From Sphingomonas ginsenosidivorax (GTDB taxonomy: Bacteria; Pseudomonadota; Alphaproteobacteria; Sphingomonadales; Sphingomonadaceae): a DNA stretch of 62,500 bases. Each line of letters opens with the position of its first letter. The first letter of the stretch is position 1. This document shows positions 1 to 62,500 of this stretch, in pieces. The notes under the pieces were generated by a model. The model worked only from the letters and a program-made list of their open reading frames with translations. It had not been told where the DNA came from and did not search any database. The stretch covers positions 1-62,500 of the forward strand of contig NZ_VOQR01000001.1 in NCBI RefSeq assembly GCF_007995065.1, given 5' to 3'. The position numbers were made by a program, and so were the translations under genes.

Positions 1-1199
1 GGGACGGCCTATAGCCAGACGCTGACCCGCGGGGCGGCGCGACGCCTATGCCTTCGCCGCAACGGGCCTGCCGACGGGCCTGGCGCTGGCGGCCGACGGG
101 ACGCTGTCGGGCACGCCGACCCAGGCCGGCAGCTTCTCCGTGGACGTGACGGCGCAGGACAGTTCGACCGGCGTCGGGCCGTTTTCGGGTACGCGAAACT
201 ATACGCTGAGCGTCGCCGCCCCACGACCCCCGACCACTCGTCGTGGCGGCCCGTGACGCTGCCCGCCGCGACGGTCGGCGTCGCGTACGGCGAGACGGTC
301 CACGGCAAGCGGGGGCAGCGGCCCATATTCCTTCGCCATCACGTCGGGCGACCTGCCAGGCTGGCCCTGTCCGGCGCCGGCGCGCTCTCGGGCACGCCGA
401 CTGCCGGCGGCAGCTTTGGCATCACGATCACCGCAACCGACGCCGGCGGCTTCACGGGCGTACGCGACTATACGCTGACGGTTGCGGCACCGACCGTGAC
501 GCTGACACCTGAGACCCTTCCCGCGGCCAGGCGGGGACCGCGTACGGCGCGACGATCACCGCGACCGGCGGCACGGCGCCCTACACCTATGCGGTGATCG
601 GGCGCGCTGCCGTCCGGATTGACGCTGTCGGCAAGTGGGACGCTGCGGGTACGCCCGAAGCGAGCGGCAGCTTTCAGCTCGGCGTGACCGCGACCCGACA
701 GTTCGGGCGGCAGCGGGCCGTATGCCGGGACGCGCAGCTACACGCTGGCGATCGCCGCACCGGCCTTGACGCTCGCACCTGCGACGCTGGGCAACGCGAC
801 TGTCGGGGTGGCCTACAATGCCGGGGATTACGGCGAGCGGCGGCACCCGCGCCCTATGCCTATGCGGTGACCGCGGGTGCACTGCCCGCCGGGGTGACGC
901 TTGCCGCGGACGGCACGCTGTCGGGAACCACGACCGCGGGCGGCACATACGCCTTCACCGTGACCGCGACCCGACGCGACCGCGGTCGGGAGCGGCGGGC
1001 CGTACAGCGGTATCCCGCGTCTATACGCTGGTCGTGGCGGCACCGACTGTCGTGCTGGCACCGGCCAGACTGCCCGCGGGGCAGGCGGGGGTGGCATACA
1101 GCCAGACGTTCCTCGCCATCGGGGGCACCGCACCCTACACATTCGCGGTCACCGCGGGTGCAACTCCCGTCCGGGTGAGCCTGTCGGCGAGCGGCACGC
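1..1199 (+). pseudogene. Frameshifted upstream part of the repeat adhesin
   Basis: This stretch encodes the same Ig-like repeats as the ORF that follows (pieces such as GTAYSQTL, LAADGTLSGTP, SGGTAPYTFAVTAG), but the coding phase jumps between all three plus-strand frames. By reading repeat consensus against each frame I place shifts near 30, 235, 303, 355, 527, 602, 650, 696, 816, 845, 972 and 1012. Two more, near 1238 and 1554, lie inside the next entry. Several sit in C or G runs, for example GCGACCCGACAG where sibling repeats have GCGACCGACAG. The true N-terminus lies left of the window. Either the gene is decaying or this repeat tract was read badly; the rest of the window shows no comparable density of indels, so a local cause is certain but its nature is not. 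Confidence 0.75.
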
Positions 1200-4100
1200 T
1201 TGCGGGGACCCCCAGCGCGGGCGGCAGCTTCCCCCTTCCAGCGTGACCGCGACCGACAGTTCGGGCGGCAGCGGGCCCTATGCAGGGACGCGCAGCTACA
1301 CGCTGGGGATCGGCGGACCGACGCTGGCGCTGACGCCAACGTCGCTGGCGAGCGCGACCGTCGGGGTAACCTACAGTGCGAGTATCGCCGCGAGCGGCGG
1401 CACCGCGCCCTACGCCTATGCGGTGACCGCGGGCGCGCTGCCCGCCGGGCTGGTGCTCGCCGCCGACGGGACGCTGTCCGGCACGCCGACCGCGGGTGGC
1501 AGCTTCGGCGTCACAATCACCGCGACCGACGCCGGCGGCTTCGCGGGCGCGGGGGCTATACGCTGGTCGTTGCAGCACCGGCCGTTTCGCTGGAGCCGGC
1601 AAGCCTGCCGGCGGGGCAGACGGGCACCGCGTACAGTCAGGTGCTTCTCGCGACCGGCAGCACGGCGTCCTATAGCTACGCGGTCAGCGCGGGCACGCTG
1701 CCGGCCGGGTTGAGCCTGTCGGCAAGCGGCACGCTCGCAGGGACGCCGAGTGCGAACGGGAGCTTCGCATTCAGCGTGACTGCGACCGACAGTTCGAGCG
1801 GCAGCGGGCCGTATGCCGGGACGCGTAGCTACACGCTGACCATCGGTGCGCCGACGCTGACGCTGGTGCCTGCGACGCTCGCGAACGCGACCGCGGGGGT
1901 GGCCTATAGCGCCAGCCTCACCGCGAGCGGCGGTACCGCGCCCTACGCCTACACGGTTACCGCGGGCGCGCTGCCCGCCGGGCTGGCACTCGCCGCCGAC
2001 GGGACGCTCATGGGGACCGCGACCGCGGCCGCGGCCGGCACGTACGGCTTCACCGTCACCGCGACCGACGCAACCGCGGCGGGCAGCGGCGGACCCTATA
2101 GCGCCTCGCGCGCCTATACGCTGGTCGTGGCGGCTCCGACAGTAATCCTGGCACCCGCGAGCCTGCCGGCGGGACGGGTGGGAACCGCATACAGCCAGAC
2201 CCTCATAGCGGTCGGCGGCGCTGCGCCCAATGCCTTTGCGGTCACCGCGGGCGCGCTACCGTCCGGGGTGAGCCTGTCGGCGAGCGGCACACTGGCGGGT
2301 ACGCCGAGCGCGAGCGGCAGCTTCACGTTCACCGTGACCGCGACCGACAGTTCGAGTGGTAACGGACCCTATGCCGGAACGCGCAGCTACACGCTGGCGA
2401 TCGGCGCAGCCACGACCACGCTGACGCCCGCCCCTGCGACGCTGACGGGCGCGACCGTCGGGGCAACCTACGTCGCGAGTATCGCCGCGAGCGGCGGCAC
2501 CGCACCCTACGCCTATGCGGTGACCGCTGGCGCACTGCCTGCCTGGCTGGCGCTCGCCGCCGACGGGACGCTGTCGGGGACGCCGCTCGCAGGCGGCAGC
2601 TTCACCTTCGGCGTCACCGTGACCGACAGTTCGGGCGGCAGCGGACCCTATGCCGCCACGCAGGACTATACCGTCCGGGTCAAGGCGGCGGTGCAGCCGA
2701 TTGCCGTGGATACCACCCTGACCGCCAAATACGGGGCGGGGCCGACGCCGGTTCCGCTGCAGCTGAGCGGGCCTCCCGCCGTCGGGGTCGCGGTCTCGAG
2801 TCCGCCCGCGCACGGCGCTGCCGTCGCCGGCGGGATGTCGATGACCTACGCGCCCGCGCCCGGCTATGCCGGGACCGATCGCTTCACCTACACCGCGTCC
2901 AACGGGGGCGGTACGTCTGCGCCCGCTACGGTGACGGTCACGGTGACGCCGCCGGCGGTACCGACCGCGGCGGACCAATCGGTCACCACCGCCTACGGCA
3001 CCGCGACCGGCATCGATCTCTCGGGAGCGATCGCAGGCGTACACACCGGTATCGCCATCGCCAGCGGGCCGTTGCATGGCACCGCGAGCGTCAGTGGCGA
3101 GGTGGTGCGCTACGCTCCCACGGCCGGCTATTACGGTGCGGACAGCTTCACCTATACTGCCACCGGCCCCGGGGGCGTGTCGGCGGCGGCAACGGTGACG
3201 ATCACGGTCGGCGTGCAGGCGATCGCGATCGCGCCCGACTCGCTGGCGGCGGGACAACAGGGCATGGCCTATTCCGCGACCATGTCCGCCAGCGGCGGCG
3301 CTGCGCCGTATCGCTACGCGAGCACGGGCGGGGCGTTGCCGGCAGGGCTGGCGCTGTCCGCCACGGGCGAACTGGCCGGAACGCCGACGCAGAGCGGCAG
3401 CTTCGCGATCGCGATCACCGCGACCGACAGCTCGACCGGTGCCGCGCCTGCGTCGGCCGTGCGCACCTACACGCTGGTGATCGCCGCGCCGCCGGCCCCG
3501 ATCGCCGCCGGGACGTCGGTCACCGTCACGAGCCCCGCCGGCGGCACGCGGTCCGTCGATGTCACCCTGTCCGGCCTGGTCAGCGGCGTGTGGACGAGTA
3601 TCGATCTCGCCACGCCGCCACTCCGCGGCACGGTGACGCTGGCGACGACGCCGGCGGGTGGCGCGGGCGGGCAACCGATCGTGGTGGCCACCTATACCCC
3701 GCCGATCGGCTATCGCGGCCATGACGGCTTCACTTTCGTCGCCTTCGGACCGGGAGGGCGTTCCGCTCCGGCCACCATCGCGATCACGGTGCTCGGATCG
3801 CCGCCGGTCGCACCGACGTTGACGGCAGGCACCGGGCAGAACGTGCCGGTGACGGTCGACCTCACGACACAGGCGCGGGGCGCGCCCTATACCGGAGCGG
3901 CAATCGTCTCGGTGAACCCGTCCGGCGCGGCGACGGCGGCGCTGATCGAAGGCGGCGTAGTCGACGCCCGCACCTATCAGATGCGGATCACGCCCGAGCC
4001 GCGCTATAGCGGTACGATCGTCGTCACCTATACCCTCAGCAACGCGGTCGGGACGTCCGCGGCGGCGACCGCCACGGTCACGGTCACGGCGCGTGCGGAT

Positions 4101-5435
4101 CCCGCTGCCGACCCGCTGGTGCGCGGGCTGGTCGGGGCGCAGGCCGAAGCGACGCGCAGCTTCGCGGCCACGCAGCTCGGCAATTTCGCCCGCCGCAACG
4201 AGGCGCTGCACGGCGGCGGCGCGAGCAGTACCGCGCGGCCGTTCGGGGTATGCTTCACCAACGGGTTTGGCCTGTACGGCGGCTATGGCGGTTATCCGCC
4301 CAGCGGCATCGACCGCGAGACGGCGCTCAAGATGGAGCACGCAACCGAAGTCGCCGGTGCGGAGGCCGCGTATGGCGCGTATGGCCGCCCACCCACCGGC
4401 TTGGCCGGGTTCGGATCGGACGGGTACGGCGGGCTCGATGATAGGGTCGGAATCGGTAACCGAGATGGAACCGGCAGCGGACGCTCCGGGCGCGGCGCCG
4501 CAACGCCGTCGCGTACCGAGGCGACGGCGCCGGGCGTCCTGGGCGCGCAGGGCGGTTACCCGCGCGGGTCTTCGGCAGCCGCTGCGGCCGGAGGTGGTGA
4601 CCGCAGGATCGGATCAATCGCGATCTGGAGCGGCGGGGCGATCACGGTCGGGTCGCGCGACGCGACCACGCGACGCGTCCACCTCGACGTCACGAGCGGC
4701 GGACTGAGTGCGGGAAGCGACATCAAGCTAGCCGACACGCTGACGGTCGGGATAGGCGGCGGCTATGGCAGCCAGCGGACCCGGATCGGCAAGGGCGATG
4801 CGCGGCTCGACGGCGATACCTGGGTCGGCGCGCTGTATGGCAGTCTGGCGCCGTTGCCGGGGACGTTCGTCGACGGCGTGATCGGCTATGGAGGCGTCGA
4901 TTTCGACAGCCGGCGGCTCGCGGCGAATGGCGGGATCGGCGTCGGGCACCGCGACGGCACGATGCGGTTCGGTTCGCTGGCTGGAGGGCTCGATCGGCAG
5001 GGGCCTGGCGGCATGGTCTCGGCCTATGGCCGCGTCGAATATCTAGCCGCGACGCTCGACGCGTATCGCGAGACGGGGGCGGGCCTGTACGACCTCGCTT
5101 ATGGCCGCCGCACGCTGGATTCGCTGTCGAGCGTCCTCGGTGGGCGCGGCGCGATGTACCGGCCGATCGACTTGGGGGTCGTCAGCCCCCGGCTCCGCTT
5201 CGAATGGCGCCACGATTACCGCGGGCAGGGCGGACAATGGCTCGATTACGCAGATCTTGGTGGACTGGCGCGCGTCGTCGAGGGCGACCGCTGGCCGCGC
5301 GACGAATTCAACCTCGAGCTCGGTATCGGTCTGCAAACCGAAACCGACTGGACGTTCGGCGTCGATCTCGGGGGACTGTTGGCCAATGGCAGCCGGGTCG
5401 GGACGTTGCGGGGGACGATCGGCAGGAAATTCTAG
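1200..5435 (+). CDS. Autotransporter adhesin with Ig-like repeats (5'-disrupted)
   Basis: A surface protein of the type V secretion class. The open frame runs 1411 codons, but the family-like sequence only begins at about residue 118 (nt 1554); the part before it is out of phase with the repeats. Residues 118-500 hold He_PIG-type repeats of about 90 residues (pattern TAPYAYAVTAGALPAGL, then LAADGTLSGTP, then VTATDSSSGSGPYAGTRSYTL). Residues 500-960 mix these with cadherin/Big-type modules that end in GYAGTDRFTYTASNGGG-like strands. Residues 960-1140 are a low-complexity linker, and 1140-1411 form an autotransporter beta-barrel with alternating aromatic strands and a terminal phenylalanine (IGRKF). 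The passenger probably mediates adhesion, an inference from architecture. The start at 1200 is only the frame limit; the real gene starts outside the window. Confidence 0.75.
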   Translation: MRGPPARAAASPFQRDRDRQFGRQRALCRDAQLHAGDRRTDAGADANVAGERDRRGNLQCEYRRERRHRALRLCGDRGRAARRAGARRRRDAVRHADRGWQLRRHNHRDRRRRLRGRGGYTLVVAAPAVSLEPASLPAGQTGTAYSQVLLATGSTASYSYAVSAGTLPAGLSLSASGTLAGTPSANGSFAFSVTATDSSSGSGPYAGTRSYTLTIGAPTLTLVPATLANATAGVAYSASLTASGGTAPYAYTVTAGALPAGLALAADGTLMGTATAAAAGTYGFTVTATDATAAGSGGPYSASRAYTLVVAAPTVILAPASLPAGRVGTAYSQTLIAVGGAAPNAFAVTAGALPSGVSLSASGTLAGTPSASGSFTFTVTATDSSSGNGPYAGTRSYTLAIGAATTTLTPAPATLTGATVGATYVASIAASGGTAPYAYAVTAGALPAWLALAADGTLSGTPLAGGSFTFGVTVTDSSGGSGPYAATQDYTVRVKAAVQPIAVDTTLTAKYGAGPTPVPLQLSGPPAVGVAVSSPPAHGAAVAGGMSMTYAPAPGYAGTDRFTYTASNGGGTSAPATVTVTVTPPAVPTAADQSVTTAYGTATGIDLSGAIAGVHTGIAIASGPLHGTASVSGEVVRYAPTAGYYGADSFTYTATGPGGVSAAATVTITVGVQAIAIAPDSLAAGQQGMAYSATMSASGGAAPYRYASTGGALPAGLALSATGELAGTPTQSGSFAIAITATDSSTGAAPASAVRTYTLVIAAPPAPIAAGTSVTVTSPAGGTRSVDVTLSGLVSGVWTSIDLATPPLRGTVTLATTPAGGAGGQPIVVATYTPPIGYRGHDGFTFVAFGPGGRSAPATIAITVLGSPPVAPTLTAGTGQNVPVTVDLTTQARGAPYTGAAIVSVNPSGAATAALIEGGVVDARTYQMRITPEPRYSGTIVVTYTLSNAVGTSAAATATVTVTARADPAADPLVRGLVGAQAEATRSFAATQLGNFARRNEALHGGGASSTARPFGVCFTNGFGLYGGYGGYPPSGIDRETALKMEHATEVAGAEAAYGAYGRPPTGLAGFGSDGYGGLDDRVGIGNRDGTGSGRSGRGAATPSRTEATAPGVLGAQGGYPRGSSAAAAAGGGDRRIGSIAIWSGGAITVGSRDATTRRVHLDVTSGGLSAGSDIKLADTLTVGIGGGYGSQRTRIGKGDARLDGDTWVGALYGSLAPLPGTFVDGVIGYGGVDFDSRRLAANGGIGVGHRDGTMRFGSLAGGLDRQGPGGMVSAYGRVEYLAATLDAYRETGAGLYDLAYGRRTLDSLSSVLGGRGAMYRPIDLGVVSPRLRFEWRHDYRGQGGQWLDYADLGGLARVVEGDRWPRDEFNLELGIGLQTETDWTFGVDLGGLLANGSRVGTLRGTIGRKF

Positions 5436-5494
5436 CGTGCGCCAGTACCATCATCTGGGCGCGATTGCATTTAGTGCAACTGTAATGAGGCGCA

Positions 5495-5594
5495 TTGCAC
5501 TTGCGAGCTAGCGTGCTGCGATGCACAAGGAGCGTGCCTTTCAGGCATCCTCTCCTAAAAACTTTGGCTGGTCTCACGACCGGCCTTTTTTTTT
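5495..5594 (+). ncRNA. Candidate small RNA ending in an intrinsic terminator
   Basis: In the gap after the adhesin lie two hairpins in tandem. The first is TGCCT-TTC-AGGCA at 5537-5549, followed by the unpaired pyrimidine-rich stretch TCCTCTCCTAAAAAC. The second is GGCTGGTC-TCAC-GACCGGCC at 5566-5585, followed by nine T residues. A TTGCAC box at 5495 could be a -35 element, but no convincing -10 is seen. The exposed CCUCUCCU resembles the anti-Shine-Dalgarno motifs of known alphaproteobacterial trans-acting sRNAs. The second hairpin could equally just terminate the adhesin transcript, which ends 130 bp upstream. No family is recognised. Confidence 0.4.
5566..5594 (+). terminator. Rho-independent terminator
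   Basis: An 8-bp stem (GGCTGGTC/GACCGGCC, one G-U pair) with a 4-nt loop is followed directly by nine T. It ends either the adhesin mRNA or the candidate sRNA just upstream. The remaining gap to 5857 holds a GTGCCG/CGGCAC palindrome near 5661-5684 and nothing else I can name. Confidence 0.8.
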
Positions 5595-5857
5595 GATTCG
5601 ATTTGGCGCATGCTGGCCGTGCCGTCGCTAGCCGTAACAAGAAAAGAAACGTGCAGGAGTGGTGCCGCCGGGAAAACCGGCACCGGCCGGACGACCGCGC
5701 GGGGGATGAGCGAGACGCTCTCCCCCGCACTGCCCAACCAGCGGCTCTCCTTTTGATCGAAGCGCCTAGTCCCGGTGGACGCCGCGCCTCCGATGACGGC
5801 GTTACACGCCCGGGCCGCCATCGCCTTCACTCATCCGCATCCTGGTGACCTGCCCGG

Positions 5858-7105
5858 TCAGCCGGCCAGTACGGCGCAGGCTTCTCCGATCGCTGCATGG
5901 ACGCGGTCCAGGTCGGAAGGGGTGATGCTGTAGGGGGGCATGACGTAAACGGTGTTGCCCAGCGGGCGCAACAGCAGGTCTCGGTCGCGGAAGAATGCGA
6001 GGAGGCGGGGGCCGAGTTCGGAGAGATAGGCCGCGTTGCCGCCGAGCTCCAGCGCGATGATCGTGCCGAACGCGCGGGCGCCGGTGACGCCGGGCAGCGT
6101 CGCGAGCGTCGAAAGGCCGGCCGCCTGGCGCGCGGCGAGACCGGCGACGCGTTCGAGCACCGGCTCGTCGCGCCAGATCGCCAGATTGGCGTTCGCCGCC
6201 GCGCAGGCGAGCGGGTTGGCGGTGTAGCTCGACGAATGGAAGAACATCCGCGCGCGGTCGGTGCTCCAGTGCGCCTCGAAGATCGGCTCGATCGCCATCG
6301 TCACCGCCAGCGGCACGGCGCCCCCGGTCAGCCCCTTGGACAGGCACAGGATGTCGGGCACGACGCCGGCCTGTTCGCAGGCGAGCAGCGTGCCGGTCCG
6401 GCCCCACCCGGTCATCACCTCGTCGGCGATGAAGAGTACGCCCGCGGCAGCGCAGATCGCGCGCATCTGCGCCAGGACGTGTGCCGGATAGAACAGCATC
6501 CCACCCGCGCCGAGGACCAGCGGCTCGACGATGAACGCCGCCGCACCGTCAGCGCAGGCGCGCTCCAGCGCGTCGAGCGTCGCCTGCTCGTGGCCCGGTG
6601 ACGGAAACGGCACCGTCGCCACGTCGAACAGCAGCGGCGCATAGGCCTGGTTGTAGACGCCGCGCGCGCCGACCGACATCGCGCCGATCGTGTCGCCGTG
6701 ATAGCTGTGTTCGAGCACGACGATGCGGTGGCGCGGCTCGCCGCGCGCGGTCCAGTAGCCGAGCGCCATCTTCAGCGCGACCTCGACGCTGGTCGATCCC
6801 GAATCGGAGAAGAATACGCGCGTCAACGCCTCGGGCATGATCGCGCGCAACCCCTGCGCCAGGTCCTCGGCAGGCTGGTGCGTCCAGCCGGCGAAGATGA
6901 TCTGGTCGAGCCGCTCGGCCTGCTCACGCATCGCGGCGACGATGCGCGGGTGGCAATGGCCATGCGTCGTCACCCACCAGGACGAGATCGCATCGACGAT
7001 CCGCCGCCCGTCGACGGTATGCAGGATCGCGCCCTCGGCATGCGTGACCTGCGGGATCGGCTCGCCCAGCCCGTGCTGCGTGAACGGATGCCAGACCGCG
7101 CTCAT
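5858..7105 (-). CDS. bioA: Adenosylmethionine-8-amino-7-oxononanoate aminotransferase
   Basis: BioA transfers the amino group of S-adenosylmethionine to 7-keto-8-aminopelargonate, giving 7,8-diaminopelargonate in cytoplasmic biotin synthesis. The 415-residue protein is a class III PLP aminotransferase. It shows the N-terminal WHPFTQ motif typical of BioA, SSWWV at 41-45, HSYHGDT at 133-139, the PLP-ring aspartate in [11 protein letters not shown] (D228) and the Schiff-base lysine in LSKGLTGG (K257). I chose the ATG at 7105 because it gives [10 protein letters not shown] and overlaps the bioD stop in ATGA; the open frame extends further upstream but into bioD. It is the last gene of a tightly coupled bioF-bioD-bioA operon. 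Confidence 0.97.
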
Positions 7106-7719
7106 GCGAAATCGCCCAAGTCGAACGCATCGGCGAACGCCGCGGCGAGCGTGGCGCCGTCGAGCGGGTCGAGCCGCGGCAGCCGCCCCAGCCGCCGCAC
7201 GCCACCGATGGCGGCGATCGTCGCCTCGCTGTCCTCGACCGCGTCGCCGATGAAGGCGATGCCGAGGATCGGCACGCCGCGCGCGCGCAGCGCCTCGATC
7301 GACAACAGGCTGTGGTTGATCGTCCCGAGCCCGGTGCGCGCGACCAGCACGACCGGGCGTCGCCAGCGCGCGAACAGGTCGGCGAAGGCCAGGTCGCGGG
7401 TGACGGGCACCAGCACGCCGCCGGCTCCCTCGACCACCAGCGATCCGTCGACCACGGGCAGCGCAAGGCGTTCGGTGTCGATCGCGACTCCGTCGATCTC
7501 GGCGGCACGGTGCGGCGAGCACGGGGTCTGCAGCACATAGGCGCTGGGCACGATCCGCGCGACGCCGAGCCGCGCGACGGTATCGAAGTCGCCGCCGCCG
7601 TCGAGCCCCGCCTGGATCGGCTTCCAGTAGGAAGCGCCGAGCGCAGCGGCGAGCCCCGCGGCGAAGACGGTCTTGCCGATGTCGGTGTCGGTCCCGGTGA
7701 CGACGAACGTGCGGGTCAT
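7102..7719 (-). CDS. bioD: Dethiobiotin synthetase
   Basis: BioD closes the ureido ring of dethiobiotin from diaminopelargonate, CO2 and ATP. The 205-residue sequence carries the P-loop [10 protein letters not shown] at 8-17, the lysine in WKPIQAG that contacts substrate, and the EGAGGVLVP motif near 97. Its length fits the family. The start overlaps the bioF stop by 4 bp and its own stop overlaps the bioA start by 4 bp, so translation is probably coupled. In some organisms bioB joins this operon; it is absent here. Confidence 0.96.
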
Positions 7720-8837
7720 TGCAGGCTCTCCAGCGTATCAGCCAATGCGGTGATGTCGGCGTCGGTGACGTTCAGCGTCAGCGAGATCCGCAGCCGCGAG
7801 GTGCCGACCGGCACGGTGGGCGGACGAATGCCGCGGACGTCGAAGCCGGCCGCCTGCAGTGCGCTCGCCAGCCGCATCGTCGCGGCGTCGTCACCGATCA
7901 CCAGCGGCAGGATCTGCGATCCGCTCGGCGCGACGCCGCACGGCGCCAGCTTACGTTCGGCGAACGCGACCAGCTGTCGGAGCCGGTCGCGTCGCGCGGG
8001 CTCGTCGGCGACGATCCGGAGCGATTCGCGCACCGCACTCGCCATCAGCGGCGACGGGGCGGTGGAAAAGATGAAGCCGCGCCCACGATTGACCAGGAAA
8101 TCGCGCATCGTCGGCGGACCGCACAGCAGCGCGCCCTCGCAACCGAGCGCCTTGCCGGCGGTGTGGAGCGTGATGATCGAGGCCCGGTCCGCGAGTTCCG
8201 CGGTCAGGCCGCGGCCGTCGGGGCCAAGCACGCCGGTCGCATGCGCCTCGTCGATCAGCAGCACGGCGTCGTGGCGCTCGGCGACGACGGCGAGCGCGGC
8301 GAGCGGCGCGCGGTCGCCATCCATGCTGTAGAGGCTCTCGACCGCGATCCACGGCGTGCCCGTGCCACCGCGGCGGCGCCAGTCGCGGATCTTATCCTCG
8401 GCGGCATCGGCGTCATTGTGCGCGGCGGACACGCAGGTCGCGCGGCCCAGCCGCATGCCTTCGTGCGCGCTGGCATGGATCAGCGCGTCGTGGACGACCA
8501 GGTCGCCGGTCTGCGGCAATGTCGCGAACAGGGTCGTGTTGGCGGCGAACCCGCTGGCGAAGACGAGCGCGGCCTCGCTGCCGAAGAACCGGGCGGCCTC
8601 GTCCTCCAGCGCTTCGTGCTCGTCGCAATTGCCGCGCAGCAGGCGCGAACCACCCGATCCCACCGGAACGCCGCGCGCGAGCGCATCGGCGACAGCGGCC
8701 CGCAGCCGCGGTGACTGCGCCAGTCCGAGATAGTCGTTGGAGGAGAAGTCCACGCCCGTCCGGGGGCGCAGCGAACGCAGCCGGTCGCGCGCCCGAAGCG
8801 CGGCAAGATCGGTACGGTGCGGGTCGAGCGTCGCCAT
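7716..8837 (-). CDS. bioF: 8-amino-7-oxononanoate synthase
   Basis: BioF condenses pimeloyl thioester with L-alanine, the first step of biotin ring assembly. The 373-residue protein is an alpha-oxoamine synthase with SSNDYLGLA at 32-40, [10 protein letters not shown] at 60-69, the PLP-aspartate motif DEAHATG at 196-202 and the lysine in HTAGKALG (K229). It is the first gene of the bio operon. The 104 bp to the divergent diguanylate cyclase gene should hold its promoter. I see neither the TTATMKATAA palindrome of the BioR repressor nor a BirA-type operator there. KBL or SPT, the sister enzymes, are unlikely given the neighbours. Confidence 0.95.
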
Positions 8838-8941
8838 TCCGGTCCCCTAACCGCATCCGCGCGCCATGCCGACCCGTATCTGTCCTGCGTGTCTTGCGGC
8901 GGGCAAAGATCAGTTAACTTCGTCGGGGTAGCATCGCGATC

Positions 8942-10696
8942 ATGGAACTCTCTGTCAGGTCGATTGGCCGGACGGCGGTTGTCGTCGCCGTCTACTTCGC
9001 CAGCGCGATGGCTGCCGTCATGACGACTCGCTTCGGCGGCGGCGTCGCCTGTGTTTGGATCGCGACCGCGGTGCTGGGTGCGGCGCTGGTCACCAGCCCG
9101 CGCCGCGACTGGGTGATGCTCTGCGTCGGCTGTGGCCTTGCCGGCGTGGTCGCCACCGCGTCGTTCGGGCTCGGCTTGCGGGCGGCGCTGCCGCTCGGGC
9201 TGCTCAACGTGGTCGAGGCAGTGACGGGCGCGGTGCTGTTGCGCTGGCTCGAGCGGCGGCATCAGGCCGGCGATCCGGTCGGCCGGCTGGCGATCCTGGT
9301 TTTCGCGACCGCGGTGGTGGCGCCCGTCATCGGCGCGACGGTGGGCGCCGCGGTCGCCGCCTGGGTCGGCAGCGGTGGTTATTGGATCAATTGGGTCCGC
9401 TGGTACGCCGGCCATTCGCTGGGCACGCTGACCTTCATGCCGGTGTTCGCGATGTTCCTGTCGGGCAACGTCCGACGCACGGTCTCCAGGGCGTCGCGCC
9501 GGCAGATCGCCGAGAGCGCGGCGTTGTTGATGCTGGTCGTCCTGACGACGCTCGCGGTCTTCCTGCAGAAGACGCTGCCCCTGCTGTTCGTGCCGATCCT
9601 GCCCGTGATCCTGGCGACCTTCCGGCTGGGCCGCCTGGGGGCGGCGCTGTCGATCGTGTGCGTGGCGGGGATCGGTGGCGTGCTGACGCTGAAGGGCTTC
9701 GGGCCGGTCAACCTGGTCGGCGGCGACATCGTGTCGCGGGTGCACCTGTTTCAGTTCTACCTCGCCGCGACGGTGATGACCGCATTGCCCGTCGCGGCCG
9801 ACCTGGCGCGGCGCGACCGGCTGTACGCGCGGTTGCGCGACAGCGAGGCGCGCTACCGGCTGCTGACCGACAATTCGACCGACATCGTGATGAGCCTGCA
9901 CGTCGATGGGACGGTCCGCTATGCGTCGCCGTCGATCACGCAGCTCGGCGGCTATGCGCCCGACGATGTCATCGGGCGCAACGCGATCGACCTCGTGCTC
10001 GAATCGGACCGGCTTGCCGTCTCGGCCGCGCACCGGGCGGCGGTGGCGACGCCGGGCGTGACGCAGATCGTCGAATTCCGCGCGCGGATGGCGGATGGGT
10101 CGCTGCGCTGGTTCGAGGCGCATTCGCGCGGCGTCGCCGACGAGAGCGGTGCGGCGATCGGGATCGTCAACGCGGCGCGCGACGTCTCGCATCGCAAGCA
10201 GCTGGAGGCCGAACTGACCAGCGCGGCCCTGACCGATCCGCTGACCGGGCTCGCCAACCGGCGCCGGTTCGACCTGCGGCTCGCCGAGATCCACCGCGCC
10301 GAACAGGGCGGATGCCTCGCGATCTTCGATATCGATCACTTCAAGGCGGTCAACGACCGGCATGGCCACCAGGCCGGCGACGACGTGCTGCGGACCTTCG
10401 CGACGATCGCGCGGGGGTGCGTGCGCGACGGCGATCTCATCGCGCGGCTCGGCGGCGAGGAGTTCGGCATCGTCCTGCCCGGCGCGAGCGTCGACCAGGC
10501 GCGCCTGGTCTGCGAACGGTTGCGCGCGACGATCGCGGACACCGCGTTCGCACTGGGCGAGAAGCGCACGCGGATCACGGTCAGCGCCGGCATCGCCTCG
10601 TTGGTCGGCGATTCGGATGCGGTGCTGAAGGCGGCCGACGCAGCGTTGTACCAGGCGAAGCGGGCAGGGCGGAACCGGTTGCGGCTGGCGGCGTAG
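8942..10696 (+). CDS. MASE1-PAS-GGDEF diguanylate cyclase
   Basis: A membrane-bound enzyme making cyclic di-GMP from two GTP. Residues 1-290 form a MASE1-type sensor with about eight transmembrane helices. A PAS domain follows at about 300-425 (starting near SEARYRLLTDNSTDIV), then a GGDEF domain at 425-584. The active-site loop reads GGEEF (504-508). An intact product-inhibition I-site, RDGD, lies exactly five residues before it (495-498), so feedback control is likely. Metal-binding FDIDHFKAVND is present. No EAL domain follows, so this is a cyclase only. It is divergent from bioF and monocistronic. The signal sensed by MASE1 or PAS cannot be read from the sequence. Confidence 0.93.
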   Translation: MELSVRSIGRTAVVVAVYFASAMAAVMTTRFGGGVACVWIATAVLGAALVTSPRRDWVMLCVGCGLAGVVATASFGLGLRAALPLGLLNVVEAVTGAVLLRWLERRHQAGDPVGRLAILVFATAVVAPVIGATVGAAVAAWVGSGGYWINWVRWYAGHSLGTLTFMPVFAMFLSGNVRRTVSRASRRQIAESAALLMLVVLTTLAVFLQKTLPLLFVPILPVILATFRLGRLGAALSIVCVAGIGGVLTLKGFGPVNLVGGDIVSRVHLFQFYLAATVMTALPVAADLARRDRLYARLRDSEARYRLLTDNSTDIVMSLHVDGTVRYASPSITQLGGYAPDDVIGRNAIDLVLESDRLAVSAAHRAAVATPGVTQIVEFRARMADGSLRWFEAHSRGVADESGAAIGIVNAARDVSHRKQLEAELTSAALTDPLTGLANRRRFDLRLAEIHRAEQGGCLAIFDIDHFKAVNDRHGHQAGDDVLRTFATIARGCVRDGDLIARLGGEEFGIVLPGASVDQARLVCERLRATIADTAFALGEKRTRITVSAGIASLVGDSDAVLKAADAALYQAKRAGRNRLRLAA

Positions 10697-10745
10697 GGCC
10701 CGATCAGAGGATGATCCCCCGGGTCTTTGCCGCTAAGGCGCCGCG

Positions 10746-10976
10746 ATGACCGCGTCCGATCTCCAGTCCCTGCTCATCACCACCTTGCTGCGCGACCATG
10801 GCGGCGACCGCCGGCGGTGGCGGCTCGTGCTGGGCGAGGTGAAGGTTTATCCGCTCGCCACGCACCCGCACTGTAACTGGTCGGTGACGCCGTCGGGCGC
10901 GTTCGACGATATCGACGCGGTCGAGACGCTGGTCGACCGCGTCCGCGCACAGCATCCGATCGTGAGCCTGTGCTGA
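10746..10976 (+). CDS. Small hypothetical protein (76 aa)
   Basis: Not recognised. The product is 76 residues, soluble, with an amphipathic N-terminal helix (SDLQSLLITTLLRDHGGDRRRW), a central strand-rich part (LVLGEVKVYPL) and a helical end (AVETLVDRVRAQHP). The ATG at 10746 lies 47 bp after the cyclase stop, and a second small gene follows on the same strand. Codon positions show the GC pattern of coding DNA here and the opposite strand gives only a shadow frame. Confidence 0.6.
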   Translation: MTASDLQSLLITTLLRDHGGDRRRWRLVLGEVKVYPLATHPHCNWSVTPSGAFDDIDAVETLVDRVRAQHPIVSLC

Positions 10977-11040
10977 CCGCACACACCCGTCTTGGCAAAC
11001 CGGCCGCCACGCGGCAGGGCGACACGCAAAGGAGCGACAC

Positions 11041-11325
11041 ATGGCAAAGCAGTTCTGGGCCCAGCTGATCGAGCTGGACGAAGAGATCGAGGCCGCGAGC
11101 ATCTCGGGCGCGACGGACCACGAGGAGGCCGCCGAATCCCTGGTCGCCGATTTCGTCGGCCAGATGGGCGGCGAGATCACCAAGGGTGCGGTCCGCGTCT
11201 GGGTCGATGGCGGCGCGGAGAAGGTCTATGACTGGCAGGCCGACTTCACGATTCCCGAGGACGCGGGCGACGACGAGGACGAGATCGAGGTCGAAGGTGA
11301 GATCGAGCTGCGGGAACGTATCTGA
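11041..11325 (+). CDS. Small acidic hypothetical protein (94 aa)
   Basis: Not recognised by family. The ATG is preceded by AAAGGAG with good spacing, which supports translation. The 94-residue product is strongly acidic: its C-terminal third (PEDAGDDEDEIEVEGEIEL) is almost all Asp/Glu, and the middle holds WVDGGAEKVYDWQADF, suggesting a small beta-sheet. It shares strand and spacing with the 76-residue gene upstream, and may be in one unit with it. No signal peptide or membrane segment is present. Confidence 0.7.
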   Translation: MAKQFWAQLIELDEEIEAASISGATDHEEAAESLVADFVGQMGGEITKGAVRVWVDGGAEKVYDWQADFTIPEDAGDDEDEIEVEGEIELRERI

Positions 11326-11356
11326 CGAATCGGCAGCTCTGACGAACGGTCGTTAG

Positions 11357-12502
<1,146 letters not shown>

Positions 12503-12598
12503 GCGGTCGTTCGCGGTACGATTCAATCTAACATAGGTTAAATCTCGGCGATATACGCGTCCGATCGGCTTCCAGCCTTTTCGCACATCGAGACGTGT

Positions 12599-12757
12599 AT
12601 GCAGACTTTTCCCAAGCCGAACAGCCTCGTCGTGGCGCGCGACCATCTCGTCCGCGCACTCGACATTCTCGACGACAGTACGGAACTGGTCATCGCAGCG
12701 CGGGTCGCGGACGTGATCGAGTTGCTGAACGCGGTGCTCCCCGCCGCCGGGGTCTAG
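12599..12757 (+). CDS. Putative 52-aa protein downstream of mreB
   Basis: A short frame starting ATG at 12599 (MQTFPKPNSL...) and ending TAG at 12757. The product would be 52 residues and mostly helical (ARDHLVRALDILDD, then VIAARVADVIELLNAVLP), resembling a small coiled or regulatory helix-hairpin. It lies 96 bp past mreB on the same strand and stops 3 bp before the convergent reductase stop. No clear Shine-Dalgarno is seen. The regular hydrophobic pattern argues for a real protein, but the frame is short. Confidence 0.5.
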   Translation: MQTFPKPNSLVVARDHLVRALDILDDSTELVIAARVADVIELLNAVLPAAGV

Positions 12758-12760
12758 CCC

Positions 12761-13576
12761 CTAGCCGACGAATGCGCGCTCGATCACGAAATCGCCCGGA
12801 TTGGCGTTCGAACCTTCGGTAAAGCCGGTCGCCTCGAGCAGTTCGGCAAAGTCGCGGATCATCGCGTTGCTGCCGCACAGCATCACGCGGTCGGTCGCGG
12901 GGTCGAGCTTGGCGGGGCCTTTCAGCGGCGCGGCGAACACCGTGCCGTCGTCGATTAGCGCGCCGATCCGCTTGTGGTTGCGGAACTGTTCCTGCGTGAC
13001 GGTCGGCACGTAGACGAACTGTGCCTTGGCCTCGTCGGCGATCAGCGGATCCTCGGCCAGCTGCGACTCGAGTTCTTCGTAATAAGCCAAGTCGCTGACG
13101 CGGCGGACGCTGTGGACCAGCACGATCTGGTCGAACCGCGCATAGACGTCGGGATCGCGCAGCAGGCTGAGGAACGGGGCAAGCCCGGTGCCGGTCGCGA
13201 GCAGGAACAGCCGGCTGCCCGGCAGCAGCGCGTCGCACACGAGCGTGCCGGTCGGCTTTTTGCCCAGATAGACCTGGTCGCCGGTCTGGATCTGCTGCAG
13301 CCGCGAGGTCAGCGGGCCGTCGGCGACCTTGATCGACAGGAATTCGAGTTCGTCGGCATAGGCCGGGCTCGCGATCGAATAGGCGCGCATCAGCGGCTTG
13401 GTGTCGCCCGGCAGCCCGATCATCACGAACTCGCCCGAACGGAACCGCACCGATGCCGGCCGCTCGATCGCGAAGCTGAACAGATGTTCGTTCCAGTGCC
13501 GCACCCAGGTCACGGCCGCCGACATGAAGGCGACGTTGTCGGGGATCAGCACGGGCGGGCGAGTCGTCACGGTCAT
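12761..13576 (-). CDS. fpr: Ferredoxin/flavodoxin--NADP+ reductase
   Basis: An FAD enzyme moving electrons between NADPH and ferredoxin or flavodoxin, with roles in oxidative stress and Fe-S supply. The 271 residues contain the FAD motif RAYSIAS (64-70), the NADP-binding ATGTGLAPFLSLLRDP (127-142), VMLCGSNAMI and the bacterial Fpr C-terminus ending FVIERAFVG, in which the subclass I enzymes have an aromatic or alanine near the flavin. I chose the ATG at 13576 (MTVTTRPPVLI) over the 28-codon extension, which has no family similarity. It is transcribed alone, convergent to the mreB side. Confidence 0.93.
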   Translation of the reverse strand: MTVTTRPPVLIPDNVAFMSAAVTWVRHWNEHLFSFAIERPASVRFRSGEFVMIGLPGDTKPLMRAYSIASPAYADELEFLSIKVADGPLTSRLQQIQTGDQVYLGKKPTGTLVCDALLPGSRLFLLATGTGLAPFLSLLRDPDVYARFDQIVLVHSVRRVSDLAYYEELESQLAEDPLIADEAKAQFVYVPTVTQEQFRNHKRIGALIDDGTVFAAPLKGPAKLDPATDRVMLCGSNAMIRDFAELLEATGFTEGSNANPGDFVIERAFVG

Positions 13577-13740
13577 GAACGCAGATTCCGGATTGGGGAT
13601 GGCCGGCGGCATGCCGACAGGATTGCGGGGCGCTATATCGTCGGCACCGCGCGGGCGCACGACAAAATAATGCGGGGGAGCAATGGTTCCGCTTTGCCGC
13701 TCGGTGATAGGGTCGGCGCATCACGAGCAGCGAGCGGTCC

Positions 13741-14904
13741 ATGCCCCAGTACGGCGACTACCAGAATCTCCTCTACGGCGCGGCACTCGGTGGGGTGCTG
13801 CCCAGGGTGCCGGTCGATTTCGCGACGCTCGAGGCGCAGGCCTGTGCCGCGTTGCCGCCATCGGTGCGCACCTATGTCCAGGGCGGATGCGGCGACGAGC
13901 ATACGCAGCGGCACAATGCCGATGCGTTCCGGCACTGGGGGCTGACGCCGCGGATGATGGTCGACTGCCGCCAGCGCGACCTGTCGATCGACCTGTTCGG
14001 GATGCGCCTGCCGAGCCCGGTGTTCATGGCGCCGATCGGCGTCACCGGGATGTGCATGCAGGACGGGCATGGCGACCTCGCCGCCGCGCGTGCCTCCGCT
14101 TCGACCGGCGTGCCGCTGATGGCGTCGACGCTGTCAAACGATCCGCTCGAGTCGGTCGCGGCGGCCTGCGGCGACACGCCGGGGTTCTTCCAGCTCTATA
14201 CCCCCAAGAACGAGGCGCTGACCGAAAGCCTCGTCCGCCGCGCGGAGGCGGCGGGCTACAAGGGTATCGTCGTCACGCTCGACACCTGGGTGACCGGATG
14301 GCGGCCGCGCGACCTGAATACCGGCAATTTCCCGCAGCTGCGCGGGCATGTGCTCACCAACTATTTCAGCGACTCCGTGTTCCGGTCGCTGCTTGCCGTG
14401 CCGCCGGAGCAGGACGGGCCCGCGGCGGTCCGCGCCTGGGCCGGGCTGTTCGGGCGCGTGCTGACCTGGGACGACATGCCATGGTTGCGCTCGTTGACCA
14501 AGCTGCCGCTGATCCTGAAGGGCATCTGCCACGGCGACGACGCGCGCCGCGCGATCGACCTCGGCGCGGATGCGATCTATTGCTCGAACCATGGCGGGCG
14601 GCAGGCCAATGGCGGGATCGCCGCGATCAACCTGTTGCCGGACGTGGTGGCTGCGTCGGGGAGCACGCCGGTGCTGTTCGATTCGGGCGTGCGGTCCGGC
14701 ACCGACGTGGTCAAGGCGCTGGCGATGGGCGCGACGGCGGTCGGGATCGGCCGGCCGTACAGCTATGGCCTCGCGCTCGACGGCGAGGCCGGGGCGGCGC
14801 ATGTGCTGCGCTGCATTCTGGCGGAAGCTGACCTGCTGATGGCGGTGAACGGCTACCCGACGATCGCCGCGGTGCGCGAGGCGGGAGTGAGCCGGCAGGG
14901 GTGA
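13741..14904 (+). CDS. FMN-dependent 2-hydroxyacid oxidase (lactate 2-monooxygenase-like)
   Basis: An alpha-hydroxyacid-oxidising TIM barrel of 387 residues that removes hydride from L-2-hydroxyacids such as lactate onto FMN. The active-site block SNHGGRQ (282-288) gives the catalytic His284 and substrate Arg287. Other FMN motifs are MAPIGVTGMC, FQLYTPKN, TLDTWVTGWRPRD, LILKGI and FDSGVRSGTDVVKALAMGA. The length and the WRPRDL loop resemble lactate 2-monooxygenase rather than the respiratory LldD dehydrogenase. The electron acceptor, oxygen or quinone, cannot be fixed from sequence. It is a single gene followed by a repeat element. Confidence 0.87.
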   Translation: MPQYGDYQNLLYGAALGGVLPRVPVDFATLEAQACAALPPSVRTYVQGGCGDEHTQRHNADAFRHWGLTPRMMVDCRQRDLSIDLFGMRLPSPVFMAPIGVTGMCMQDGHGDLAAARASASTGVPLMASTLSNDPLESVAAACGDTPGFFQLYTPKNEALTESLVRRAEAAGYKGIVVTLDTWVTGWRPRDLNTGNFPQLRGHVLTNYFSDSVFRSLLAVPPEQDGPAAVRAWAGLFGRVLTWDDMPWLRSLTKLPLILKGICHGDDARRAIDLGADAIYCSNHGGRQANGGIAAINLLPDVVAASGSTPVLFDSGVRSGTDVVKALAMGATAVGIGRPYSYGLALDGEAGAAHVLRCILAEADLLMAVNGYPTIAAVREAGVSRQG

Positions 14905-14910
14905 GCGCAA

Positions 14911-15030
14911 GAACCAATCCTCCCCTGCAAGGGGAGGTGGCTGGCGCAGCCAGACGGAGGGGTGACCCGCTCTCGATAGGCTGACACCCCTCCGTCAGCT
15001 GCTGGCTGCCACCTTCCCTTCCAGAACAGG
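14911..15030. repeat. Intergenic palindromic repeat, family D (single copy here)
   Basis: Between the convergent oxidase and tmk genes, two halves face each other. The left half (CCTCCCCTGCAAGGGGAGG, then a GGCTGGCGCAGCC palindrome and GACGGAGGGGT) is mirrored by ACCCCTCCGTC, GCTGCTGGC and a decayed CACCTTCCCTT. The whole can fold into one long stem. It probably ends transcription from both sides. Confidence 0.7.
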
Positions 15031-15036
15031 AAAGGA

Positions 15037-15693
15037 CTACAGCGCCGCCACGATCTCCGCGGCGATGTCCGCCGGTGGCCGAGACGCGCCGTTCTTGACA
15101 GTCGATACGCGCAGCCATTCGCCCAGCACGCGCCCCTGCGTCATCGCCGCATAATTCGCCCGCACGCGGTCCTGCAGCCCAGTATCGGCCTCGTACGCGT
15201 CGAACGTATCGTCGGTGTACGACCGCTTGCGCTTCTTGAGGATCAGCCCGCGGGCGATGTCCGCCGGGGTGTCGAGATAGATCGACAGATTGGGCGCGGG
15301 CAGCGCGAACGCGCCGGTCTCCAGGGCCGCGATCCACTCCATCATCGCGCCCGCCTCGTCCGCGGGCACCTGGGCCGCCTGATACGCCATGTTCGACGCG
15401 ATATAGCGGTCGAACACCACGACCTCGTGCGCGTCGAGCGCCGCCATCAGCACGCCCCGCGACTCCATCCGGTCGAGCGCATAGAGCGTCGCCGCCGCCT
15501 TGGGCGACACCGGCCGCGGCAGCGTGCCCGCGAGCATCGCGCCCAGCGCCCAGCCGCCGACCGTCTCGGTATAGCGCGGGAACGAGATGACGCACGCGCT
15601 GCGCCCGGCGGCGAGCAACTGCTCGACCACCAGCGCGGACGCGGTCGCCTTGCCCGCGCCGTCGGCGCCCTCGATCGCGAGGAGGAACCCCAT
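15037..15693 (-). CDS. tmk: Thymidylate kinase (divergent, dTMP kinase family)
   Basis: A P-loop kinase of 218 residues that should convert dTMP to dTDP. The N-terminus reads FLLAIEGADGAGKATA, with the phosphate loop at 9-15. Then come the DRY motif VVVFDRYIASNMAY, a KKRKRSYTDDTFDAYE lid-like segment and a helical C-terminus. It differs from the usual bacterial enzyme: the lysine is followed by Ala-Thr rather than Ser/Thr-Thr, and ALDRMES replaces the normal ADR(A/Y)(Q/E) helix. The start at 15693 overlaps the chorismate mutase stop by one base (TGATG), so the two are translationally coupled. It may be a paralogue of a canonical tmk elsewhere. Confidence 0.8.
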   Translation of the reverse strand: MGFLLAIEGADGAGKATASALVVEQLLAAGRSACVISFPRYTETVGGWALGAMLAGTLPRPVSPKAAATLYALDRMESRGVLMAALDAHEVVVFDRYIASNMAYQAAQVPADEAGAMMEWIAALETGAFALPAPNLSIYLDTPADIARGLILKKRKRSYTDDTFDAYEADTGLQDRVRANYAAMTQGRVLGEWLRVSTVKNGASRPPADIAAEIVAAL

Positions 15694-15971
15694 CAGGCCT
15701 GCAGCCGCTCGTGGTGGCGGATCACCTCGTCGATGATGAAGCGCAGGAACTTCTCCGAGAATTCGGGGTCGAGCTGCGCTTCTTCCGCCAGCCGGCGCAG
15801 CCGCGCGATCTGGCGCTCCTCGCGGCCGGGATCCGCCGGCGGGAGGCCATGGGTCGCCTTGTGGCGGCCGACCGCCTGCGTCACCTTGAAGCGCTCGGCG
15901 AGCATGTGGATCAGCGCCGCGTCGATATTGTCGATGCTCTGGCGGTATCCGCTCAGCAGGTCGTCGGTCAT
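15693..15971 (-). CDS. Chorismate mutase (AroQ class)
   Basis: A small all-helical enzyme turning chorismate into prephenate for phenylalanine and tyrosine. The 92 residues align with the AroQ fold of the E. coli P-protein domain. R10 (GYRQSIDNIDAALIHML), R27, K38 (VGRHKATHG) and the R50-E51 pair fall at the active-site positions. No prephenate dehydratase or dehydrogenase domain is attached, so it is a stand-alone mutase. It is the first gene of a two-gene unit with tmk on the minus strand, with 100 bp to the divergent prenyl synthase gene. Confidence 0.93.
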   Translation of the reverse strand: MTDDLLSGYRQSIDNIDAALIHMLAERFKVTQAVGRHKATHGLPPADPGREERQIARLRRLAEEAQLDPEFSEKFLRFIIDEVIRHHERLQA

Positions 15972-16071
15972 GCGAAACCCTTCGTTTCAACGTCGCGCGC
16001 CTTTTGCGGGCGTCCGGCGCGCCCGGCAAGACTTGCTTTGCGAGGGCGATGCGGCCACAGGCTCGGGGCAG

Positions 16072-17088
16072 ATGAGCGCCACCATCCACCGCCTCGATCC
16101 CACCCGGCCGGATCCCTCGCTAGACCCGATGGTCAAGCTGGTCGCGGGCGACATGAACGCTGTCAACGCGGTCATCCTCGGCCGCATGCAGTCGGACATC
16201 CCGCTGATTCCCGAACTCGCAGGGCATCTGATCGCGGGCGGCGGCAAGCGGATGCGCCCGATGCTGACGCTCGCGAGCGCACGGCTGATCGGCTATACGG
16301 GCTCTCGCCACCACCGCCTCGCGGCCGCGGTCGAATTCATCCACACCGCGACGCTGCTGCACGACGACGTCGTCGACGGCAGCGACATGCGCCGCGGCAA
16401 GCGTGCCGCCAACCTGATCTGGGGAAACCCGGCAAGCGTGCTGGTCGGCGACTTCCTGTTCAGCCGCAGCTTCGAACTGATGGTCGAGGACGGCAGCCTC
16501 AAGGTGCTGAAGATCCTGTCGTCGACCAGCGCGATCATCGCCGAGGGCGAGGTCAACCAGCTGACCGCCGCGCGGCAGGTCGACATCGCCGAGGAACGCT
16601 ATCTCGACATCATCGTCGCGAAGACTGCCGCGCTGTTCGCCGCCGCCTGCCGGATCGCCGCGGTCGTCGCGGAACGATCCGAGGCGGAGGAAGCCGCGCT
16701 CGACGCGTACGGCCGCAACCTGGGCATCGCGTTCCAGCTGGTCGACGACGCGATCGACTATGTTTCCGATGCGGGCACGATGGGCAAGGACATCGGCGAC
16801 GATTTCCGCGAGGGCAAGATGACGCTTCCGGTCATCCTCGCCTACGCCCGCGGCGGGCTCGACGACCGCAAGTTCTGGAAGGACGCGGTCGAGGGACGGC
16901 GCGATACCGACGCCGACCTGGCGCATGCGATCGACCTGATCCGATCGACCCGCGCAGTGGACGATACGCTCGCGCGCGCCCGGCACTACGGCCAGCGCGC
17001 GATCGACGCCATCGGCGGCTTCGCCAACAGCGCCGCCAAGGACGCGATGATCGAGGCGGTCGAGTTCGCGGTAGCCCGCGCCTACTAA
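16072..17088 (+). CDS. ispB: Polyprenyl (octa/decaprenyl) diphosphate synthase
   Basis: Builds the long isoprenoid tail of ubiquinone by successive addition of isopentenyl diphosphate. The 338 residues show the first aspartate-rich motif DDVVD (98-102) after LLH, the GGGKRMRP substrate motif, and the second motif DDAID (225-229). The small residues and long pocket of this family fit C40-C50 products; in sphingomonads the quinone is Q-10, so a decaprenyl product is plausible but inferred. The ATG at 16072 gives MSATIHRLDPTRPDPS. It is divergent from chorismate mutase/tmk and ends in a palindromic repeat. Confidence 0.92.
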   Translation: MSATIHRLDPTRPDPSLDPMVKLVAGDMNAVNAVILGRMQSDIPLIPELAGHLIAGGGKRMRPMLTLASARLIGYTGSRHHRLAAAVEFIHTATLLHDDVVDGSDMRRGKRAANLIWGNPASVLVGDFLFSRSFELMVEDGSLKVLKILSSTSAIIAEGEVNQLTAARQVDIAEERYLDIIVAKTAALFAAACRIAAVVAERSEAEEAALDAYGRNLGIAFQLVDDAIDYVSDAGTMGKDIGDDFREGKMTLPVILAYARGGLDDRKFWKDAVEGRRDTDADLAHAIDLIRSTRAVDDTLARARHYGQRAIDAIGGFANSAAKDAMIEAVEFAVARAY

Positions 17089-17094
17089 CTCTTT

Positions 17095-17181
17095 GTCATG
17101 CTGAACTTGTTTCAGCATCCACCGCACCCCGAACGAGATCGCCCGAGGCATGGTGGACCCTGAACCAAGTTCAGGGTGACG
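17095..17181. repeat. Palindromic repeat, family A
   Basis: Two facing arms: GTCATGCTGAACTTGTTTCA followed by GCATCCACC, then a spacer, then GGTGGACCCTGAACCAAGTT followed by CAGGGTGACG. Each arm is itself a hairpin and the two arms pair with each other. The element lies between the ends of the convergent ispB and glycine-zipper genes. Four further copies are at 23786, 24217, 41973 and 45110. Confidence 0.9.
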
Positions 17182-17186
17182 TCAGA

Positions 17187-17597
17187 TCAGCGGCACTTCA
17201 CATTACCGCGGTCGACCGAGCGGCCGAGCAGCGCGCCGCCACCGGCACCCGCCAGCGTTCCCAGCGTCCCGCCACCGATCAGGTTGGCGAGCACGCCGCC
17301 ACCCAGCGCACCGATCACCAGACCGGTCGAGCCGTCGTTGCGCTTGCAATAGGCACGGCCGTCGCGGCCGCGGTAGATGCGGTCGTTGCGGCTCAGCCGG
17401 CGCTCGCGGTAGTTGCCCTGGCGGTAGCTGTCGGACGGGTTCCAGTCGCGATTGTCGCGGTCGCCCTGCCAGCGATTGTCGCGGCCCCGGTCGCGATCAC
17501 GGTCGCGGTCGTAACGCTGCGCGGTCGCCTCGACGGGGATCATGGCGGGTGCCACGACGGCCACCGACATCAGCGCGGCGATGATCTGCTTCTTCAT
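17187..17597 (-). CDS. Glycine-zipper 2TM domain envelope protein
   Basis: A secreted or membrane-associated protein of 136 residues. It has a Sec signal peptide (MKKQIIAALMSVAVVAPAM, cleavage likely after EATA), an Arg/Asp-rich low-complexity stretch at about 28-70 (RYDRDRDRDRGRDNR), then a short YCKRNDGSTG linker and a glycine zipper at 90-127 (GLVIGALGGGVLANLIGGG). Such domains occur in small outer-membrane lipoprotein-like proteins. No lipobox is present. The role is unknown. It is monocistronic, with family A repeat at its 3' end. Confidence 0.85.
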   Translation of the reverse strand: MKKQIIAALMSVAVVAPAMIPVEATAQRYDRDRDRDRGRDNRWQGDRDNRDWNPSDSYRQGNYRERRLSRNDRIYRGRDGRAYCKRNDGSTGLVIGALGGGVLANLIGGGTLGTLAGAGGGALLGRSVDRGNVKCR

Positions 17598-17648
17598 ACT
17601 GTCACTCCTGGACCTTGAGGCAGATCAACGGTCCCGGTCCGGTAAAGT

Positions 17649-18596
17649 TCAAACCGTCTCCGGCGCGGCCAGCGAGCAGTCGAGCCCGGTCTCGATCTGC
17701 AGCGTCGCATGGCCGATCCCGAACCGGTCGTGAAGCATCGCGCGCGCGATCCCCAGGAACGCGTCGCCGGGCTGCCCCGCGGGCATCACGAGATGCGCGG
17801 TCAGCACGGGTTCGGTCGTGCTCATCGGCCAGATGTGCAGGTCGTGGATCCGAACCACGCCCGGTAGCGCGGTCAGCGCCGCCTCGACCTGGTCGTACTC
17901 GATCCCACGCGGCACCGCCGCCAGCGACATCTCGACGGTCTCGCGCAGCAGCCCCCAGGTCTGCCAGAAGATCAGCACCGCGATGACGATGCTGACCGCG
18001 GGGTCGATCCAGGTGATCCTGGTCTGCCAGATGATCAGCCCGGCGATGACTACGCCCGCGGACACTGCGGCGTCCGCCGCCATGTGGAGATAGGCGCCAC
18101 GGATGTTGACGTCGCCCTTGCGCCCGCGCGCAAACAGCATCGCAGTCGCGACGTTCACCGCGATGCCGACGCCTGCGACCATCGAGACGGTGAGCCCGGC
18201 GACGGGCGCGGGATCGGCGAACCGCTGCGAGGCCTCCAGCACGATCGCGCCGAGCGCGACGAGCAGGAGAAGGGCGTTGGCCAGCGCGGCGAGGATCGTC
18301 GATCCCTTCAGCCCATAGGTGAAGCGCTTGCTCGGGGCGCTGCGCGCCAGCGTCGCGCCGCCCCACGCAACCGCGAGCCCCAGCACGTCGGACAAATTGT
18401 GCCCGGCGTCGGCGACCAGCGCGACCGAGTCGATGCGAAGCCCGACCAGAGCCTCGATGAGGACGAACACGATGTTGAGCCCGATCCCGATCGCGAACGC
18501 GCGGTCGAACGACGCCGGCGCGTGGGAATGGCCGTGCCCGCCATGCGAATGGCCCGCATGGCTGTGGCTATGGTCGTGTCCGTGATGTCCGCTCAA
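17649..18596 (-). CDS. Cation diffusion facilitator (CzcD-type Zn/Co/Cd exporter)
   Basis: An inner-membrane H+ antiporter exporting divalent metals from the cytoplasm. The 315 residues open with a His-rich metal-binding tail (HHGHDHSHSHAGHSHGGHGH, 4-23), followed by six predicted helices. The transport-site residues sit in VADAGHNLSD (D63, H66 or the adjacent D70) and HMAADA (H171, D175). A cytoplasmic ferredoxin-like domain with VRIHDLHIWPMST follows. The start codon is TTG at 18596, preceded by GGAG at suitable spacing; no ATG is available upstream of the His-rich tail. It is transcribed alone. Confidence 0.93.
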   Translation of the reverse strand: MSGHHGHDHSHSHAGHSHGGHGHSHAPASFDRAFAIGIGLNIVFVLIEALVGLRIDSVALVADAGHNLSDVLGLAVAWGGATLARSAPSKRFTYGLKGSTILAALANALLLLVALGAIVLEASQRFADPAPVAGLTVSMVAGVGIAVNVATAMLFARGRKGDVNIRGAYLHMAADAAVSAGVVIAGLIIWQTRITWIDPAVSIVIAVLIFWQTWGLLRETVEMSLAAVPRGIEYDQVEAALTALPGVVRIHDLHIWPMSTTEPVLTAHLVMPAGQPGDAFLGIARAMLHDRFGIGHATLQIETGLDCSLAAPETV

Positions 18597-18666
18597 GGTG
18601 GCTGCTCCGCTGATTGCGTGCCGCGTAGCATCGGGCGGGCGTGTGATACTAGGACGCGGGCGCCTT

Positions 18667-18750
18667 CGTCATCCCGGGCTTGTCCCGGGATCCAGGGTAA
18701 CGAAGCGCAACGCCCGAAACCCTGGATCCCGGGACGAGCCCGGGATGACG
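18667..18750. repeat. Palindromic repeat, family B
   Basis: Facing arms CGTCATCCCGGGCTTGTCCC followed by GGGATCCAGG, and CCTGGATCCCGGGACGAGCC followed by CGGGATGACG. It lies between the CDF gene 5' side and the mutS 3' end. Other copies are at 25914-25986 and, more diverged, at 43997-44092. Confidence 0.88.
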
Positions 18751-18763
18751 GAAGGCGGTGGCC

Positions 18764-21376
18764 TTACCCCTCGCCCGCCAACCCCTTCAGCCGGTACAGC
18801 GCCTCCAGCGCCTCGCGCGGACTCATCGCATCGACATCGAGCGCCGCCAGATCGTCGCGCAGCGTATCGCGCGCCTCTACCTCGACCTGCGCGACCGCGG
18901 CGAACAGCGGCAGGTCGTCGAGTCCCGCCGCCAGCCCTCCGGTCTTCGCGCGCCCGGCCTCGAGCTTCGCGAGCACCGATTTCGCGCGCGCGACCGTCGC
19001 CGGCGGCATCCCCGCGAGCCGCGCGACCGCGAGGCCGTAGCTGCGGTCCGCGGGACCGTCGGCGAGTTCGTGGAGCAGCACCAGCTCGCCCTTCCACTCG
19101 CGCGCGCGGACATGGTGCAGCGACAGCGCGTCGCACCGCTCGGCCAGCCGCGTCAGCTCGTGATAATGCGTCGCGAACAGGCAGCGGCAGCGGTTGTCCT
19201 CGTGGATCGCCTCGACCACCGCCCAGGCGATCGCGAGCCCGTCATAGGTCGAGGTGCCGCGCCCGACCTCGTCGAGGATGACGAACGAACGCGGCGTCGC
19301 CTGCGCGAGGATCGCAGCGGTCTCGACCATCTCGACCATGAAGGTCGAGCGCCCGCGCGCGAGATTGTCCGATGCGCCGACGCGGCTGAACAGCCGGTCG
19401 ACGAGCCCCAGCGTCGCCTTGGTCGCGGGTACGTAGGACCCTGCCTGCGCGAGCACCGCGATCAGCGCGTTCTGGCGCAGGAAGGTCGACTTGCCGCCCA
19501 TGTTCGGCCCGGTGACGAGCCAGAGCCGCGACGATTCGGACAGGTTGCAGTCGTTCGCGACGAACCGGTCGCCCGATTTCGCCACCGCCGCCTCGACCAC
19601 CGGATGTCGCCCGCCCTCGATCTCGAAGCACGCATGATCGACCAGCGCCGGCCGTGCCCAGGCGCCTTCCGCGGCGCGCTCGGCGAGCCCAGCGGCGACG
19701 TCGAGCCGTGCGAGCGCGTCGGCGGTCGCGGCAACGCGCTCGCGGTCGGCAAGCGCGGCGGCGGTCAGTTCCTCGAGATGCGCCGCCTCCGCCGCCAGCG
19801 CATGCGCGCCCGACTGGCTGACGCGCGCCGCGACCTCGTGCAGCGCGGGGGTGTTGAACCGCACGACGCCCGCCAGCGTCTGGCGATGCGTGAAGCCGCT
19901 GTCCGCTGCCATCAGCGGATCGGCGGCCCTGGCCGGTACCTCGACATGATAGCCGAGTACGCCGTTGTGGCGGATTTTCAGCGCGGCAATGCCGGTCTTC
20001 GTGCGGAACTCCGCCTCGAGCGCGGCGATCGCGCGCCGGCCGCCCGCGCCTGCGTCGCGCAGATCGTCGAGCGCCACGTCATAGCCCGCCGCGATATAGC
20101 CGCCGTCGGAGGCCTCGATCGGCGGCGAGGGCACCAGCGCGCGCTTGAGCAGGTCGATCAGCGCGCCATGCCCGCGCAGCTGCGGGGCGAGGTCGGCCAG
20201 CAGCACCGGCGGTTCGGCGATCTCGCCCAGCCGCTCGCCCAGATGCCAGGCGCCGTCGAGCCCGTCGCGCAGCTGCCCCAGATCGCGCGGCCCCCCGCGT
20301 CCCGCCGCCAGCCGCCCGAGCGCGCGGCCGATGTCGGGCAGCGCGCGGAGCGTACCGCGCAACCGCTCACGTGCAGCCTGATCGTCGTGGAACAGCCGGA
20401 CGAGGTCGAGCCGCGCCTCGACGCGGCCACGCTCCATCAACGGCGCACCGAGATCGGCGGCGAGCAACCGCGCGCCGGCCCCGGTCACGGTGCGGTCGAC
20501 CGCGTCGAGCAGGCTGCCCTTGCGCACGTTCCCCGCCGCGCAGGTGATCTCTAGGCTCTCGCGCGTCGCCGCGTCGATCGCCATCGCCTCGGCCGCGCGC
20601 GACACCTGCGGCGGCCGGAGGAAGGGGAGGGCGCCCTTTGCATTATGCTCCAGATACGCGACCAGCCCGCCCGCCGCGGCGAGGCCGGCACGTCCGACCT
20701 GTCCGAAACCGTCGAGCGTCGCGACGGCGTAGAGCCGCTTCAGCCGCGCCTCGCCGGCGTTACTGTCGAAATCGCCGCGCGGGCGCAGCGTGGTCGCCGC
20801 CTCGGCGAACGCGCTCGTCTCGGCGGCAACGACCTCGGCCGCACCCAGCCGCGCGAGCTCGGCGCCGATGGCGTCCGCGGACAGCTCGACGATCTCGAAT
20901 CGCCCGGTCGACACGTCCGCCGCCGCGATGGCCACGCCGCCGGCCGCCTCGCCGATCGCCACGCACCAATTGTCGCTGCGCGAATCGAGCAACGCCTCCT
21001 CGGTCAGCGTACCCGCGGTCACCACGCGGACGATCGCGCGCTGGACCAGCACCTTGCCGCCGCGCGCCTTGGCTTCGGCGGGGCTTTCGACCTGCTCGGC
21101 GACCGCGACGCGGTGGCCGGCCTTGATCAGCCGCTGCAGATACGCGGTCGCGGCGTGGACGGGGACGCCGCACATCGGGATCGGCTTGCCGTCATGCTCG
21201 CCGCGCGCGGTCAGCGCGATGTCGAGCACCGCCGCCGCGACGCGCGCGTCGTCGAAGAACAGCTCGAAGAAATCGCCCATCCGATAGAAGAGCAGGCAAT
21301 CCTCGGCTTCCGCCTTGAGCCCGAGATATTGGGCCATCATCGGGGTCGGCGCAGCAGGCGGGGCAGGGGTCGTCAT
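18764..21376 (-). CDS. mutS: DNA mismatch repair protein MutS
   Basis: Recognises base mismatches and small loops after replication and recruits MutL. The 870 residues show the mismatch-binding Phe-X-Glu in MGDFFELFFDDA near residue 36-38, the connector and lever/clamp domains, and the ABC-type ATPase with Walker A TGPNMGGKST (K629), the signature STFMVEMVE, Walker B VILDEVGRGTSTYDG and the His loop ATHYHEL. Length is close to the E. coli protein (853). The ATG at 21376 gives MTTPAPPAAPTPMMAQYLG; the ATG 12 codons on is a possible alternative. It is divergent from maeB. Confidence 0.98.
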   Translation of the reverse strand: MTTPAPPAAPTPMMAQYLGLKAEAEDCLLFYRMGDFFELFFDDARVAAAVLDIALTARGEHDGKPIPMCGVPVHAATAYLQRLIKAGHRVAVAEQVESPAEAKARGGKVLVQRAIVRVVTAGTLTEEALLDSRSDNWCVAIGEAAGGVAIAAADVSTGRFEIVELSADAIGAELARLGAAEVVAAETSAFAEAATTLRPRGDFDSNAGEARLKRLYAVATLDGFGQVGRAGLAAAGGLVAYLEHNAKGALPFLRPPQVSRAAEAMAIDAATRESLEITCAAGNVRKGSLLDAVDRTVTGAGARLLAADLGAPLMERGRVEARLDLVRLFHDDQAARERLRGTLRALPDIGRALGRLAAGRGGPRDLGQLRDGLDGAWHLGERLGEIAEPPVLLADLAPQLRGHGALIDLLKRALVPSPPIEASDGGYIAAGYDVALDDLRDAGAGGRRAIAALEAEFRTKTGIAALKIRHNGVLGYHVEVPARAADPLMAADSGFTHRQTLAGVVRFNTPALHEVAARVSQSGAHALAAEAAHLEELTAAALADRERVAATADALARLDVAAGLAERAAEGAWARPALVDHACFEIEGGRHPVVEAAVAKSGDRFVANDCNLSESSRLWLVTGPNMGGKSTFLRQNALIAVLAQAGSYVPATKATLGLVDRLFSRVGASDNLARGRSTFMVEMVETAAILAQATPRSFVILDEVGRGTSTYDGLAIAWAVVEAIHEDNRCRCLFATHYHELTRLAERCDALSLHHVRAREWKGELVLLHELADGPADRSYGLAVARLAGMPPATVARAKSVLAKLEAGRAKTGGLAAGLDDLPLFAAVAQVEVEARDTLRDDLAALDVDAMSPREALEALYRLKGLAGEG

Positions 21377-21503
21377 GGCCCCGCAGCTAGCCCAGAATGG
21401 CGGCAGCGTCAGCCGCTACGTGGCGCAAGGGGTGACGAAAGCGGCTGGCTTCCGTAAAGGCACCTTCATTCCCCGATTGCCCCAGATTGCCGAGGTTGCC
21501 CGC

Positions 21504-23762
21504 ATGGCCGAAGAAAACACGCTCCAGTTCTCCGAACGCGAAGCGCTGCTGTTCCATTCGGAAGGCCGCCCGGGCAAGATCGAGATCATCGCCTCCAAGC
21601 CGATGGCGACGCAGCGCGACCTGGCGCTGGCCTATTCGCCGGGCGTCGCAATTCCCGTGAAGGCGATCTACGACGATCCCGCCACGGCGTACGACTATAC
21701 CGCCAAGGGCAACCTCGTCGCAGTGATCTCCAACGGGACCGCGATCCTCGGCATGGGCAATCTCGGCGCGCTCGCGTCGAAGCCGGTGATGGAGGGCAAG
21801 GCGGTGCTGTTCAAGCGCTTCGCCGACGTCGATTCGATCGATATCGAGCTGAAGACCGAGGATGTGAACCGCTTCATCGACGCGGTCGAGCTGATGGAGC
21901 CGACCTTCGGCGGCATCAACCTCGAGGACATCAAGGCGCCCGAATGCTTCATCATCGAGCAGACCCTGCGTGAACGGATGAACATCCCGGTGTTCCATGA
22001 CGACCAGCACGGCACCGCGATCATCGTCGCGGCGGGGCTGATCAACGCCTGCCTGCTGACCGGGCGCAAACTCGGCGAGATCAAGATGGTCGTCAACGGC
22101 GCGGGCGCCGCGGCGATCGCGTGCACCGAGCTGATCAAGGCGATGGGCGTGCGTCCCGACAATGTCGTGATGTGCGACAAGACCGGCGTGATCTACCAGG
22201 GCCGCGACGACGTGAACCAGTGGCAGTCGGCGCACGCGACGACGAGCGCGGCACGTACGCTGACCGAAGCGCTGGAGGGCGCGGACGTGTTCCTGGGGCT
22301 TTCCGCCGCGGGTGCATTGAAGCCAGAGATGGTCAAGGACATGGCCAAGGCGCCGATCATCTTCGCGATGGCCAACCCCGAGCCCGAGATCCGGCCCGAA
22401 CTGGCGATGGCCGCGCGCCCCGACGCGATCGTCGCGACCGGCCGGTCGGACTATCCGAACCAGGTCAACAACGTGCTCTGCTTCCCGTTCATCTTCCGCG
22501 GGGCACTGGACGTCCGCGCGACGGGGATCAACGACGCGATGAAGATCGCCGCCGCCAACGCGATCGCCGAACTCGCGCGCCAGCGCGTGCCCGAGGAAGT
22601 CGCGCTCGCTTACGGCGTGTCGCACAGCTTCGGCCCCGCCTACATCATCCCCGCGCCGTTCGATCCGCGGCTGATGGAGGTCGTCTCCAGCGCGGTCGCC
22701 AAAGCGGCGATGGATTCGGGCGTCGCGACCAAGCCGATCCTCGACATGGAGGCGTATCGCCAGCGGCTGCGCGCGCGGCTCAACCCGACGACGTCGGTGC
22801 TGTCGATGGCGTATGAGGGCGCACGCGCGCACCCCAAGCGCGTCATCTTCGCCGAGGGCGAGGAGGAGGTCGTGCTGCGCGCCGCGATCCAGTTCCGCGA
22901 GGGCGGCTACGGCACGCCGGTGCTGGTCGGGCGCGACGACGTCCCCGATCGCCTCCGCGCGCTGGGGGTCACCGATCCGGAGAGCTTCGAGCTGCACAAC
23001 AGCCGCCGCTCGCCGCTGGTGCCCAAGATGGTCGACCTGCTCTACGCCCGGCTCCAGCGTCGCGGGTACCTGCGCCGCGACTGCGAGCGGATGGTGAACC
23101 AGGATCGCAACATCTTCGGCGCGCTGCTGCTGCAGCTCGGCGAAGGCGACGCGATGATCACCGGCATCACGCGCACGTACGGCGAGACGATGCGCCAGGT
23201 CTACCGCGTGATCGACCCCGCGGCGGGCAAGACGCCGTTCGGCATCCACCTGGTCGTCGGGCAGAGCCACACCGTCTTCATCGCCGACACCGCGATCAAC
23301 GAGCGGCCGACCGCCGAACAGCTCGCCGACTTCGCCGAACAGACCGCGGCCGTCGCGCGCCGGATGGGCCACGAACCGCGTGTCGCGTTCCTCAGCTATT
23401 CGAACTTCGGCAACCCGAAGGGCGAGTGGATCGACAACATCCGCGACGCGGTGACCGTGCTCGACGGTCGCCAGGTCGGCTTCGAATATGAAGGCGAGAT
23501 GGCACCCGACGTCGCGCTCAACCCGAAGCAGCTGAAGAACTATGCGTTCGCGCGGCTGTCGGGGCCTGCCAACGTGCTGATCATGCCGGGTCTGCAGTCC
23601 GCGCACATCTCGGCCAAGCTGCTGCGCGAACTGGGCGGCGATTCGGTGATCGGCCCGATGCTGATCGGCATGGACAAGCCGGTCCAGGTCGCGCCGATGA
23701 CGAGCACGGCGAGCGAGCTGGTGACGCTGGCGGTGTTGGCTGCGGGCGGCGTTGCGCGGTAA
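21504..23762 (+). CDS. maeB: NADP-dependent malic enzyme (MaeB, PTA-like C-terminus)
   Basis: Decarboxylates malate to pyruvate with NADP+, supplying NADPH and gluconeogenic or anaplerotic flux. The 752 residues have a malic domain (about 1-170; YSPGVAIPVKAI, FHDDQHGTA), an NAD(P)-binding domain (170-420; VNGAGAAAIAC) and a C-terminal phosphotransacetylase-like domain (430-752; VIFAEGEEEVVLRA). That domain is regulatory rather than catalytic in studied MaeB proteins and binds acetyl-CoA. I chose the ATG at 21504 (MAEENTLQFSEREAL), which matches family starts; the frame stays open 63 codons upstream but that part overlaps the mutS start. Confidence 0.95.
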   Translation: MAEENTLQFSEREALLFHSEGRPGKIEIIASKPMATQRDLALAYSPGVAIPVKAIYDDPATAYDYTAKGNLVAVISNGTAILGMGNLGALASKPVMEGKAVLFKRFADVDSIDIELKTEDVNRFIDAVELMEPTFGGINLEDIKAPECFIIEQTLRERMNIPVFHDDQHGTAIIVAAGLINACLLTGRKLGEIKMVVNGAGAAAIACTELIKAMGVRPDNVVMCDKTGVIYQGRDDVNQWQSAHATTSAARTLTEALEGADVFLGLSAAGALKPEMVKDMAKAPIIFAMANPEPEIRPELAMAARPDAIVATGRSDYPNQVNNVLCFPFIFRGALDVRATGINDAMKIAAANAIAELARQRVPEEVALAYGVSHSFGPAYIIPAPFDPRLMEVVSSAVAKAAMDSGVATKPILDMEAYRQRLRARLNPTTSVLSMAYEGARAHPKRVIFAEGEEEVVLRAAIQFREGGYGTPVLVGRDDVPDRLRALGVTDPESFELHNSRRSPLVPKMVDLLYARLQRRGYLRRDCERMVNQDRNIFGALLLQLGEGDAMITGITRTYGETMRQVYRVIDPAAGKTPFGIHLVVGQSHTVFIADTAINERPTAEQLADFAEQTAAVARRMGHEPRVAFLSYSNFGNPKGEWIDNIRDAVTVLDGRQVGFEYEGEMAPDVALNPKQLKNYAFARLSGPANVLIMPGLQSAHISAKLLRELGGDSVIGPMLIGMDKPVQVAPMTSTASELVTLAVLAAGGVAR

Positions 23763-23785
23763 TATGCGGTAATGCGCGGTTGAAA

Positions 23786-23874
23786 GGTGGACCCTGAAAC
23801 GAGTTCAGGGTGACGGTAGAGTTCAAGGTGACGGTAGAAGAGCTCCGTCATGCTGAACTTGTTTCAGCATCCAC
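23786..23874. repeat. Palindromic repeat, family A, left of the GIY-YIG gene
   Basis: Arms GGTGGACCCTGAAACGAGTT followed by CAGGGTGACG, and CGTCATGCTGAACTTGTTTC followed by AGCATCCAC. Between them an 18-20 bp piece of the first arm (GTTCAGGGTGACGGTAGA) is duplicated in tandem with one change (GTTCAAGGTGACGGTAGA). The right arm ends 19 bp before the GIY-YIG start codon. Confidence 0.9.
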
Positions 23875-23893
23875 GGCGCGGCAGACTTGCCGG

Positions 23894-24217
23894 ATGCCGA
23901 GGGACCGCCAACCTTGCGTCTACATTCTCGCCAGCGGCGTCCGCGGTACGCTGTACATCGGCGTGACATCGGATCTGGGCGCTCGGCTGTATCAGCATCG
24001 AACAGGCGTCACGCGCGGGTTTGTCGGCCAGTACGCGGTGTACCGGCTCGTGCGGTACGAGATGTCCGACGACATGGAATCCGCGATCAGTCGAGAGAAG
24101 CAACTGAAGCGTTGGCATCGCGGGTGGAAGATCAACCTGGTCGAGTCGCAGAACCCAGAATGGAATGATCTGGCGCCGGGATTGGGCTTAGCCGAGCCGC
24201 TGACACCAAGGCGATAG
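23894..24217 (+). CDS. Small GIY-YIG (URI) endonuclease-like protein
   Basis: A 107-residue stand-alone GIY-YIG domain of the COG2827 type, related to the UvrC and homing-endonuclease nuclease fold. It shows VYILAS (catalytic Tyr10), LYIGVTSDL (YIG at 21-23), the catalytic Arg31, LYQHR (His35) and EREKQLK-like SREKQLKRWHRGWKINLVE. The active site seems complete apart from the metal-binding glutamate, probably E71 or E75. The ATG at 23894 is preferred; the longer frame from 23810 merely translates the repeat. The gene fills the space between two family A repeats, whose right copy begins at its stop codon. Function is unknown; mobility or repeat maintenance is a hypothesis. Confidence 0.88.
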   Translation: MPRDRQPCVYILASGVRGTLYIGVTSDLGARLYQHRTGVTRGFVGQYAVYRLVRYEMSDDMESAISREKQLKRWHRGWKINLVESQNPEWNDLAPGLGLAEPLTPRR

Positions 24218-24283
24218 GTGGACCCTGAAACGAGTTCAGGGTGACGGAGGGCCCGTCATGCTGAACTTGTTTCAGCATCCACC
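24217..24283. repeat. Palindromic repeat, family A, right of the GIY-YIG gene
   Basis: Same arm order as the copy at 23786, with only about 8 bp between arms: GGTGGACCCTGAAACGAGTT..., then CGTCATGCTGAACTTGTTTC and AGCATCCACC. Its first base is the last base of the GIY-YIG stop codon. It also separates that gene from the convergent SDR gene. Confidence 0.9.
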
Positions 24284-24296
24284 TTTCCACCTAGGG

Positions 24297-25085
24297 TCAC
24301 GCGTCGATGCTCGTCCCCAGGCTCGCATGCACCAGCCCGCCATCGACGGTGATCGTCTCGCCCACCACATAGTCCCCCGCCCGGCTGGCGAGGTAGATCG
24401 CGGCGCCCGCCATGTCCTCGTCGACGCCGACGCGCTTCGCCGGGATGCCCTGCGCCACCGCGTCGCCGTGATCGCGCGCGGCCTTGTTCATGTCGCTGGC
24501 GAATGCGCCCGGCGCGATCGAGGTGACGTTGATGCCGTCGCGCACGAGCCGCGCTGCCATCCGCTTGGTCAGGTAGATCAGCGCCGATTTCGACGCGTGA
24601 TAGCTGTACGTCTCCCAGGGGTTGAGCCGCTGGCCGTCGATCGAGGTGATGTTGATCACCTTGGCCGGCCGCTCGTGTGATCCGCCGGCCTTAAGCGCCG
24701 CGTGCATCGCCTGCGTCAGAAAGAAGGGCGATTTGAGGTTGAGATCCATCACCTTGTCCCAGCCGACTTCGGAGAACTCCTCGAACGGCACGCCCCAGGC
24801 CGCACCCGCATTGTTGACCAGGATGTCGAGTTTCGGCTCGAGCGCGGCGAACTGTTCGGCGAGCGCCTTGCACCCGGCGACGGTCGAGACGTCCTGCGGC
24901 AGCGCGATGCAGTTCGGCCCGAGCTCCGCGGCGGCGGCCTCGCAGGCGTCGGCCTTGCGCGACGAGATATAGACCTTCGCGCCCTGCGCGACGAAGCCCG
25001 CGGCGATCATCTTGCCGATCCCGCGGCTGCCGCCGGTGATCAGCGCGACGCGGCCGTCGAGCCGGAACAGGGTCGTGGTATCCAT
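24297..25085 (-). CDS. SDR family oxidoreductase
   Basis: A classical short-chain dehydrogenase of 262 residues. It has the nucleotide motif TGGSRGIG (17-24), NNAG (91-94), catalytic Ser148 (INITSIDG) and the Tyr162-x3-Lys166 pair in SYHASK. SSRKADA after the second strand (Arg43, Lys44) suggests NADPH preference. The gluconate 5-dehydrogenase or 3-oxoacyl reductase subgroups are nearest by feel, but the substrate cannot be set. It is a single gene, convergent with the repeat-enclosed GIY-YIG gene. Confidence 0.88.
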   Translation of the reverse strand: MDTTTLFRLDGRVALITGGSRGIGKMIAAGFVAQGAKVYISSRKADACEAAAAELGPNCIALPQDVSTVAGCKALAEQFAALEPKLDILVNNAGAAWGVPFEEFSEVGWDKVMDLNLKSPFFLTQAMHAALKAGGSHERPAKVINITSIDGQRLNPWETYSYHASKSALIYLTKRMAARLVRDGINVTSIAPGAFASDMNKAARDHGDAVAQGIPAKRVGVDEDMAGAAIYLASRAGDYVVGETITVDGGLVHASLGTSIDA

Positions 25086-25279
25086 CAGGCATCCTCCATT
25101 ATGTATCCGCTAGCTATCCTGCCCCTTTCATGCTGGCAAATGGCCATGGCTGCTGCCCTTTCGGGGCGCTCATCGGCGCGGCAACACGCTTCGTCGGATA
25201 TGGTTCCGGCGCGGGTTCCAATTAATTTCGGGCCCGGATAGCCACACTCAACGAACGAATAGCGGCCCGGGGGCTCTCG

Positions 25280-25906
25280 ATGAATTTCAAGGCGTTAGCA
25301 GCGCGTTTTGCGCTGGTAGTATCGTGCGGCCTGATGACGGCAACCCCGGCTGCGGCGCAGTTCTGGCAGTGCGTGACCTTCGCCCGCTCGGTATCGGGCA
25401 TCGAGATCCGCGGCAACGCGAACACCTGGTGGGACCAGGCCGCCGGCCGCTACGAGCGTGGCCACGCCCCGAAGGCCGGTTCGGTCCTCGCCTTCTCGCC
25501 GACCTCGCGGATGCGCGTCGGCCATGTCGCGATGGTCAGCCAGGTCGTCAGCGACCGCGAAGTCCTTCTCACCCACGCCAACTGGTCGCGCCGCGGTGCG
25601 ATCGAGACCAACGTCCGCGCGATCGACGTCTCGGCTGCGGGCGACTGGAGCATGGTCAAGGTCTGGTACGGTCCGCAGGGCGGTCTCGGCACCTCGGCCT
25701 ATCCGACCAAGGGCTTCATCTATTCGGGCCATGCGCCCAAGACCGATGCACTCGATGCGCCGGTGCAGCCGTCCTACCAGATGGCCAGCGTCAAGACGCC
25801 GAGCTCGGCGCAGCTCGCGAACGCCGCGCAGCTCAAGGCAATGACCGTGCAGCACGGTCCGACCGATCCGCGCGGGATCTTCACGCTGGTGAGCGACGCC
25901 GAGTAA
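25280..25906 (+). CDS. Secreted CHAP-domain amidase/endopeptidase
   Basis: A 208-residue exported protein with signal peptide (MNFKALAARFALVVSCGLMTATPAAA) and one CHAP domain, the NlpC/P60-like fold that cuts peptidoglycan peptides. The catalytic Cys31 lies in FWQCVTFAR, the His82 in RVGHVAMV and the polar third residue in HANW (Asn101). The ending (residues 165-208) is low complexity and lacks a known cell-wall binding module. Likely periplasmic peptidoglycan hydrolase. An RBS is not obvious before the ATG (CTCTCGATGA), so initiation may be weak. It is monocistronic. Confidence 0.88.
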   Translation: MNFKALAARFALVVSCGLMTATPAAAQFWQCVTFARSVSGIEIRGNANTWWDQAAGRYERGHAPKAGSVLAFSPTSRMRVGHVAMVSQVVSDREVLLTHANWSRRGAIETNVRAIDVSAAGDWSMVKVWYGPQGGLGTSAYPTKGFIYSGHAPKTDALDAPVQPSYQMASVKTPSSAQLANAAQLKAMTVQHGPTDPRGIFTLVSDAE

Positions 25907-25913
25907 TTTACTC

Positions 25914-25986
25914 CGTCATCCCGGGCTTGTCCCGGGATCCAGAGCCTCAAGCGCCATCGTTAGTAACTTTGGATCCCGGGATGACG
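25914..25986. repeat. Palindromic repeat, family B
   Basis: Arms CGTCATCCCGGGCTTGTCCC and GGATCCCGGGATGACG with a short spacer. It sits between the convergent CHAP and msrB genes, 8 bp after the CHAP stop, and may terminate both. The right arm lacks part of the central palindrome present at 18667-18750. Confidence 0.85.
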
Positions 25987-25998
25987 AGGGCTGGCCGC

Positions 25999-26496
25999 TT
26001 ACGCCGCCTTGAACGTCAGCGCCGCGCCATTCATGCAGTAGCGCTTGCCGGTCGGCTTGGGGCCGTCGTCGAACACATGCCCGAGATGCCCGCCGCAGCG
26101 GCGGCAATGCACCTCGGTCCGCGCCATCCCCAGCGTCGAATCGACCCGGGTCCGGACCGCGGTCGGCAGCGGCGCCCAGAAGCTCGGCCACCCCGTCCCG
26201 CTCTCGAACTTGGTCTTCGACGAAAAGTTCGGCAGCCCGCATCCCCCGCACGCGAACATCCCGGCGCGATGCTCGCCGTTGAGCGGGCTCGAATAGGGCA
26301 CCTCGGTCCCTTCCTTGCGCAGCACGGCATAGGCCGCAGGCTTCAGCCGGGCACGCCACTGCGCATCGCTATAGGTGACCTCGAAGCGTTCGGCGGCGTG
26401 CGCGGGCTCGGAACTGCAGCCCCATAGGGCCACGCCGGCGACGCTCGCGCCGGCGACAGTGAGGAAGGTGCGGCGGTCGGTCTGTGTCATGGTCAT
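25999..26496 (-). CDS. msrB: Tat-exported peptide-methionine (R)-S-oxide reductase
   Basis: Repairs the R-form of methionine sulfoxide in oxidised proteins. The 165 residues carry a Tat signal (DRRTFLTVAG, RR at 8-9) and a possible lipobox ALWGC (C27), so the enzyme acts outside the cytoplasm, perhaps lipid-anchored. The SelR domain has zinc ligands C83/C86 and C131/C134 (FACGGCG, CRRCGG), substrate motif GTGWPSF and the catalytic Cys154 in KRYCMNGAAL. A resolving cysteine is not evident near position 100, where Ser-Gly is found. Start at 26496 or the ATG two codons later are equally good. Confidence 0.93.
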   Translation of the reverse strand: MTMTQTDRRTFLTVAGASVAGVALWGCSSEPAHAAERFEVTYSDAQWRARLKPAAYAVLRKEGTEVPYSSPLNGEHRAGMFACGGCGLPNFSSKTKFESGTGWPSFWAPLPTAVRTRVDSTLGMARTEVHCRRCGGHLGHVFDDGPKPTGKRYCMNGAALTFKAA

Positions 26497-26559
26497 GATG
26501 TAGGAACGAACGCCGCCGCGAACAGATGCGGCCGACAGATGCTGGGACCAAGATGCGGG

Positions 26560-27797
26560 TCAGCGCGCCTTTGCGCGCCGCCAGAACGGCTTGGCGCTGC
26601 CCGATTGCAGCACGCCGCGCCGGAACATCCGCGCACCCACGCTGATGAAGATCGTCACCCACAGGGCCTGCCACGCCAGCGCCGCAAGATGCGGCCACAG
26701 CACGGGCGAGTTCGCGGCATGCCCCGCCATCGCGAACGGCGACGACAGCGGGAACAGCTCGGCGAAGGTCGCCAGCGCGCTGCCCGGCTTCGACACCGCG
26801 GCGGAGGACAATGCGAACATCGCCACCTGCAGGATCGTGATCGGCAGGCTGAGCATCTGGATCTCGCGCATCGTCGACGCCTGTGCGCCGACGCCCAGGA
26901 ACACCGCGCCGAGCAGCAGATACGCCATCGTGAAATAGGCGCCGAACAGCAACGCGAACATCGCCGTGCCGACCGCGGGCGCGAGTTCGCCGAGGCCAGC
27001 CGCCATCGCCGGCGGCAGGACCGACCCGATCTGCCCGACCACCGTCCCCCAGAACGCGACGAACAGTACCGCGACGCCGAACATCCCGAGCAGCTTGCCG
27101 AAGAACACCGATTCCAGCGGTACCGCGGCGGCCAGCACCTCGATCACCTTGCTGTTGCGCTCCTCGGCCATCGTGCCGACCACCTGGCCCGACAGGAACA
27201 GCGTCAGGAAGAAGATGCCGAAGACCGCGAAGAACGCCGACTGGTGCTGCCCGCCGATCGAGCTGCCCTGGCGTTGCACTAAAGTCTTGGTTGCCGCGAC
27301 GGCCGGCAGCGTCCCGCCCAGCCGTTCGGCCGCAAGCGTCGATCCTGCGAGTAATGCCAGATAGTCCGCCGCGCGGTCGCCGCGCGGACCGTAGAGGATC
27401 TGCGGCCGGTCGAGCGTGCCATAGAGCACGGCGGTCGCATCGAGGTCTTTTCGCGCGAAGGCCGCACGCGCCTGTGCGGTCGGATCGCCCTCGGGCGCGA
27501 TCGTCGTCAGCGCAGGCGGCGCCTCTTCGGCGCGGAAGATGGTTCGCAGCCGGCGGTCGGCGGCGGCGATCGGGCGAGCGACCGTCGCCGGCACGATCGC
27601 GACGATCCGCGCCTTGTCCTGCGCGCCGTCGGCGACGCTCGCCGCGCCCAGCCCGCCGATCGCGCCGAACGACCCCATGATCACCGGCGCGAACAGGAAC
27701 AGCAGGAAGATCGGCGTGAACACCGTCGCGACGAAATCGCGCCGCGCGATCGTCAGCGTCTGGCGCAGCGTGCGGCGGAACCGGCTCTGGGACCTGC

Positions 27798-27801
<4 letters not shown>
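26560..27801 (-). CDS. ABC transporter permease (NatB-type exporter)
   Basis: Membrane subunit of an ABC-2 exporter, 413 residues. One helix near 25-45, a large extracytoplasmic loop (50-180) and five or six helices from 185 to 400 match the NatB/YhaP group, associated with Na+ or small-molecule extrusion. The motif EERNSKVIEVLAAAVPL at the cytoplasmic side is typical of ABC-2 permeases. Its ATG overlaps the ATPase stop by 4 bp, so the two genes form one unit. The substrate is not known. Confidence 0.88.
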
Positions 27802-28709
<908 letters not shown>

Positions 28710-28747
28710 CGCCGATCTTCCTTCCAGGCCGAGCCGCGTGGTAGCGG

Positions 28748-29866
28748 GTGCGCGTGGCAGTAGACAAGCTGGAAGACCGGATCCGGGCCAAGGCCGCCGA
28801 ACTCGGGTTCGCGGCCTGCGGCCTCGCGCGCGCCGACGCTGCACCGCGCGCGGGCGAGCGGCTCCACCAATGGCTCGCCGAGGGCCGCCACGGCGACATG
28901 ATCTGGATGGAGGAGCGCAAGCATCACCGCGAAAGCCCCGCCGGCTTGTGGCCCGAAGTCCGCAGCATCATCGCGCTCGGGCTCAGCTATGCACCCAAGG
29001 AGGATCCGCTGCGGCTCGCGGACGAAGGCGGGGTAGGGCGCATCTCGGTCTATGCGCAGGGCGGCGACTATCACGACGTCATGAAGCGCGCGCTGAAGGC
29101 GCTCGGCCGCTGGCTCGCCAAGGAGGCGGGGTGCGACCTGAAGGTGTTCGTCGACACCGCGCCGGTCATGGAAAAGCCGCTGGCCGAAGCCGCGGGGCTC
29201 GGCTGGCAGGGCAAGCACACCAACCTCGTCAGCCGCACCGCGGGCAGCTGGCTGTTCCTCGGCGCGATCTACACCACGCTGGACCTTGCGCCGGACACGC
29301 CGGGCTCGGACAGCTGCGGCAGCTGCACCGCGTGCCAGACCGCGTGCCCGACCGACGCCTTCCCCGCGCCGTACCAGCTCGATGCGCGTCGCTGCATCTC
29401 GTACCTGACGATCGAGCATGCGGGGCCGATCCCGCGCGAATTCCGCCGCGGCATCGGCAATCGCATCTATGGCTGCGACGATTGCCTGGCGGTCTGCCCA
29501 TGGAACAAGTTCGCCGCCGCAGCCCAGGCCAACCTCGCCTTTGCTCCGCGCGCGGAACTGGTTGCGCCGGGCCTCGCCGACCTCCTCGCGCTCGACGACG
29601 CCGGCTTCCGACAGGTCTTCGCTGGCTCCCCGATCAAGCGCATCGGCCGCGACAAGATGACCCGCAACGCGCTGATCGCCGCGGGCAACAGCGGCGATCC
29701 GGACCTGCTCGCGTCGGTCGCAGCGCTGCTCGACGACCCGGCCACGGTCGTCCGCGGTGCCGCAGTCTGGGCGCTCGGGCGCCTCGATGCGGCGCGGTGG
29801 CAGACTGAACGGTCCGGACGGATCGCCGCGGAAGCGGATAGCGCGGTTCTGGCGGAATGGGGCTGA
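28748..29866 (+). CDS. queG: Epoxyqueuosine reductase
   Basis: Last step of queuosine synthesis in tRNA: reduces epoxyqueuosine to queuosine using cobalamin and two [4Fe-4S] clusters. The 372 residues show the N-terminal QueG domain (LGFAACGLARAD), two ferredoxin motifs (CGSCTACQTACPTDA at about 193-207 and CDDCLAVCPWNKF from 243) and a HEAT-like C-terminal helix pair (AALLDDPATVVRGAAVWALGR). Start is GTG at 28748; another GTG two codons on is possible, and no ATG lies near. It is divergent from the ABC ATPase. Confidence 0.94.
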   Translation: MRVAVDKLEDRIRAKAAELGFAACGLARADAAPRAGERLHQWLAEGRHGDMIWMEERKHHRESPAGLWPEVRSIIALGLSYAPKEDPLRLADEGGVGRISVYAQGGDYHDVMKRALKALGRWLAKEAGCDLKVFVDTAPVMEKPLAEAAGLGWQGKHTNLVSRTAGSWLFLGAIYTTLDLAPDTPGSDSCGSCTACQTACPTDAFPAPYQLDARRCISYLTIEHAGPIPREFRRGIGNRIYGCDDCLAVCPWNKFAAAAQANLAFAPRAELVAPGLADLLALDDAGFRQVFAGSPIKRIGRDKMTRNALIAAGNSGDPDLLASVAALLDDPATVVRGAAVWALGRLDAARWQTERSGRIAAEADSAVLAEWG

Positions 29867-29925
29867 TGACCGCGGGCGCTGTCCGTCGGACGTCCAGTCG
29901 CGGCTTGCTGCGCCTATGAAAAAGC

Positions 29926-29951
29926 GGTCCGGCGGACGGATCCGCCGGACC
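29926..29951 (-). terminator. Perfect inverted repeat, possible minus-strand terminator
   Basis: An 11-bp perfect stem GGTCCGGCGGA/TCCGCCGGACC with a 4-nt loop. Read on the minus strand it is followed by GCTTTTTC, the pattern of a weak intrinsic terminator; on the plus strand no T-run follows. It lies 60 bp past queG. The rest of the gap up to 30117 is an AT-rich stretch without a recognisable gene. Confidence 0.55.
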
Positions 29952-30117
29952 GAAAGGATCCGTCTAGGGAGCTTCACTTCGCCCGGACGTTATGTATCTG
30001 TCTAATCCATACCAATTCGATATAAATAGCAATTTACCGATTTTGCGGCGAGCCGAGGCTAAACTCAGGCGAATCATTTTTCGTACAGTAGCATCCCGTC
30101 AACTGTTCTTCAGGTAC

Positions 30118-30146
30118 GGAAAAAAGCATTTCGAGTGTTCTCGAAA
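30118..30146 (-). terminator. Intrinsic terminator of the small lipoprotein gene
   Basis: On the minus strand TTTCGAG-AACA-CTCGAAA forms a 7-bp hairpin followed by TGCTTTTTTCC. It lies about 70 bp after the lipoprotein stop. A second perfect arm pair, TTCGACGG/CCGTCGAA at 30181-30208, sits between the stop and this terminator and lacks a T-run. Confidence 0.7.
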
Positions 30147-30214
30147 AGCTCATGCACAACCAAATTTCCTGCGCGACAACTTCGACGGCCGGCCTTCCGA
30201 CCGTCGAAATCGGA

Positions 30215-30430
30215 TCAGAGCGCGTTGCCTGAAGCGTTCGGGTCTTCGCTGTTGATCAGGCCGGTCGTGTTCGTCGCGTCCAGCCCATCGGTGACCGAGA
30301 GGTTCGCATCGGACTCCTCGACGATAGTGTTCGATTCGGTCGTCGTGTTCGACGTGTCCGCGGTCTTCGAGCACGCCGCGACGCCGAGCGCGAGAACGGC
30401 CATCATGGGTACGAGTGCGATCTTCTTCAT
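30215..30430 (-). CDS. Small Thr/Asn/Asp-rich lipoprotein (71 aa)
   Basis: An outer-membrane or periplasmic lipoprotein precursor of 71 residues. A short lysine-led signal peptide (MKKIALVPMMAVLALGVAAC) ends in a clear lipobox LGVAAC with Cys20. The mature part is acidic and low in complexity (SKTADTSNTTTESNTIVEES). I chose the ATG at 30430, which has GGAGACTTATCC upstream; the frame extends 23 codons further but without family character. Function unknown. It is divergent from fumarase by 238 bp. Confidence 0.85.
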   Translation of the reverse strand: MKKIALVPMMAVLALGVAACSKTADTSNTTTESNTIVEESDANLSVTDGLDATNTTGLINSEDPNASGNAL

Positions 30431-30668
30431 GGATAAGTCTCCGTAACAATCCGGGCCGAGGACGGTACACAGGGCGAAAGCCCGTTGTTCCCCCTGCAAA
30501 TGCTACGCGGCGCCTCGGCAGCGCGCAATACCCTATCGGTTCGCTGGGATTTGCTGTGGTTTCCGCCGTCTGACTCCCTCGGTTCGGACTCCAGCCCTTC
30601 GCCCCACCCTTCATAAATCGCGCGAACGTCGCTATGCCGCGCGCATTGTTCCTCCGCGAAGGCGCCGC

Positions 30669-32186
30669 ATGACCGTCATCACAGAAGCCGACCTGATCGA
30701 GAGCGTCGCCGACGCGCTGCAGTTCATCAGCTATTATCACCCGATGGATTACATCCGCGCGCTGGGCGTCGCGTACGAGGCCGAGCAGAGCCCCGCCGCC
30801 AAGGACGCGATCGCGCAGATCCTGACCAATTCGCGGATGTGCGCCGAGGGGCACCGCCCGATCTGCCAGGATACCGGCATCGTCACGATCTTCGTCAAAT
30901 GGGGCCAGGAGTGCCGGCTCGACTCGACGCGGTCGCTGCAGGAGGTCGTCGATGAGGGCGTTCGGAAGGCGTATCTCAACCCCGAGAACAAACTGCGCGC
31001 CTCGATCCTCGCAGACCCCGCCTTCACGCGGCGGAACACCAAGGACAACACGCCGAGCGTGATGCATGTCGAGATGGTGCCTGGCAGCACCGTCTCGATC
31101 GACGTCGCGGCCAAGGGCGGCGGCAGCGAGAACAAGTCCAAGTTCAAGATGATGAACCCGAGTGACTCGATCGTCGACTGGGTGCTCGAGATGATCCCGC
31201 AAATGGGCGCGGGCTGGTGCCCGCCGGGCATGCTCGGCATCGGCATCGGCGGCACCGCCGAGAAGTCGATGCTGCTCGCCAAGGAATCGCTGATGGGCGC
31301 GATCGACATGGCGCAGCTCAAGGCGCGCGGCCCCAAGACCGACATCGAGGCGCTGCGGATCGAGATCTACGACAAGGTCAACGCGCTCGGCATCGGCGCG
31401 CAGGGGCTGGGCGGGCTGTCGACCATCCTCGACGTCAAGATCTTCGACTGGCCGACGCACGCCGCGTCGAAGCCGGTGGCGATGATCCCGAACTGCGCTG
31501 CAACCCGCCACGCGCATTTCACGCTCGACGGATCGGGCCCGGTGTATCTCGAGGCGCCCAAGCTCGAGGAATGGCCCGACGTCAACTGGACCCCCGACAA
31601 GGCCGCGATCCGCGTCGACCTCGACACGCTGACGCCCGAAGTCGTGCAGACCTGGAAGCATGGCGACCGGCTGTTGCTCAACGGCAAGATGCTCACCGGC
31701 CGCGACGCCGCGCACAAGCGGATCGCCGACATGCTGGCCAAGGGTGAGGAGCTCCCCGTCGATTTCCGTGGTCGGGTGATCTATTATGTCGGCCCGGTCG
31801 ATCCGGTCGGCGAAGAGGTGGTCGGCCCCGCCGGCCCCACCACCGCGACGCGGATGGACAAGTTCACGCGGATGATGCTCGACCAGGGCCTCCTCGCGAT
31901 GGTCGGCAAGGCCGAGCGCGGCCCCGACGCGACCAAGGCGATCGCCGAGCGCAAATCGGCGTATCTGATGGCGGTCGGCGGCGCGGCCTATCTGGTCGCG
32001 CGCGCGATCAAGGGCAGCAAGGTGGTCGGCTTCGCGGACCTGGGGATGGAGGCGATCTACGAGTTCGAGGTCAGCGACTTCCCGGTGACGGTTGCGGTCG
32101 ACGCGGCGGGCGAGAACGTCCACCAGCTCGCGCCCCTGGTGTGGCGCGAGAAGATTGCGCGGGAGGGGTTGCTGGTCGGGGCGTAA
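30669..32186 (+). CDS. Fumarate hydratase, class I (Fe-S)
   Basis: Interconverts fumarate and malate in the citric acid cycle with an oxygen-sensitive [4Fe-4S] cluster. The 505 residues join the N-terminal fumerase domain (cluster cysteines C66 in ICQDTG, C184 in WCPPGM, C276 in NCAATRH) to the C-terminal beta domain (PTTATRMDKFTRMM). The cysteine spacing (118 and 92) is nearly that of E. coli FumA (119 and 94). The length fits class I. ATG at 30669 follows GCGAAGGCGCCGC, a weak ribosome site. It is monocistronic, ending in a family C repeat. Confidence 0.96.
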   Translation: MTVITEADLIESVADALQFISYYHPMDYIRALGVAYEAEQSPAAKDAIAQILTNSRMCAEGHRPICQDTGIVTIFVKWGQECRLDSTRSLQEVVDEGVRKAYLNPENKLRASILADPAFTRRNTKDNTPSVMHVEMVPGSTVSIDVAAKGGGSENKSKFKMMNPSDSIVDWVLEMIPQMGAGWCPPGMLGIGIGGTAEKSMLLAKESLMGAIDMAQLKARGPKTDIEALRIEIYDKVNALGIGAQGLGGLSTILDVKIFDWPTHAASKPVAMIPNCAATRHAHFTLDGSGPVYLEAPKLEEWPDVNWTPDKAAIRVDLDTLTPEVVQTWKHGDRLLLNGKMLTGRDAAHKRIADMLAKGEELPVDFRGRVIYYVGPVDPVGEEVVGPAGPTTATRMDKFTRMMLDQGLLAMVGKAERGPDATKAIAERKSAYLMAVGGAAYLVARAIKGSKVVGFADLGMEAIYEFEVSDFPVTVAVDAAGENVHQLAPLVWREKIAREGLLVGA

Positions 32187-32200
32187 GTCGGCGGTACATT

Positions 32201-32282
32201 CGTCACCCCAGCGAAGGCTGGGGTCTCCCGAGGCTCCTGTCCCGCGCCAGCCTAGGGAGATCCCAGCCTTCGCTGGGAGGAC
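32201..32282. repeat. Palindromic repeat, family C
   Basis: Arms CGTCACCCCAGCGAAGGCTG followed by GGGTCTCCC, and GGGAGATCCCAGCCTTCGCT followed by GGGAGGACG. It lies between the convergent fumarase and oxygenase genes. A related copy built on CCCGGCGAAGGCCGGGG is at 58224-58331. Confidence 0.85.
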
Positions 32283-32300
32283 GGCTAAGGGGGGGAGAAC

Positions 32301-33131
32301 TCACCGCGCCGCCATCGCCCAGCGCAACACCGTCCCCGCGCCCATAGCCCCGGCACGCAGCGCGACCTTCTCGCGCAGCGGCACCCGCAACCCGTGCATC
32401 GTCCTCGCCCAGCCCGGCAACAGGTCGACCCCCGACTGCAACAGAATCTGCTGCAGAGGCTGCGACGCGAAATTGGGGGCAGGCTGATCGAGCAGCACGC
32501 CTGCCACGTCGCGGGTCCGCGCATCGACGCGCAGCGCGCCGCGCATCCGGCGTAGATACGCCTCCACCGTGGCCCGGCTCTCCGGTACCCCCGCCGCGCC
32601 CAGCCGGCGCGCCAGATCGGCCATCTCCGCATAGTACAGGTCCTGCCGCGCGCCCGGAAACCTCGGGTCGCGGTACCGGACATGGGCGGAGAGGAAACTG
32701 CGCGCCTCGGCGACATGGACCCAGGTGAGCAGGTTGGGATCGTCCGCGCTGTACGGCGTGCCGTCGGGCAGTGTCCCTCGGACGAATCCGTGCACGCGCC
32801 GGACCCGCGCGATCATGTTTTCTGCGCTCTCGGTCGATCCATAGGTGGTGGCGGCGATGAACCGTGCGGTCCGCTTCAGCCGTCCGGCCATGTCGTCGCG
32901 GAACCCCGAATGGTCCCAGACGCCCGCCAGCACCGCCGGATGCAGCATTTGCAGCAGCAGCGCGGATACGCCGCCGATCATCATCGCGGTGAAGTCGCCA
33001 TGCACCTGCCAGCTCGCGGAGTCGGGGCCGAACAGGCCATCGTCGCCGGCCGGCCGCGTCAGGTCGACCGCGGCCGCCTCGTCGGAACCCATCAGCGTCC
33101 GGATCTGGTCTTGAATGGCGTCACGCAGCAT
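32301..33131 (-). CDS. Oxygenase MpaB family protein (DUF2236)
   Basis: A 276-residue helical protein of the DUF2236/latex-clearing-protein-like group, heme-dependent in characterised members such as MpaB or Lcp. Visible family marks are LLLQMLHPAVLAGVWDHS (44-90 region), RTARFIAATTYGS, a VRRVHGFVRGTLPDG segment with the likely heme-ligand histidine, and LTWVHVAEARSFL. No signal peptide; cytoplasmic or membrane-associated. I chose the ATG at 33131 (MLRDAIQDQIRTLMG) over upstream frame that covers the structured leader. It lies 65 bp after the terminator-like hairpin at 33196-33238, which could control it. Confidence 0.85.
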   Translation of the reverse strand: MLRDAIQDQIRTLMGSDEAAAVDLTRPAGDDGLFGPDSASWQVHGDFTAMMIGGVSALLLQMLHPAVLAGVWDHSGFRDDMAGRLKRTARFIAATTYGSTESAENMIARVRRVHGFVRGTLPDGTPYSADDPNLLTWVHVAEARSFLSAHVRYRDPRFPGARQDLYYAEMADLARRLGAAGVPESRATVEAYLRRMRGALRVDARTRDVAGVLLDQPAPNFASQPLQQILLQSGVDLLPGWARTMHGLRVPLREKVALRAGAMGAGTVLRWAMAAR

Positions 33132-33195
33132 CGCGAATAATCTGGGGCGCGGCCCAGGGCGCGCCAACCGGCTGCGAGAAAATAAGGCAGAAATG

Positions 33196-33238
33196 AAAAG
33201 AGGTTGCCGGGGCGCATCCCTGCGACCCGACAACCTCC
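33196..33238 (-). terminator. Intrinsic terminator or attenuator before the DUF2236 gene
   Basis: On the minus strand GAGGTTGTCGGG pairs with CCCCGGCAACCTC around a GC-rich loop and is followed by TTTT. It ends the transcript that carries the 18-codon ORF, and sits 65 bp before the DUF2236 start. Whether it is a full stop or a regulated attenuator cannot be seen. Confidence 0.7.
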
Positions 33239-33246
33239 AGACATGG

Positions 33247-33342
33247 TCAGCGGCCGGAGAGCTCCAGCCCGGAGGACCATGCGAACCGCCTTGCCTGTGA
33301 ATCACGCCGTTGACTGGAGGAGAAGCCCTCCCGGCGCGACAT
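33247..33342 (-). CDS. Putative 31-aa Arg/Ser-rich peptide
   Basis: A second short frame in the same transcript, ATG at 33342, beginning MSRREGFSSSQRRDS and ending GLELSGR before TGA. It starts 8 nt after the stop of the 18-codon ORF, so reinitiation is possible. No independent ribosome site is clear. It spans the 5' part of the cloverleaf-like fold, which argues that RNA structure rather than peptide sequence may be conserved. Low confidence. Confidence 0.25.
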   Translation of the reverse strand: MSRREGFSSSQRRDSQARRFAWSSGLELSGR

Positions 33343-33350
33343 CTCGGCGT

Positions 33351-33407
33351 TTAGCGGCGCGTCCCCCGAACGAACCGAACCGAACTCACTGCTGAACCAT
33401 GAGACAT
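33351..33407 (-). CDS. 18-aa micro-ORF with perfect Shine-Dalgarno
   Basis: The frame encodes MSHGSAVSSVRFVRGTRR and stops at TAA (33351-33353). Its ATG is preceded, with 7-nt spacing from the AGGAGG core, by GAAAGGAGGTGATCC (33409-33423), which is complementary to the 3' terminal 15 nt of 16S rRNA (GGATCACCTCCTTTC). Hardly any other gene in the window has more than six such bases. The peptide is basic and not recognised. Either it is a leader peptide, as in attenuation, or a small protein in its own right. Confidence 0.5.
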   Translation of the reverse strand: MSHGSAVSSVRFVRGTRR

Positions 33408-33408
33408 C

Positions 33409-33423
33409 GGATCACCTCCTTTC
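33409..33423 (-). promoter_or_regulatory. Full-length Shine-Dalgarno of the micro-ORF
   Basis: GAAAGGAGGTGATCC on the minus strand pairs in full with the anti-Shine-Dalgarno tail of 16S rRNA. The bases directly before it form two small hairpins. Such an extended match would be expected to hold the 30S subunit tightly. Confidence 0.8.
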
Positions 33424-33534
33424 GCTTGTTGAAACAACGCGGCCAAGCCTGGCCGCCCCCGCAATGTGTATTGGGTAGGTCGCTGTTACAAGCGCTTATT
33501 TGGATGGTCTCGGCAAAGCGTTGTCATTGGGGGG

Positions 33535-34053
33535 CTAGCCCCGGCAATCCTCGGTGACGCGTTCGATTTCGGCCCAGGCGGGGAGAACGAGCGTGGCCTG
33601 TCCGGCCTGCGCCACGACGAAGCGGCCGCGACTGAATCCCATCGCCTCCAGGATCGGATCGGTGGGTGCCAGCGCGGCGGCGACATAGGGAACGGTGCCG
33701 CCGACCGGCTGCACCGGCAGGCTGCGCGTCGTGCTCGACGTGCGGATCGTTAGCGGCTGGACCGCGCTGCCCGCGCGCGACAGGAAGATCTGCCGCGCGG
33801 TCAGGTCGCAGCGCAGTGTCAGCGCGGCGTCGGTGCCCACGGCGCCGAACAGCGCGATCGATCCGCGTGCGTCGCGGCGATAGGTCCAGGTACCCGCACT
33901 GTACGGCAGGTCGCGCCAGTCTGCGGCCGGCGGCTGGGCAGGGACCGGCACGGGTCGCGGCGCAGGAGCGGGCGGCTGCGGCCGCGGAGCCGGCGGGGCT
34001 GCGACGCAGGCGCCGACGAGAAGCAGGACGGCGAGGGGGGCAAGGGCGCGCAT
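33535..34053 (-). CDS. Proline-rich lipoprotein of unknown function
   Basis: A 172-residue lipoprotein precursor. The signal peptide MRALAPLAVLLLVGAC ends in the lipobox LVGAC (Cys16). A Pro/Ala-rich stalk (PPAPRPQPPAPAPRPVPVP) spans about 20-45, then comes a globular beta-rich domain with WRDLPYSAGTWTYRRD, ALTLRCDLTARQIFLSR and LPVQPVGGTVPYVAAAL. The family is not recognised by name, though similar proteins are common in sphingomonads. I chose the ATG at 34053; the longer frame overlaps the divergent PRC-barrel gene. It lies upstream of the structured leader on the same strand. Confidence 0.82.
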   Translation of the reverse strand: MRALAPLAVLLLVGACVAAPPAPRPQPPAPAPRPVPVPAQPPAADWRDLPYSAGTWTYRRDARGSIALFGAVGTDAALTLRCDLTARQIFLSRAGSAVQPLTIRTSSTTRSLPVQPVGGTVPYVAAALAPTDPILEAMGFSRGRFVVAQAGQATLVLPAWAEIERVTEDCRG

Positions 34054-34167
34054 GCCCCAAGCTATGGCGGAAGCACGGCGGACGCTCAACCCGCGGGCGT
34101 GGTCGCTCCGCGGGGAACCGCCGCGCCCTGCTACCGGTTCAGCGTCCGAACGTCTTGGAGAACCACC

Positions 34168-34542
34168 GTGTCCGATACCCCCGTCACCCCGACCCAGCTG
34201 CTCGTGCAGGCGAACATCTCCGGCACCATGAAGGTTGAGAGCCGGGACGGCGACTCGGTCGGATCGGTCCATGCGTTCATGGTCCACAAGGGCACCGGGC
34301 GCGTCACGCACGCGGTGCTGAGCCTCGGCGGCTTCCTCGGCATGGGCAAGAGCTTCTACCCGCTCCCGTTCGCGCTGCTACAGTTCGATTTGATCCGCGA
34401 CCTGTACATGGTCACGATCGACAAGCGCGTCCTCGAAGGCGGCCCCAGCTGGGCGAACAACGCGCCGGTGTTCGACCAGGCCTATGCCGACCGCGTGGCC
34501 AGCTATTACGGGTCGAGCAGCGAGAATCTGACCGTCGGTTAA
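34168..34542 (+). CDS. PRC-barrel domain protein
   Basis: A cytoplasmic protein of 124 residues with one PRC-barrel, the small beta-barrel found in photosynthetic reaction centre H subunit and in RimM. Typical parts are SRDGDSVGSVHAFMVHKGTGRV (25-46), THAVLSLGGFLGMGKSFYPLPF and LYMVTIDKRVLEGGPSW. In non-photosynthetic bacteria such proteins are mostly uncharacterised and often stress-linked. The start is GTG at 34168, with GGAG 7 nt upstream. It is convergent with hicB, sharing 4 bp at the stops. Confidence 0.87.
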   Translation: MSDTPVTPTQLLVQANISGTMKVESRDGDSVGSVHAFMVHKGTGRVTHAVLSLGGFLGMGKSFYPLPFALLQFDLIRDLYMVTIDKRVLEGGPSWANNAPVFDQAYADRVASYYGSSSENLTVG

Positions 34543-34772
34543 GCGGCGAACCGCGTTGCGTAGATGTCTGGTCGGTAGGATGGAACGGGAATAGCAATCC
34601 CGGTAGCTTGCGCAGCTTCCAACCAGTTCTCGATCGCATCATGAACGTTGACTAGCGCCTCGTCGGACGTGTCGCCGTGGGTGGTGCAGTATCGAAGGTC
34701 CGGGACATCCGCGATCCAGCAGTCATCGTCCTGCGACCAGAACAGATTGATGTGGTAGCGAGGCTCGCTCAT
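34539..34772 (-). CDS. hicB: HicB-type antitoxin
   Basis: A 77-residue protein with the partial RNase H-like HicB fold: YHINLFWSQDDDCWIADVPDLRYCTTHGDTSDEAL followed by an amphipathic helix NVHDAIENWLEAAQATG. It should bind and block HicA. No DNA-binding RHH or HTH tail follows, so autoregulation, if any, needs HicA or another factor. It overlaps hicA by 4 bp, in the order toxin then antitoxin. Confidence 0.9.
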   Translation of the reverse strand: MSEPRYHINLFWSQDDDCWIADVPDLRYCTTHGDTSDEALVNVHDAIENWLEAAQATGIAIPVPSYRPDIYATRFAA

Positions 34773-34990
34773 GAGTCGATATGTAGGCCATGTTCGTCCA
34801 AGAGTTCAAGGAACCGCCTTGCGAGGTACGCTTTTATGGCCTTGCCGTGGGGTAAGACCGTAAAAATGCCGGGAACTTTGGGATGAGCATATTGGCGATG
34901 GCTGCCTTTGGTCCGCACATGCTCGAAGCCCGTCGCGTCGAGTAACCGTTCGAAATCCGCGAAAGAAATTGCCGCTTTCGGGTTTGCCAT
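34769..34990 (-). CDS. hicA: HicA-type mRNA interferase toxin
   Basis: A 73-residue dsRBD-like toxin that cleaves mRNA when free of HicB. The catalytic histidine is in KGSHRQYAHP (His31), followed by the usual FTVLPHGKAIK and a C-terminal helix. The start is not clear: ATG at 34990 has no ribosome site, whereas a TTG 12 codons upstream (35026) sits next to AAGGGGGAGG at very short spacing. I keep the ATG because family proteins start close to the FADFERLLDATGF helix. It lies 114 bp after uvrB on the same strand. Confidence 0.88.
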   Translation of the reverse strand: MANPKAAISFADFERLLDATGFEHVRTKGSHRQYAHPKVPGIFTVLPHGKAIKAYLARRFLELLDEHGLHIDS

Positions 34991-35104
34991 ACGGTCGCGT
35001 AAAGTTTTGCGATGCGGGTCACCCAACCCTCCCCCTTGGCGCGATCATCGCCGAGGGTAGACGGCACCGTTACCGCCGTCAGAAAGGAAGGATCGGCATC
35101 CGAC

Positions 35105-37303
35105 CTACCGCGACCGTGATCCCCCCATCCGCATCTTCTGGCTCTTCCCATAGCGCGTTTTGCGCGTCCCCGGCTTGCCTTCGTTGCTGCGGCCCATCAT
35201 CGGCGCCTTCTGCTGGTCGGCCGGCAATCCGAGCTCGTCATTCTCCAGCTGGCGGATCTCGTCGCGCAGGCGGCCCGCGGTCTCGAACTCCAGGTCGCTC
35301 GCGGCCTTGCGCATCTGCTTCTCGAGATCCTCGATATAGGCGCGCAGGTTGTGGCCGACCATGTGCGGCCGGTCCTCGTCGATCGGGACGGTGACCTGGT
35401 CGCCGCTGGCGACGTGGGCGATGATGTCTCCGATGTTGCGTTTGATGGTGGTCGGCGTGATGCCGTGTTCGGTGTTGTAGGCGATCTGCTTCTCGCGCCT
35501 GCGCCCGGTTTCGTTCATCGCGCGCTCCATCGAGCCCGTGATGCGATCGGCGTAGAGGATGACGCGGCCATCGACGTTGCGCGCGGCGCGGCCGATCGTC
35601 TGGATCAGCGAGGTCTCGGAGCGCAGGAAGCCTTCCTTGTCCGCATCGAGGATCGCGACCAGCCCGCATTCGGGGATGTCTAATCCCTCGCGCAACAGGT
35701 TGATGCCGATCAGCACGTCGTACACGCCGAGGCGCAGGTCGCGGATCAGCTCGATGCGCTCGAGCGTCTCGACGTCGCTGTGCATGTAGCGGACCTTGAT
35801 CCCCGCCTCGTGCATATATTCGGTGAGGTCCTCCGCCATCCGCTTGGTCAGCGTGGTGACGAGCGTGCGGTATCCAGCGTCGGTCGTCTTGCGCGCCTCG
35901 ACGATCAGGTCCTGGACCTGTTCCTCGACCGGCTTGATCTCGACGGGCGGATCGATCAGCCCGGTGGGGCGGATGACCTGTTCGGCGAACACGCCGCCGG
36001 TCTGCTCCATCTCCCACGACCCCGGCGTCGCCGAGACATAGGTCGTCTGCGGCCGCATCGCGTCCCATTCGTTGAAGCGCAGTGGACGGTTGTCGATCGC
36101 CGAGGGTAGGCGGAAGCCATATTCGGCGAGCGTCAGTTTGCGCCGGTGATCGCCGCGCGACATGCCGTTGATCTGCCCGATCGTGACATGGCTCTCGTCG
36201 ACGAACAGCAGCGCGTTGTCGGGGAGATACTCAAACAAGGTGGGCGGCGGCTCGCCTGGCATGCGCCCGGTCAGGAAGCGCGAGTAATTCTCGATCCCTG
36301 CGCAGGAGCCCGTCGCCGCGATCATCTCGAGGTCGAAATTGGTGCGCTGCTCGAGCCGCTGCGCCTCCAGCAGCTTGCCCTCGATCACCAGCTCCTTCAG
36401 CCGCTCGGCGAGTTCGTGCTTGATCGCCTCGCCTGCCTGCTTGAGCGTCGGCCCCGGCGTCACGTAATGCGAGTTGGCGTAGATGCGGATCGAGTTGAGG
36501 CTCGCGATCTTGCTGCCGGTCAGCGGATCGAACTCGGTGATCTCCTCGATATCGTCGCCGAAGAACGACACGCGCCACGCGCTGTCCTCGTAATGCGACG
36601 GAAAGATCTCGAGCGTGTCGCCCTTCACGCGGAAATTGCCGCGCTGGAACGCGGCGTCGTTGCGCTTGTACTGCAGCGCGACGAGCTTGCGCACGATCTC
36701 GCGCTGGTCGACCGTCGTACCCTTCTTCAGGTCGAAGATCATCGCCGAATAGGTCTCGACCGAGCCGATGCCGTACAGACACGACACCGACGCGACGATG
36801 ATCACGTCGTCGCGTTCGAGCAGCGCGCGCGTCGCCGAATGCCGCATCCGATCGATCGACTCGTTGGTCGAGCTTTCCTTCTCGATGTAGGTGTCCGACC
36901 GCGCGACATAGGCCTCGGGCTGGTAATAATCGTAATAGCTGACGAAATATTCGACCGCGTTGTTCGGGAAGAACGACTTCATCTCGCCGTAGAGCTGCGC
37001 CGCCAGGATCTTGTTGGGCGCGAGGATCAGTGCCGGGCGCTGCACCGCCTCGATCACCTTGGCGACGGTGAAGGTCTTGCCCGATCCGGTGACGCCTAGC
37101 AGCACCTGATCCTTCTCGGCGTCGTTCACGCCGGCGACGAGCTCGGCGATTGCGCCGGGCTGGTCGCCGCTGGGCGTGTAGTCGCTGACGAGTTCGAAGC
37201 GCTTGCCGCCCTCCACCTTGGCGGGGCGTGCCGACGGGCGGTGCGGGATGAAGGTCTCGCCGGTTTCGGGCTCGGCGAGACTGGTGCGGATCTGGATGGC
37301 CAT
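35105..37303 (-). CDS. uvrB: UvrABC system protein B
   Basis: The damage-verifying helicase of nucleotide excision repair. The 732 residues carry Walker A GVTGSGKT (70-77), the DNA-inserting beta-hairpin with [15 protein letters not shown]-like DESHVT, helicase motif [11 protein letters not shown] and a C-terminal UVR domain ([20 protein letters not shown]) that meets UvrC. About 50 extra residues lie at the two ends compared with E. coli UvrB (673): a leader up to [12 protein letters not shown] and a basic tail [22 protein letters not shown] at 37303. Monocistronic or leading into hicAB. Confidence 0.98.
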
Positions 37304-37361
37304 AGGTCTCGAATATGGGTTGGACGGTAGAGGGGCGCAACGGCGGAACGAGGACGGTGCC

Positions 37362-37456
37362 TGCCCTCACCCATCGCCGGCTGCGCCGTCTCTCCCTCTC
37401 CCATCGGGAGAGGGAAGGGGCCCACCGGCGCAGTCGGTGGGAAGGGTGAGGGCAGG
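37362..37456. repeat. Intergenic palindromic repeat, family E (single copy here)
   Basis: Facing halves CCCTCACCCATCGCCGGCTG, CTCCCTCTCCCATCGGGAGA and GGGAGG-like GGGAAGGGTGAGGG, with an inner palindrome CTCTCCCATCGGGAGAG. It lies upstream of uvrB and at the 3' end of the metallo-hydrolase gene. Such elements are frequent in GC-rich alphaproteobacteria. Confidence 0.65.
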
Positions 37457-38620
37457 TTAGTGCAGCGCCCGCACCGCTGGCGTGTCGAGGCATCGCAACA
37501 ACGCCGCTCGCGCTACGACCGGCACGACAGTCGGCTTGGCATAGGCCGCCACCTCGACCGGGCGGCCGATCGCCACCGGATCGAACCCGCTCTGCCCGGT
37601 GCAGCGCATCGCCTCGGCCAGCAGCTTCGGCGGCGTGTCATACGCCTCGTACGACAGCCGGAACGTCCCCCAATGGATCGGGATCGCATGCGCGGCGCCA
37701 AGACCCTGATAGACCCGCACCGCATCGACGGGCCCGATATGGCTGCCCGAAGCCATCTGCCCGGGCGCGAAGCGGAACGCGCCGATCGGGATCAGCGCGA
37801 GCCGGATCGGCCCGATCGTCGCGGCCTCGGCAGGCCAGCGGCCGTCGCCCATCCCGGTGTCGCCCGCGAAGAACAGGTTGCCGCCCGGCAGCGTGACGAC
37901 GAAGCTCGACCACAGCGCGCGATTGCGATCGGTGAACCAGCGGCTGCCCCAATGATGGTTGCGCGTGACGACGACGTCGATGCCGGGGCGGATCGCGACC
38001 CGTCGACCCCAGTCGACCGCGGTTGCCTGCGCACCCGACTGCGCGATCACGCTGTCGTTGCCAAGACTCGTGACGATCCGCGGGCGGTCGCGGCGCCAGA
38101 TCGTGCCGAGCGTCTTCAGGTCCATGTGATCGTAATGATCGTGGCTGACGAGCACGAGATCGATCTTCGGCAGCGCATCGAGCGCGATCCCCGGGGCTGC
38201 GACGCGGCGCGGGCCGGTGCCCAGCGGCCCGGCCCGGTCGCTCCATACCGGGTCGGTGAGGATGTTGAGGCCCTGCGTCTGGATCAGGACGCTCGCATGG
38301 CCGACCCAGGTCACGACCATCCGCGCGCCGTCGACGCGGGCAGGCGGCGTGGCGGGGTTTACAGCCACCGAGGTCGGCCAGTCCGAGCGGCCGTCGCTGC
38401 CGGTCAGCGCGCGCCAGAAGAACCGGGCGCGTCCGCCGCCGGGTGCGCCGGTATCGGCATCGCCATCGGGGTTGGCGAAGCGCGCGCCGTCGAAATGGTC
38501 CGTCGTCGCGCCGCGATAATAGATGCGGTCGAGGAACCGCGGGACGATCGTCACCGCGAGCGCCACCGCGACGACCAGGAAAAGCAGCAGCGTACCGACG
38601 ATCTTCAGGACAGACGCCAA
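37457..38620 (-). CDS. Membrane-anchored metallo-hydrolase (UlaG/NAPE-PLD-like)
   Basis: A metallo-beta-lactamase-fold hydrolase of 387 residues with an N-terminal membrane anchor (VLKIVGTLLLFLVVAVALA). Two zinc sites are marked by SHDHYDHMD and further by RNHHWGSRW, FAGDTGMG and PIHWGTF, as in the N-acylphosphatidylethanolamine phospholipase D / UlaG group. It probably faces the periplasm. The substrate is unknown. No ATG is near the anchor; I chose TTG at 38620 (GTC-TTG-GCG-TCT), and the frame stays open far upstream, so the start is uncertain. Confidence 0.82.
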   Translation of the reverse strand: MASVLKIVGTLLLFLVVAVALAVTIVPRFLDRIYYRGATTDHFDGARFANPDGDADTGAPGGGRARFFWRALTGSDGRSDWPTSVAVNPATPPARVDGARMVVTWVGHASVLIQTQGLNILTDPVWSDRAGPLGTGPRRVAAPGIALDALPKIDLVLVSHDHYDHMDLKTLGTIWRRDRPRIVTSLGNDSVIAQSGAQATAVDWGRRVAIRPGIDVVVTRNHHWGSRWFTDRNRALWSSFVVTLPGGNLFFAGDTGMGDGRWPAEAATIGPIRLALIPIGAFRFAPGQMASGSHIGPVDAVRVYQGLGAAHAIPIHWGTFRLSYEAYDTPPKLLAEAMRCTGQSGFDPVAIGRPVEVAAYAKPTVVPVVARAALLRCLDTPAVRALH

Positions 38621-38749
38621 GACAGGTTCCCACGGTCCACGTGCCGCCGCCGACAAACGCCAGGTGTCGCCGAAGGGTTCACGCAAATCCGCCGCTTGGC
38701 GCGCCGACAGATCGCCGATAGCGTGAGCGCGGGACACGAAGGGGATGAT

Positions 38750-40318
38750 ATGCGCCGACTGATGCTCGCACTGCTGCTCGCGACTGCCGTGCCGGCCACG
38801 GCGAAGACGGTGGTGGTCGAGGAACGCTCGGTCGCGGATCTCCAGGCGGACATGGCCGCGGGCAAGGCGTCGAGCGTCGACCTCACCCGCGCCTATCTCG
38901 CGCGGATCGCCGCGATGGATCGCAAGGGGCCGACGCTGCGCAGCGTGATCGCGATCAACCCCGATGCGCTGGCACAGGCCAAGGCGCTCGACGCCGAGCG
39001 CAAGGCCGGGCGCGTGCGCGGACCGCTGCACGGCGTGCCGGTGCTGATCAAGGACAATATCGAGACCGCGGACGCGATGCCGACCACCGCGGGCAGCCTG
39101 GCGCTGAAGGCCAATCTCACGCGCCGCGACGCGCCGGTGGTGGCGCGGCTACGCGCGGCGGGTGCCGTGATCCTCGGCAAGACCAACCTCAGCGAATGGG
39201 CGAACATCCGCTCGACGCGGTCGATGAGCGGGTGGAGCGCGGTCGGCGGTCTGGTCCGCAACCCCTATGCGCTCGACCGCACTGCCTGCGGATCGTCGAG
39301 CGGGTCGGGTGCGGCGATCGCGGCGAGCTTCGCCGCGGCGGCGGTGGGGACGGAGACCGACGGCTCGGTGGTCTGCCCGTCGTCGATCAACGGGCTGGTC
39401 GGGCTGAAACCCTCGATCGGCCTCGTCAGCCGCACGCACGTCGTGCCGATCAGCCATAGCCAAGACACGCCCGGGCCGATGGCGCGCAGCGTCCGCGACG
39501 TCGCGATGCTGTTGTCGGCGATGGTCGGCGCGGACGCGGCGGACTCCGCCACTGCGGGCGCCGTGCCGCGCGACTATGCCGTCGCGCTGTCGGCGAGCGC
39601 GCTGTCGGGGTTGCGCGTCGGCGTGATCCGGCCGGAGATGACCGCCGACGTCGCCGCGCGCTACCAGGCCGCGCTCGACGTGCTGAAGGCGGCGGGCGCG
39701 GTGCTCGTCGAGGTGAAGCAGCCCAAGCTGGAGGGGATCGGCGAGGCCGAACTGCTGGTGCTGCAGACCGAACTGAAGGCCGACCTCGACACCTATCTCG
39801 CCACCAGCCCGGCGCCGATCGCGACCCGCTCGCTCGACCAGGTGATCGCGTTCAACGCCGCCAATCCTGCGACCGAGATGCCGTTCTTCGCGCAGGAGAC
39901 GTTCGAGGCGGCGGCCAAGACCAAGGGGCTCGCCGACCCGGCCTATCTCGCGGCGCGCGCGAAGTCGTTGCGGCTGGCGGGCGCCGAGGGGATCGACGCG
40001 ATGCTCAAGGCGGCGGGTGCGACCGTCCTGGTCGAGCCGACCTATGGCCCCGCCTGGCTCAGTGAGCCGGTCTATGGCGACGAATATGGCGGGCCGAGTT
40101 CGAGCGAACTGCCGGCGATCGCGGGGTATCCGAACCTGACCGTGCCGATGGGACTGGTCCGCGGGCTGCCGGTCGGGCTGTCGTTCATCGCGACGAAGCT
40201 GGGCGAGGGCGTCGTGCTGGGTGCAGGCTATGCGTATGAACAGCGGGCGAAGGCGCGGGTCGCGCCGCGGTATCTGCCGACCGCGGATGCCGGGTCGGGA
40301 CTGGAGGGTACGCGCTGA
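38750..40318 (+). CDS. Secreted amidase (amidase signature family)
   Basis: A 522-residue hydrolase of amides with the Ser-cisSer-Lys triad: Lys101 in VLIKDNIET, the Gly/Ser-rich loop TACGSSSGSGAAIAAS (cis-Ser182 or neighbour) and nucleophile Ser206 in GTETDGSV. A signal peptide (MRRLMLALLLATAVPATA) sends it to the periplasm, as in peptide amidases. The substrate range cannot be set; peptide amides are an option. ATG at 38750 is preceded by AAGGGG at good spacing. Convergent with the L,D-transpeptidase gene, 6 bp apart. Confidence 0.93.
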   Translation: MRRLMLALLLATAVPATAKTVVVEERSVADLQADMAAGKASSVDLTRAYLARIAAMDRKGPTLRSVIAINPDALAQAKALDAERKAGRVRGPLHGVPVLIKDNIETADAMPTTAGSLALKANLTRRDAPVVARLRAAGAVILGKTNLSEWANIRSTRSMSGWSAVGGLVRNPYALDRTACGSSSGSGAAIAASFAAAAVGTETDGSVVCPSSINGLVGLKPSIGLVSRTHVVPISHSQDTPGPMARSVRDVAMLLSAMVGADAADSATAGAVPRDYAVALSASALSGLRVGVIRPEMTADVAARYQAALDVLKAAGAVLVEVKQPKLEGIGEAELLVLQTELKADLDTYLATSPAPIATRSLDQVIAFNAANPATEMPFFAQETFEAAAKTKGLADPAYLAARAKSLRLAGAEGIDAMLKAAGATVLVEPTYGPAWLSEPVYGDEYGGPSSSELPAIAGYPNLTVPMGLVRGLPVGLSFIATKLGEGVVLGAGYAYEQRAKARVAPRYLPTADAGSGLEGTR

Positions 40319-40324
40319 CCGGCG

Positions 40325-40987
40325 TCAGGAGGCGGCCTTCACCCGTTCGCCGAGCGACAGCGTCTCGCCGCGGCTGACGATCACGCGGTCGCCGAGCTTG
40401 ACCGCACCGAACAGCAGCTTGGCAAACGGCTTGGGCACCCCGACGCAGCCATGCGTGGCGAGGTCGGACCCGACCGGGCTGCCATGGATCGAGATCCCGT
40501 CATTGGTCAGCCGCAGCATGTACGGCATCGGCGCGTTATAGAGGTTCGAGACGTGGGTCGCGTCCTTCTGGCTGATCGCGAACACGCCGAGCGGGGTCGG
40601 CTTGTCGTCGGCGCCATAGACCATCACCGCGGTGCCGATCTCGTAGCCGCCGCGGAACACCGACAGCACCTGTGCCGCCAGGTCGACGGTGACGACGATC
40701 GGCCCGGCGGGGACGCCCGCCTCGTCCCAGTAATAGTCGCCGTGGACGAAGGGCGATTTGACCGCGAGGATCCGCTTCACGACATAGCCGGGATCGGGGG
40801 GCGGCGTCGCAGGCGCGGGCTTCGCGATCGCTGCCGGCTTGACGGGGGGCGGGGCCTTGGCGGGCGCAGGGCGGGTCGTCACCGCCGGCGCTTCCGATCC
40901 GCCGAGCACGGCGACCGCGCCGGCCAGGCCCGCGGTGCCGCACAGCACGGCGATCGCCACTATCTGCATCGCCCTGATCTTCGCCAT
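40325..40987 (-). CDS. YkuD-domain (L,D-transpeptidase-like) protein
   Basis: Envelope protein of 220 residues. An N-terminal signal anchor (IVAIAVLCGTAGLAGAVAVLGG) is followed by a Pro/Ala/Lys linker (40-66) and a YkuD domain at about 97-215. The catalytic block is IHGSPVGSDLATHGCVGVP with His168, His179 and Cys181. The usual motif is SHGC(V/I)R(M/L); here Gly183 replaces the arginine. That may change or weaken transpeptidation. The role might be 3-3 crosslinking or attachment of proteins. ATG at 40987 chosen since it directly precedes the signal anchor. Confidence 0.85.
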   Translation of the reverse strand: MAKIRAMQIVAIAVLCGTAGLAGAVAVLGGSEAPAVTTRPAPAKAPPPVKPAAIAKPAPATPPPDPGYVVKRILAVKSPFVHGDYYWDEAGVPAGPIVVTVDLAAQVLSVFRGGYEIGTAVMVYGADDKPTPLGVFAISQKDATHVSNLYNAPMPYMLRLTNDGISIHGSPVGSDLATHGCVGVPKPFAKLLFGAVKLGDRVIVSRGETLSLGERVKAAS

Positions 40988-41227
40988 CGAACCGACCCTT
41001 GCGTTGAACCTGCGGCATGCCGGCGATGCGCCGGCCGCGCCAGTGGCGATTGCGCGCTGTCCCGCCGCGGCACGACGTGTGGCGCCGTACATCCTGTCGC
41101 CCCGCGCGCCTAAACCCCGGGTTAACGCGCCGTTCCGAGGCCGTTCAGCCCGACTCGCCTACCGCTTGCAACACGGTCGGACAGATATGCGTTTGTGTCA
41201 TGCGGATCGGGTATTTGGAGGTTCGAA

Positions 41228-41590
41228 ATGAGCGGATTGATCAAGAAGGCAGGTCTCGGGATCGCGCTGGCGGCCACCGCGCTGACGGCGGCGGCACCGG
41301 CGGACGCGCAGCGCTGGGGTCGCGGCGGTTATGGCTATCGCCACCATCGCGGCGGCAACGTCGCAGGCGCAGCCGTGCTCGGCGGCATCCTGGGGCTCGG
41401 TGTCGGTGCGGCGATCGCGAGCAACAACAATCGCGGCCGCTATTACGACCGCGGCTATTACAATGACGGCTATTATCGCGGTCCGCCGATCCGCAACTAC
41501 TACCGCGACGACTATCGTCCGCGTTGCTGGACCGAATGGCGCCGCGATGCCTATTATGGCGATCCGGTGCAGGTCCAGGTCTGCAACTAG
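41228..41590 (+). CDS. Small Gly/Tyr/Arg-rich exported protein
   Basis: A 120-residue protein with a clear signal peptide (LIKKAGLGIALAATALTAAAPADA, cleavage after ADAQ), a hydrophobic glycine-rich helix (GAAVLGGILGLGVGAAIA, 48-64) and a Tyr/Arg/Asp tail (RGRYYDRGYYNDGYYRG) ending in a domain with two cysteines (RCWTEWRR, VQVQVCN). Likely an envelope protein; no function known. A strong ribosome site GGAGG lies 6 nt before the ATG at 41228. It ends in an intrinsic terminator. Confidence 0.83.
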   Translation: MSGLIKKAGLGIALAATALTAAAPADAQRWGRGGYGYRHHRGGNVAGAAVLGGILGLGVGAAIASNNNRGRYYDRGYYNDGYYRGPPIRNYYRDDYRPRCWTEWRRDAYYGDPVQVQVCN

Positions 41591-41597
41591 GCACGAT

Positions 41598-41631
41598 ACG
41601 GCGTCGGGATCGTTCCCGGCGCCGTTTTTTT
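41598..41631 (+). terminator. Rho-independent terminator
   Basis: ACGGCGTCGGGA pairs with TCCCGGCGCCGT (two mispairs) around a TCGT loop and is followed by seven T. It lies 7 bp after the stop of the Gly/Tyr-rich protein gene. Confidence 0.9.
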
Positions 41632-41668
41632 GTGGCGTGCGCAGGGGTGTTGCCGCTAACGCGCGGGG

Positions 41669-41965
41669 ATGACCGAGACTCCAGAAACGCCGCAAGTCGA
41701 AGCCGTGCAGGGTGACACCCCGCCCGATCGCCTCTCGACCAACTATCGCAGCCCGTTCTTCCAGCAGGACCTGCTCGAGCGCGGCATCGGCATCCGCTTC
41801 AAAGGCGCGCAGCGCCACGACGTCGAGGAATATTGCATCTCGGAGGGCTGGATCCGCGTCGCGCTCGGCAAGAAGGTCGATCGCCACGGGAATCCGCTGA
41901 CGCTCAAGCTGTCGGGCGATGTCGAGGCGTGGTTCGAGCGGCCGGCGGCAGACAAGGCCGACTAA
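41669..41965 (+). CDS. DUF3297 family protein
   Basis: A conserved 98-residue cytoplasmic protein. The family marks are PPDRLSTNYRSPFF, LLERGIGIRFKG, NVEEYCISEGWIRV-like DVEEYCISEGWIRVALG and GNPLTLKLSGDVEAWFE. It is widespread in proteobacteria without an assigned function; some call it a glutathione peroxidase-associated protein, which I cannot confirm from sequence. ATG at 41669. Single gene, 38 bp after a terminator, with family A repeat directly after its stop. Confidence 0.9.
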   Translation: MTETPETPQVEAVQGDTPPDRLSTNYRSPFFQQDLLERGIGIRFKGAQRHDVEEYCISEGWIRVALGKKVDRHGNPLTLKLSGDVEAWFERPAADKAD

Positions 41966-41972
41966 ACTCTTC

Positions 41973-42060
41973 CGTCACCCTGAACTCGTTTCAGGGTCCA
42001 CTCGGCCCCGAGCGCTAGCGATCGTGGCGGGATGGATGCTGAAACAAGTTCAGCATGACG
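41973..42060. repeat. Palindromic repeat, family A
   Basis: Arms CGTCACCCTGAACTCGTTTC followed by AGGGTCCA, and GATGGATGCTGAAACAAGTT followed by CAGCATGACG. It lies between the convergent DUF3297 and ABC-F genes, 7 bp after the first and 16 bp before the second. Confidence 0.9.
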
Positions 42061-42076
42061 GAGCGCGGGCGGCGCG

Positions 42077-43945
42077 TTAGGCCGCCACCCCCTCCAGCGC
42101 CTCGCTAGCCTCGAGCCACTTCGCCTCGCTCGCGTCCAGCTTCACCTGGATTTCCGCGCGACGCTTGTTGAGGTCGCCCATCGACATCCGCGAGAAGCGC
42201 GGCTCGGCCTTGGCCGGATCGCTCATCGCCAGGTCGATCGCGGCGCATTCCTTGGTGAACTTGGCGGTCTGTTCCTCGACCTCGCGCAGCGCCTTGCGCA
42301 GCGCGGCGTCGTTGTTCTTCGCATCCGCCGCGGCCTTCTTGCCTGCCTTCTTGTCCGCCTTGGATGCGGCGTCACCCTTGCCCGCATCGCCCTTCAGCAC
42401 GAACGCGATGTAATCGTCGAGGCTGCCGTCGAACTCCTTCGCGGTGCCGCCGTCGACCAGCACCAGCCGATCCGCGGTCAGTTCGAGCATGTGACGGTCA
42501 TGGCTGACCAGCACCACCGCGCCGGTATAGGCGTTGAGCGCCTGCACCAAAGCCTCGCGCGCGTCGACGTCCAGATGGTTCGTCGGCTCGTCGAGGATCA
42601 GCATGTGCGGCGCGTCGCGCGTGATCAGCGCGAGCGCGAGGCGGGCGCGCTCGCCGCCCGACAGCTTGCCGACCTTGGTCGTCGCCTTGTCGCCCGAAAA
42701 GCCGAACCGGCCGAGCTGCGCGCGCACCGCGGCGGGCGTCGCGCCCTTCATCAGGTGCGCCATATGCTCGATCGGGGTGTCGTGCGGGTCGAGCTCCTCG
42801 ACCTGATATTGGGTGAAATACCCGACCTTCATCTTGTTCGACGACGCCATCGCGCCGTCCATCGGCACCAGTTGCGCCGCGAGCAGCCGCGCCAGCGTGG
42901 TCTTGCCGTTGCCGTTGCGGCCGAGCAGCGCGACCCGGTCGTCGGGATCGAGCCGCATGTTGAGCCGCTTGAGGATCGGCACGTCGGCATAACCGACCGT
43001 CGCCATGTCGAGCGTGATCAGCGGCGGCCGCAGCTCGGTCGGGTTGGGGAAGCCGAACGACAGCGTCGGATCGTTGTAGCTCTCCGCGATCGGCTGCATC
43101 TTGGCGAGCATCTTCTGGCGCGACTGCGCCTGCTTCGCGGTCGAGGCGCGCGCGGAGTTCTTGGCGATGTACTCCTGCAGCTTCTCGCGCTGCACCGCCT
43201 GGTTGGCGCGGGCCGCCTCGATCTGCGCGAGCCGCTCGGCGCGCTGGCGCTCGAACGCGTCGTAGCCGCCGGGGTAAAGCGTGATCTTGCCGCCCTGCAG
43301 GTGCAGGATGTGGTCGACGACGTTGTTGAGGAAGTCGCGCTCGTGGCTGACCACGACGATCGTCGCCTTGTAGCCCTTGAGGAAGTCCTCGAGCCACATC
43401 ACCGCTTCGAGATCGAGATGGTTCGACGGCTCGTCGAGCAGCAGCAGGTCGGGTTGCGAAAACAGCAACGCGGCGAGCGCGACGCGCATCTTCCAGCCGC
43501 CCGAGAAGCTGTCGAGCGTGCGCGCCTGCATCTCCTCGTCGAAGCCGAGGCCGAGCAGGATCTGCGCGGCGCGCGCCGGCGCGGTGTACGCGTCGATCGC
43601 GATGAGGCGCTCGTACACGTCGCCCAGCCGGTCGGGGTCCTCGCTCGTCTCGCTCTCGATCATCAGCGCGGCGCGCTCGAGGTCGGCCTCGAGCACGGTT
43701 TCGAACGGGGTCTTGGTGCCGTGCGGCGCTTCCTGCGCGAGATAGCCGATGCGCGACCCGCGCGGCATGTCGGCCGAGCCGTCGTCGGGCTCGAGCTGGC
43801 CCGCGATCACGCGCACCATCGTCGACTTGCCCGCGCCGTTGCGGCCGATCAGGCCGACGCGGCTGCCCGGCGGCAGCGCCGCGCTGGCGCCGTCGAGGAT
43901 GACGCGGCCGCCCAGGCGCACCGTGATATTGTTCAGGTTCAGCAT
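42077..43945 (-). CDS. ABC-F family ATPase (YheS-like)
   Basis: A soluble protein with two ABC ATPase domains and no membrane part, acting on the ribosome in translation. The 622 residues have Walker A GLIGRNGAGKS (31-41) and LLGRNGNGKTT (about 340), signatures SGGWKM and LSGGERAR, and the ABC-F linker helix pair around 245-300 (RAERLAQIEAARANQAVQREKL). A C-terminal Lys/Ala-rich stretch and coiled coil occupy 520-622. The general plan fits YheS/ABCF1-4 more than EttA. ATG at 43945 gives MLNLNNITVRLGG. Confidence 0.92.
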   Translation of the reverse strand: MLNLNNITVRLGGRVILDGASAALPPGSRVGLIGRNGAGKSTMVRVIAGQLEPDDGSADMPRGSRIGYLAQEAPHGTKTPFETVLEADLERAALMIESETSEDPDRLGDVYERLIAIDAYTAPARAAQILLGLGFDEEMQARTLDSFSGGWKMRVALAALLFSQPDLLLLDEPSNHLDLEAVMWLEDFLKGYKATIVVVSHERDFLNNVVDHILHLQGGKITLYPGGYDAFERQRAERLAQIEAARANQAVQREKLQEYIAKNSARASTAKQAQSRQKMLAKMQPIAESYNDPTLSFGFPNPTELRPPLITLDMATVGYADVPILKRLNMRLDPDDRVALLGRNGNGKTTLARLLAAQLVPMDGAMASSNKMKVGYFTQYQVEELDPHDTPIEHMAHLMKGATPAAVRAQLGRFGFSGDKATTKVGKLSGGERARLALALITRDAPHMLILDEPTNHLDVDAREALVQALNAYTGAVVLVSHDRHMLELTADRLVLVDGGTAKEFDGSLDDYIAFVLKGDAGKGDAASKADKKAGKKAAADAKNNDAALRKALREVEEQTAKFTKECAAIDLAMSDPAKAEPRFSRMSMGDLNKRRAEIQVKLDASEAKWLEASEALEGVAA

Positions 43946-43996
43946 GCGCGCGCCGTTAGCAGATGCAGCACGGTTTTGCGAGGGCGGGTGTTTTTC

Positions 43997-44092
43997 CGTC
44001 ATGCCGGACTTGTTCCGGCATCCATCGCGCCGCGTACCCCATGGCCGGTTGGTTTGCGGCGCCATGGACCCCGGAACAAGTCCGGGGTGACG
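43997..44092. repeat. Palindromic repeat, family B (diverged)
   Basis: Arms CGTCATGCCGGACTTGTTCC followed by GGCATCCAT, and CCATGGACCCCGGAACAAGT followed by CCGGGGTGACG. It separates the ABC-F start from the end of the hydrolase gene, which runs in the same direction, so here the repeat is not between convergent genes. Confidence 0.85.
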
Positions 44093-44097
44093 AAAGG

Positions 44098-45045
44098 TCA
44101 GATCGGTGCGCTTTCCTCGCCGACGGTCGCAGCCTCGGCCCCCGTGTCCAGCACGCCCGGCTGATGCCCGCCGACATGCACGCGCACCCCGGCGAAATTG
44201 ACGCGGACCAGCGCGGGTGCGGCTGCGGGCGCGGTCTTGCCGCGGTGGACCGTCACGCCGGCGACGGTCTCGTTGCCGCGGTGGACGGTGACGCCCTCGA
44301 CCACGGTCGCGGCGGGCATCGCGGCGAGCGTCGGGGCGCCGGGCTCGAACCCGGCATAGGCCTGGCGGAAGGTCAGCGCGCGTTCCAGCCCGCCCTGCCA
44401 GCGATAGAAGATATGCGCGCCGATCGTCGTGATCCGCGACAGGCTCGACGCCCACCAGGGCAGGATGCTCGTCGTATGGAACGACGTCGCCGCGCCGACC
44501 GCGGCATAGACGCTGCCCGACAGCGCGGCCTCGGCGACGCCGCGCGCGCGCTCCCAGGCGCCGGGTTCGCGCGGGCGCAGCATCGATCCGTCGCAGGTGA
44601 AGCTGAACTGGCACCCAGTGCGCCGCTGCGATCCCTGATAGACCACGCCGCACACGGTGTTGGGAAAGGCGCGGTCGCGGACGCGGTTGAGCACGACCTG
44701 CGCGACCGCCCGCTGCCCATCGGTCGATTGCGACCGCGCCTCGTAATAGACCGCAGCGGTCAGGCAATCGGCGGCGCGCGCGGCATCGTCGGCGGTCCGC
44801 GGCGCGGCGAAGGCGGGGGCAGCGCCGGTCGCGAACGCGGCGCGGGTATCGCCGGCCGTCAGCGCCTTCATCGGAATATCGTCTGGGACGTTGAGCGCCA
44901 TGCGGTGCAGCAGCGTGCGCGAATCGGGGACCGCCTGGATGCGCGATGCGGTGACGGGGTGATCGTCGGGGACGCAGCTGGTCGCGAGGACGAGCGCGGG
45001 GAGGCCGATCAGGCCGTGGATGTGCAGAGGGACATGCTTCGCCAT
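44098..45045 (-). CDS. Cell wall hydrolase, SleB/CwlJ type
   Basis: A 315-residue envelope protein with a lipoprotein-like start (GLIGLPALVLATSC, Cys24). The Hydrolase_2 domain (90-225) carries AADCLTAAVYYEARSQSTDGQ with the catalytic-type glutamate, AQVVLNRVRD and CGVVYQGSQRRTGCQFSFTCDG. In spore formers this family cuts cortex peptidoglycan; in Gram-negatives it is presumed to remodel the wall. The C-terminal part repeats the motif GVTVHRG twice within VVEGVTVHRGNETVAGVTVHRG-like strands. ATG at 45045. Confidence 0.9.
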   Translation of the reverse strand: MAKHVPLHIHGLIGLPALVLATSCVPDDHPVTASRIQAVPDSRTLLHRMALNVPDDIPMKALTAGDTRAAFATGAAPAFAAPRTADDAARAADCLTAAVYYEARSQSTDGQRAVAQVVLNRVRDRAFPNTVCGVVYQGSQRRTGCQFSFTCDGSMLRPREPGAWERARGVAEAALSGSVYAAVGAATSFHTTSILPWWASSLSRITTIGAHIFYRWQGGLERALTFRQAYAGFEPGAPTLAAMPAATVVEGVTVHRGNETVAGVTVHRGKTAPAAAPALVRVNFAGVRVHVGGHQPGVLDTGAEAATVGEESAPI

Positions 45046-45109
45046 GCTCGCGGGGGGTAGCGAGCAGGCGTTGTGGAGTGGTTAATGCGCGCCGAGGCCT
45101 TCCCCTATC

Positions 45110-45197
45110 CGTCATGCTGAACTCGTTTCAGCATCCACCTGGCCCCGTGCGTAATCGCCCCGGGACAGGTGGACCCTGAAACGAGTTCAGGGTGACG
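45110..45197. repeat. Palindromic repeat, family A
   Basis: Arms CGTCATGCTGAACTCGTTTC followed by AGCATCCACC, and GGTGGACCCTGAAACGAGTT followed by CAGGGTGACG. It lies 24 bp after the stop of the LytTR regulator gene (minus strand) and upstream of the hydrolase gene. Confidence 0.9.
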
Positions 45198-45220
45198 GAA
45201 GGGAGGAGGGGCGGGTCAGG

Positions 45221-46018
45221 TTAGTGGACGAACCGCGCGACGACGTCGCGGTACGAGCGGCTCACCTTCACGCTCGCGCCCGAGTTGAGCACGAGGAAGC
45301 ATTCGCCGTTGGTATGCGGCTTTACCTGCTTCACCAGATCGAGGTTGACGATCGTCGAGCGGTGCACGCGCTGGAACCGGCGCGGGTCGAGTCGCTTTTC
45401 CAGGTCCTTCATTGTCTCGCGCAGGATCAGCGTGTTGTCGCCGGTGTAGATGCACATGTAATCGCCGGCGGCGTCGATCCGCTCGATCGTATCGACGTCG
45501 ACGCGGAAGATTTGCCCGCGATCCTTGATGTTGATGAGCTTTTCGAAGCGGTTGGCCTGCACCGCGTCGCCGCCGTCCATGTCCGCGGCCGCATCGGGCG
45601 CGACGTCGGCGAGCACTTCGCGCAACCGGTCGACTTCCTCGACGCCGCGCTTCTCGTTCAGCCGCTGGCGCACGCGGTCGAGCGTATCGGCGAGGCGCGA
45701 TTCCTCCACGGGCTTCATCAGATAATCGACCGCCTGCGCCTCGAACGCGCGCAGCGCATGGTCGCTATACGCGGTGACGAAGACGAACAGTGGCGGTTCG
45801 ACCTCCATCAGCCCCTGGACGACCGAGAAGCCGTCGAACCCGGGCATCTGGATATCGAGGAAGACGAGGTCGGGCTTGTGCGTCTTGATCGCGCGGATGG
45901 CTTCGCGGCCGTTCGAGCATTTTTCGATGATCTCGACGTCGTCGTGCGCCTGCAGCCGGAGCTCCAGGCCCTGGATCGCCAGCGGCTCGTCGTCGACGAG
46001 GATGGTACGGATGGTCAT
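45221..46018 (-). CDS. LytTR-family response regulator
   Basis: A 265-residue DNA-binding regulator. The receiver domain (1-120) has D9-D10, the phosphorylation site Asp55 in LVFLDIQMPG, T82-A83 and Lys102 in YLMKPVEE. The LytTR domain (155-265) starts at FEKLINIKDRGQIFRVD and ends VSRSYRDVVARF, the AlgR/LytR type that reads direct repeats. It is translated after the sensor kinase with a 4-bp overlap. Target genes are unknown. Confidence 0.94.
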   Translation of the reverse strand: MTIRTILVDDEPLAIQGLELRLQAHDDVEIIEKCSNGREAIRAIKTHKPDLVFLDIQMPGFDGFSVVQGLMEVEPPLFVFVTAYSDHALRAFEAQAVDYLMKPVEESRLADTLDRVRQRLNEKRGVEEVDRLREVLADVAPDAAADMDGGDAVQANRFEKLINIKDRGQIFRVDVDTIERIDAAGDYMCIYTGDNTLILRETMKDLEKRLDPRRFQRVHRSTIVNLDLVKQVKPHTNGECFLVLNSGASVKVSRSYRDVVARFVH

Positions 46019-47157
46019 GCGGCCTCTCTGTTCACGTCTTCGAGCTGGTAGGGAATCTCGATCTCGACCGAGAATCCGCCAGCAGGCGTGGAGCGCGTTT
46101 CAAAACGGTGGTCGGCCCCGAAGGACTGCACCAACCGATCCCGTATATTGGCGAGCCCCACGCCGGTTGAAAGGCTTGAACCGATCCTGCCCTCGATCAA
46201 CCCCGGGCCGGTGTCGGATACGGCGATCTGCACGCGTTCCCCGGCGAGCCGCACGCGGACGCGGATTTCGGCGCCTTCTTCCTGCGGCGTGACGGCGTAT
46301 TTGATCGCGTTCTCGACCAGCGGCTGCAGCAGCAGCGAGGGCAGGCGGGCGCGTTCGGCGCGGGGGTCGATGTCGAATTCGGGGCGCATCCGGTCCTCGA
46401 ACCGCATCTTCTCGATCTCGAGATACAGTTTTAGCTGGTCGATCTCCTGCGCCACCGTGACGTGCGCGGTCGGCTCGTTGGCGAGCGTGTAGCGCAGGAA
46501 CGACGACAGCCGGCTCAGCATCGCGTTGGCGCGCTCGGTCTGCTTGAGCAGCACCAGCGTCGAGATCGAGTTGAGCGTGTTGAACAGGAAATGCGGGTTC
46601 AGCTGGTAGCGCAGCATCGCCAGCTGCGCCGACGACGCCTGCGATTCGAGATGCTGCATCTGGTCAATCTGGTCTTCGACGATCAGGTAGAAGTTGATCC
46701 CGAAATACAGCGCCGACCAGCCGGCGAGCGTCACGAAATTGAGGAACACGAACCCCAGCAGCAGCGTGATCGTGATGCCCGGATTGCTCGTCTTGATGAA
46801 CGAGAAGGCGAACGCGTCGAGGATGACGTACAGGAACGTCGCTGCCGCCAGCGTCGCGACCGTCAGGAACAGCCCGATGACGCGGGGAAGGCCGCGGTAA
46901 TAGCCATAGAGCGTCGAGAGCAGCAGCGTGATGCAATAGCCGATGATCGATTCGATGATCACCGGGATGATCACGTCGAGCGTCAGCCCGTTCGACACCG
47001 ACGACACGCCGCGCAGGACGAGATAGCCGCTCCACCCGACCGCCTGCAGCGTCCAGAACGCCCGGCTCTTGTTCTCGAAGAACGGCCGCGCGGTGAAGGG
47101 CAGGCGCCGGGCGGGCAGGCCGGGGGTGGCGGGAGCGGGTGAGGGAAGCATGGCCAT
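46015..47157 (-). CDS. LytS-like sensor histidine kinase
   Basis: Inner-membrane kinase of 380 residues. Four to six helices lie between 35 and 160, followed by a short coiled coil (EDQIDQMQHLESQ) and a His_kinase domain with the phosphoacceptor His189 in QLNPHFLFNTLNS. The HATPase_c domain carries the N-box PLVENAIKYAV and the G-box DTGPGL and GVGLANIRDRL. There is no periplasmic sensor domain, so the ligand may act in the membrane. ATG at 47157 chosen; a second ATG two codons later is as good. Overlaps the regulator by 4 bp. Confidence 0.93.
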   Translation of the reverse strand: MAMLPSPAPATPGLPARRLPFTARPFFENKSRAFWTLQAVGWSGYLVLRGVSSVSNGLTLDVIIPVIIESIIGYCITLLLSTLYGYYRGLPRVIGLFLTVATLAAATFLYVILDAFAFSFIKTSNPGITITLLLGFVFLNFVTLAGWSALYFGINFYLIVEDQIDQMQHLESQASSAQLAMLRYQLNPHFLFNTLNSISTLVLLKQTERANAMLSRLSSFLRYTLANEPTAHVTVAQEIDQLKLYLEIEKMRFEDRMRPEFDIDPRAERARLPSLLLQPLVENAIKYAVTPQEEGAEIRVRVRLAGERVQIAVSDTGPGLIEGRIGSSLSTGVGLANIRDRLVQSFGADHRFETRSTPAGGFSVEIEIPYQLEDVNREAA

Positions 47158-47324
47158 TGTTGCCCGCGCTCTTACACGCGGGCGACGGTGGGTGCAAAAC
47201 GGCGGAGTCCCCGTTCTCCCGCGAAGGCGGGAGAACGGGAGTCGCGAACGCCGCGCGGGTACGCTGGGCCCTCGGACCAAAGGTCCACTTGTTCCCGGCG
47301 CCGCATGGCTGCACAGCCTGCATA

Positions 47325-47753
47325 GTGACCCGCCTGCGCCACCTTTCGCCGCTTCACGCCCGGCTGCTGCTCGCGCTGTTCGCGGTGGCGATGCTGGCGC
47401 GTGCGCTGGTGCCGAGCGGGTGGATGCCGGTCGCGACCGCGGACGGCCTGCGATTCGTGCCGTGTTCGGGCACCGGTCCGATGCTCCCGCAGGCCAAGGC
47501 GCCGATGCATCACGCGATGCCCGGCATGGCGCACGAGATGGACCACGGGGACGCCGATCACGGCACGTCAGGCATCGACCACCCCTGCGCCTTCGCCGGG
47601 ATCACGCCCGCGGTCGCCTCGCCTGCGCTTGCGCTCGCGCCGCCGCTGGCCTTCGTGCCGGCGCCGCCCGCCCCGATCCGCGTGCTCGTCGGCATCGGGC
47701 GCGGGCTCGCTGCACCGCCGCCGCCACAGACCGGACCGCCCGTCTTCGCCTGA
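47325..47753 (+). CDS. DUF2946-like metal-locus protein
   Basis: A 142-residue small protein: an N-terminal helix (ARLLLALFAVAMLARALVPSGWMP) followed by a periplasmic tail. That tail holds a Met/His-rich stretch, MHHAMPGMAHEMDHGDADHG (61-80), then SGIDHPCAF, and cysteines at 47 and 88. DUF2946 proteins have the same plan (RALVPxGWMP, FCPxC) and often lie beside TonB receptors for copper. The GTG at 47325 is the likely start; the longer frame overlaps the kinase region. It is the first gene of a three-gene cassette with the receptor and PepSY protein. Copper binding is an inference. Confidence 0.8.
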   Translation: MTRLRHLSPLHARLLLALFAVAMLARALVPSGWMPVATADGLRFVPCSGTGPMLPQAKAPMHHAMPGMAHEMDHGDADHGTSGIDHPCAFAGITPAVASPALALAPPLAFVPAPPAPIRVLVGIGRGLAAPPPPQTGPPVFA

Positions 47754-47811
47754 TCCGTTGCGCCGCCGCCTTAGACGGTGGGGCGCCCCGACCAGATCCG
47801 AAGGACATTCC

Positions 47812-50067
47812 ATGCACAAGCATTTCGCGCTTCTCGGCGCGTCGATGCTCGTCCTCGCCGCGGCGCCTGCCACGGCGGAGGACGAGCGCGGGGCCGACAT
47901 CGTCGTCACCGCCCGCAAATCCGTATCGCAAGACCAGCCCGCAACCCGCGCCAGCATCGACGCGGCGACCATCGCCGCCACCGTCAACGCGGTGAACGTC
48001 GAGGACACCCTCAAATACCTCCCCAGCCTGCTCGTCCGCAAACGCCATATCGGCGACACGCAGGCGCCGCTCGCGACGCGCACCAACGGCGTCGGTGCCA
48101 GCGCCCGCAGCCTGGTCTATGCCGATGGCGCGCTGCTCTCCGCGCTGATCGGCAACAACAATACCAACGCCTCGCCGCGCTGGGGGCTCGTCAGCCCGCA
48201 GGAGATCGCGCGGATCGACGTCCTCTACGGCCCCTATTCGGCGGCCTATCCGGGGAATGCGATCGGCGCGGTGGTCACCATCACGACCAGGCTGCCCGAA
48301 CGGCTGGAGGCGACGATCACCGCCGGCACCAACCTCCAGACCTATGATCAGTACGGCACGCACGAGAAGCTCCCGGCTTATCAGCTCGGTGCGACGCTCG
48401 GTGACCGGTTCGGGCCGCTCGCGCTGTTCGGCAGCTACGACCACGTCACCAGCAACAGCCAGCCGGTGCTGTTCGTCACCGCCAGCCGCCCGGCAACGGC
48501 AAGCGGCGCAGGCACCCCGGTCACCGGCGGTTATGACGACGTCAACCGTACGGGCGCGCCGATCCGCGTGCTCGGCGCGAGCGGGATCGAGCACCAGCAG
48601 CAGGATCGCTTCAAGCTGAAGGCCGCGCTCGACGTCACCTCCGCGATCCGCCTGACCTATGTCGGCGGGCTGTTCCGCAACGATACCGACGCGGTGGCGC
48701 AGACCTATCTGCGCGACGCGGCGGGCACGCCGGTGTTCGCCGGGACCGTCAACAGCGACGGCCGCGCCTACACGCTCGCGCCCGCGGCGTTCTCCGGCGG
48801 CACCTATGCGTTCGACGAGCGTCATTGGAGCCACGCGCTGTCCGCGACCGGCATCGGCGCGGTCGACTGGCAGGTGATCGGCACGCTCTACGACTATGCG
48901 CACTCGGTCCAGCGTAGCCCGACCGTCGTTTTGCCCGCAGCGCACGGTGGCGGGGCGGGGACGATCACTCGGCTCGACGGCACCGGCTGGGCGACGCTCG
49001 ACGCCAAGGCGAGCTTCGATGCGACGCCTGCGCACCGGATCGGACTTGGCGCGCATCTCGACCGGTTCGAACTGGCGAGCGACCGCTATGCCACCGACGA
49101 CTGGATCTCGGGTCGCGAGGGGCAGCTGAATCTCGCCTCGCGCGGCAAGACGCGGACCGCGGCGCTGTGGGCGCAGGATGCGTGGCGCGTGGCGCAGGCG
49201 GTCACGCTGACGCTCGGCGGGCGCTACGAATGGTGGCGCGCCTATGACGGCAGCAATTTCTCGCTCGCCCCCGCGATCGCGGCTACGCAGCCCGTGCTGA
49301 CCGCGGCGCGCTTCTCGCCCAAGGCGTCGCTGGCGTGGGACCCGAGCCCCGCCTGGACGCTGCGCGCGTCGTTCGGCACGGCGTGGCGCTTCCCGACGGT
49401 CGGCGAACTCTACCAGATCGTCACGACCCCGGTCGCCGCGGTTCCCAACCCCAACCTCAGGCCCGAACGCGCGCTGTCGGAGGAACTGAGCGCCGAGCAT
49501 CACGACGAGCACGGCTCGCTGCGCGTGTCGCTGTTCAACGAGAGCATCCGCGACGCGCTGATTGCGCAGACCGGGCCGCTCAACGGCACGACGACGCTCG
49601 CCACCTTCGTCCAGAATGTCGGCCGCACCCGCGCCCGCGGCGTCGAGGCGGCGGTGCAGCGCGCGGACATCGTGCCGCGGTTCGACCTGACCGGCAGCGT
49701 CACCTATGCCGACGCGACGACGCGGGCCAACGCGGCCTTCCCCGCCTCGGTGGGCAAGCGCCTGCCGCAGGTCCCGCAGTGGAAGGCGACGCTGGTCGGC
49801 ACCTGGCGCCCGGCGGACGGCGTGTCGCTGACCGCGGCGGGGCGCTATGCCAGCCGCTTCTACGGCACGCTCGACAACAGCGACGTGGTCGGGAACACCT
49901 ATCAGGGCTTCTACAGATATCTCGTGGTCGACCTGCGCGCGCAGGTCCGGGTGGGCGAGCATTACACGCTGGGCCTGGGCGTCGATAATGTCGGCAACGA
50001 CCGGTATTTCCTGTTCCATCCCTTCCCGCAGCGCAGTTTCCAGGCGGACCTCACATGGACATTGTGA
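47812..50067 (+). CDS. TonB-dependent receptor (metal or siderophore uptake)
   Basis: An outer-membrane gated pore of 751 residues. Signal peptide 1-22 (ends PATAE), TonB-box-like DIVVTAR (29-35), plug domain (40-160) with SARSLVYADGALL and RIDVLYGPYSAAYPGNAIGAVV, then a 22-strand barrel ending in a terminal aromatic-rich strand (RSFQADLTWTL). The plug has the family sequence but no copper-specific Met motif that I can see. It lies between the His/Met-rich small protein and a PepSY membrane protein, whose ATG overlaps by 13 bp. Copper or ferric-siderophore uptake is likely. Confidence 0.92.
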   Translation: MHKHFALLGASMLVLAAAPATAEDERGADIVVTARKSVSQDQPATRASIDAATIAATVNAVNVEDTLKYLPSLLVRKRHIGDTQAPLATRTNGVGASARSLVYADGALLSALIGNNNTNASPRWGLVSPQEIARIDVLYGPYSAAYPGNAIGAVVTITTRLPERLEATITAGTNLQTYDQYGTHEKLPAYQLGATLGDRFGPLALFGSYDHVTSNSQPVLFVTASRPATASGAGTPVTGGYDDVNRTGAPIRVLGASGIEHQQQDRFKLKAALDVTSAIRLTYVGGLFRNDTDAVAQTYLRDAAGTPVFAGTVNSDGRAYTLAPAAFSGGTYAFDERHWSHALSATGIGAVDWQVIGTLYDYAHSVQRSPTVVLPAAHGGGAGTITRLDGTGWATLDAKASFDATPAHRIGLGAHLDRFELASDRYATDDWISGREGQLNLASRGKTRTAALWAQDAWRVAQAVTLTLGGRYEWWRAYDGSNFSLAPAIAATQPVLTAARFSPKASLAWDPSPAWTLRASFGTAWRFPTVGELYQIVTTPVAAVPNPNLRPERALSEELSAEHHDEHGSLRVSLFNESIRDALIAQTGPLNGTTTLATFVQNVGRTRARGVEAAVQRADIVPRFDLTGSVTYADATTRANAAFPASVGKRLPQVPQWKATLVGTWRPADGVSLTAAGRYASRFYGTLDNSDVVGNTYQGFYRYLVVDLRAQVRVGEHYTLGLGVDNVGNDRYFLFHPFPQRSFQADLTWTL

Positions 50068-51338
50068 CGCGAGCGAAGGGCGCGGGCGCGTCCTGGTACA
50101 ATGCGGTGTGGCGCTGGCATTTCTATGCGGGGCTGTTCTGCATGCCGTTCGTGCTGTGGCTGTCGGTCACCGGCACGATCTATCTGTGGAAGCCGCAGAT
50201 AGAAGCGTGGCAGGAGCGCACCTATGACGCGCTGCCGATCGGGACGCGCGCACGGCCCGATCGTATCGTCGCCACCGCGCTCGCCGCGGTCCCCGGCGCG
50301 CGGCTGAGCAAATACCAGCTGCCCGAGACGCCGCGGCAGGCGGTGCGCGTGCTGGTGGCGAGGGACGGCGTCGAAACGCGCGTCTATGTCGACCCCTATC
50401 GCCTGCGCGTGCTCGGCCTGTTGCGCGAGGATGCGCGGCTGATGAAGACGATCTCGGCGCTGCACGGCACGCTGCTCGCCGGTGCGCCCGGCAGCTGGCT
50501 GGTCGAGATCGCGGCGTGCTGGACGATCACGATGCTGCTGACCGGGCTCTACCTCTGGTGGCCGCGGGGGCGAAGGGGGCTGGGCGGCATCCTCTACCCG
50601 CGCTGGCGGAGCGGCCGCCGGCTGTTCTGGCGCGACGCGCATGCGGTCGCCGGGATCTGGGTCAGCGTGGCCGCCGTGTTCCTGATCGCCACCGGGCTTC
50701 CCTGGGCCAATGCCTGGAGCGGCTATCTCGCCGCGGTCCGCACCGCGACCGGCACCACCGACGGCCCGATCGACTGGAAGGTCGCGGGCAGGGCGGACGC
50801 GCATGCCCAGCATCGCGGCATGGCGATGCCCGCCGCCGTGCCGGCCAACCTCGACGCCATCGTCGCGACCGCCGACCGCCTGTCGCTCGCCGCCCCGGCG
50901 CTGATCGCGCCGTCGGGTGTCGACCGGTGGACGGTCAGTTCGGACTCCGCCAACCGGCCGCAGCGCAGCCGAGTCACGCTCGACGCAGCCACGGGCCGCA
51001 TCCTCGACCGCCGCGACTTCGCGCAGCGCCAGTGGATTGACCGCGCGGTCGGCTACGGCATCGCGATCCACGAGGGCGCGTTCTTCGGGCTCGCCAACCA
51101 GATCCTCGGCACGCTGGTGACCGCGCTGCTGACGACTTTGTCGGTATCGGGCGCGGTGATGTGGTGGCGCCGGCGGCGTCCGGGCACGCTGGGCGCACCG
51201 CCGCGGTTCGGCCGCCCGCGCTATGGCTGGAGCCTGGCGGGCGCGATCGCGGCGCTCGGCGTGGCGATGCCGCTGTTCGGCGCGACCCTGCTCGGCGTGC
51301 TGGCGATCGACCGGCTGGCACGCGTGCACCGCGCATAA
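50055..51338 (+). CDS. PepSY-associated TM protein (reductase-like)
   Basis: Inner-membrane protein of 427 residues of the PiuB/PepSY-TM group, believed to reduce metal-siderophore complexes in the periplasm. It has four main helices (about 20-42, 150-172, 200-222, 355-380) plus a C-terminal one. Conserved histidines that could hold heme are in WHFYAGLF (His22), SALHGTLL, RDAHAVAGIW and IHEGAFFG. PepSY-like loops sit between. Start ATG lies 13 bp inside the receptor gene, showing tight coupling. A terminator hairpin overlaps the region after its stop. Confidence 0.9.
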   Translation: MDIVTRAKGAGASWYNAVWRWHFYAGLFCMPFVLWLSVTGTIYLWKPQIEAWQERTYDALPIGTRARPDRIVATALAAVPGARLSKYQLPETPRQAVRVLVARDGVETRVYVDPYRLRVLGLLREDARLMKTISALHGTLLAGAPGSWLVEIAACWTITMLLTGLYLWWPRGRRGLGGILYPRWRSGRRLFWRDAHAVAGIWVSVAAVFLIATGLPWANAWSGYLAAVRTATGTTDGPIDWKVAGRADAHAQHRGMAMPAAVPANLDAIVATADRLSLAAPALIAPSGVDRWTVSSDSANRPQRSRVTLDAATGRILDRRDFAQRQWIDRAVGYGIAIHEGAFFGLANQILGTLVTALLTTLSVSGAVMWWRRRRPGTLGAPPRFGRPRYGWSLAGAIAALGVAMPLFGATLLGVLAIDRLARVHRA

Positions 51339-51343
51339 GAAAA

Positions 51344-51373
51344 GGGCCGCCGTCCCGGATGGAACGGCGGCCC
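51344..51373 (-). terminator. Strong hairpin terminator at convergent gene ends
   Basis: A 10-bp perfect stem (GGGCCGCCGT/ACGGCGGCCC) with a 10-nt loop. Read on the minus strand it is followed by TTTTCTT, so it ends the Oar-like receptor transcript; on the plus strand CCTTC follows and it may also slow the cassette transcript. It starts 6 bp past the PepSY stop. Confidence 0.8.
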
Positions 51374-51401
51374 CTTCAGCCGACTGGTGTGGCGCTCGAC
51401 C

Positions 51402-54400
51402 TTAGAAGGTGAAGCGCGCGCCCAGGCGGATCGAGTAGAGCGACTGGTTGACATAGACCTGGTCGGCCTGCGGCGTGAACGTCGTGCCGCCGCCGATCGG
51501 CGAGTAGCGATACTGCGCGCATGCCTGTCCGGCGTTGGTCGCGATCGTCCCGGCACCATCGGCGTTGCCGGCGGTGGTCAGGCACTGCACGCGAACCAGA
51601 GCGGTGTTGTACGGGAAGACGTACTCGCGCTGCTGACCCCAGTTCTTGTTGATGAAGTTGGTGAAGTTCTCGATGTCGGCGAACACCGTCACGCGCGACC
51701 CGCCGAGGAAGGTCGGGATTTCCTGCGCGAGGTGAAGGTCGAGACGCGTGAACCACTTGGAGTGGAAGGCGTTACGCGGCGCGACCTGGCCACGATACTT
51801 CTTCAGGCTGGTCGCATCGATGAACTGGTTCACCGCATTGCGGACCGCCGCGCTGCTGTACGAGACCTTCGTATCGTCGAGGGTCGGGACGTACAGCAGG
51901 TAGCGGTTGCCGCCCGTGCTGGAGTTCGAGCTGACGCCCGTCGTACCGAACACCGAGGCGCGGCCGCTGCCGTTGTTGCCGAAATCCTGGAACGTGTAGC
52001 TGAACGGATGGCCGACGCGCGATTCGCCGAACAGCGCGAACGTGGTCTTGTAGTCCCCGAAGAAGGCGTGGTCGTAGTTCACGCCGTACTTGAAGAAGTA
52101 GCGGACCTGGTCGTTCGAGATGCCGTAGGCGACGTTGTTCGGATCGCTGAACGCGCCGTTCGAATAGTTCGAACCCGCGGTCGACGAGGTCGCGGGCGCC
52201 GCGTCCTTGACGTCCTGGTAGGTGAAGCTGGCATTGAGGCTCAGCCCCGAATCCCAGGCCTTCTCCATCCGCGCGACCGCGATATAGGCGCGGCCCTTGC
52301 CGGTGTTGGTCAGCAGGATGTCGGAGTTGGTGTTGGTGCTGGCCGTGCCGCCGTCGATCAGGTTCTGGTACCGCTGACGACCATCGGGGGTCAGCGAACC
52401 GGCGATCGGCACCGAACGGATGTCGGTGAAATACACCTGGTCGCGGACCTTCGAGTACAGCAGGTCGGCACCGAACACCCAGTCGTCGCCGAGCGGGCCG
52501 AGGTTCGCGGTATACTCACCCGTCAGCGTGGCGCGCCACTGCGACGGGATTTTGAAGTTCGGGTCGAGGGCGTTGACCGTCGAGTTGGTCGCGACGGTGG
52601 CGTTGGTCAGCAGCGTGTTCGCCGCGGCCGGGATGGTGGTCCCGTTCACGCCGGTCAGGATCGCACCGGCGGTCGCGGCCTGCGTCGCGGCGGGGGTGCC
52701 GGTCGGGAAGCCGTTGAACCCGGTCGCGGTGCGGCTGATGCTGATCGAGTTGGTCAGCACGCCGGTGTTCGAGAAGCTGTTCGACACATAGACGTCGGGG
52801 GTGCCGCCGCCGAAGATGCCGCCGCCACCGCGGATGCTGATGCGCTTCATCGGCGTCCAGTCGAAGCCCACACGCGGCTGGAACAGGCCCAGACCCGAGA
52901 GGTTCGCGGTGTTGTCGTTGATCATCTTGCGCTGGCCGTTGACGATCGCGCCGTTCGCATAGCGGGCCGCGAAGGCGGTGCTGAGCGCCGGCCGGTCGTC
53001 CATCGCGTACAGGTCGTAGCGGGCGCCGTAGCTGAGGTTCAGCGTCGGGGTCACCTTCCACGAGTCCATCACGCCGAACGTGTAGCTCTGATAGCCGAAG
53101 TTCGCCGCAGCGGCGTTGGGATCGAGTGCCGGCAGGCCGTTGTTCGCGACGATCGAGTTGCCATAGGCGAGCGACCCGGCAGTGCGGTTCTGGAAGTCGG
53201 CGATGGAGTCGAAGTAATAGCTGCCCGAGCTGTTCTGCAGGAACGAGTTGAAGATCGAGACGCTCGCGATTTCGGTGAAGGCGCGGACGTCATGGTCGTT
53301 CATGGTCAGGCGAGCCTGGACCAGGCCGCCCCACGTCTCCGAGTGCAGCTCGTTGGTCTGGCGCGAGCTGTCCGGGCCGAAGGTGACGGTGCCGGCGTTG
53401 TTCTCGCACGCGGTCGGCGACACGGTGAGGCCCGGTGCCGCGACCGTGTTCGTCGGGTTGGTGCAGACGCGGAACTGCGCGAAGCCGCGGCCCAGCAACG
53501 GATCCTGGATACGCGTGTAGTTCTTGTAGAAGCCACGAACTTCGGTCGAGAAGCTGTCCGACCAGTCGGAGTTCAGCTGCACCACGCCGGTGTGCAGGCG
53601 GTTGCCCTGGACATAGGCGTTGGATGCGAGGCCGAGGCCGGTCGGCGCGTTCGGGAAGGTGTTCTGCAGCAGGTTGATGCCGTCATTGGCATAGGTGTAG
53701 GTCAGCGACAGGCGCTGCGTGTCCGCCAGGTTGGCGTCCAGCTTCGCGACGACGCGGTCGTCCTTGTCGCCCAGGTTCCGCAGCACGCCGCCGGTGTCGT
53801 AGTTGTAGACCGACTTGGCGATGCCGCTGATCTGATCGACCTGGGCCTGGGTGATCCCGGCAATCGAGGTACCGGCATTGTTGTCGGTCGGACCCTCGGG
53901 GATCGGACGACCGCCGCGCAGGCGCTCGCCGGCGACCATGAAGAACAGCTTGTCCTTGATGATCGGGCCCGACAGCTCGGCGCCGTAGTTTTCCTGCTTG
54001 AAGTTCGGGACGTTGATCTTGAGGCTCTTGGTCTCGTCGCCGACGAACTCGTCGCGCTGCTGCGCGTAGAAGCCGGTGCCGTGGAAGTCGTTGGTGCCCG
54101 ACTTCAGCACGATGTTGATCGCGCCGCCCTGGAAGTTGCCCTGACGGACGTCGTACGGTGCGACCTGCGCCTGGAACTGGCCGATCGCGTCAAGGGGGAT
54201 CGGCGAGCGGCGGCTGGGCAGGCCGTCGGTGTTGAGGCCGAAATTGTCGCTGACCGAGACGCCGTCGACGGTGAAGCGGTTGTAGCGTGCGTTCTGGCCG
54301 GCGAACGAGACGGCGCGGCCGCCCGAGGGGCTGTCGTCGAGGCGCGCGAACGGATCGCGGCGTGCCAGGTCGCGGATGTCGCGGTTGACGGTCGCGATGT

Positions 54401-54839
54401 TCGCGATCTCGCGGGCGTTGAGGACGGTGGCGGGACCCTGCGAGATCGACCGTGCATTCGGCACGCGGGCGGCGGTCACGACGATCTCGTCGGCATTGCC
54501 GCCGGCATCGGCGACCAGCTCGATCGGCAGGTCGAACGCCTGGGCGACCGTGGTGTTGATGTCGGTGATCTGCGTGCTGCCGTAACCCGGCGCGCTGATC
54601 GACACGGTGTAGGGACCGCCGGCGCGCAGGCCGTTGACGTTGAACGTACCCGATTCGTTGGTCGTCGCCGTCGAACGCGTGCCCGTGTCGGGCGTCGTCA
54701 CCACGACGGTCGCGCCGACGACCGGCGCGCCGGCCGAGGTCACGGTGCCGCGGATCGACGAGGTCGTCTCCTGCGCGGACGCGCCCATCGGTGCGACGAG
54801 CGCAACGATCGCTGCGCCCAGAAATAGGTTGTTACGCAT
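51402..54839 (-). CDS. Oar-like TonB-dependent receptor
   Basis: A very large outer-membrane receptor of 1145 residues. Signal peptide 1-22 (ends GASAQ), an N-terminal carboxypeptidase-regulatory-like beta domain (26-105; GTVTSAGAPVVGATVVVTTPDTG), TonB-box-like DEIVVTAAR (117-125), a plug (130-260; FTVDGVSVSDNFG, GGAINIVLKSGTN) and a wide barrel ending in a final F (RLGARFTF). Oar proteins import or display large ligands, and in Myxococcus take part in signalling; here the ligand is unknown. ATG at 54839. Single gene with its own terminator. It is not homologous in detail to the 47.8 kb receptor. Confidence 0.93.
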   Translation of the reverse strand: MRNNLFLGAAIVALVAPMGASAQETTSSIRGTVTSAGAPVVGATVVVTTPDTGTRSTATTNESGTFNVNGLRAGGPYTVSISAPGYGSTQITDINTTVAQAFDLPIELVADAGGNADEIVVTAARVPNARSISQGPATVLNAREIANIATVNRDIRDLARRDPFARLDDSPSGGRAVSFAGQNARYNRFTVDGVSVSDNFGLNTDGLPSRRSPIPLDAIGQFQAQVAPYDVRQGNFQGGAINIVLKSGTNDFHGTGFYAQQRDEFVGDETKSLKINVPNFKQENYGAELSGPIIKDKLFFMVAGERLRGGRPIPEGPTDNNAGTSIAGITQAQVDQISGIAKSVYNYDTGGVLRNLGDKDDRVVAKLDANLADTQRLSLTYTYANDGINLLQNTFPNAPTGLGLASNAYVQGNRLHTGVVQLNSDWSDSFSTEVRGFYKNYTRIQDPLLGRGFAQFRVCTNPTNTVAAPGLTVSPTACENNAGTVTFGPDSSRQTNELHSETWGGLVQARLTMNDHDVRAFTEIASVSIFNSFLQNSSGSYYFDSIADFQNRTAGSLAYGNSIVANNGLPALDPNAAAANFGYQSYTFGVMDSWKVTPTLNLSYGARYDLYAMDDRPALSTAFAARYANGAIVNGQRKMINDNTANLSGLGLFQPRVGFDWTPMKRISIRGGGGIFGGGTPDVYVSNSFSNTGVLTNSISISRTATGFNGFPTGTPAATQAATAGAILTGVNGTTIPAAANTLLTNATVATNSTVNALDPNFKIPSQWRATLTGEYTANLGPLGDDWVFGADLLYSKVRDQVYFTDIRSVPIAGSLTPDGRQRYQNLIDGGTASTNTNSDILLTNTGKGRAYIAVARMEKAWDSGLSLNASFTYQDVKDAAPATSSTAGSNYSNGAFSDPNNVAYGISNDQVRYFFKYGVNYDHAFFGDYKTTFALFGESRVGHPFSYTFQDFGNNGSGRASVFGTTGVSSNSSTGGNRYLLYVPTLDDTKVSYSSAAVRNAVNQFIDATSLKKYRGQVAPRNAFHSKWFTRLDLHLAQEIPTFLGGSRVTVFADIENFTNFINKNWGQQREYVFPYNTALVRVQCLTTAGNADGAGTIATNAGQACAQYRYSPIGGGTTFTPQADQVYVNQSLYSIRLGARFTF

Positions 54840-54978
54840 CTGAATAGTCCCCTTTGAGCGTTCGCTCGATGTCGGCGTCCCATGCCGTCATCCGCGCCCC
54901 TGCCCGGAGAATATTTCACGACTGTTACAGATGCGAGTCGCAATGTCGCGGAACCGACTTTGCTGGTGGTGCGTTGCC

Positions 54979-55003
54979 CAAAAACCACGGTTGTGCGTGG
55001 TTG
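54979..55003 (-). terminator. Intrinsic terminator of ligA
   Basis: On the minus strand AACCAC-GCACAACC-GTGGTT is followed by TTTGG, giving five T after the stem. It starts about 12 bp after the ligA stop and lies upstream of the Oar-like receptor gene. Confidence 0.75.
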
Positions 55004-55014
55004 CGATCGCCAAG

Positions 55015-59164
<4,150 letters not shown>

Positions 59165-59190
59165 AGCGCGATACCCGGAACCGAACCGCC

Positions 59191-60468
59191 CTACGCCCCG
59201 CGCATCGGCGTCAGGCGGAGCAGCCGGCCGCCGTCGCCGTCCTCAAGGATCCAGATCGCGCCATCGGGCCCCGCCATCACCGCGCGGATCCGGTTGCCCA
59301 TGTCCCAGCGCTCGGCCTCGCGCGGCGTCGTGCCGTCGAACGCGATCCGGATCAGCGCCATCGACGCCAGCCCGCCGACGAACGCCGACCCGCGCCACTG
59401 CGGGAACATCGCGCCGTCGTAGAAGGTGAAGCCCGCAGGCGCGATGATCGGATCCCAGTACAGCGCCGGCTCCTTGAAGGCGGGCCGGGTCGGCGGCCTG
59501 GCGATCGGCGTGTCGTCGTAATTCTTGCCGTACGAAACCAGAGGCCAGCCGTAATTGCCGCCCCGCTCGATCAGGTTCAGCTCGTCGCCGCCCTGCGGGC
59601 CCATCTCGGTCTCCCACAACCGCCCCTTCGCATCGAACGCCAGGCCGTAGGGATTGCGGTGACCCGTCGACCAGGTCTCGGCCGGGGTCAGGTTGGGAGC
59701 CGGCGTCCGCGCCGTGCGCCCCTTGGCCGTCGTGGCCGCGCCGGTGTTCTCGGGCGGGTCGAACACCGCCACGGTGGCGGCGCCGGTCTTGCCCGCGCCC
59801 GGATTGCCCGGCGCGGGACTCCCGTCGAGCGTCAGGTGCAGGATCTTGCCCAGCGCCTGGTTCGGATCCTGCGCAGGCGTGAAGCGCTGGCGCTCGCCCG
59901 AGGTCAGGAACAGCGAATTACCGTCGGGCGCGAACGCGATATAGCCGCCGAACTGCCCGCCCGCGCCGCGCGGCAGCTGCCGCCAGATGACGCGCAAGCC
60001 CTGCAGCACCGGCTTGCCCGCGACGATCGCCAGCGTCGCCTTGGCGAGCGCCAGCCCGTCGCCGCCTTCGCCCGGCTCGGCATAGGTCAGGTAGACCTGC
60101 CGGTCCTGCGGGAAGCGCGGCGAGGTGGCGACGAACAACAGCCCGCCTTGCCCTTGGTCGTGCACTCTGGGGACGCCGCCAACCTCGGTCTTGGCGCCGG
60201 TCGGCGTGACCAGCCACAGATGCCCGCTCTTCTCGGTCACCAGCATCGTCGCATCGGGCAGGAAGGCGAGCGCCCAGGGCGCATCGAACGTCGCGACCGC
60301 GGTCGTCCGGAACGGCTTGGTCGCTGCAGGAGTCGACGCGCCGTAATTGAGCGGCGCCGCTGCCTTCCCGGTGGTGGCGGCCGGTTCGGTCGCGACAGGA
60401 TCCGTGGCGGACGGCCCGCATCCCGCCAGCGACATCAGGGCGAAACCGGTCAGGACAGGACGGAACAT
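59191..60468 (-). CDS. PQQ-dependent aldose dehydrogenase-like lipoprotein
   Basis: A periplasmic lipoprotein of 425 residues (signal MFRPVLTGFALMSLAGC, lipobox LAGC) with the six-bladed soluble glucose dehydrogenase fold. Key marks are HDQGQGGLLFVA with the catalytic histidine region, TGHRNPYGLAFD and EMGPQGGDELNLIERGGNYGWP, which shape the PQQ and calcium pocket in E. coli YliI. It should oxidise aldoses if PQQ is available; no pqq genes lie in this window. ATG at 60468 gives the signal peptide. Convergent with the aldolase gene, 26 bp apart. Confidence 0.92.
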   Translation of the reverse strand: MFRPVLTGFALMSLAGCGPSATDPVATEPAATTGKAAAPLNYGASTPAATKPFRTTAVATFDAPWALAFLPDATMLVTEKSGHLWLVTPTGAKTEVGGVPRVHDQGQGGLLFVATSPRFPQDRQVYLTYAEPGEGGDGLALAKATLAIVAGKPVLQGLRVIWRQLPRGAGGQFGGYIAFAPDGNSLFLTSGERQRFTPAQDPNQALGKILHLTLDGSPAPGNPGAGKTGAATVAVFDPPENTGAATTAKGRTARTPAPNLTPAETWSTGHRNPYGLAFDAKGRLWETEMGPQGGDELNLIERGGNYGWPLVSYGKNYDDTPIARPPTRPAFKEPALYWDPIIAPAGFTFYDGAMFPQWRGSAFVGGLASMALIRIAFDGTTPREAERWDMGNRIRAVMAGPDGAIWILEDGDGGRLLRLTPMRGA

Positions 60469-60634
60469 GGTCGGGCTTTCGTGAAGGGGGCAGGTGATAC
60501 CCTAGGCTGATACCCTAAGCCGCGGCACGCGGTTGCACCATAAGTGCCTGGGTCGGATCGATTGCCTTTGTCCGCGATGCCGTCAATGATCGCCCAGCGC
60601 CGATCGAGCGCGCGTGTCGGGGATGGTGGGGACC

Positions 60635-62383
60635 ATGCAGGTGAAGACGGTGTTGCTGGGTGTCGCGGCGCTTCTCGCGCCATCGACCGCATGGGCTGAT
60701 TGCAAGGTCGGCAAGATGCTCGACCTGCCCGTCGTCATGGCGGGACGGCGCCCGATGGTGACCGCGCAGTTCGGCGGCCGCGACGCGCGGTTCATCGTCG
60801 ACAGCGGCGCGTTCTACAGCACGATCTCGCAGGCGACCGCCGCCGAATTCGGGCTGAAGGTCCAGGCGGTGTCGGGGCTCCAGCTGAAGGGGGTGGGCGG
60901 CACCGCGACCGCTTCGCAGGCGGTCGCGCAGAATTTCGCGCTGGGCGGGGTCACGATCCCGAAAGTCGCGTTCATCGTCGGTGGCAGCGATACCGGAACC
61001 GCCGGGTTGCTCGGCCAGAACATCCTCGGTCTCGCCGATGTCGAATATGACCTCCCGCACGGCATGGTCCGGCTGATGCGGACGACCGATTGCGGCAAGA
61101 CCGGGCTTGCTTATTGGGCGGCCGTCCGTCCGGTGACGATCGTGAAGCTCGAACGCCCGACGTCCGACCGGTTCAAGCCCCACACGATCGCGACCGTGCT
61201 GCTCAACGGCAAGAGCATCCGCGCGGTGTTCGATTCGGGCGCGCAGTCGTCGTTGCTGAAGCTCGCGGCGGCGAAGCGGCTGGGCATCGGCCCCGATTCG
61301 CCCGGCGTCGTGGCGAGCGGCATGAGCAGCGGGCTCGGCTCGCGGCAGGTCCGCGCCTGGGTCGCGCCGTTCGACAGCATCGATATCGGTGGCGAGCTGA
61401 TCCCGAAACCCAAGATCGCCGTCGCCGACGTCGATCTCGGGACCAGCGACATGCTGATCGGCATCGACTTCTTCCTGTCGCACCGCCTGTTCGTCTCGAA
61501 CACGACGCGGACGATGTACATGACCTATGAGGGCGGGCCGGTGTTCGGGCTGTCGCCAAAGGGCGCGCGCACCACGCAGGGCGTCGCGATCGACCTGACC
61601 GACACGACCGCCGCGCCGACCGAGGCGGAAGGGTTCAGCCGGCGCGGCGCGGTGCTGGCCTCGACCGGCAAGCTGGAGGACGCGCTCGCCGATTTCGACA
61701 AGGCGATCGCGATGGCGCCGAACCAGGGCCGCTATTACCACCAGCGCGCGATGGCGCGGCTGGCCCGCCGCCAGATGCTGCCGGCGCTGTCCGACCTCGA
61801 TCGGGCGATCGCGCTCGTACCGACCGACAGCGAGGCGCGTATCGCGCGCGCCGGCCTGAGGATCGGCGGCGGCGATACCGACGGCGCGAAGGCGGACGTG
61901 GAGGCGGCGAACGCGGCGCTGGCGCCCTCGTCCAACAGCCGGCTGACGCTCGGCGGGATGTACGACCGGCTCGACATGCCCGAAGCCGCGCTCGCCAATT
62001 ACGATCTCTGGTTGCGCGACCATCCGGAGGATTCGAAGCGTGCCAATGCCTTGAACGGGCGATGCTGGGCCCGCGCGCAGCTCAATCGCGACCTCGACAA
62101 GGCGCTGTCGGATTGCAACGCGGCGCTCAAGGCTTTTCCGACGCGCGCCGCCTATCTCGACAGCCGCGCGCTCGTTCGCCTGCGTCGCGGCGAGCTCGAT
62201 GCCGCGCTTGCCGATTACGACGCTGCGCTCCAGCGCAACCCGCGCAATGCCTGGTCGCTCTATGCGCGCAGCATCGCGGCGGCCCGCGCGGGCAGGGGAA
62301 ACGAGGCAACCGCGAATCGCACCGCAGCGCTGGCGATCGACAAGCGCGTCACTGACCGCGCCAAACGCATAGGGCTCGATTGA
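60635..62383 (+). CDS. Double retropepsin-like aspartyl protease with TPR repeats
   Basis: A secreted protein of 582 residues. Signal peptide MQVKTVLLGVAALLAPSTAWA, then two retropepsin-like domains: the first with Asp56 in FIVDSGAFYS, the second with Asp200 in AVFDSGAQSSLL, both followed by a typical hydrophobic-hydrophobic-Gly strand (ILGLADVEY; LIGIDFFLSH). Residues 320-575 hold five or six TPR units (FSRRGAVLASTGKLEDALADFD and others). Retropepsins normally dimerise; here both halves lie in one chain, as in pepsins. Three starts are possible (GTG 60614, ATG 60623, ATG 60635); the last puts the signal peptide at residue 1. Role unknown. Confidence 0.88.
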   Translation: MQVKTVLLGVAALLAPSTAWADCKVGKMLDLPVVMAGRRPMVTAQFGGRDARFIVDSGAFYSTISQATAAEFGLKVQAVSGLQLKGVGGTATASQAVAQNFALGGVTIPKVAFIVGGSDTGTAGLLGQNILGLADVEYDLPHGMVRLMRTTDCGKTGLAYWAAVRPVTIVKLERPTSDRFKPHTIATVLLNGKSIRAVFDSGAQSSLLKLAAAKRLGIGPDSPGVVASGMSSGLGSRQVRAWVAPFDSIDIGGELIPKPKIAVADVDLGTSDMLIGIDFFLSHRLFVSNTTRTMYMTYEGGPVFGLSPKGARTTQGVAIDLTDTTAAPTEAEGFSRRGAVLASTGKLEDALADFDKAIAMAPNQGRYYHQRAMARLARRQMLPALSDLDRAIALVPTDSEARIARAGLRIGGGDTDGAKADVEAANAALAPSSNSRLTLGGMYDRLDMPEAALANYDLWLRDHPEDSKRANALNGRCWARAQLNRDLDKALSDCNAALKAFPTRAAYLDSRALVRLRRGELDAALADYDAALQRNPRNAWSLYARSIAAARAGRGNEATANRTAALAIDKRVTDRAKRIGLD

Positions 62384-62455
62384 GGCGCCACAGGGCGGCA
62401 GGTGGGGCAAAACGGCTGATTTGGCAAAAAGTGTCATGTGGGTGTCAAAAAGTGT

Positions 62456-62484
62456 TTGACGGGTTTGGGAGGTGGGCCTAGAGG
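62456..62484 (+). promoter_or_regulatory. Strong sigma-70-type promoter, probably for an rRNA operon
   Basis: TTGACG and TAGAGG are spaced by exactly 17 bp, preceded by an A-rich stretch (GTCAAAAAGTG, with a similar GGCAAAAAGTGTCATGTGGG just before). The downstream bases GGTGTCACCGCAGCGG look like an rRNA leader in sphingomonads. The rRNA genes themselves lie outside the window, so the assignment rests on the pattern only. Confidence 0.6.
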
Positions 62485-62500
62485 GGTGTCACCGCAGCGG

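Follow-up and report, generated by a model that had tools for sequence, protein, structure and literature searches.

A candidate translated, self-paired RNA of the Sphingomonadaceae that is distantly related to CC2171

The window analysed here is the whole 62,500-nt stretch of Sphingomonas ginsenosidivorax DNA, and it features a compact element on the minus strand between two genes on that strand. The upstream gene (33535..34053) encodes a lipoprotein-like protein of 172 aa without a Pfam match and is a conserved neighbour. The downstream gene (32304..33131) encodes a DUF2236/MpaB-type oxygenase (PF09995) and lies outside the unit, about 64 bp from the end of the terminator, as a neighbour in this genome. 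On the minus strand the element consists of a promoter-like pair, a small hairpin, the sequence AACAAGC, a 15-nt Shine-Dalgarno (SD) sequence, an ORF and, after it, the middle hairpin, a core of 40 nt and a terminator. The promoter-like pair includes a -35-like element, CTTGTA (33487..33492), and a putative -10-like element, CACATT (33463..33468), and the 5' UTR hairpin GCGGCC-AGGCTT-GGCCGC occupies 33439..33456. The extended SD sequence (33409..33423), with AACAAGC just before it, is followed by the 18-codon ORF MSHGSAVSSVRFVRGTRR (33351..33407), which starts with ATG at 33407-33405 and stops with TAA at 33353-33351. The middle hairpin (CGGGAGG..CTCCTCC; 33306..33334) is gapped out in some of the sequences from other genera. 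It is followed by the conserved core GCATGGTC..GACCATGT (33241..33282), for which local folding and pairing with the ORF are both possible, and by the intrinsic terminator GAGGTTGTCGGG..CCCGGCAACCTCTTTTCATTT (33191..33238).

The folding energy of the stretch is better than that of 100 shuffles (z -5.2), and a potential CCTCC/GGAGG alternative pairing is present in the letters. The intrinsic terminator that the initial annotation had proposed features covarying pairs in columns 233-235 and 238-241 of the genus alignment. That annotation also placed two small hairpins upstream; the one at 33456-33439 is supported by double changes in six of its seven consensus pairs (57 genus sequences), but the second, which appears in a single-sequence fold only, coincides in part with the promoter-like region. 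What had been called a cloverleaf-like fold is better described as the middle hairpin and the 40-nt core, and ARAGORN returned no tRNA or tmRNA match over the window.

The sequence GAAAGGAGGTGATCC (33423-33409, minus strand) is located 7 nt ahead of the ATG. The antisense strand of the 16S gene of this genome reads AGAAAGGAGGTGATCCAG, so the 15-nt match to the 16S 3' tail that had been reported for this site is exact. The 13-nt core AAAGGAGGTGRTC is found at two places in the 4.1-Mb genome, this locus and antisense to 16S, and a 14-mer searched with up to two mismatches occurs once in the window compared with a mean of 0.24 in shuffles. Open frames of at least 150 codons in the window offer 843 candidate starts, and the longest contiguous tail match at any of them is 8 nt. 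An RNA thermometer was considered and rejected, as the predicted openness of the SD sequence is flat at 0.29-0.31 over 20 to 48 C in the predictions made for three main-branch sequences.

At the DNA level the stretch has matches in 88 of 150 genomes, its own among them, corresponding to 88 of the 91 genomes of the genus and none of the 59 outside it. A pattern composed of the SD sequence, the start codon and codons 2-3 is carried by 145 of the 151 genomes of the genus and by 0 of 98 outside; the six genus genomes that lack it are 81-88% complete, and the same pattern read backwards was found in none. A covariance model of the unit, built from 52 genus sequences, finds it, with E values of up to 0.01 accepted, in 258 of 298 family genomes, representing 84 of 96 genera, in a search whose filters, like those of the class search, were stricter and may under-call misses. 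The arrangement of SD sequence, ORF and terminator is thus conserved among the sphingomonads, and the lack of conservation that would have spoken against the initial annotation was not observed. The comparative set comprises 232 loci (124 main-branch, 75 CC2171-like and 33 other) that were sorted by text patterns, with MSHG serving to sort the main branch, and that were picked by an exact pattern over the SD sequence, the start and codons 2-3, which makes the invariance of those letters a result of selection. These loci derive from 263 matches in 282 loci after removal of 25 duplicates, 3 matches at an edge and 3 with frames of 57-59 codons. Locus L233 carries the label Kuenenia but probably stems from a mis-binned contig.

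The initial annotation knew of no RNA family that fits the element, and Rfam at its own cut-offs gives no match there; however, a permissive threshold reveals a distant relative, RF01867 (CC2171), which matches 33297-33431 over model positions 1-159 of 159 with 31.2 bits (E 4.9e-5). This score is below the curated cut-off of 75 bits, and the element is therefore filed as a sister branch of CC2171 and not as a member. The two share the 5' box CAACAA..GAAAGGAGGUGAUCC.(A/G)UGUCUCAU, which here holds the 16S-tail antisense, AACAA and UGUCUCAU, and in both the start of the ORF pairs with a box just 5' of the terminator. They differ in that CAUGGU/ACCAUG replaces CAUUGUC/GACAAUG, in an ORF of 18 codons compared with 20-26 in CC2171-like loci, and in an extra core domain. 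Over the class, RF01867 is found in 49 of 240 genomes and 39 of 202 genera, with 7 genomes above the cut-off, and among 14 named controls it is found in Caulobacter vibrioides only. The best 30 of 52 class-level matches, which include two from the window's own genus and family, all feature 11 to 18 nt of 16S-tail antisense, a GGAGG that starts exactly 12 nt before the start codon (ATG, GTG or TTG), and an ORF that runs for 18 to 35 codons; the box belongs to the model used to find these loci and the ORF end does not. The SD part is kept in all 30, and codons 2-3 vary in some. The DNA pattern search over named genomes returned at least 120 loci, and the 80 loci listed come from sphingomonads, erythrobacters, Brevundimonas, Phenylobacterium, Bosea, Methylobacterium, Microvirga, Roseomonas, Azospirillum and others; of the 40 beyond those, 35 are among the 232. 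RF01867 gained one more covarying pair in Rfam 15, according to the available text of PMC11701678, and the accessible part of an RNA-seq study of Mesorhizobium huakuii (PMC5596092) describes a CC2171 transcript, MH_s33, with a 215-nt sequenced product. The available portions of the literature on the family yielded no statement that CC2171 is translated, those on Zymomonas yielded nothing on this RNA, and plasmids gave no match to a CC2171-type peptide or to the element.

The extent of the tail match raises the question of whether the RNA is a decoy that holds 30S subunits by a 15- to 18-nt tail duplex, with the ORF only letting the ribosome leave. A 15-nt tail antisense is present in 123 of 124 main-branch loci and one of 17-18 nt in 31 of 75 CC2171-like loci, counts in which most of the first 13 letters are already set by the pattern that served to pick the loci. 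The uniqueness of the 13-nt core apart from 16S and the constant distance from GGAGG to the start, together with a tail match, in 30/30 of the best class-level loci also fit such a trap. However, in 26 of the 75 CC2171-like loci the run of contiguous Watson-Crick matches, which G-U wobble could extend, is only 11 long, and a decoy needs neither a fixed ORF length nor pairing of the ORF with the 3' domain nor a box before the terminator. A decoy is regarded as rather unlikely.

The ORF is 18 codons long in 121 of the 124 main-branch loci, 20 codons in 2 and 19 in 1, and it ends with TAA in 73, TGA in 40 and TAG in 11. All 84 distinct main-branch ORFs fall within 17-26 codons compared with 10% and 31% in the other frames, and all 73 distinct CC2171-like ORFs fall within 20-26 codons, with 5% and 11% of their other frames within 17-26; frames of more than 40 codons, 3 of 235 distinct matches (57-59 codons), were excluded from this comparison. 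The unit is conserved, and so are its frame, its length and the presence of a stop. These features, together with the use of ATG, GTG and one TTG as starts in the wider family and the invariance of the first four codons in 81 distinct 18-codon ORFs, where the search pattern largely determines codons 2 and 3, would suit a small mRNA that simply encodes a functional peptide of 18 residues (MSHGSA...). The substitutions point the other way. Differences at codon positions 1, 2 and 3 are 0.37, 0.40 and 0.23 (pairs not independent by descent), the reverse of what conservation of residues gives, with mean entropies of 0.64, 0.68 and 0.44 in the main branch, and the BLOSUM62 similarity of the true main-branch frame (1.70) is lower than that of the shifted frames (2.06 and 2.27). 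Base pairing may constrain the third positions, which means that the peptide is not proven idle, and in CC2171-like loci, where the true frame is somewhat more similar (1.34 compared with 0.87 and 0.84), the residues leave room for a peptide role. A search for MSHGSA in the open-licence literature found nothing, and the matches listed for other peptide starts are unrelated by title. These comparisons suggest that the act of translation counts for more than its product, and a messenger made for the peptide is considered improbable.

A lipoprotein-like gene is located upstream and co-oriented in 118 of 124 main-branch loci, with a median of 135.5 nt (64 to 3484) from its stop to AAAGGAGG, a position that would suit a 3' UTR element of that gene. 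Against this stand the failure to find the gene in any of the 75 CC2171-like loci, its detection in 2 of the 33 others, and the promoter-like motif that is conserved upstream of the SD sequence. The motif CTTGTA-N18-CACATT scores 12/12 at the window locus and at least 10 in 49 of 64 genus upstreams, from which the consensus was derived and for which shuffles reach 9 at most; outside the L001-L108 set, 24 of 59 upstreams score at least 10 compared with 1 for shuffles. A 3' UTR origin is accordingly held to be distinctly improbable. An exact dyad, ACAAG-N-CTTGT, is present upstream of the SD sequence in 70 of 123 main-branch loci and 46 of 64 in the genus set; at the window locus it is imperfect (33486-33499) and overlaps the -35 element, and it is possibly an operator. 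A different, sigma-32-like motif, CTTGAA-N16/17-CCATAT, scores at least 10/12 in 35 of 40 ATG-start loci outside the main branch compared with 2 of 103 shuffles; it belongs to those loci, and a sigma-32 promoter is not claimed for the main branch.

The short ORF, the alternative pairings and a terminator before a co-oriented gene in this genome had suggested a leader peptide and attenuator for the oxygenase gene, a reading that synteny leaves with hardly any probability, since the downstream gene is not conserved: DUF2236 follows in 1 of the 124 non-redundant main-branch loci, the window's own, whereas 11 loci have a fumarase there on the opposite strand and 9 an amidase. The sequence covered after the stop extends to at least 700 bases in 122 of these loci and to at least 1,100 in 121. 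An apparent frame at 32304-33350 finds matches in relatives because this stop-to-stop frame runs through the element, and those other than its own locus sit in or beside the element. A fixed neighbourhood for the loci outside the main branch was likewise rejected, as the largest flanking cluster, based on crude stop-to-stop frames, comprises only 19 of 108.

The folds predicted across genera make the ORF itself a pairing partner of the 3' domain. For the genus alone, RNAalifold favours a hairpin between SD and ORF together with a local hairpin in the core and the terminator; on 58 sequences (loci after L108, mainly of other genera, with some of the same genus) it instead pairs codons 3-6 and 8-10 with CCGGCC-GCUG-ACCAUG and codons 13-16 with the arm before it. 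Two helices are distinguished. P1 is formed by codons 3-6 (CAUGGU-U-CAGC; 33391..33401) and GCUG-ACCAUG (33242..33251), and the 5' strand of P2 is formed by codons 13-16 (UCGGGGGA; 33362..33369). The P2 coordinates are given by position, as the window sequence is not a row of that alignment; this strand is also paired in the predicted optimum of the window sequence. In the 58 sequences 97.5% of the P1 and P2 cells are paired compared with 20-43% for slid versions, and the covariation is 0.219 compared with 0.119 in shuffles (0/500), in counts whose structure was taken from the very alignment being counted and whose rows are related and not independent. The 62 cells with double changes (18.7 in shuffles) all lie within P2, which is thereby supported by covariation, and in the main branch P1 hardly varies. 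Support for P1 comes from loci outside the main branch. After 13 of 108 without terminator or box were dropped, 95 were left, of which 62 are distinct, and in these 229 of 248 variable-position pairs are kept compared with 209.9 shuffled (sd 2.4; 0 of 5000 shuffles). The codon 3-5 helix is complete in 46 of the 62 compared with 36.2 shuffled. The same test in 17 more diverged class loci did not rise above background. With P1 enforced, nine tested sequences fold at 0 to 4.4 kcal/mol above their optimum, four of them at 0. In the predicted optimum of the window sequence the codon 13-16 helix is retained and the SD sequence pairs with ORF codons further on, and the fold without P1 is better by 2.5 kcal/mol. 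This result and the SD-ORF hairpin preferred in the genus suggest that a switch may lean one way. A local CATGGT arm, which competes with P1 for its 3' strand, is present in 82 of 124 main-branch loci, partial in 21, absent in 20, and in 1 there is no box.

The preferred reading, held with moderate confidence, is that the element is an independently transcribed, translated and self-paired regulatory RNA whose fold is set by ribosome loading, and that it forms the Sphingomonadaceae sister branch of CC2171. Through the 15-nt duplex, 30S subunits would be loaded very strongly. As long as no ribosome is bound the ORF would be tied up, with codons 3-6, 8-10 and 13-16 paired to the 3' domain across genera, or, for the window sequence, in the optimum described above. 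An initiating or translating ribosome would break these pairings, and the freed 3' strand could then fold locally, giving at least two states of the RNA. The output would act in trans, by pairing with other RNAs or by holding 30S subunits; the lack of a common downstream gene and the varying peptide make an RNA-level output in trans most likely. Transcription, translation, the switch and an output other than the peptide or a downstream gene are predictions from comparative data. This reading keeps part of the second model of the initial annotation, a dual-function sRNA or decoy, as the unit stands alone with a promoter-like motif, a covarying terminator, a conserved frame, length and stop and a long-range fold; the "basic peptide" of that model is doubtful, as the residues are poorly conserved. 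A broader version, which is speculative and not thought likely, regards the RNA as a sensor of ribosome state across the Alphaproteobacteria. The 15- to 18-bp duplex would read free 30S subunits or the exposed 3' tail of mature 16S rRNA, and initiation on a throw-away ORF would refold the RNA and release a trans-acting 3' strand, with the peptide as a by-product and the act of translation as what is selected.

The DUF1127/CcaF1 and CcsR ("cuckoo") RNAs of Rhodobacter combine a small ORF with a hairpin RNA that features CCUCCUCCC loops. The present element resembles them in that combination, and a sigma-32-like motif is found in the ATG-start CC2171-like copies; however, the 18-codon ORF is not a DUF1127 protein, a distinction based on ORF length alone, and no conserved CCUCCUCCC loop was noticed in the sequences inspected. 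The dual-function sRNAs rnTrpL/peTrpL, as treated in the available sections of PMC10117765, and Spot 42, cited there, are similar as short transcripts with a translated micro-ORF (translation being predicted here), whereas in the present case the residues are poorly conserved and no biosynthetic operon lies downstream. The same sections report that a third of 54 new small ORFs of S. meliloti sit on annotated sRNAs. In Caulobacter most genes lack an SD site, and the ncRNA regions are stated not to be translated, with two exceptions, in the accessible text of PMC4117421, which counts against the preferred reading. If the preferred reading holds, an RNA filed in Rfam as an sRNA would prove to be a micro-ORF transcript in many members of a bacterial class, one whose match to the 16S tail is extreme. 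It would provide a testable object for the interplay of sRNAs, ribosome loading and very strong SD pairing where most genes lack SD sequences, as in Caulobacter (PMC4117421, available text), and annotation may overlook both such RNAs and their ORFs.

Three further observations concern the element and its surroundings. At 5529-5600 on the plus strand, the window features an Rfam match to the suhB/mmgR sRNA (RF00519) with 45.7 bits at a cut-off of 41. An optional hairpin-like insert with a CCTCC stretch is located between the ORF and the middle hairpin in L029, L052, L054, L056, L060, L064, L069, L088, L209, L248 and L278. The SD-start pattern matches two or three times in 41 of 151 genus genomes and once in the window genome, and the second copies that were read (n=18) are all of the CC2171 type, so the main type and the CC2171 type coexist in the genus. 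These second units in same-genus genomes (L031-L042, L044, L045 and L047-L050) feature an MSHC.. ORF, a GACAATGGAAAGGCCG-like box, a terminator and the sigma-32-like motif CTTGAA-N16/17-CCATAT.
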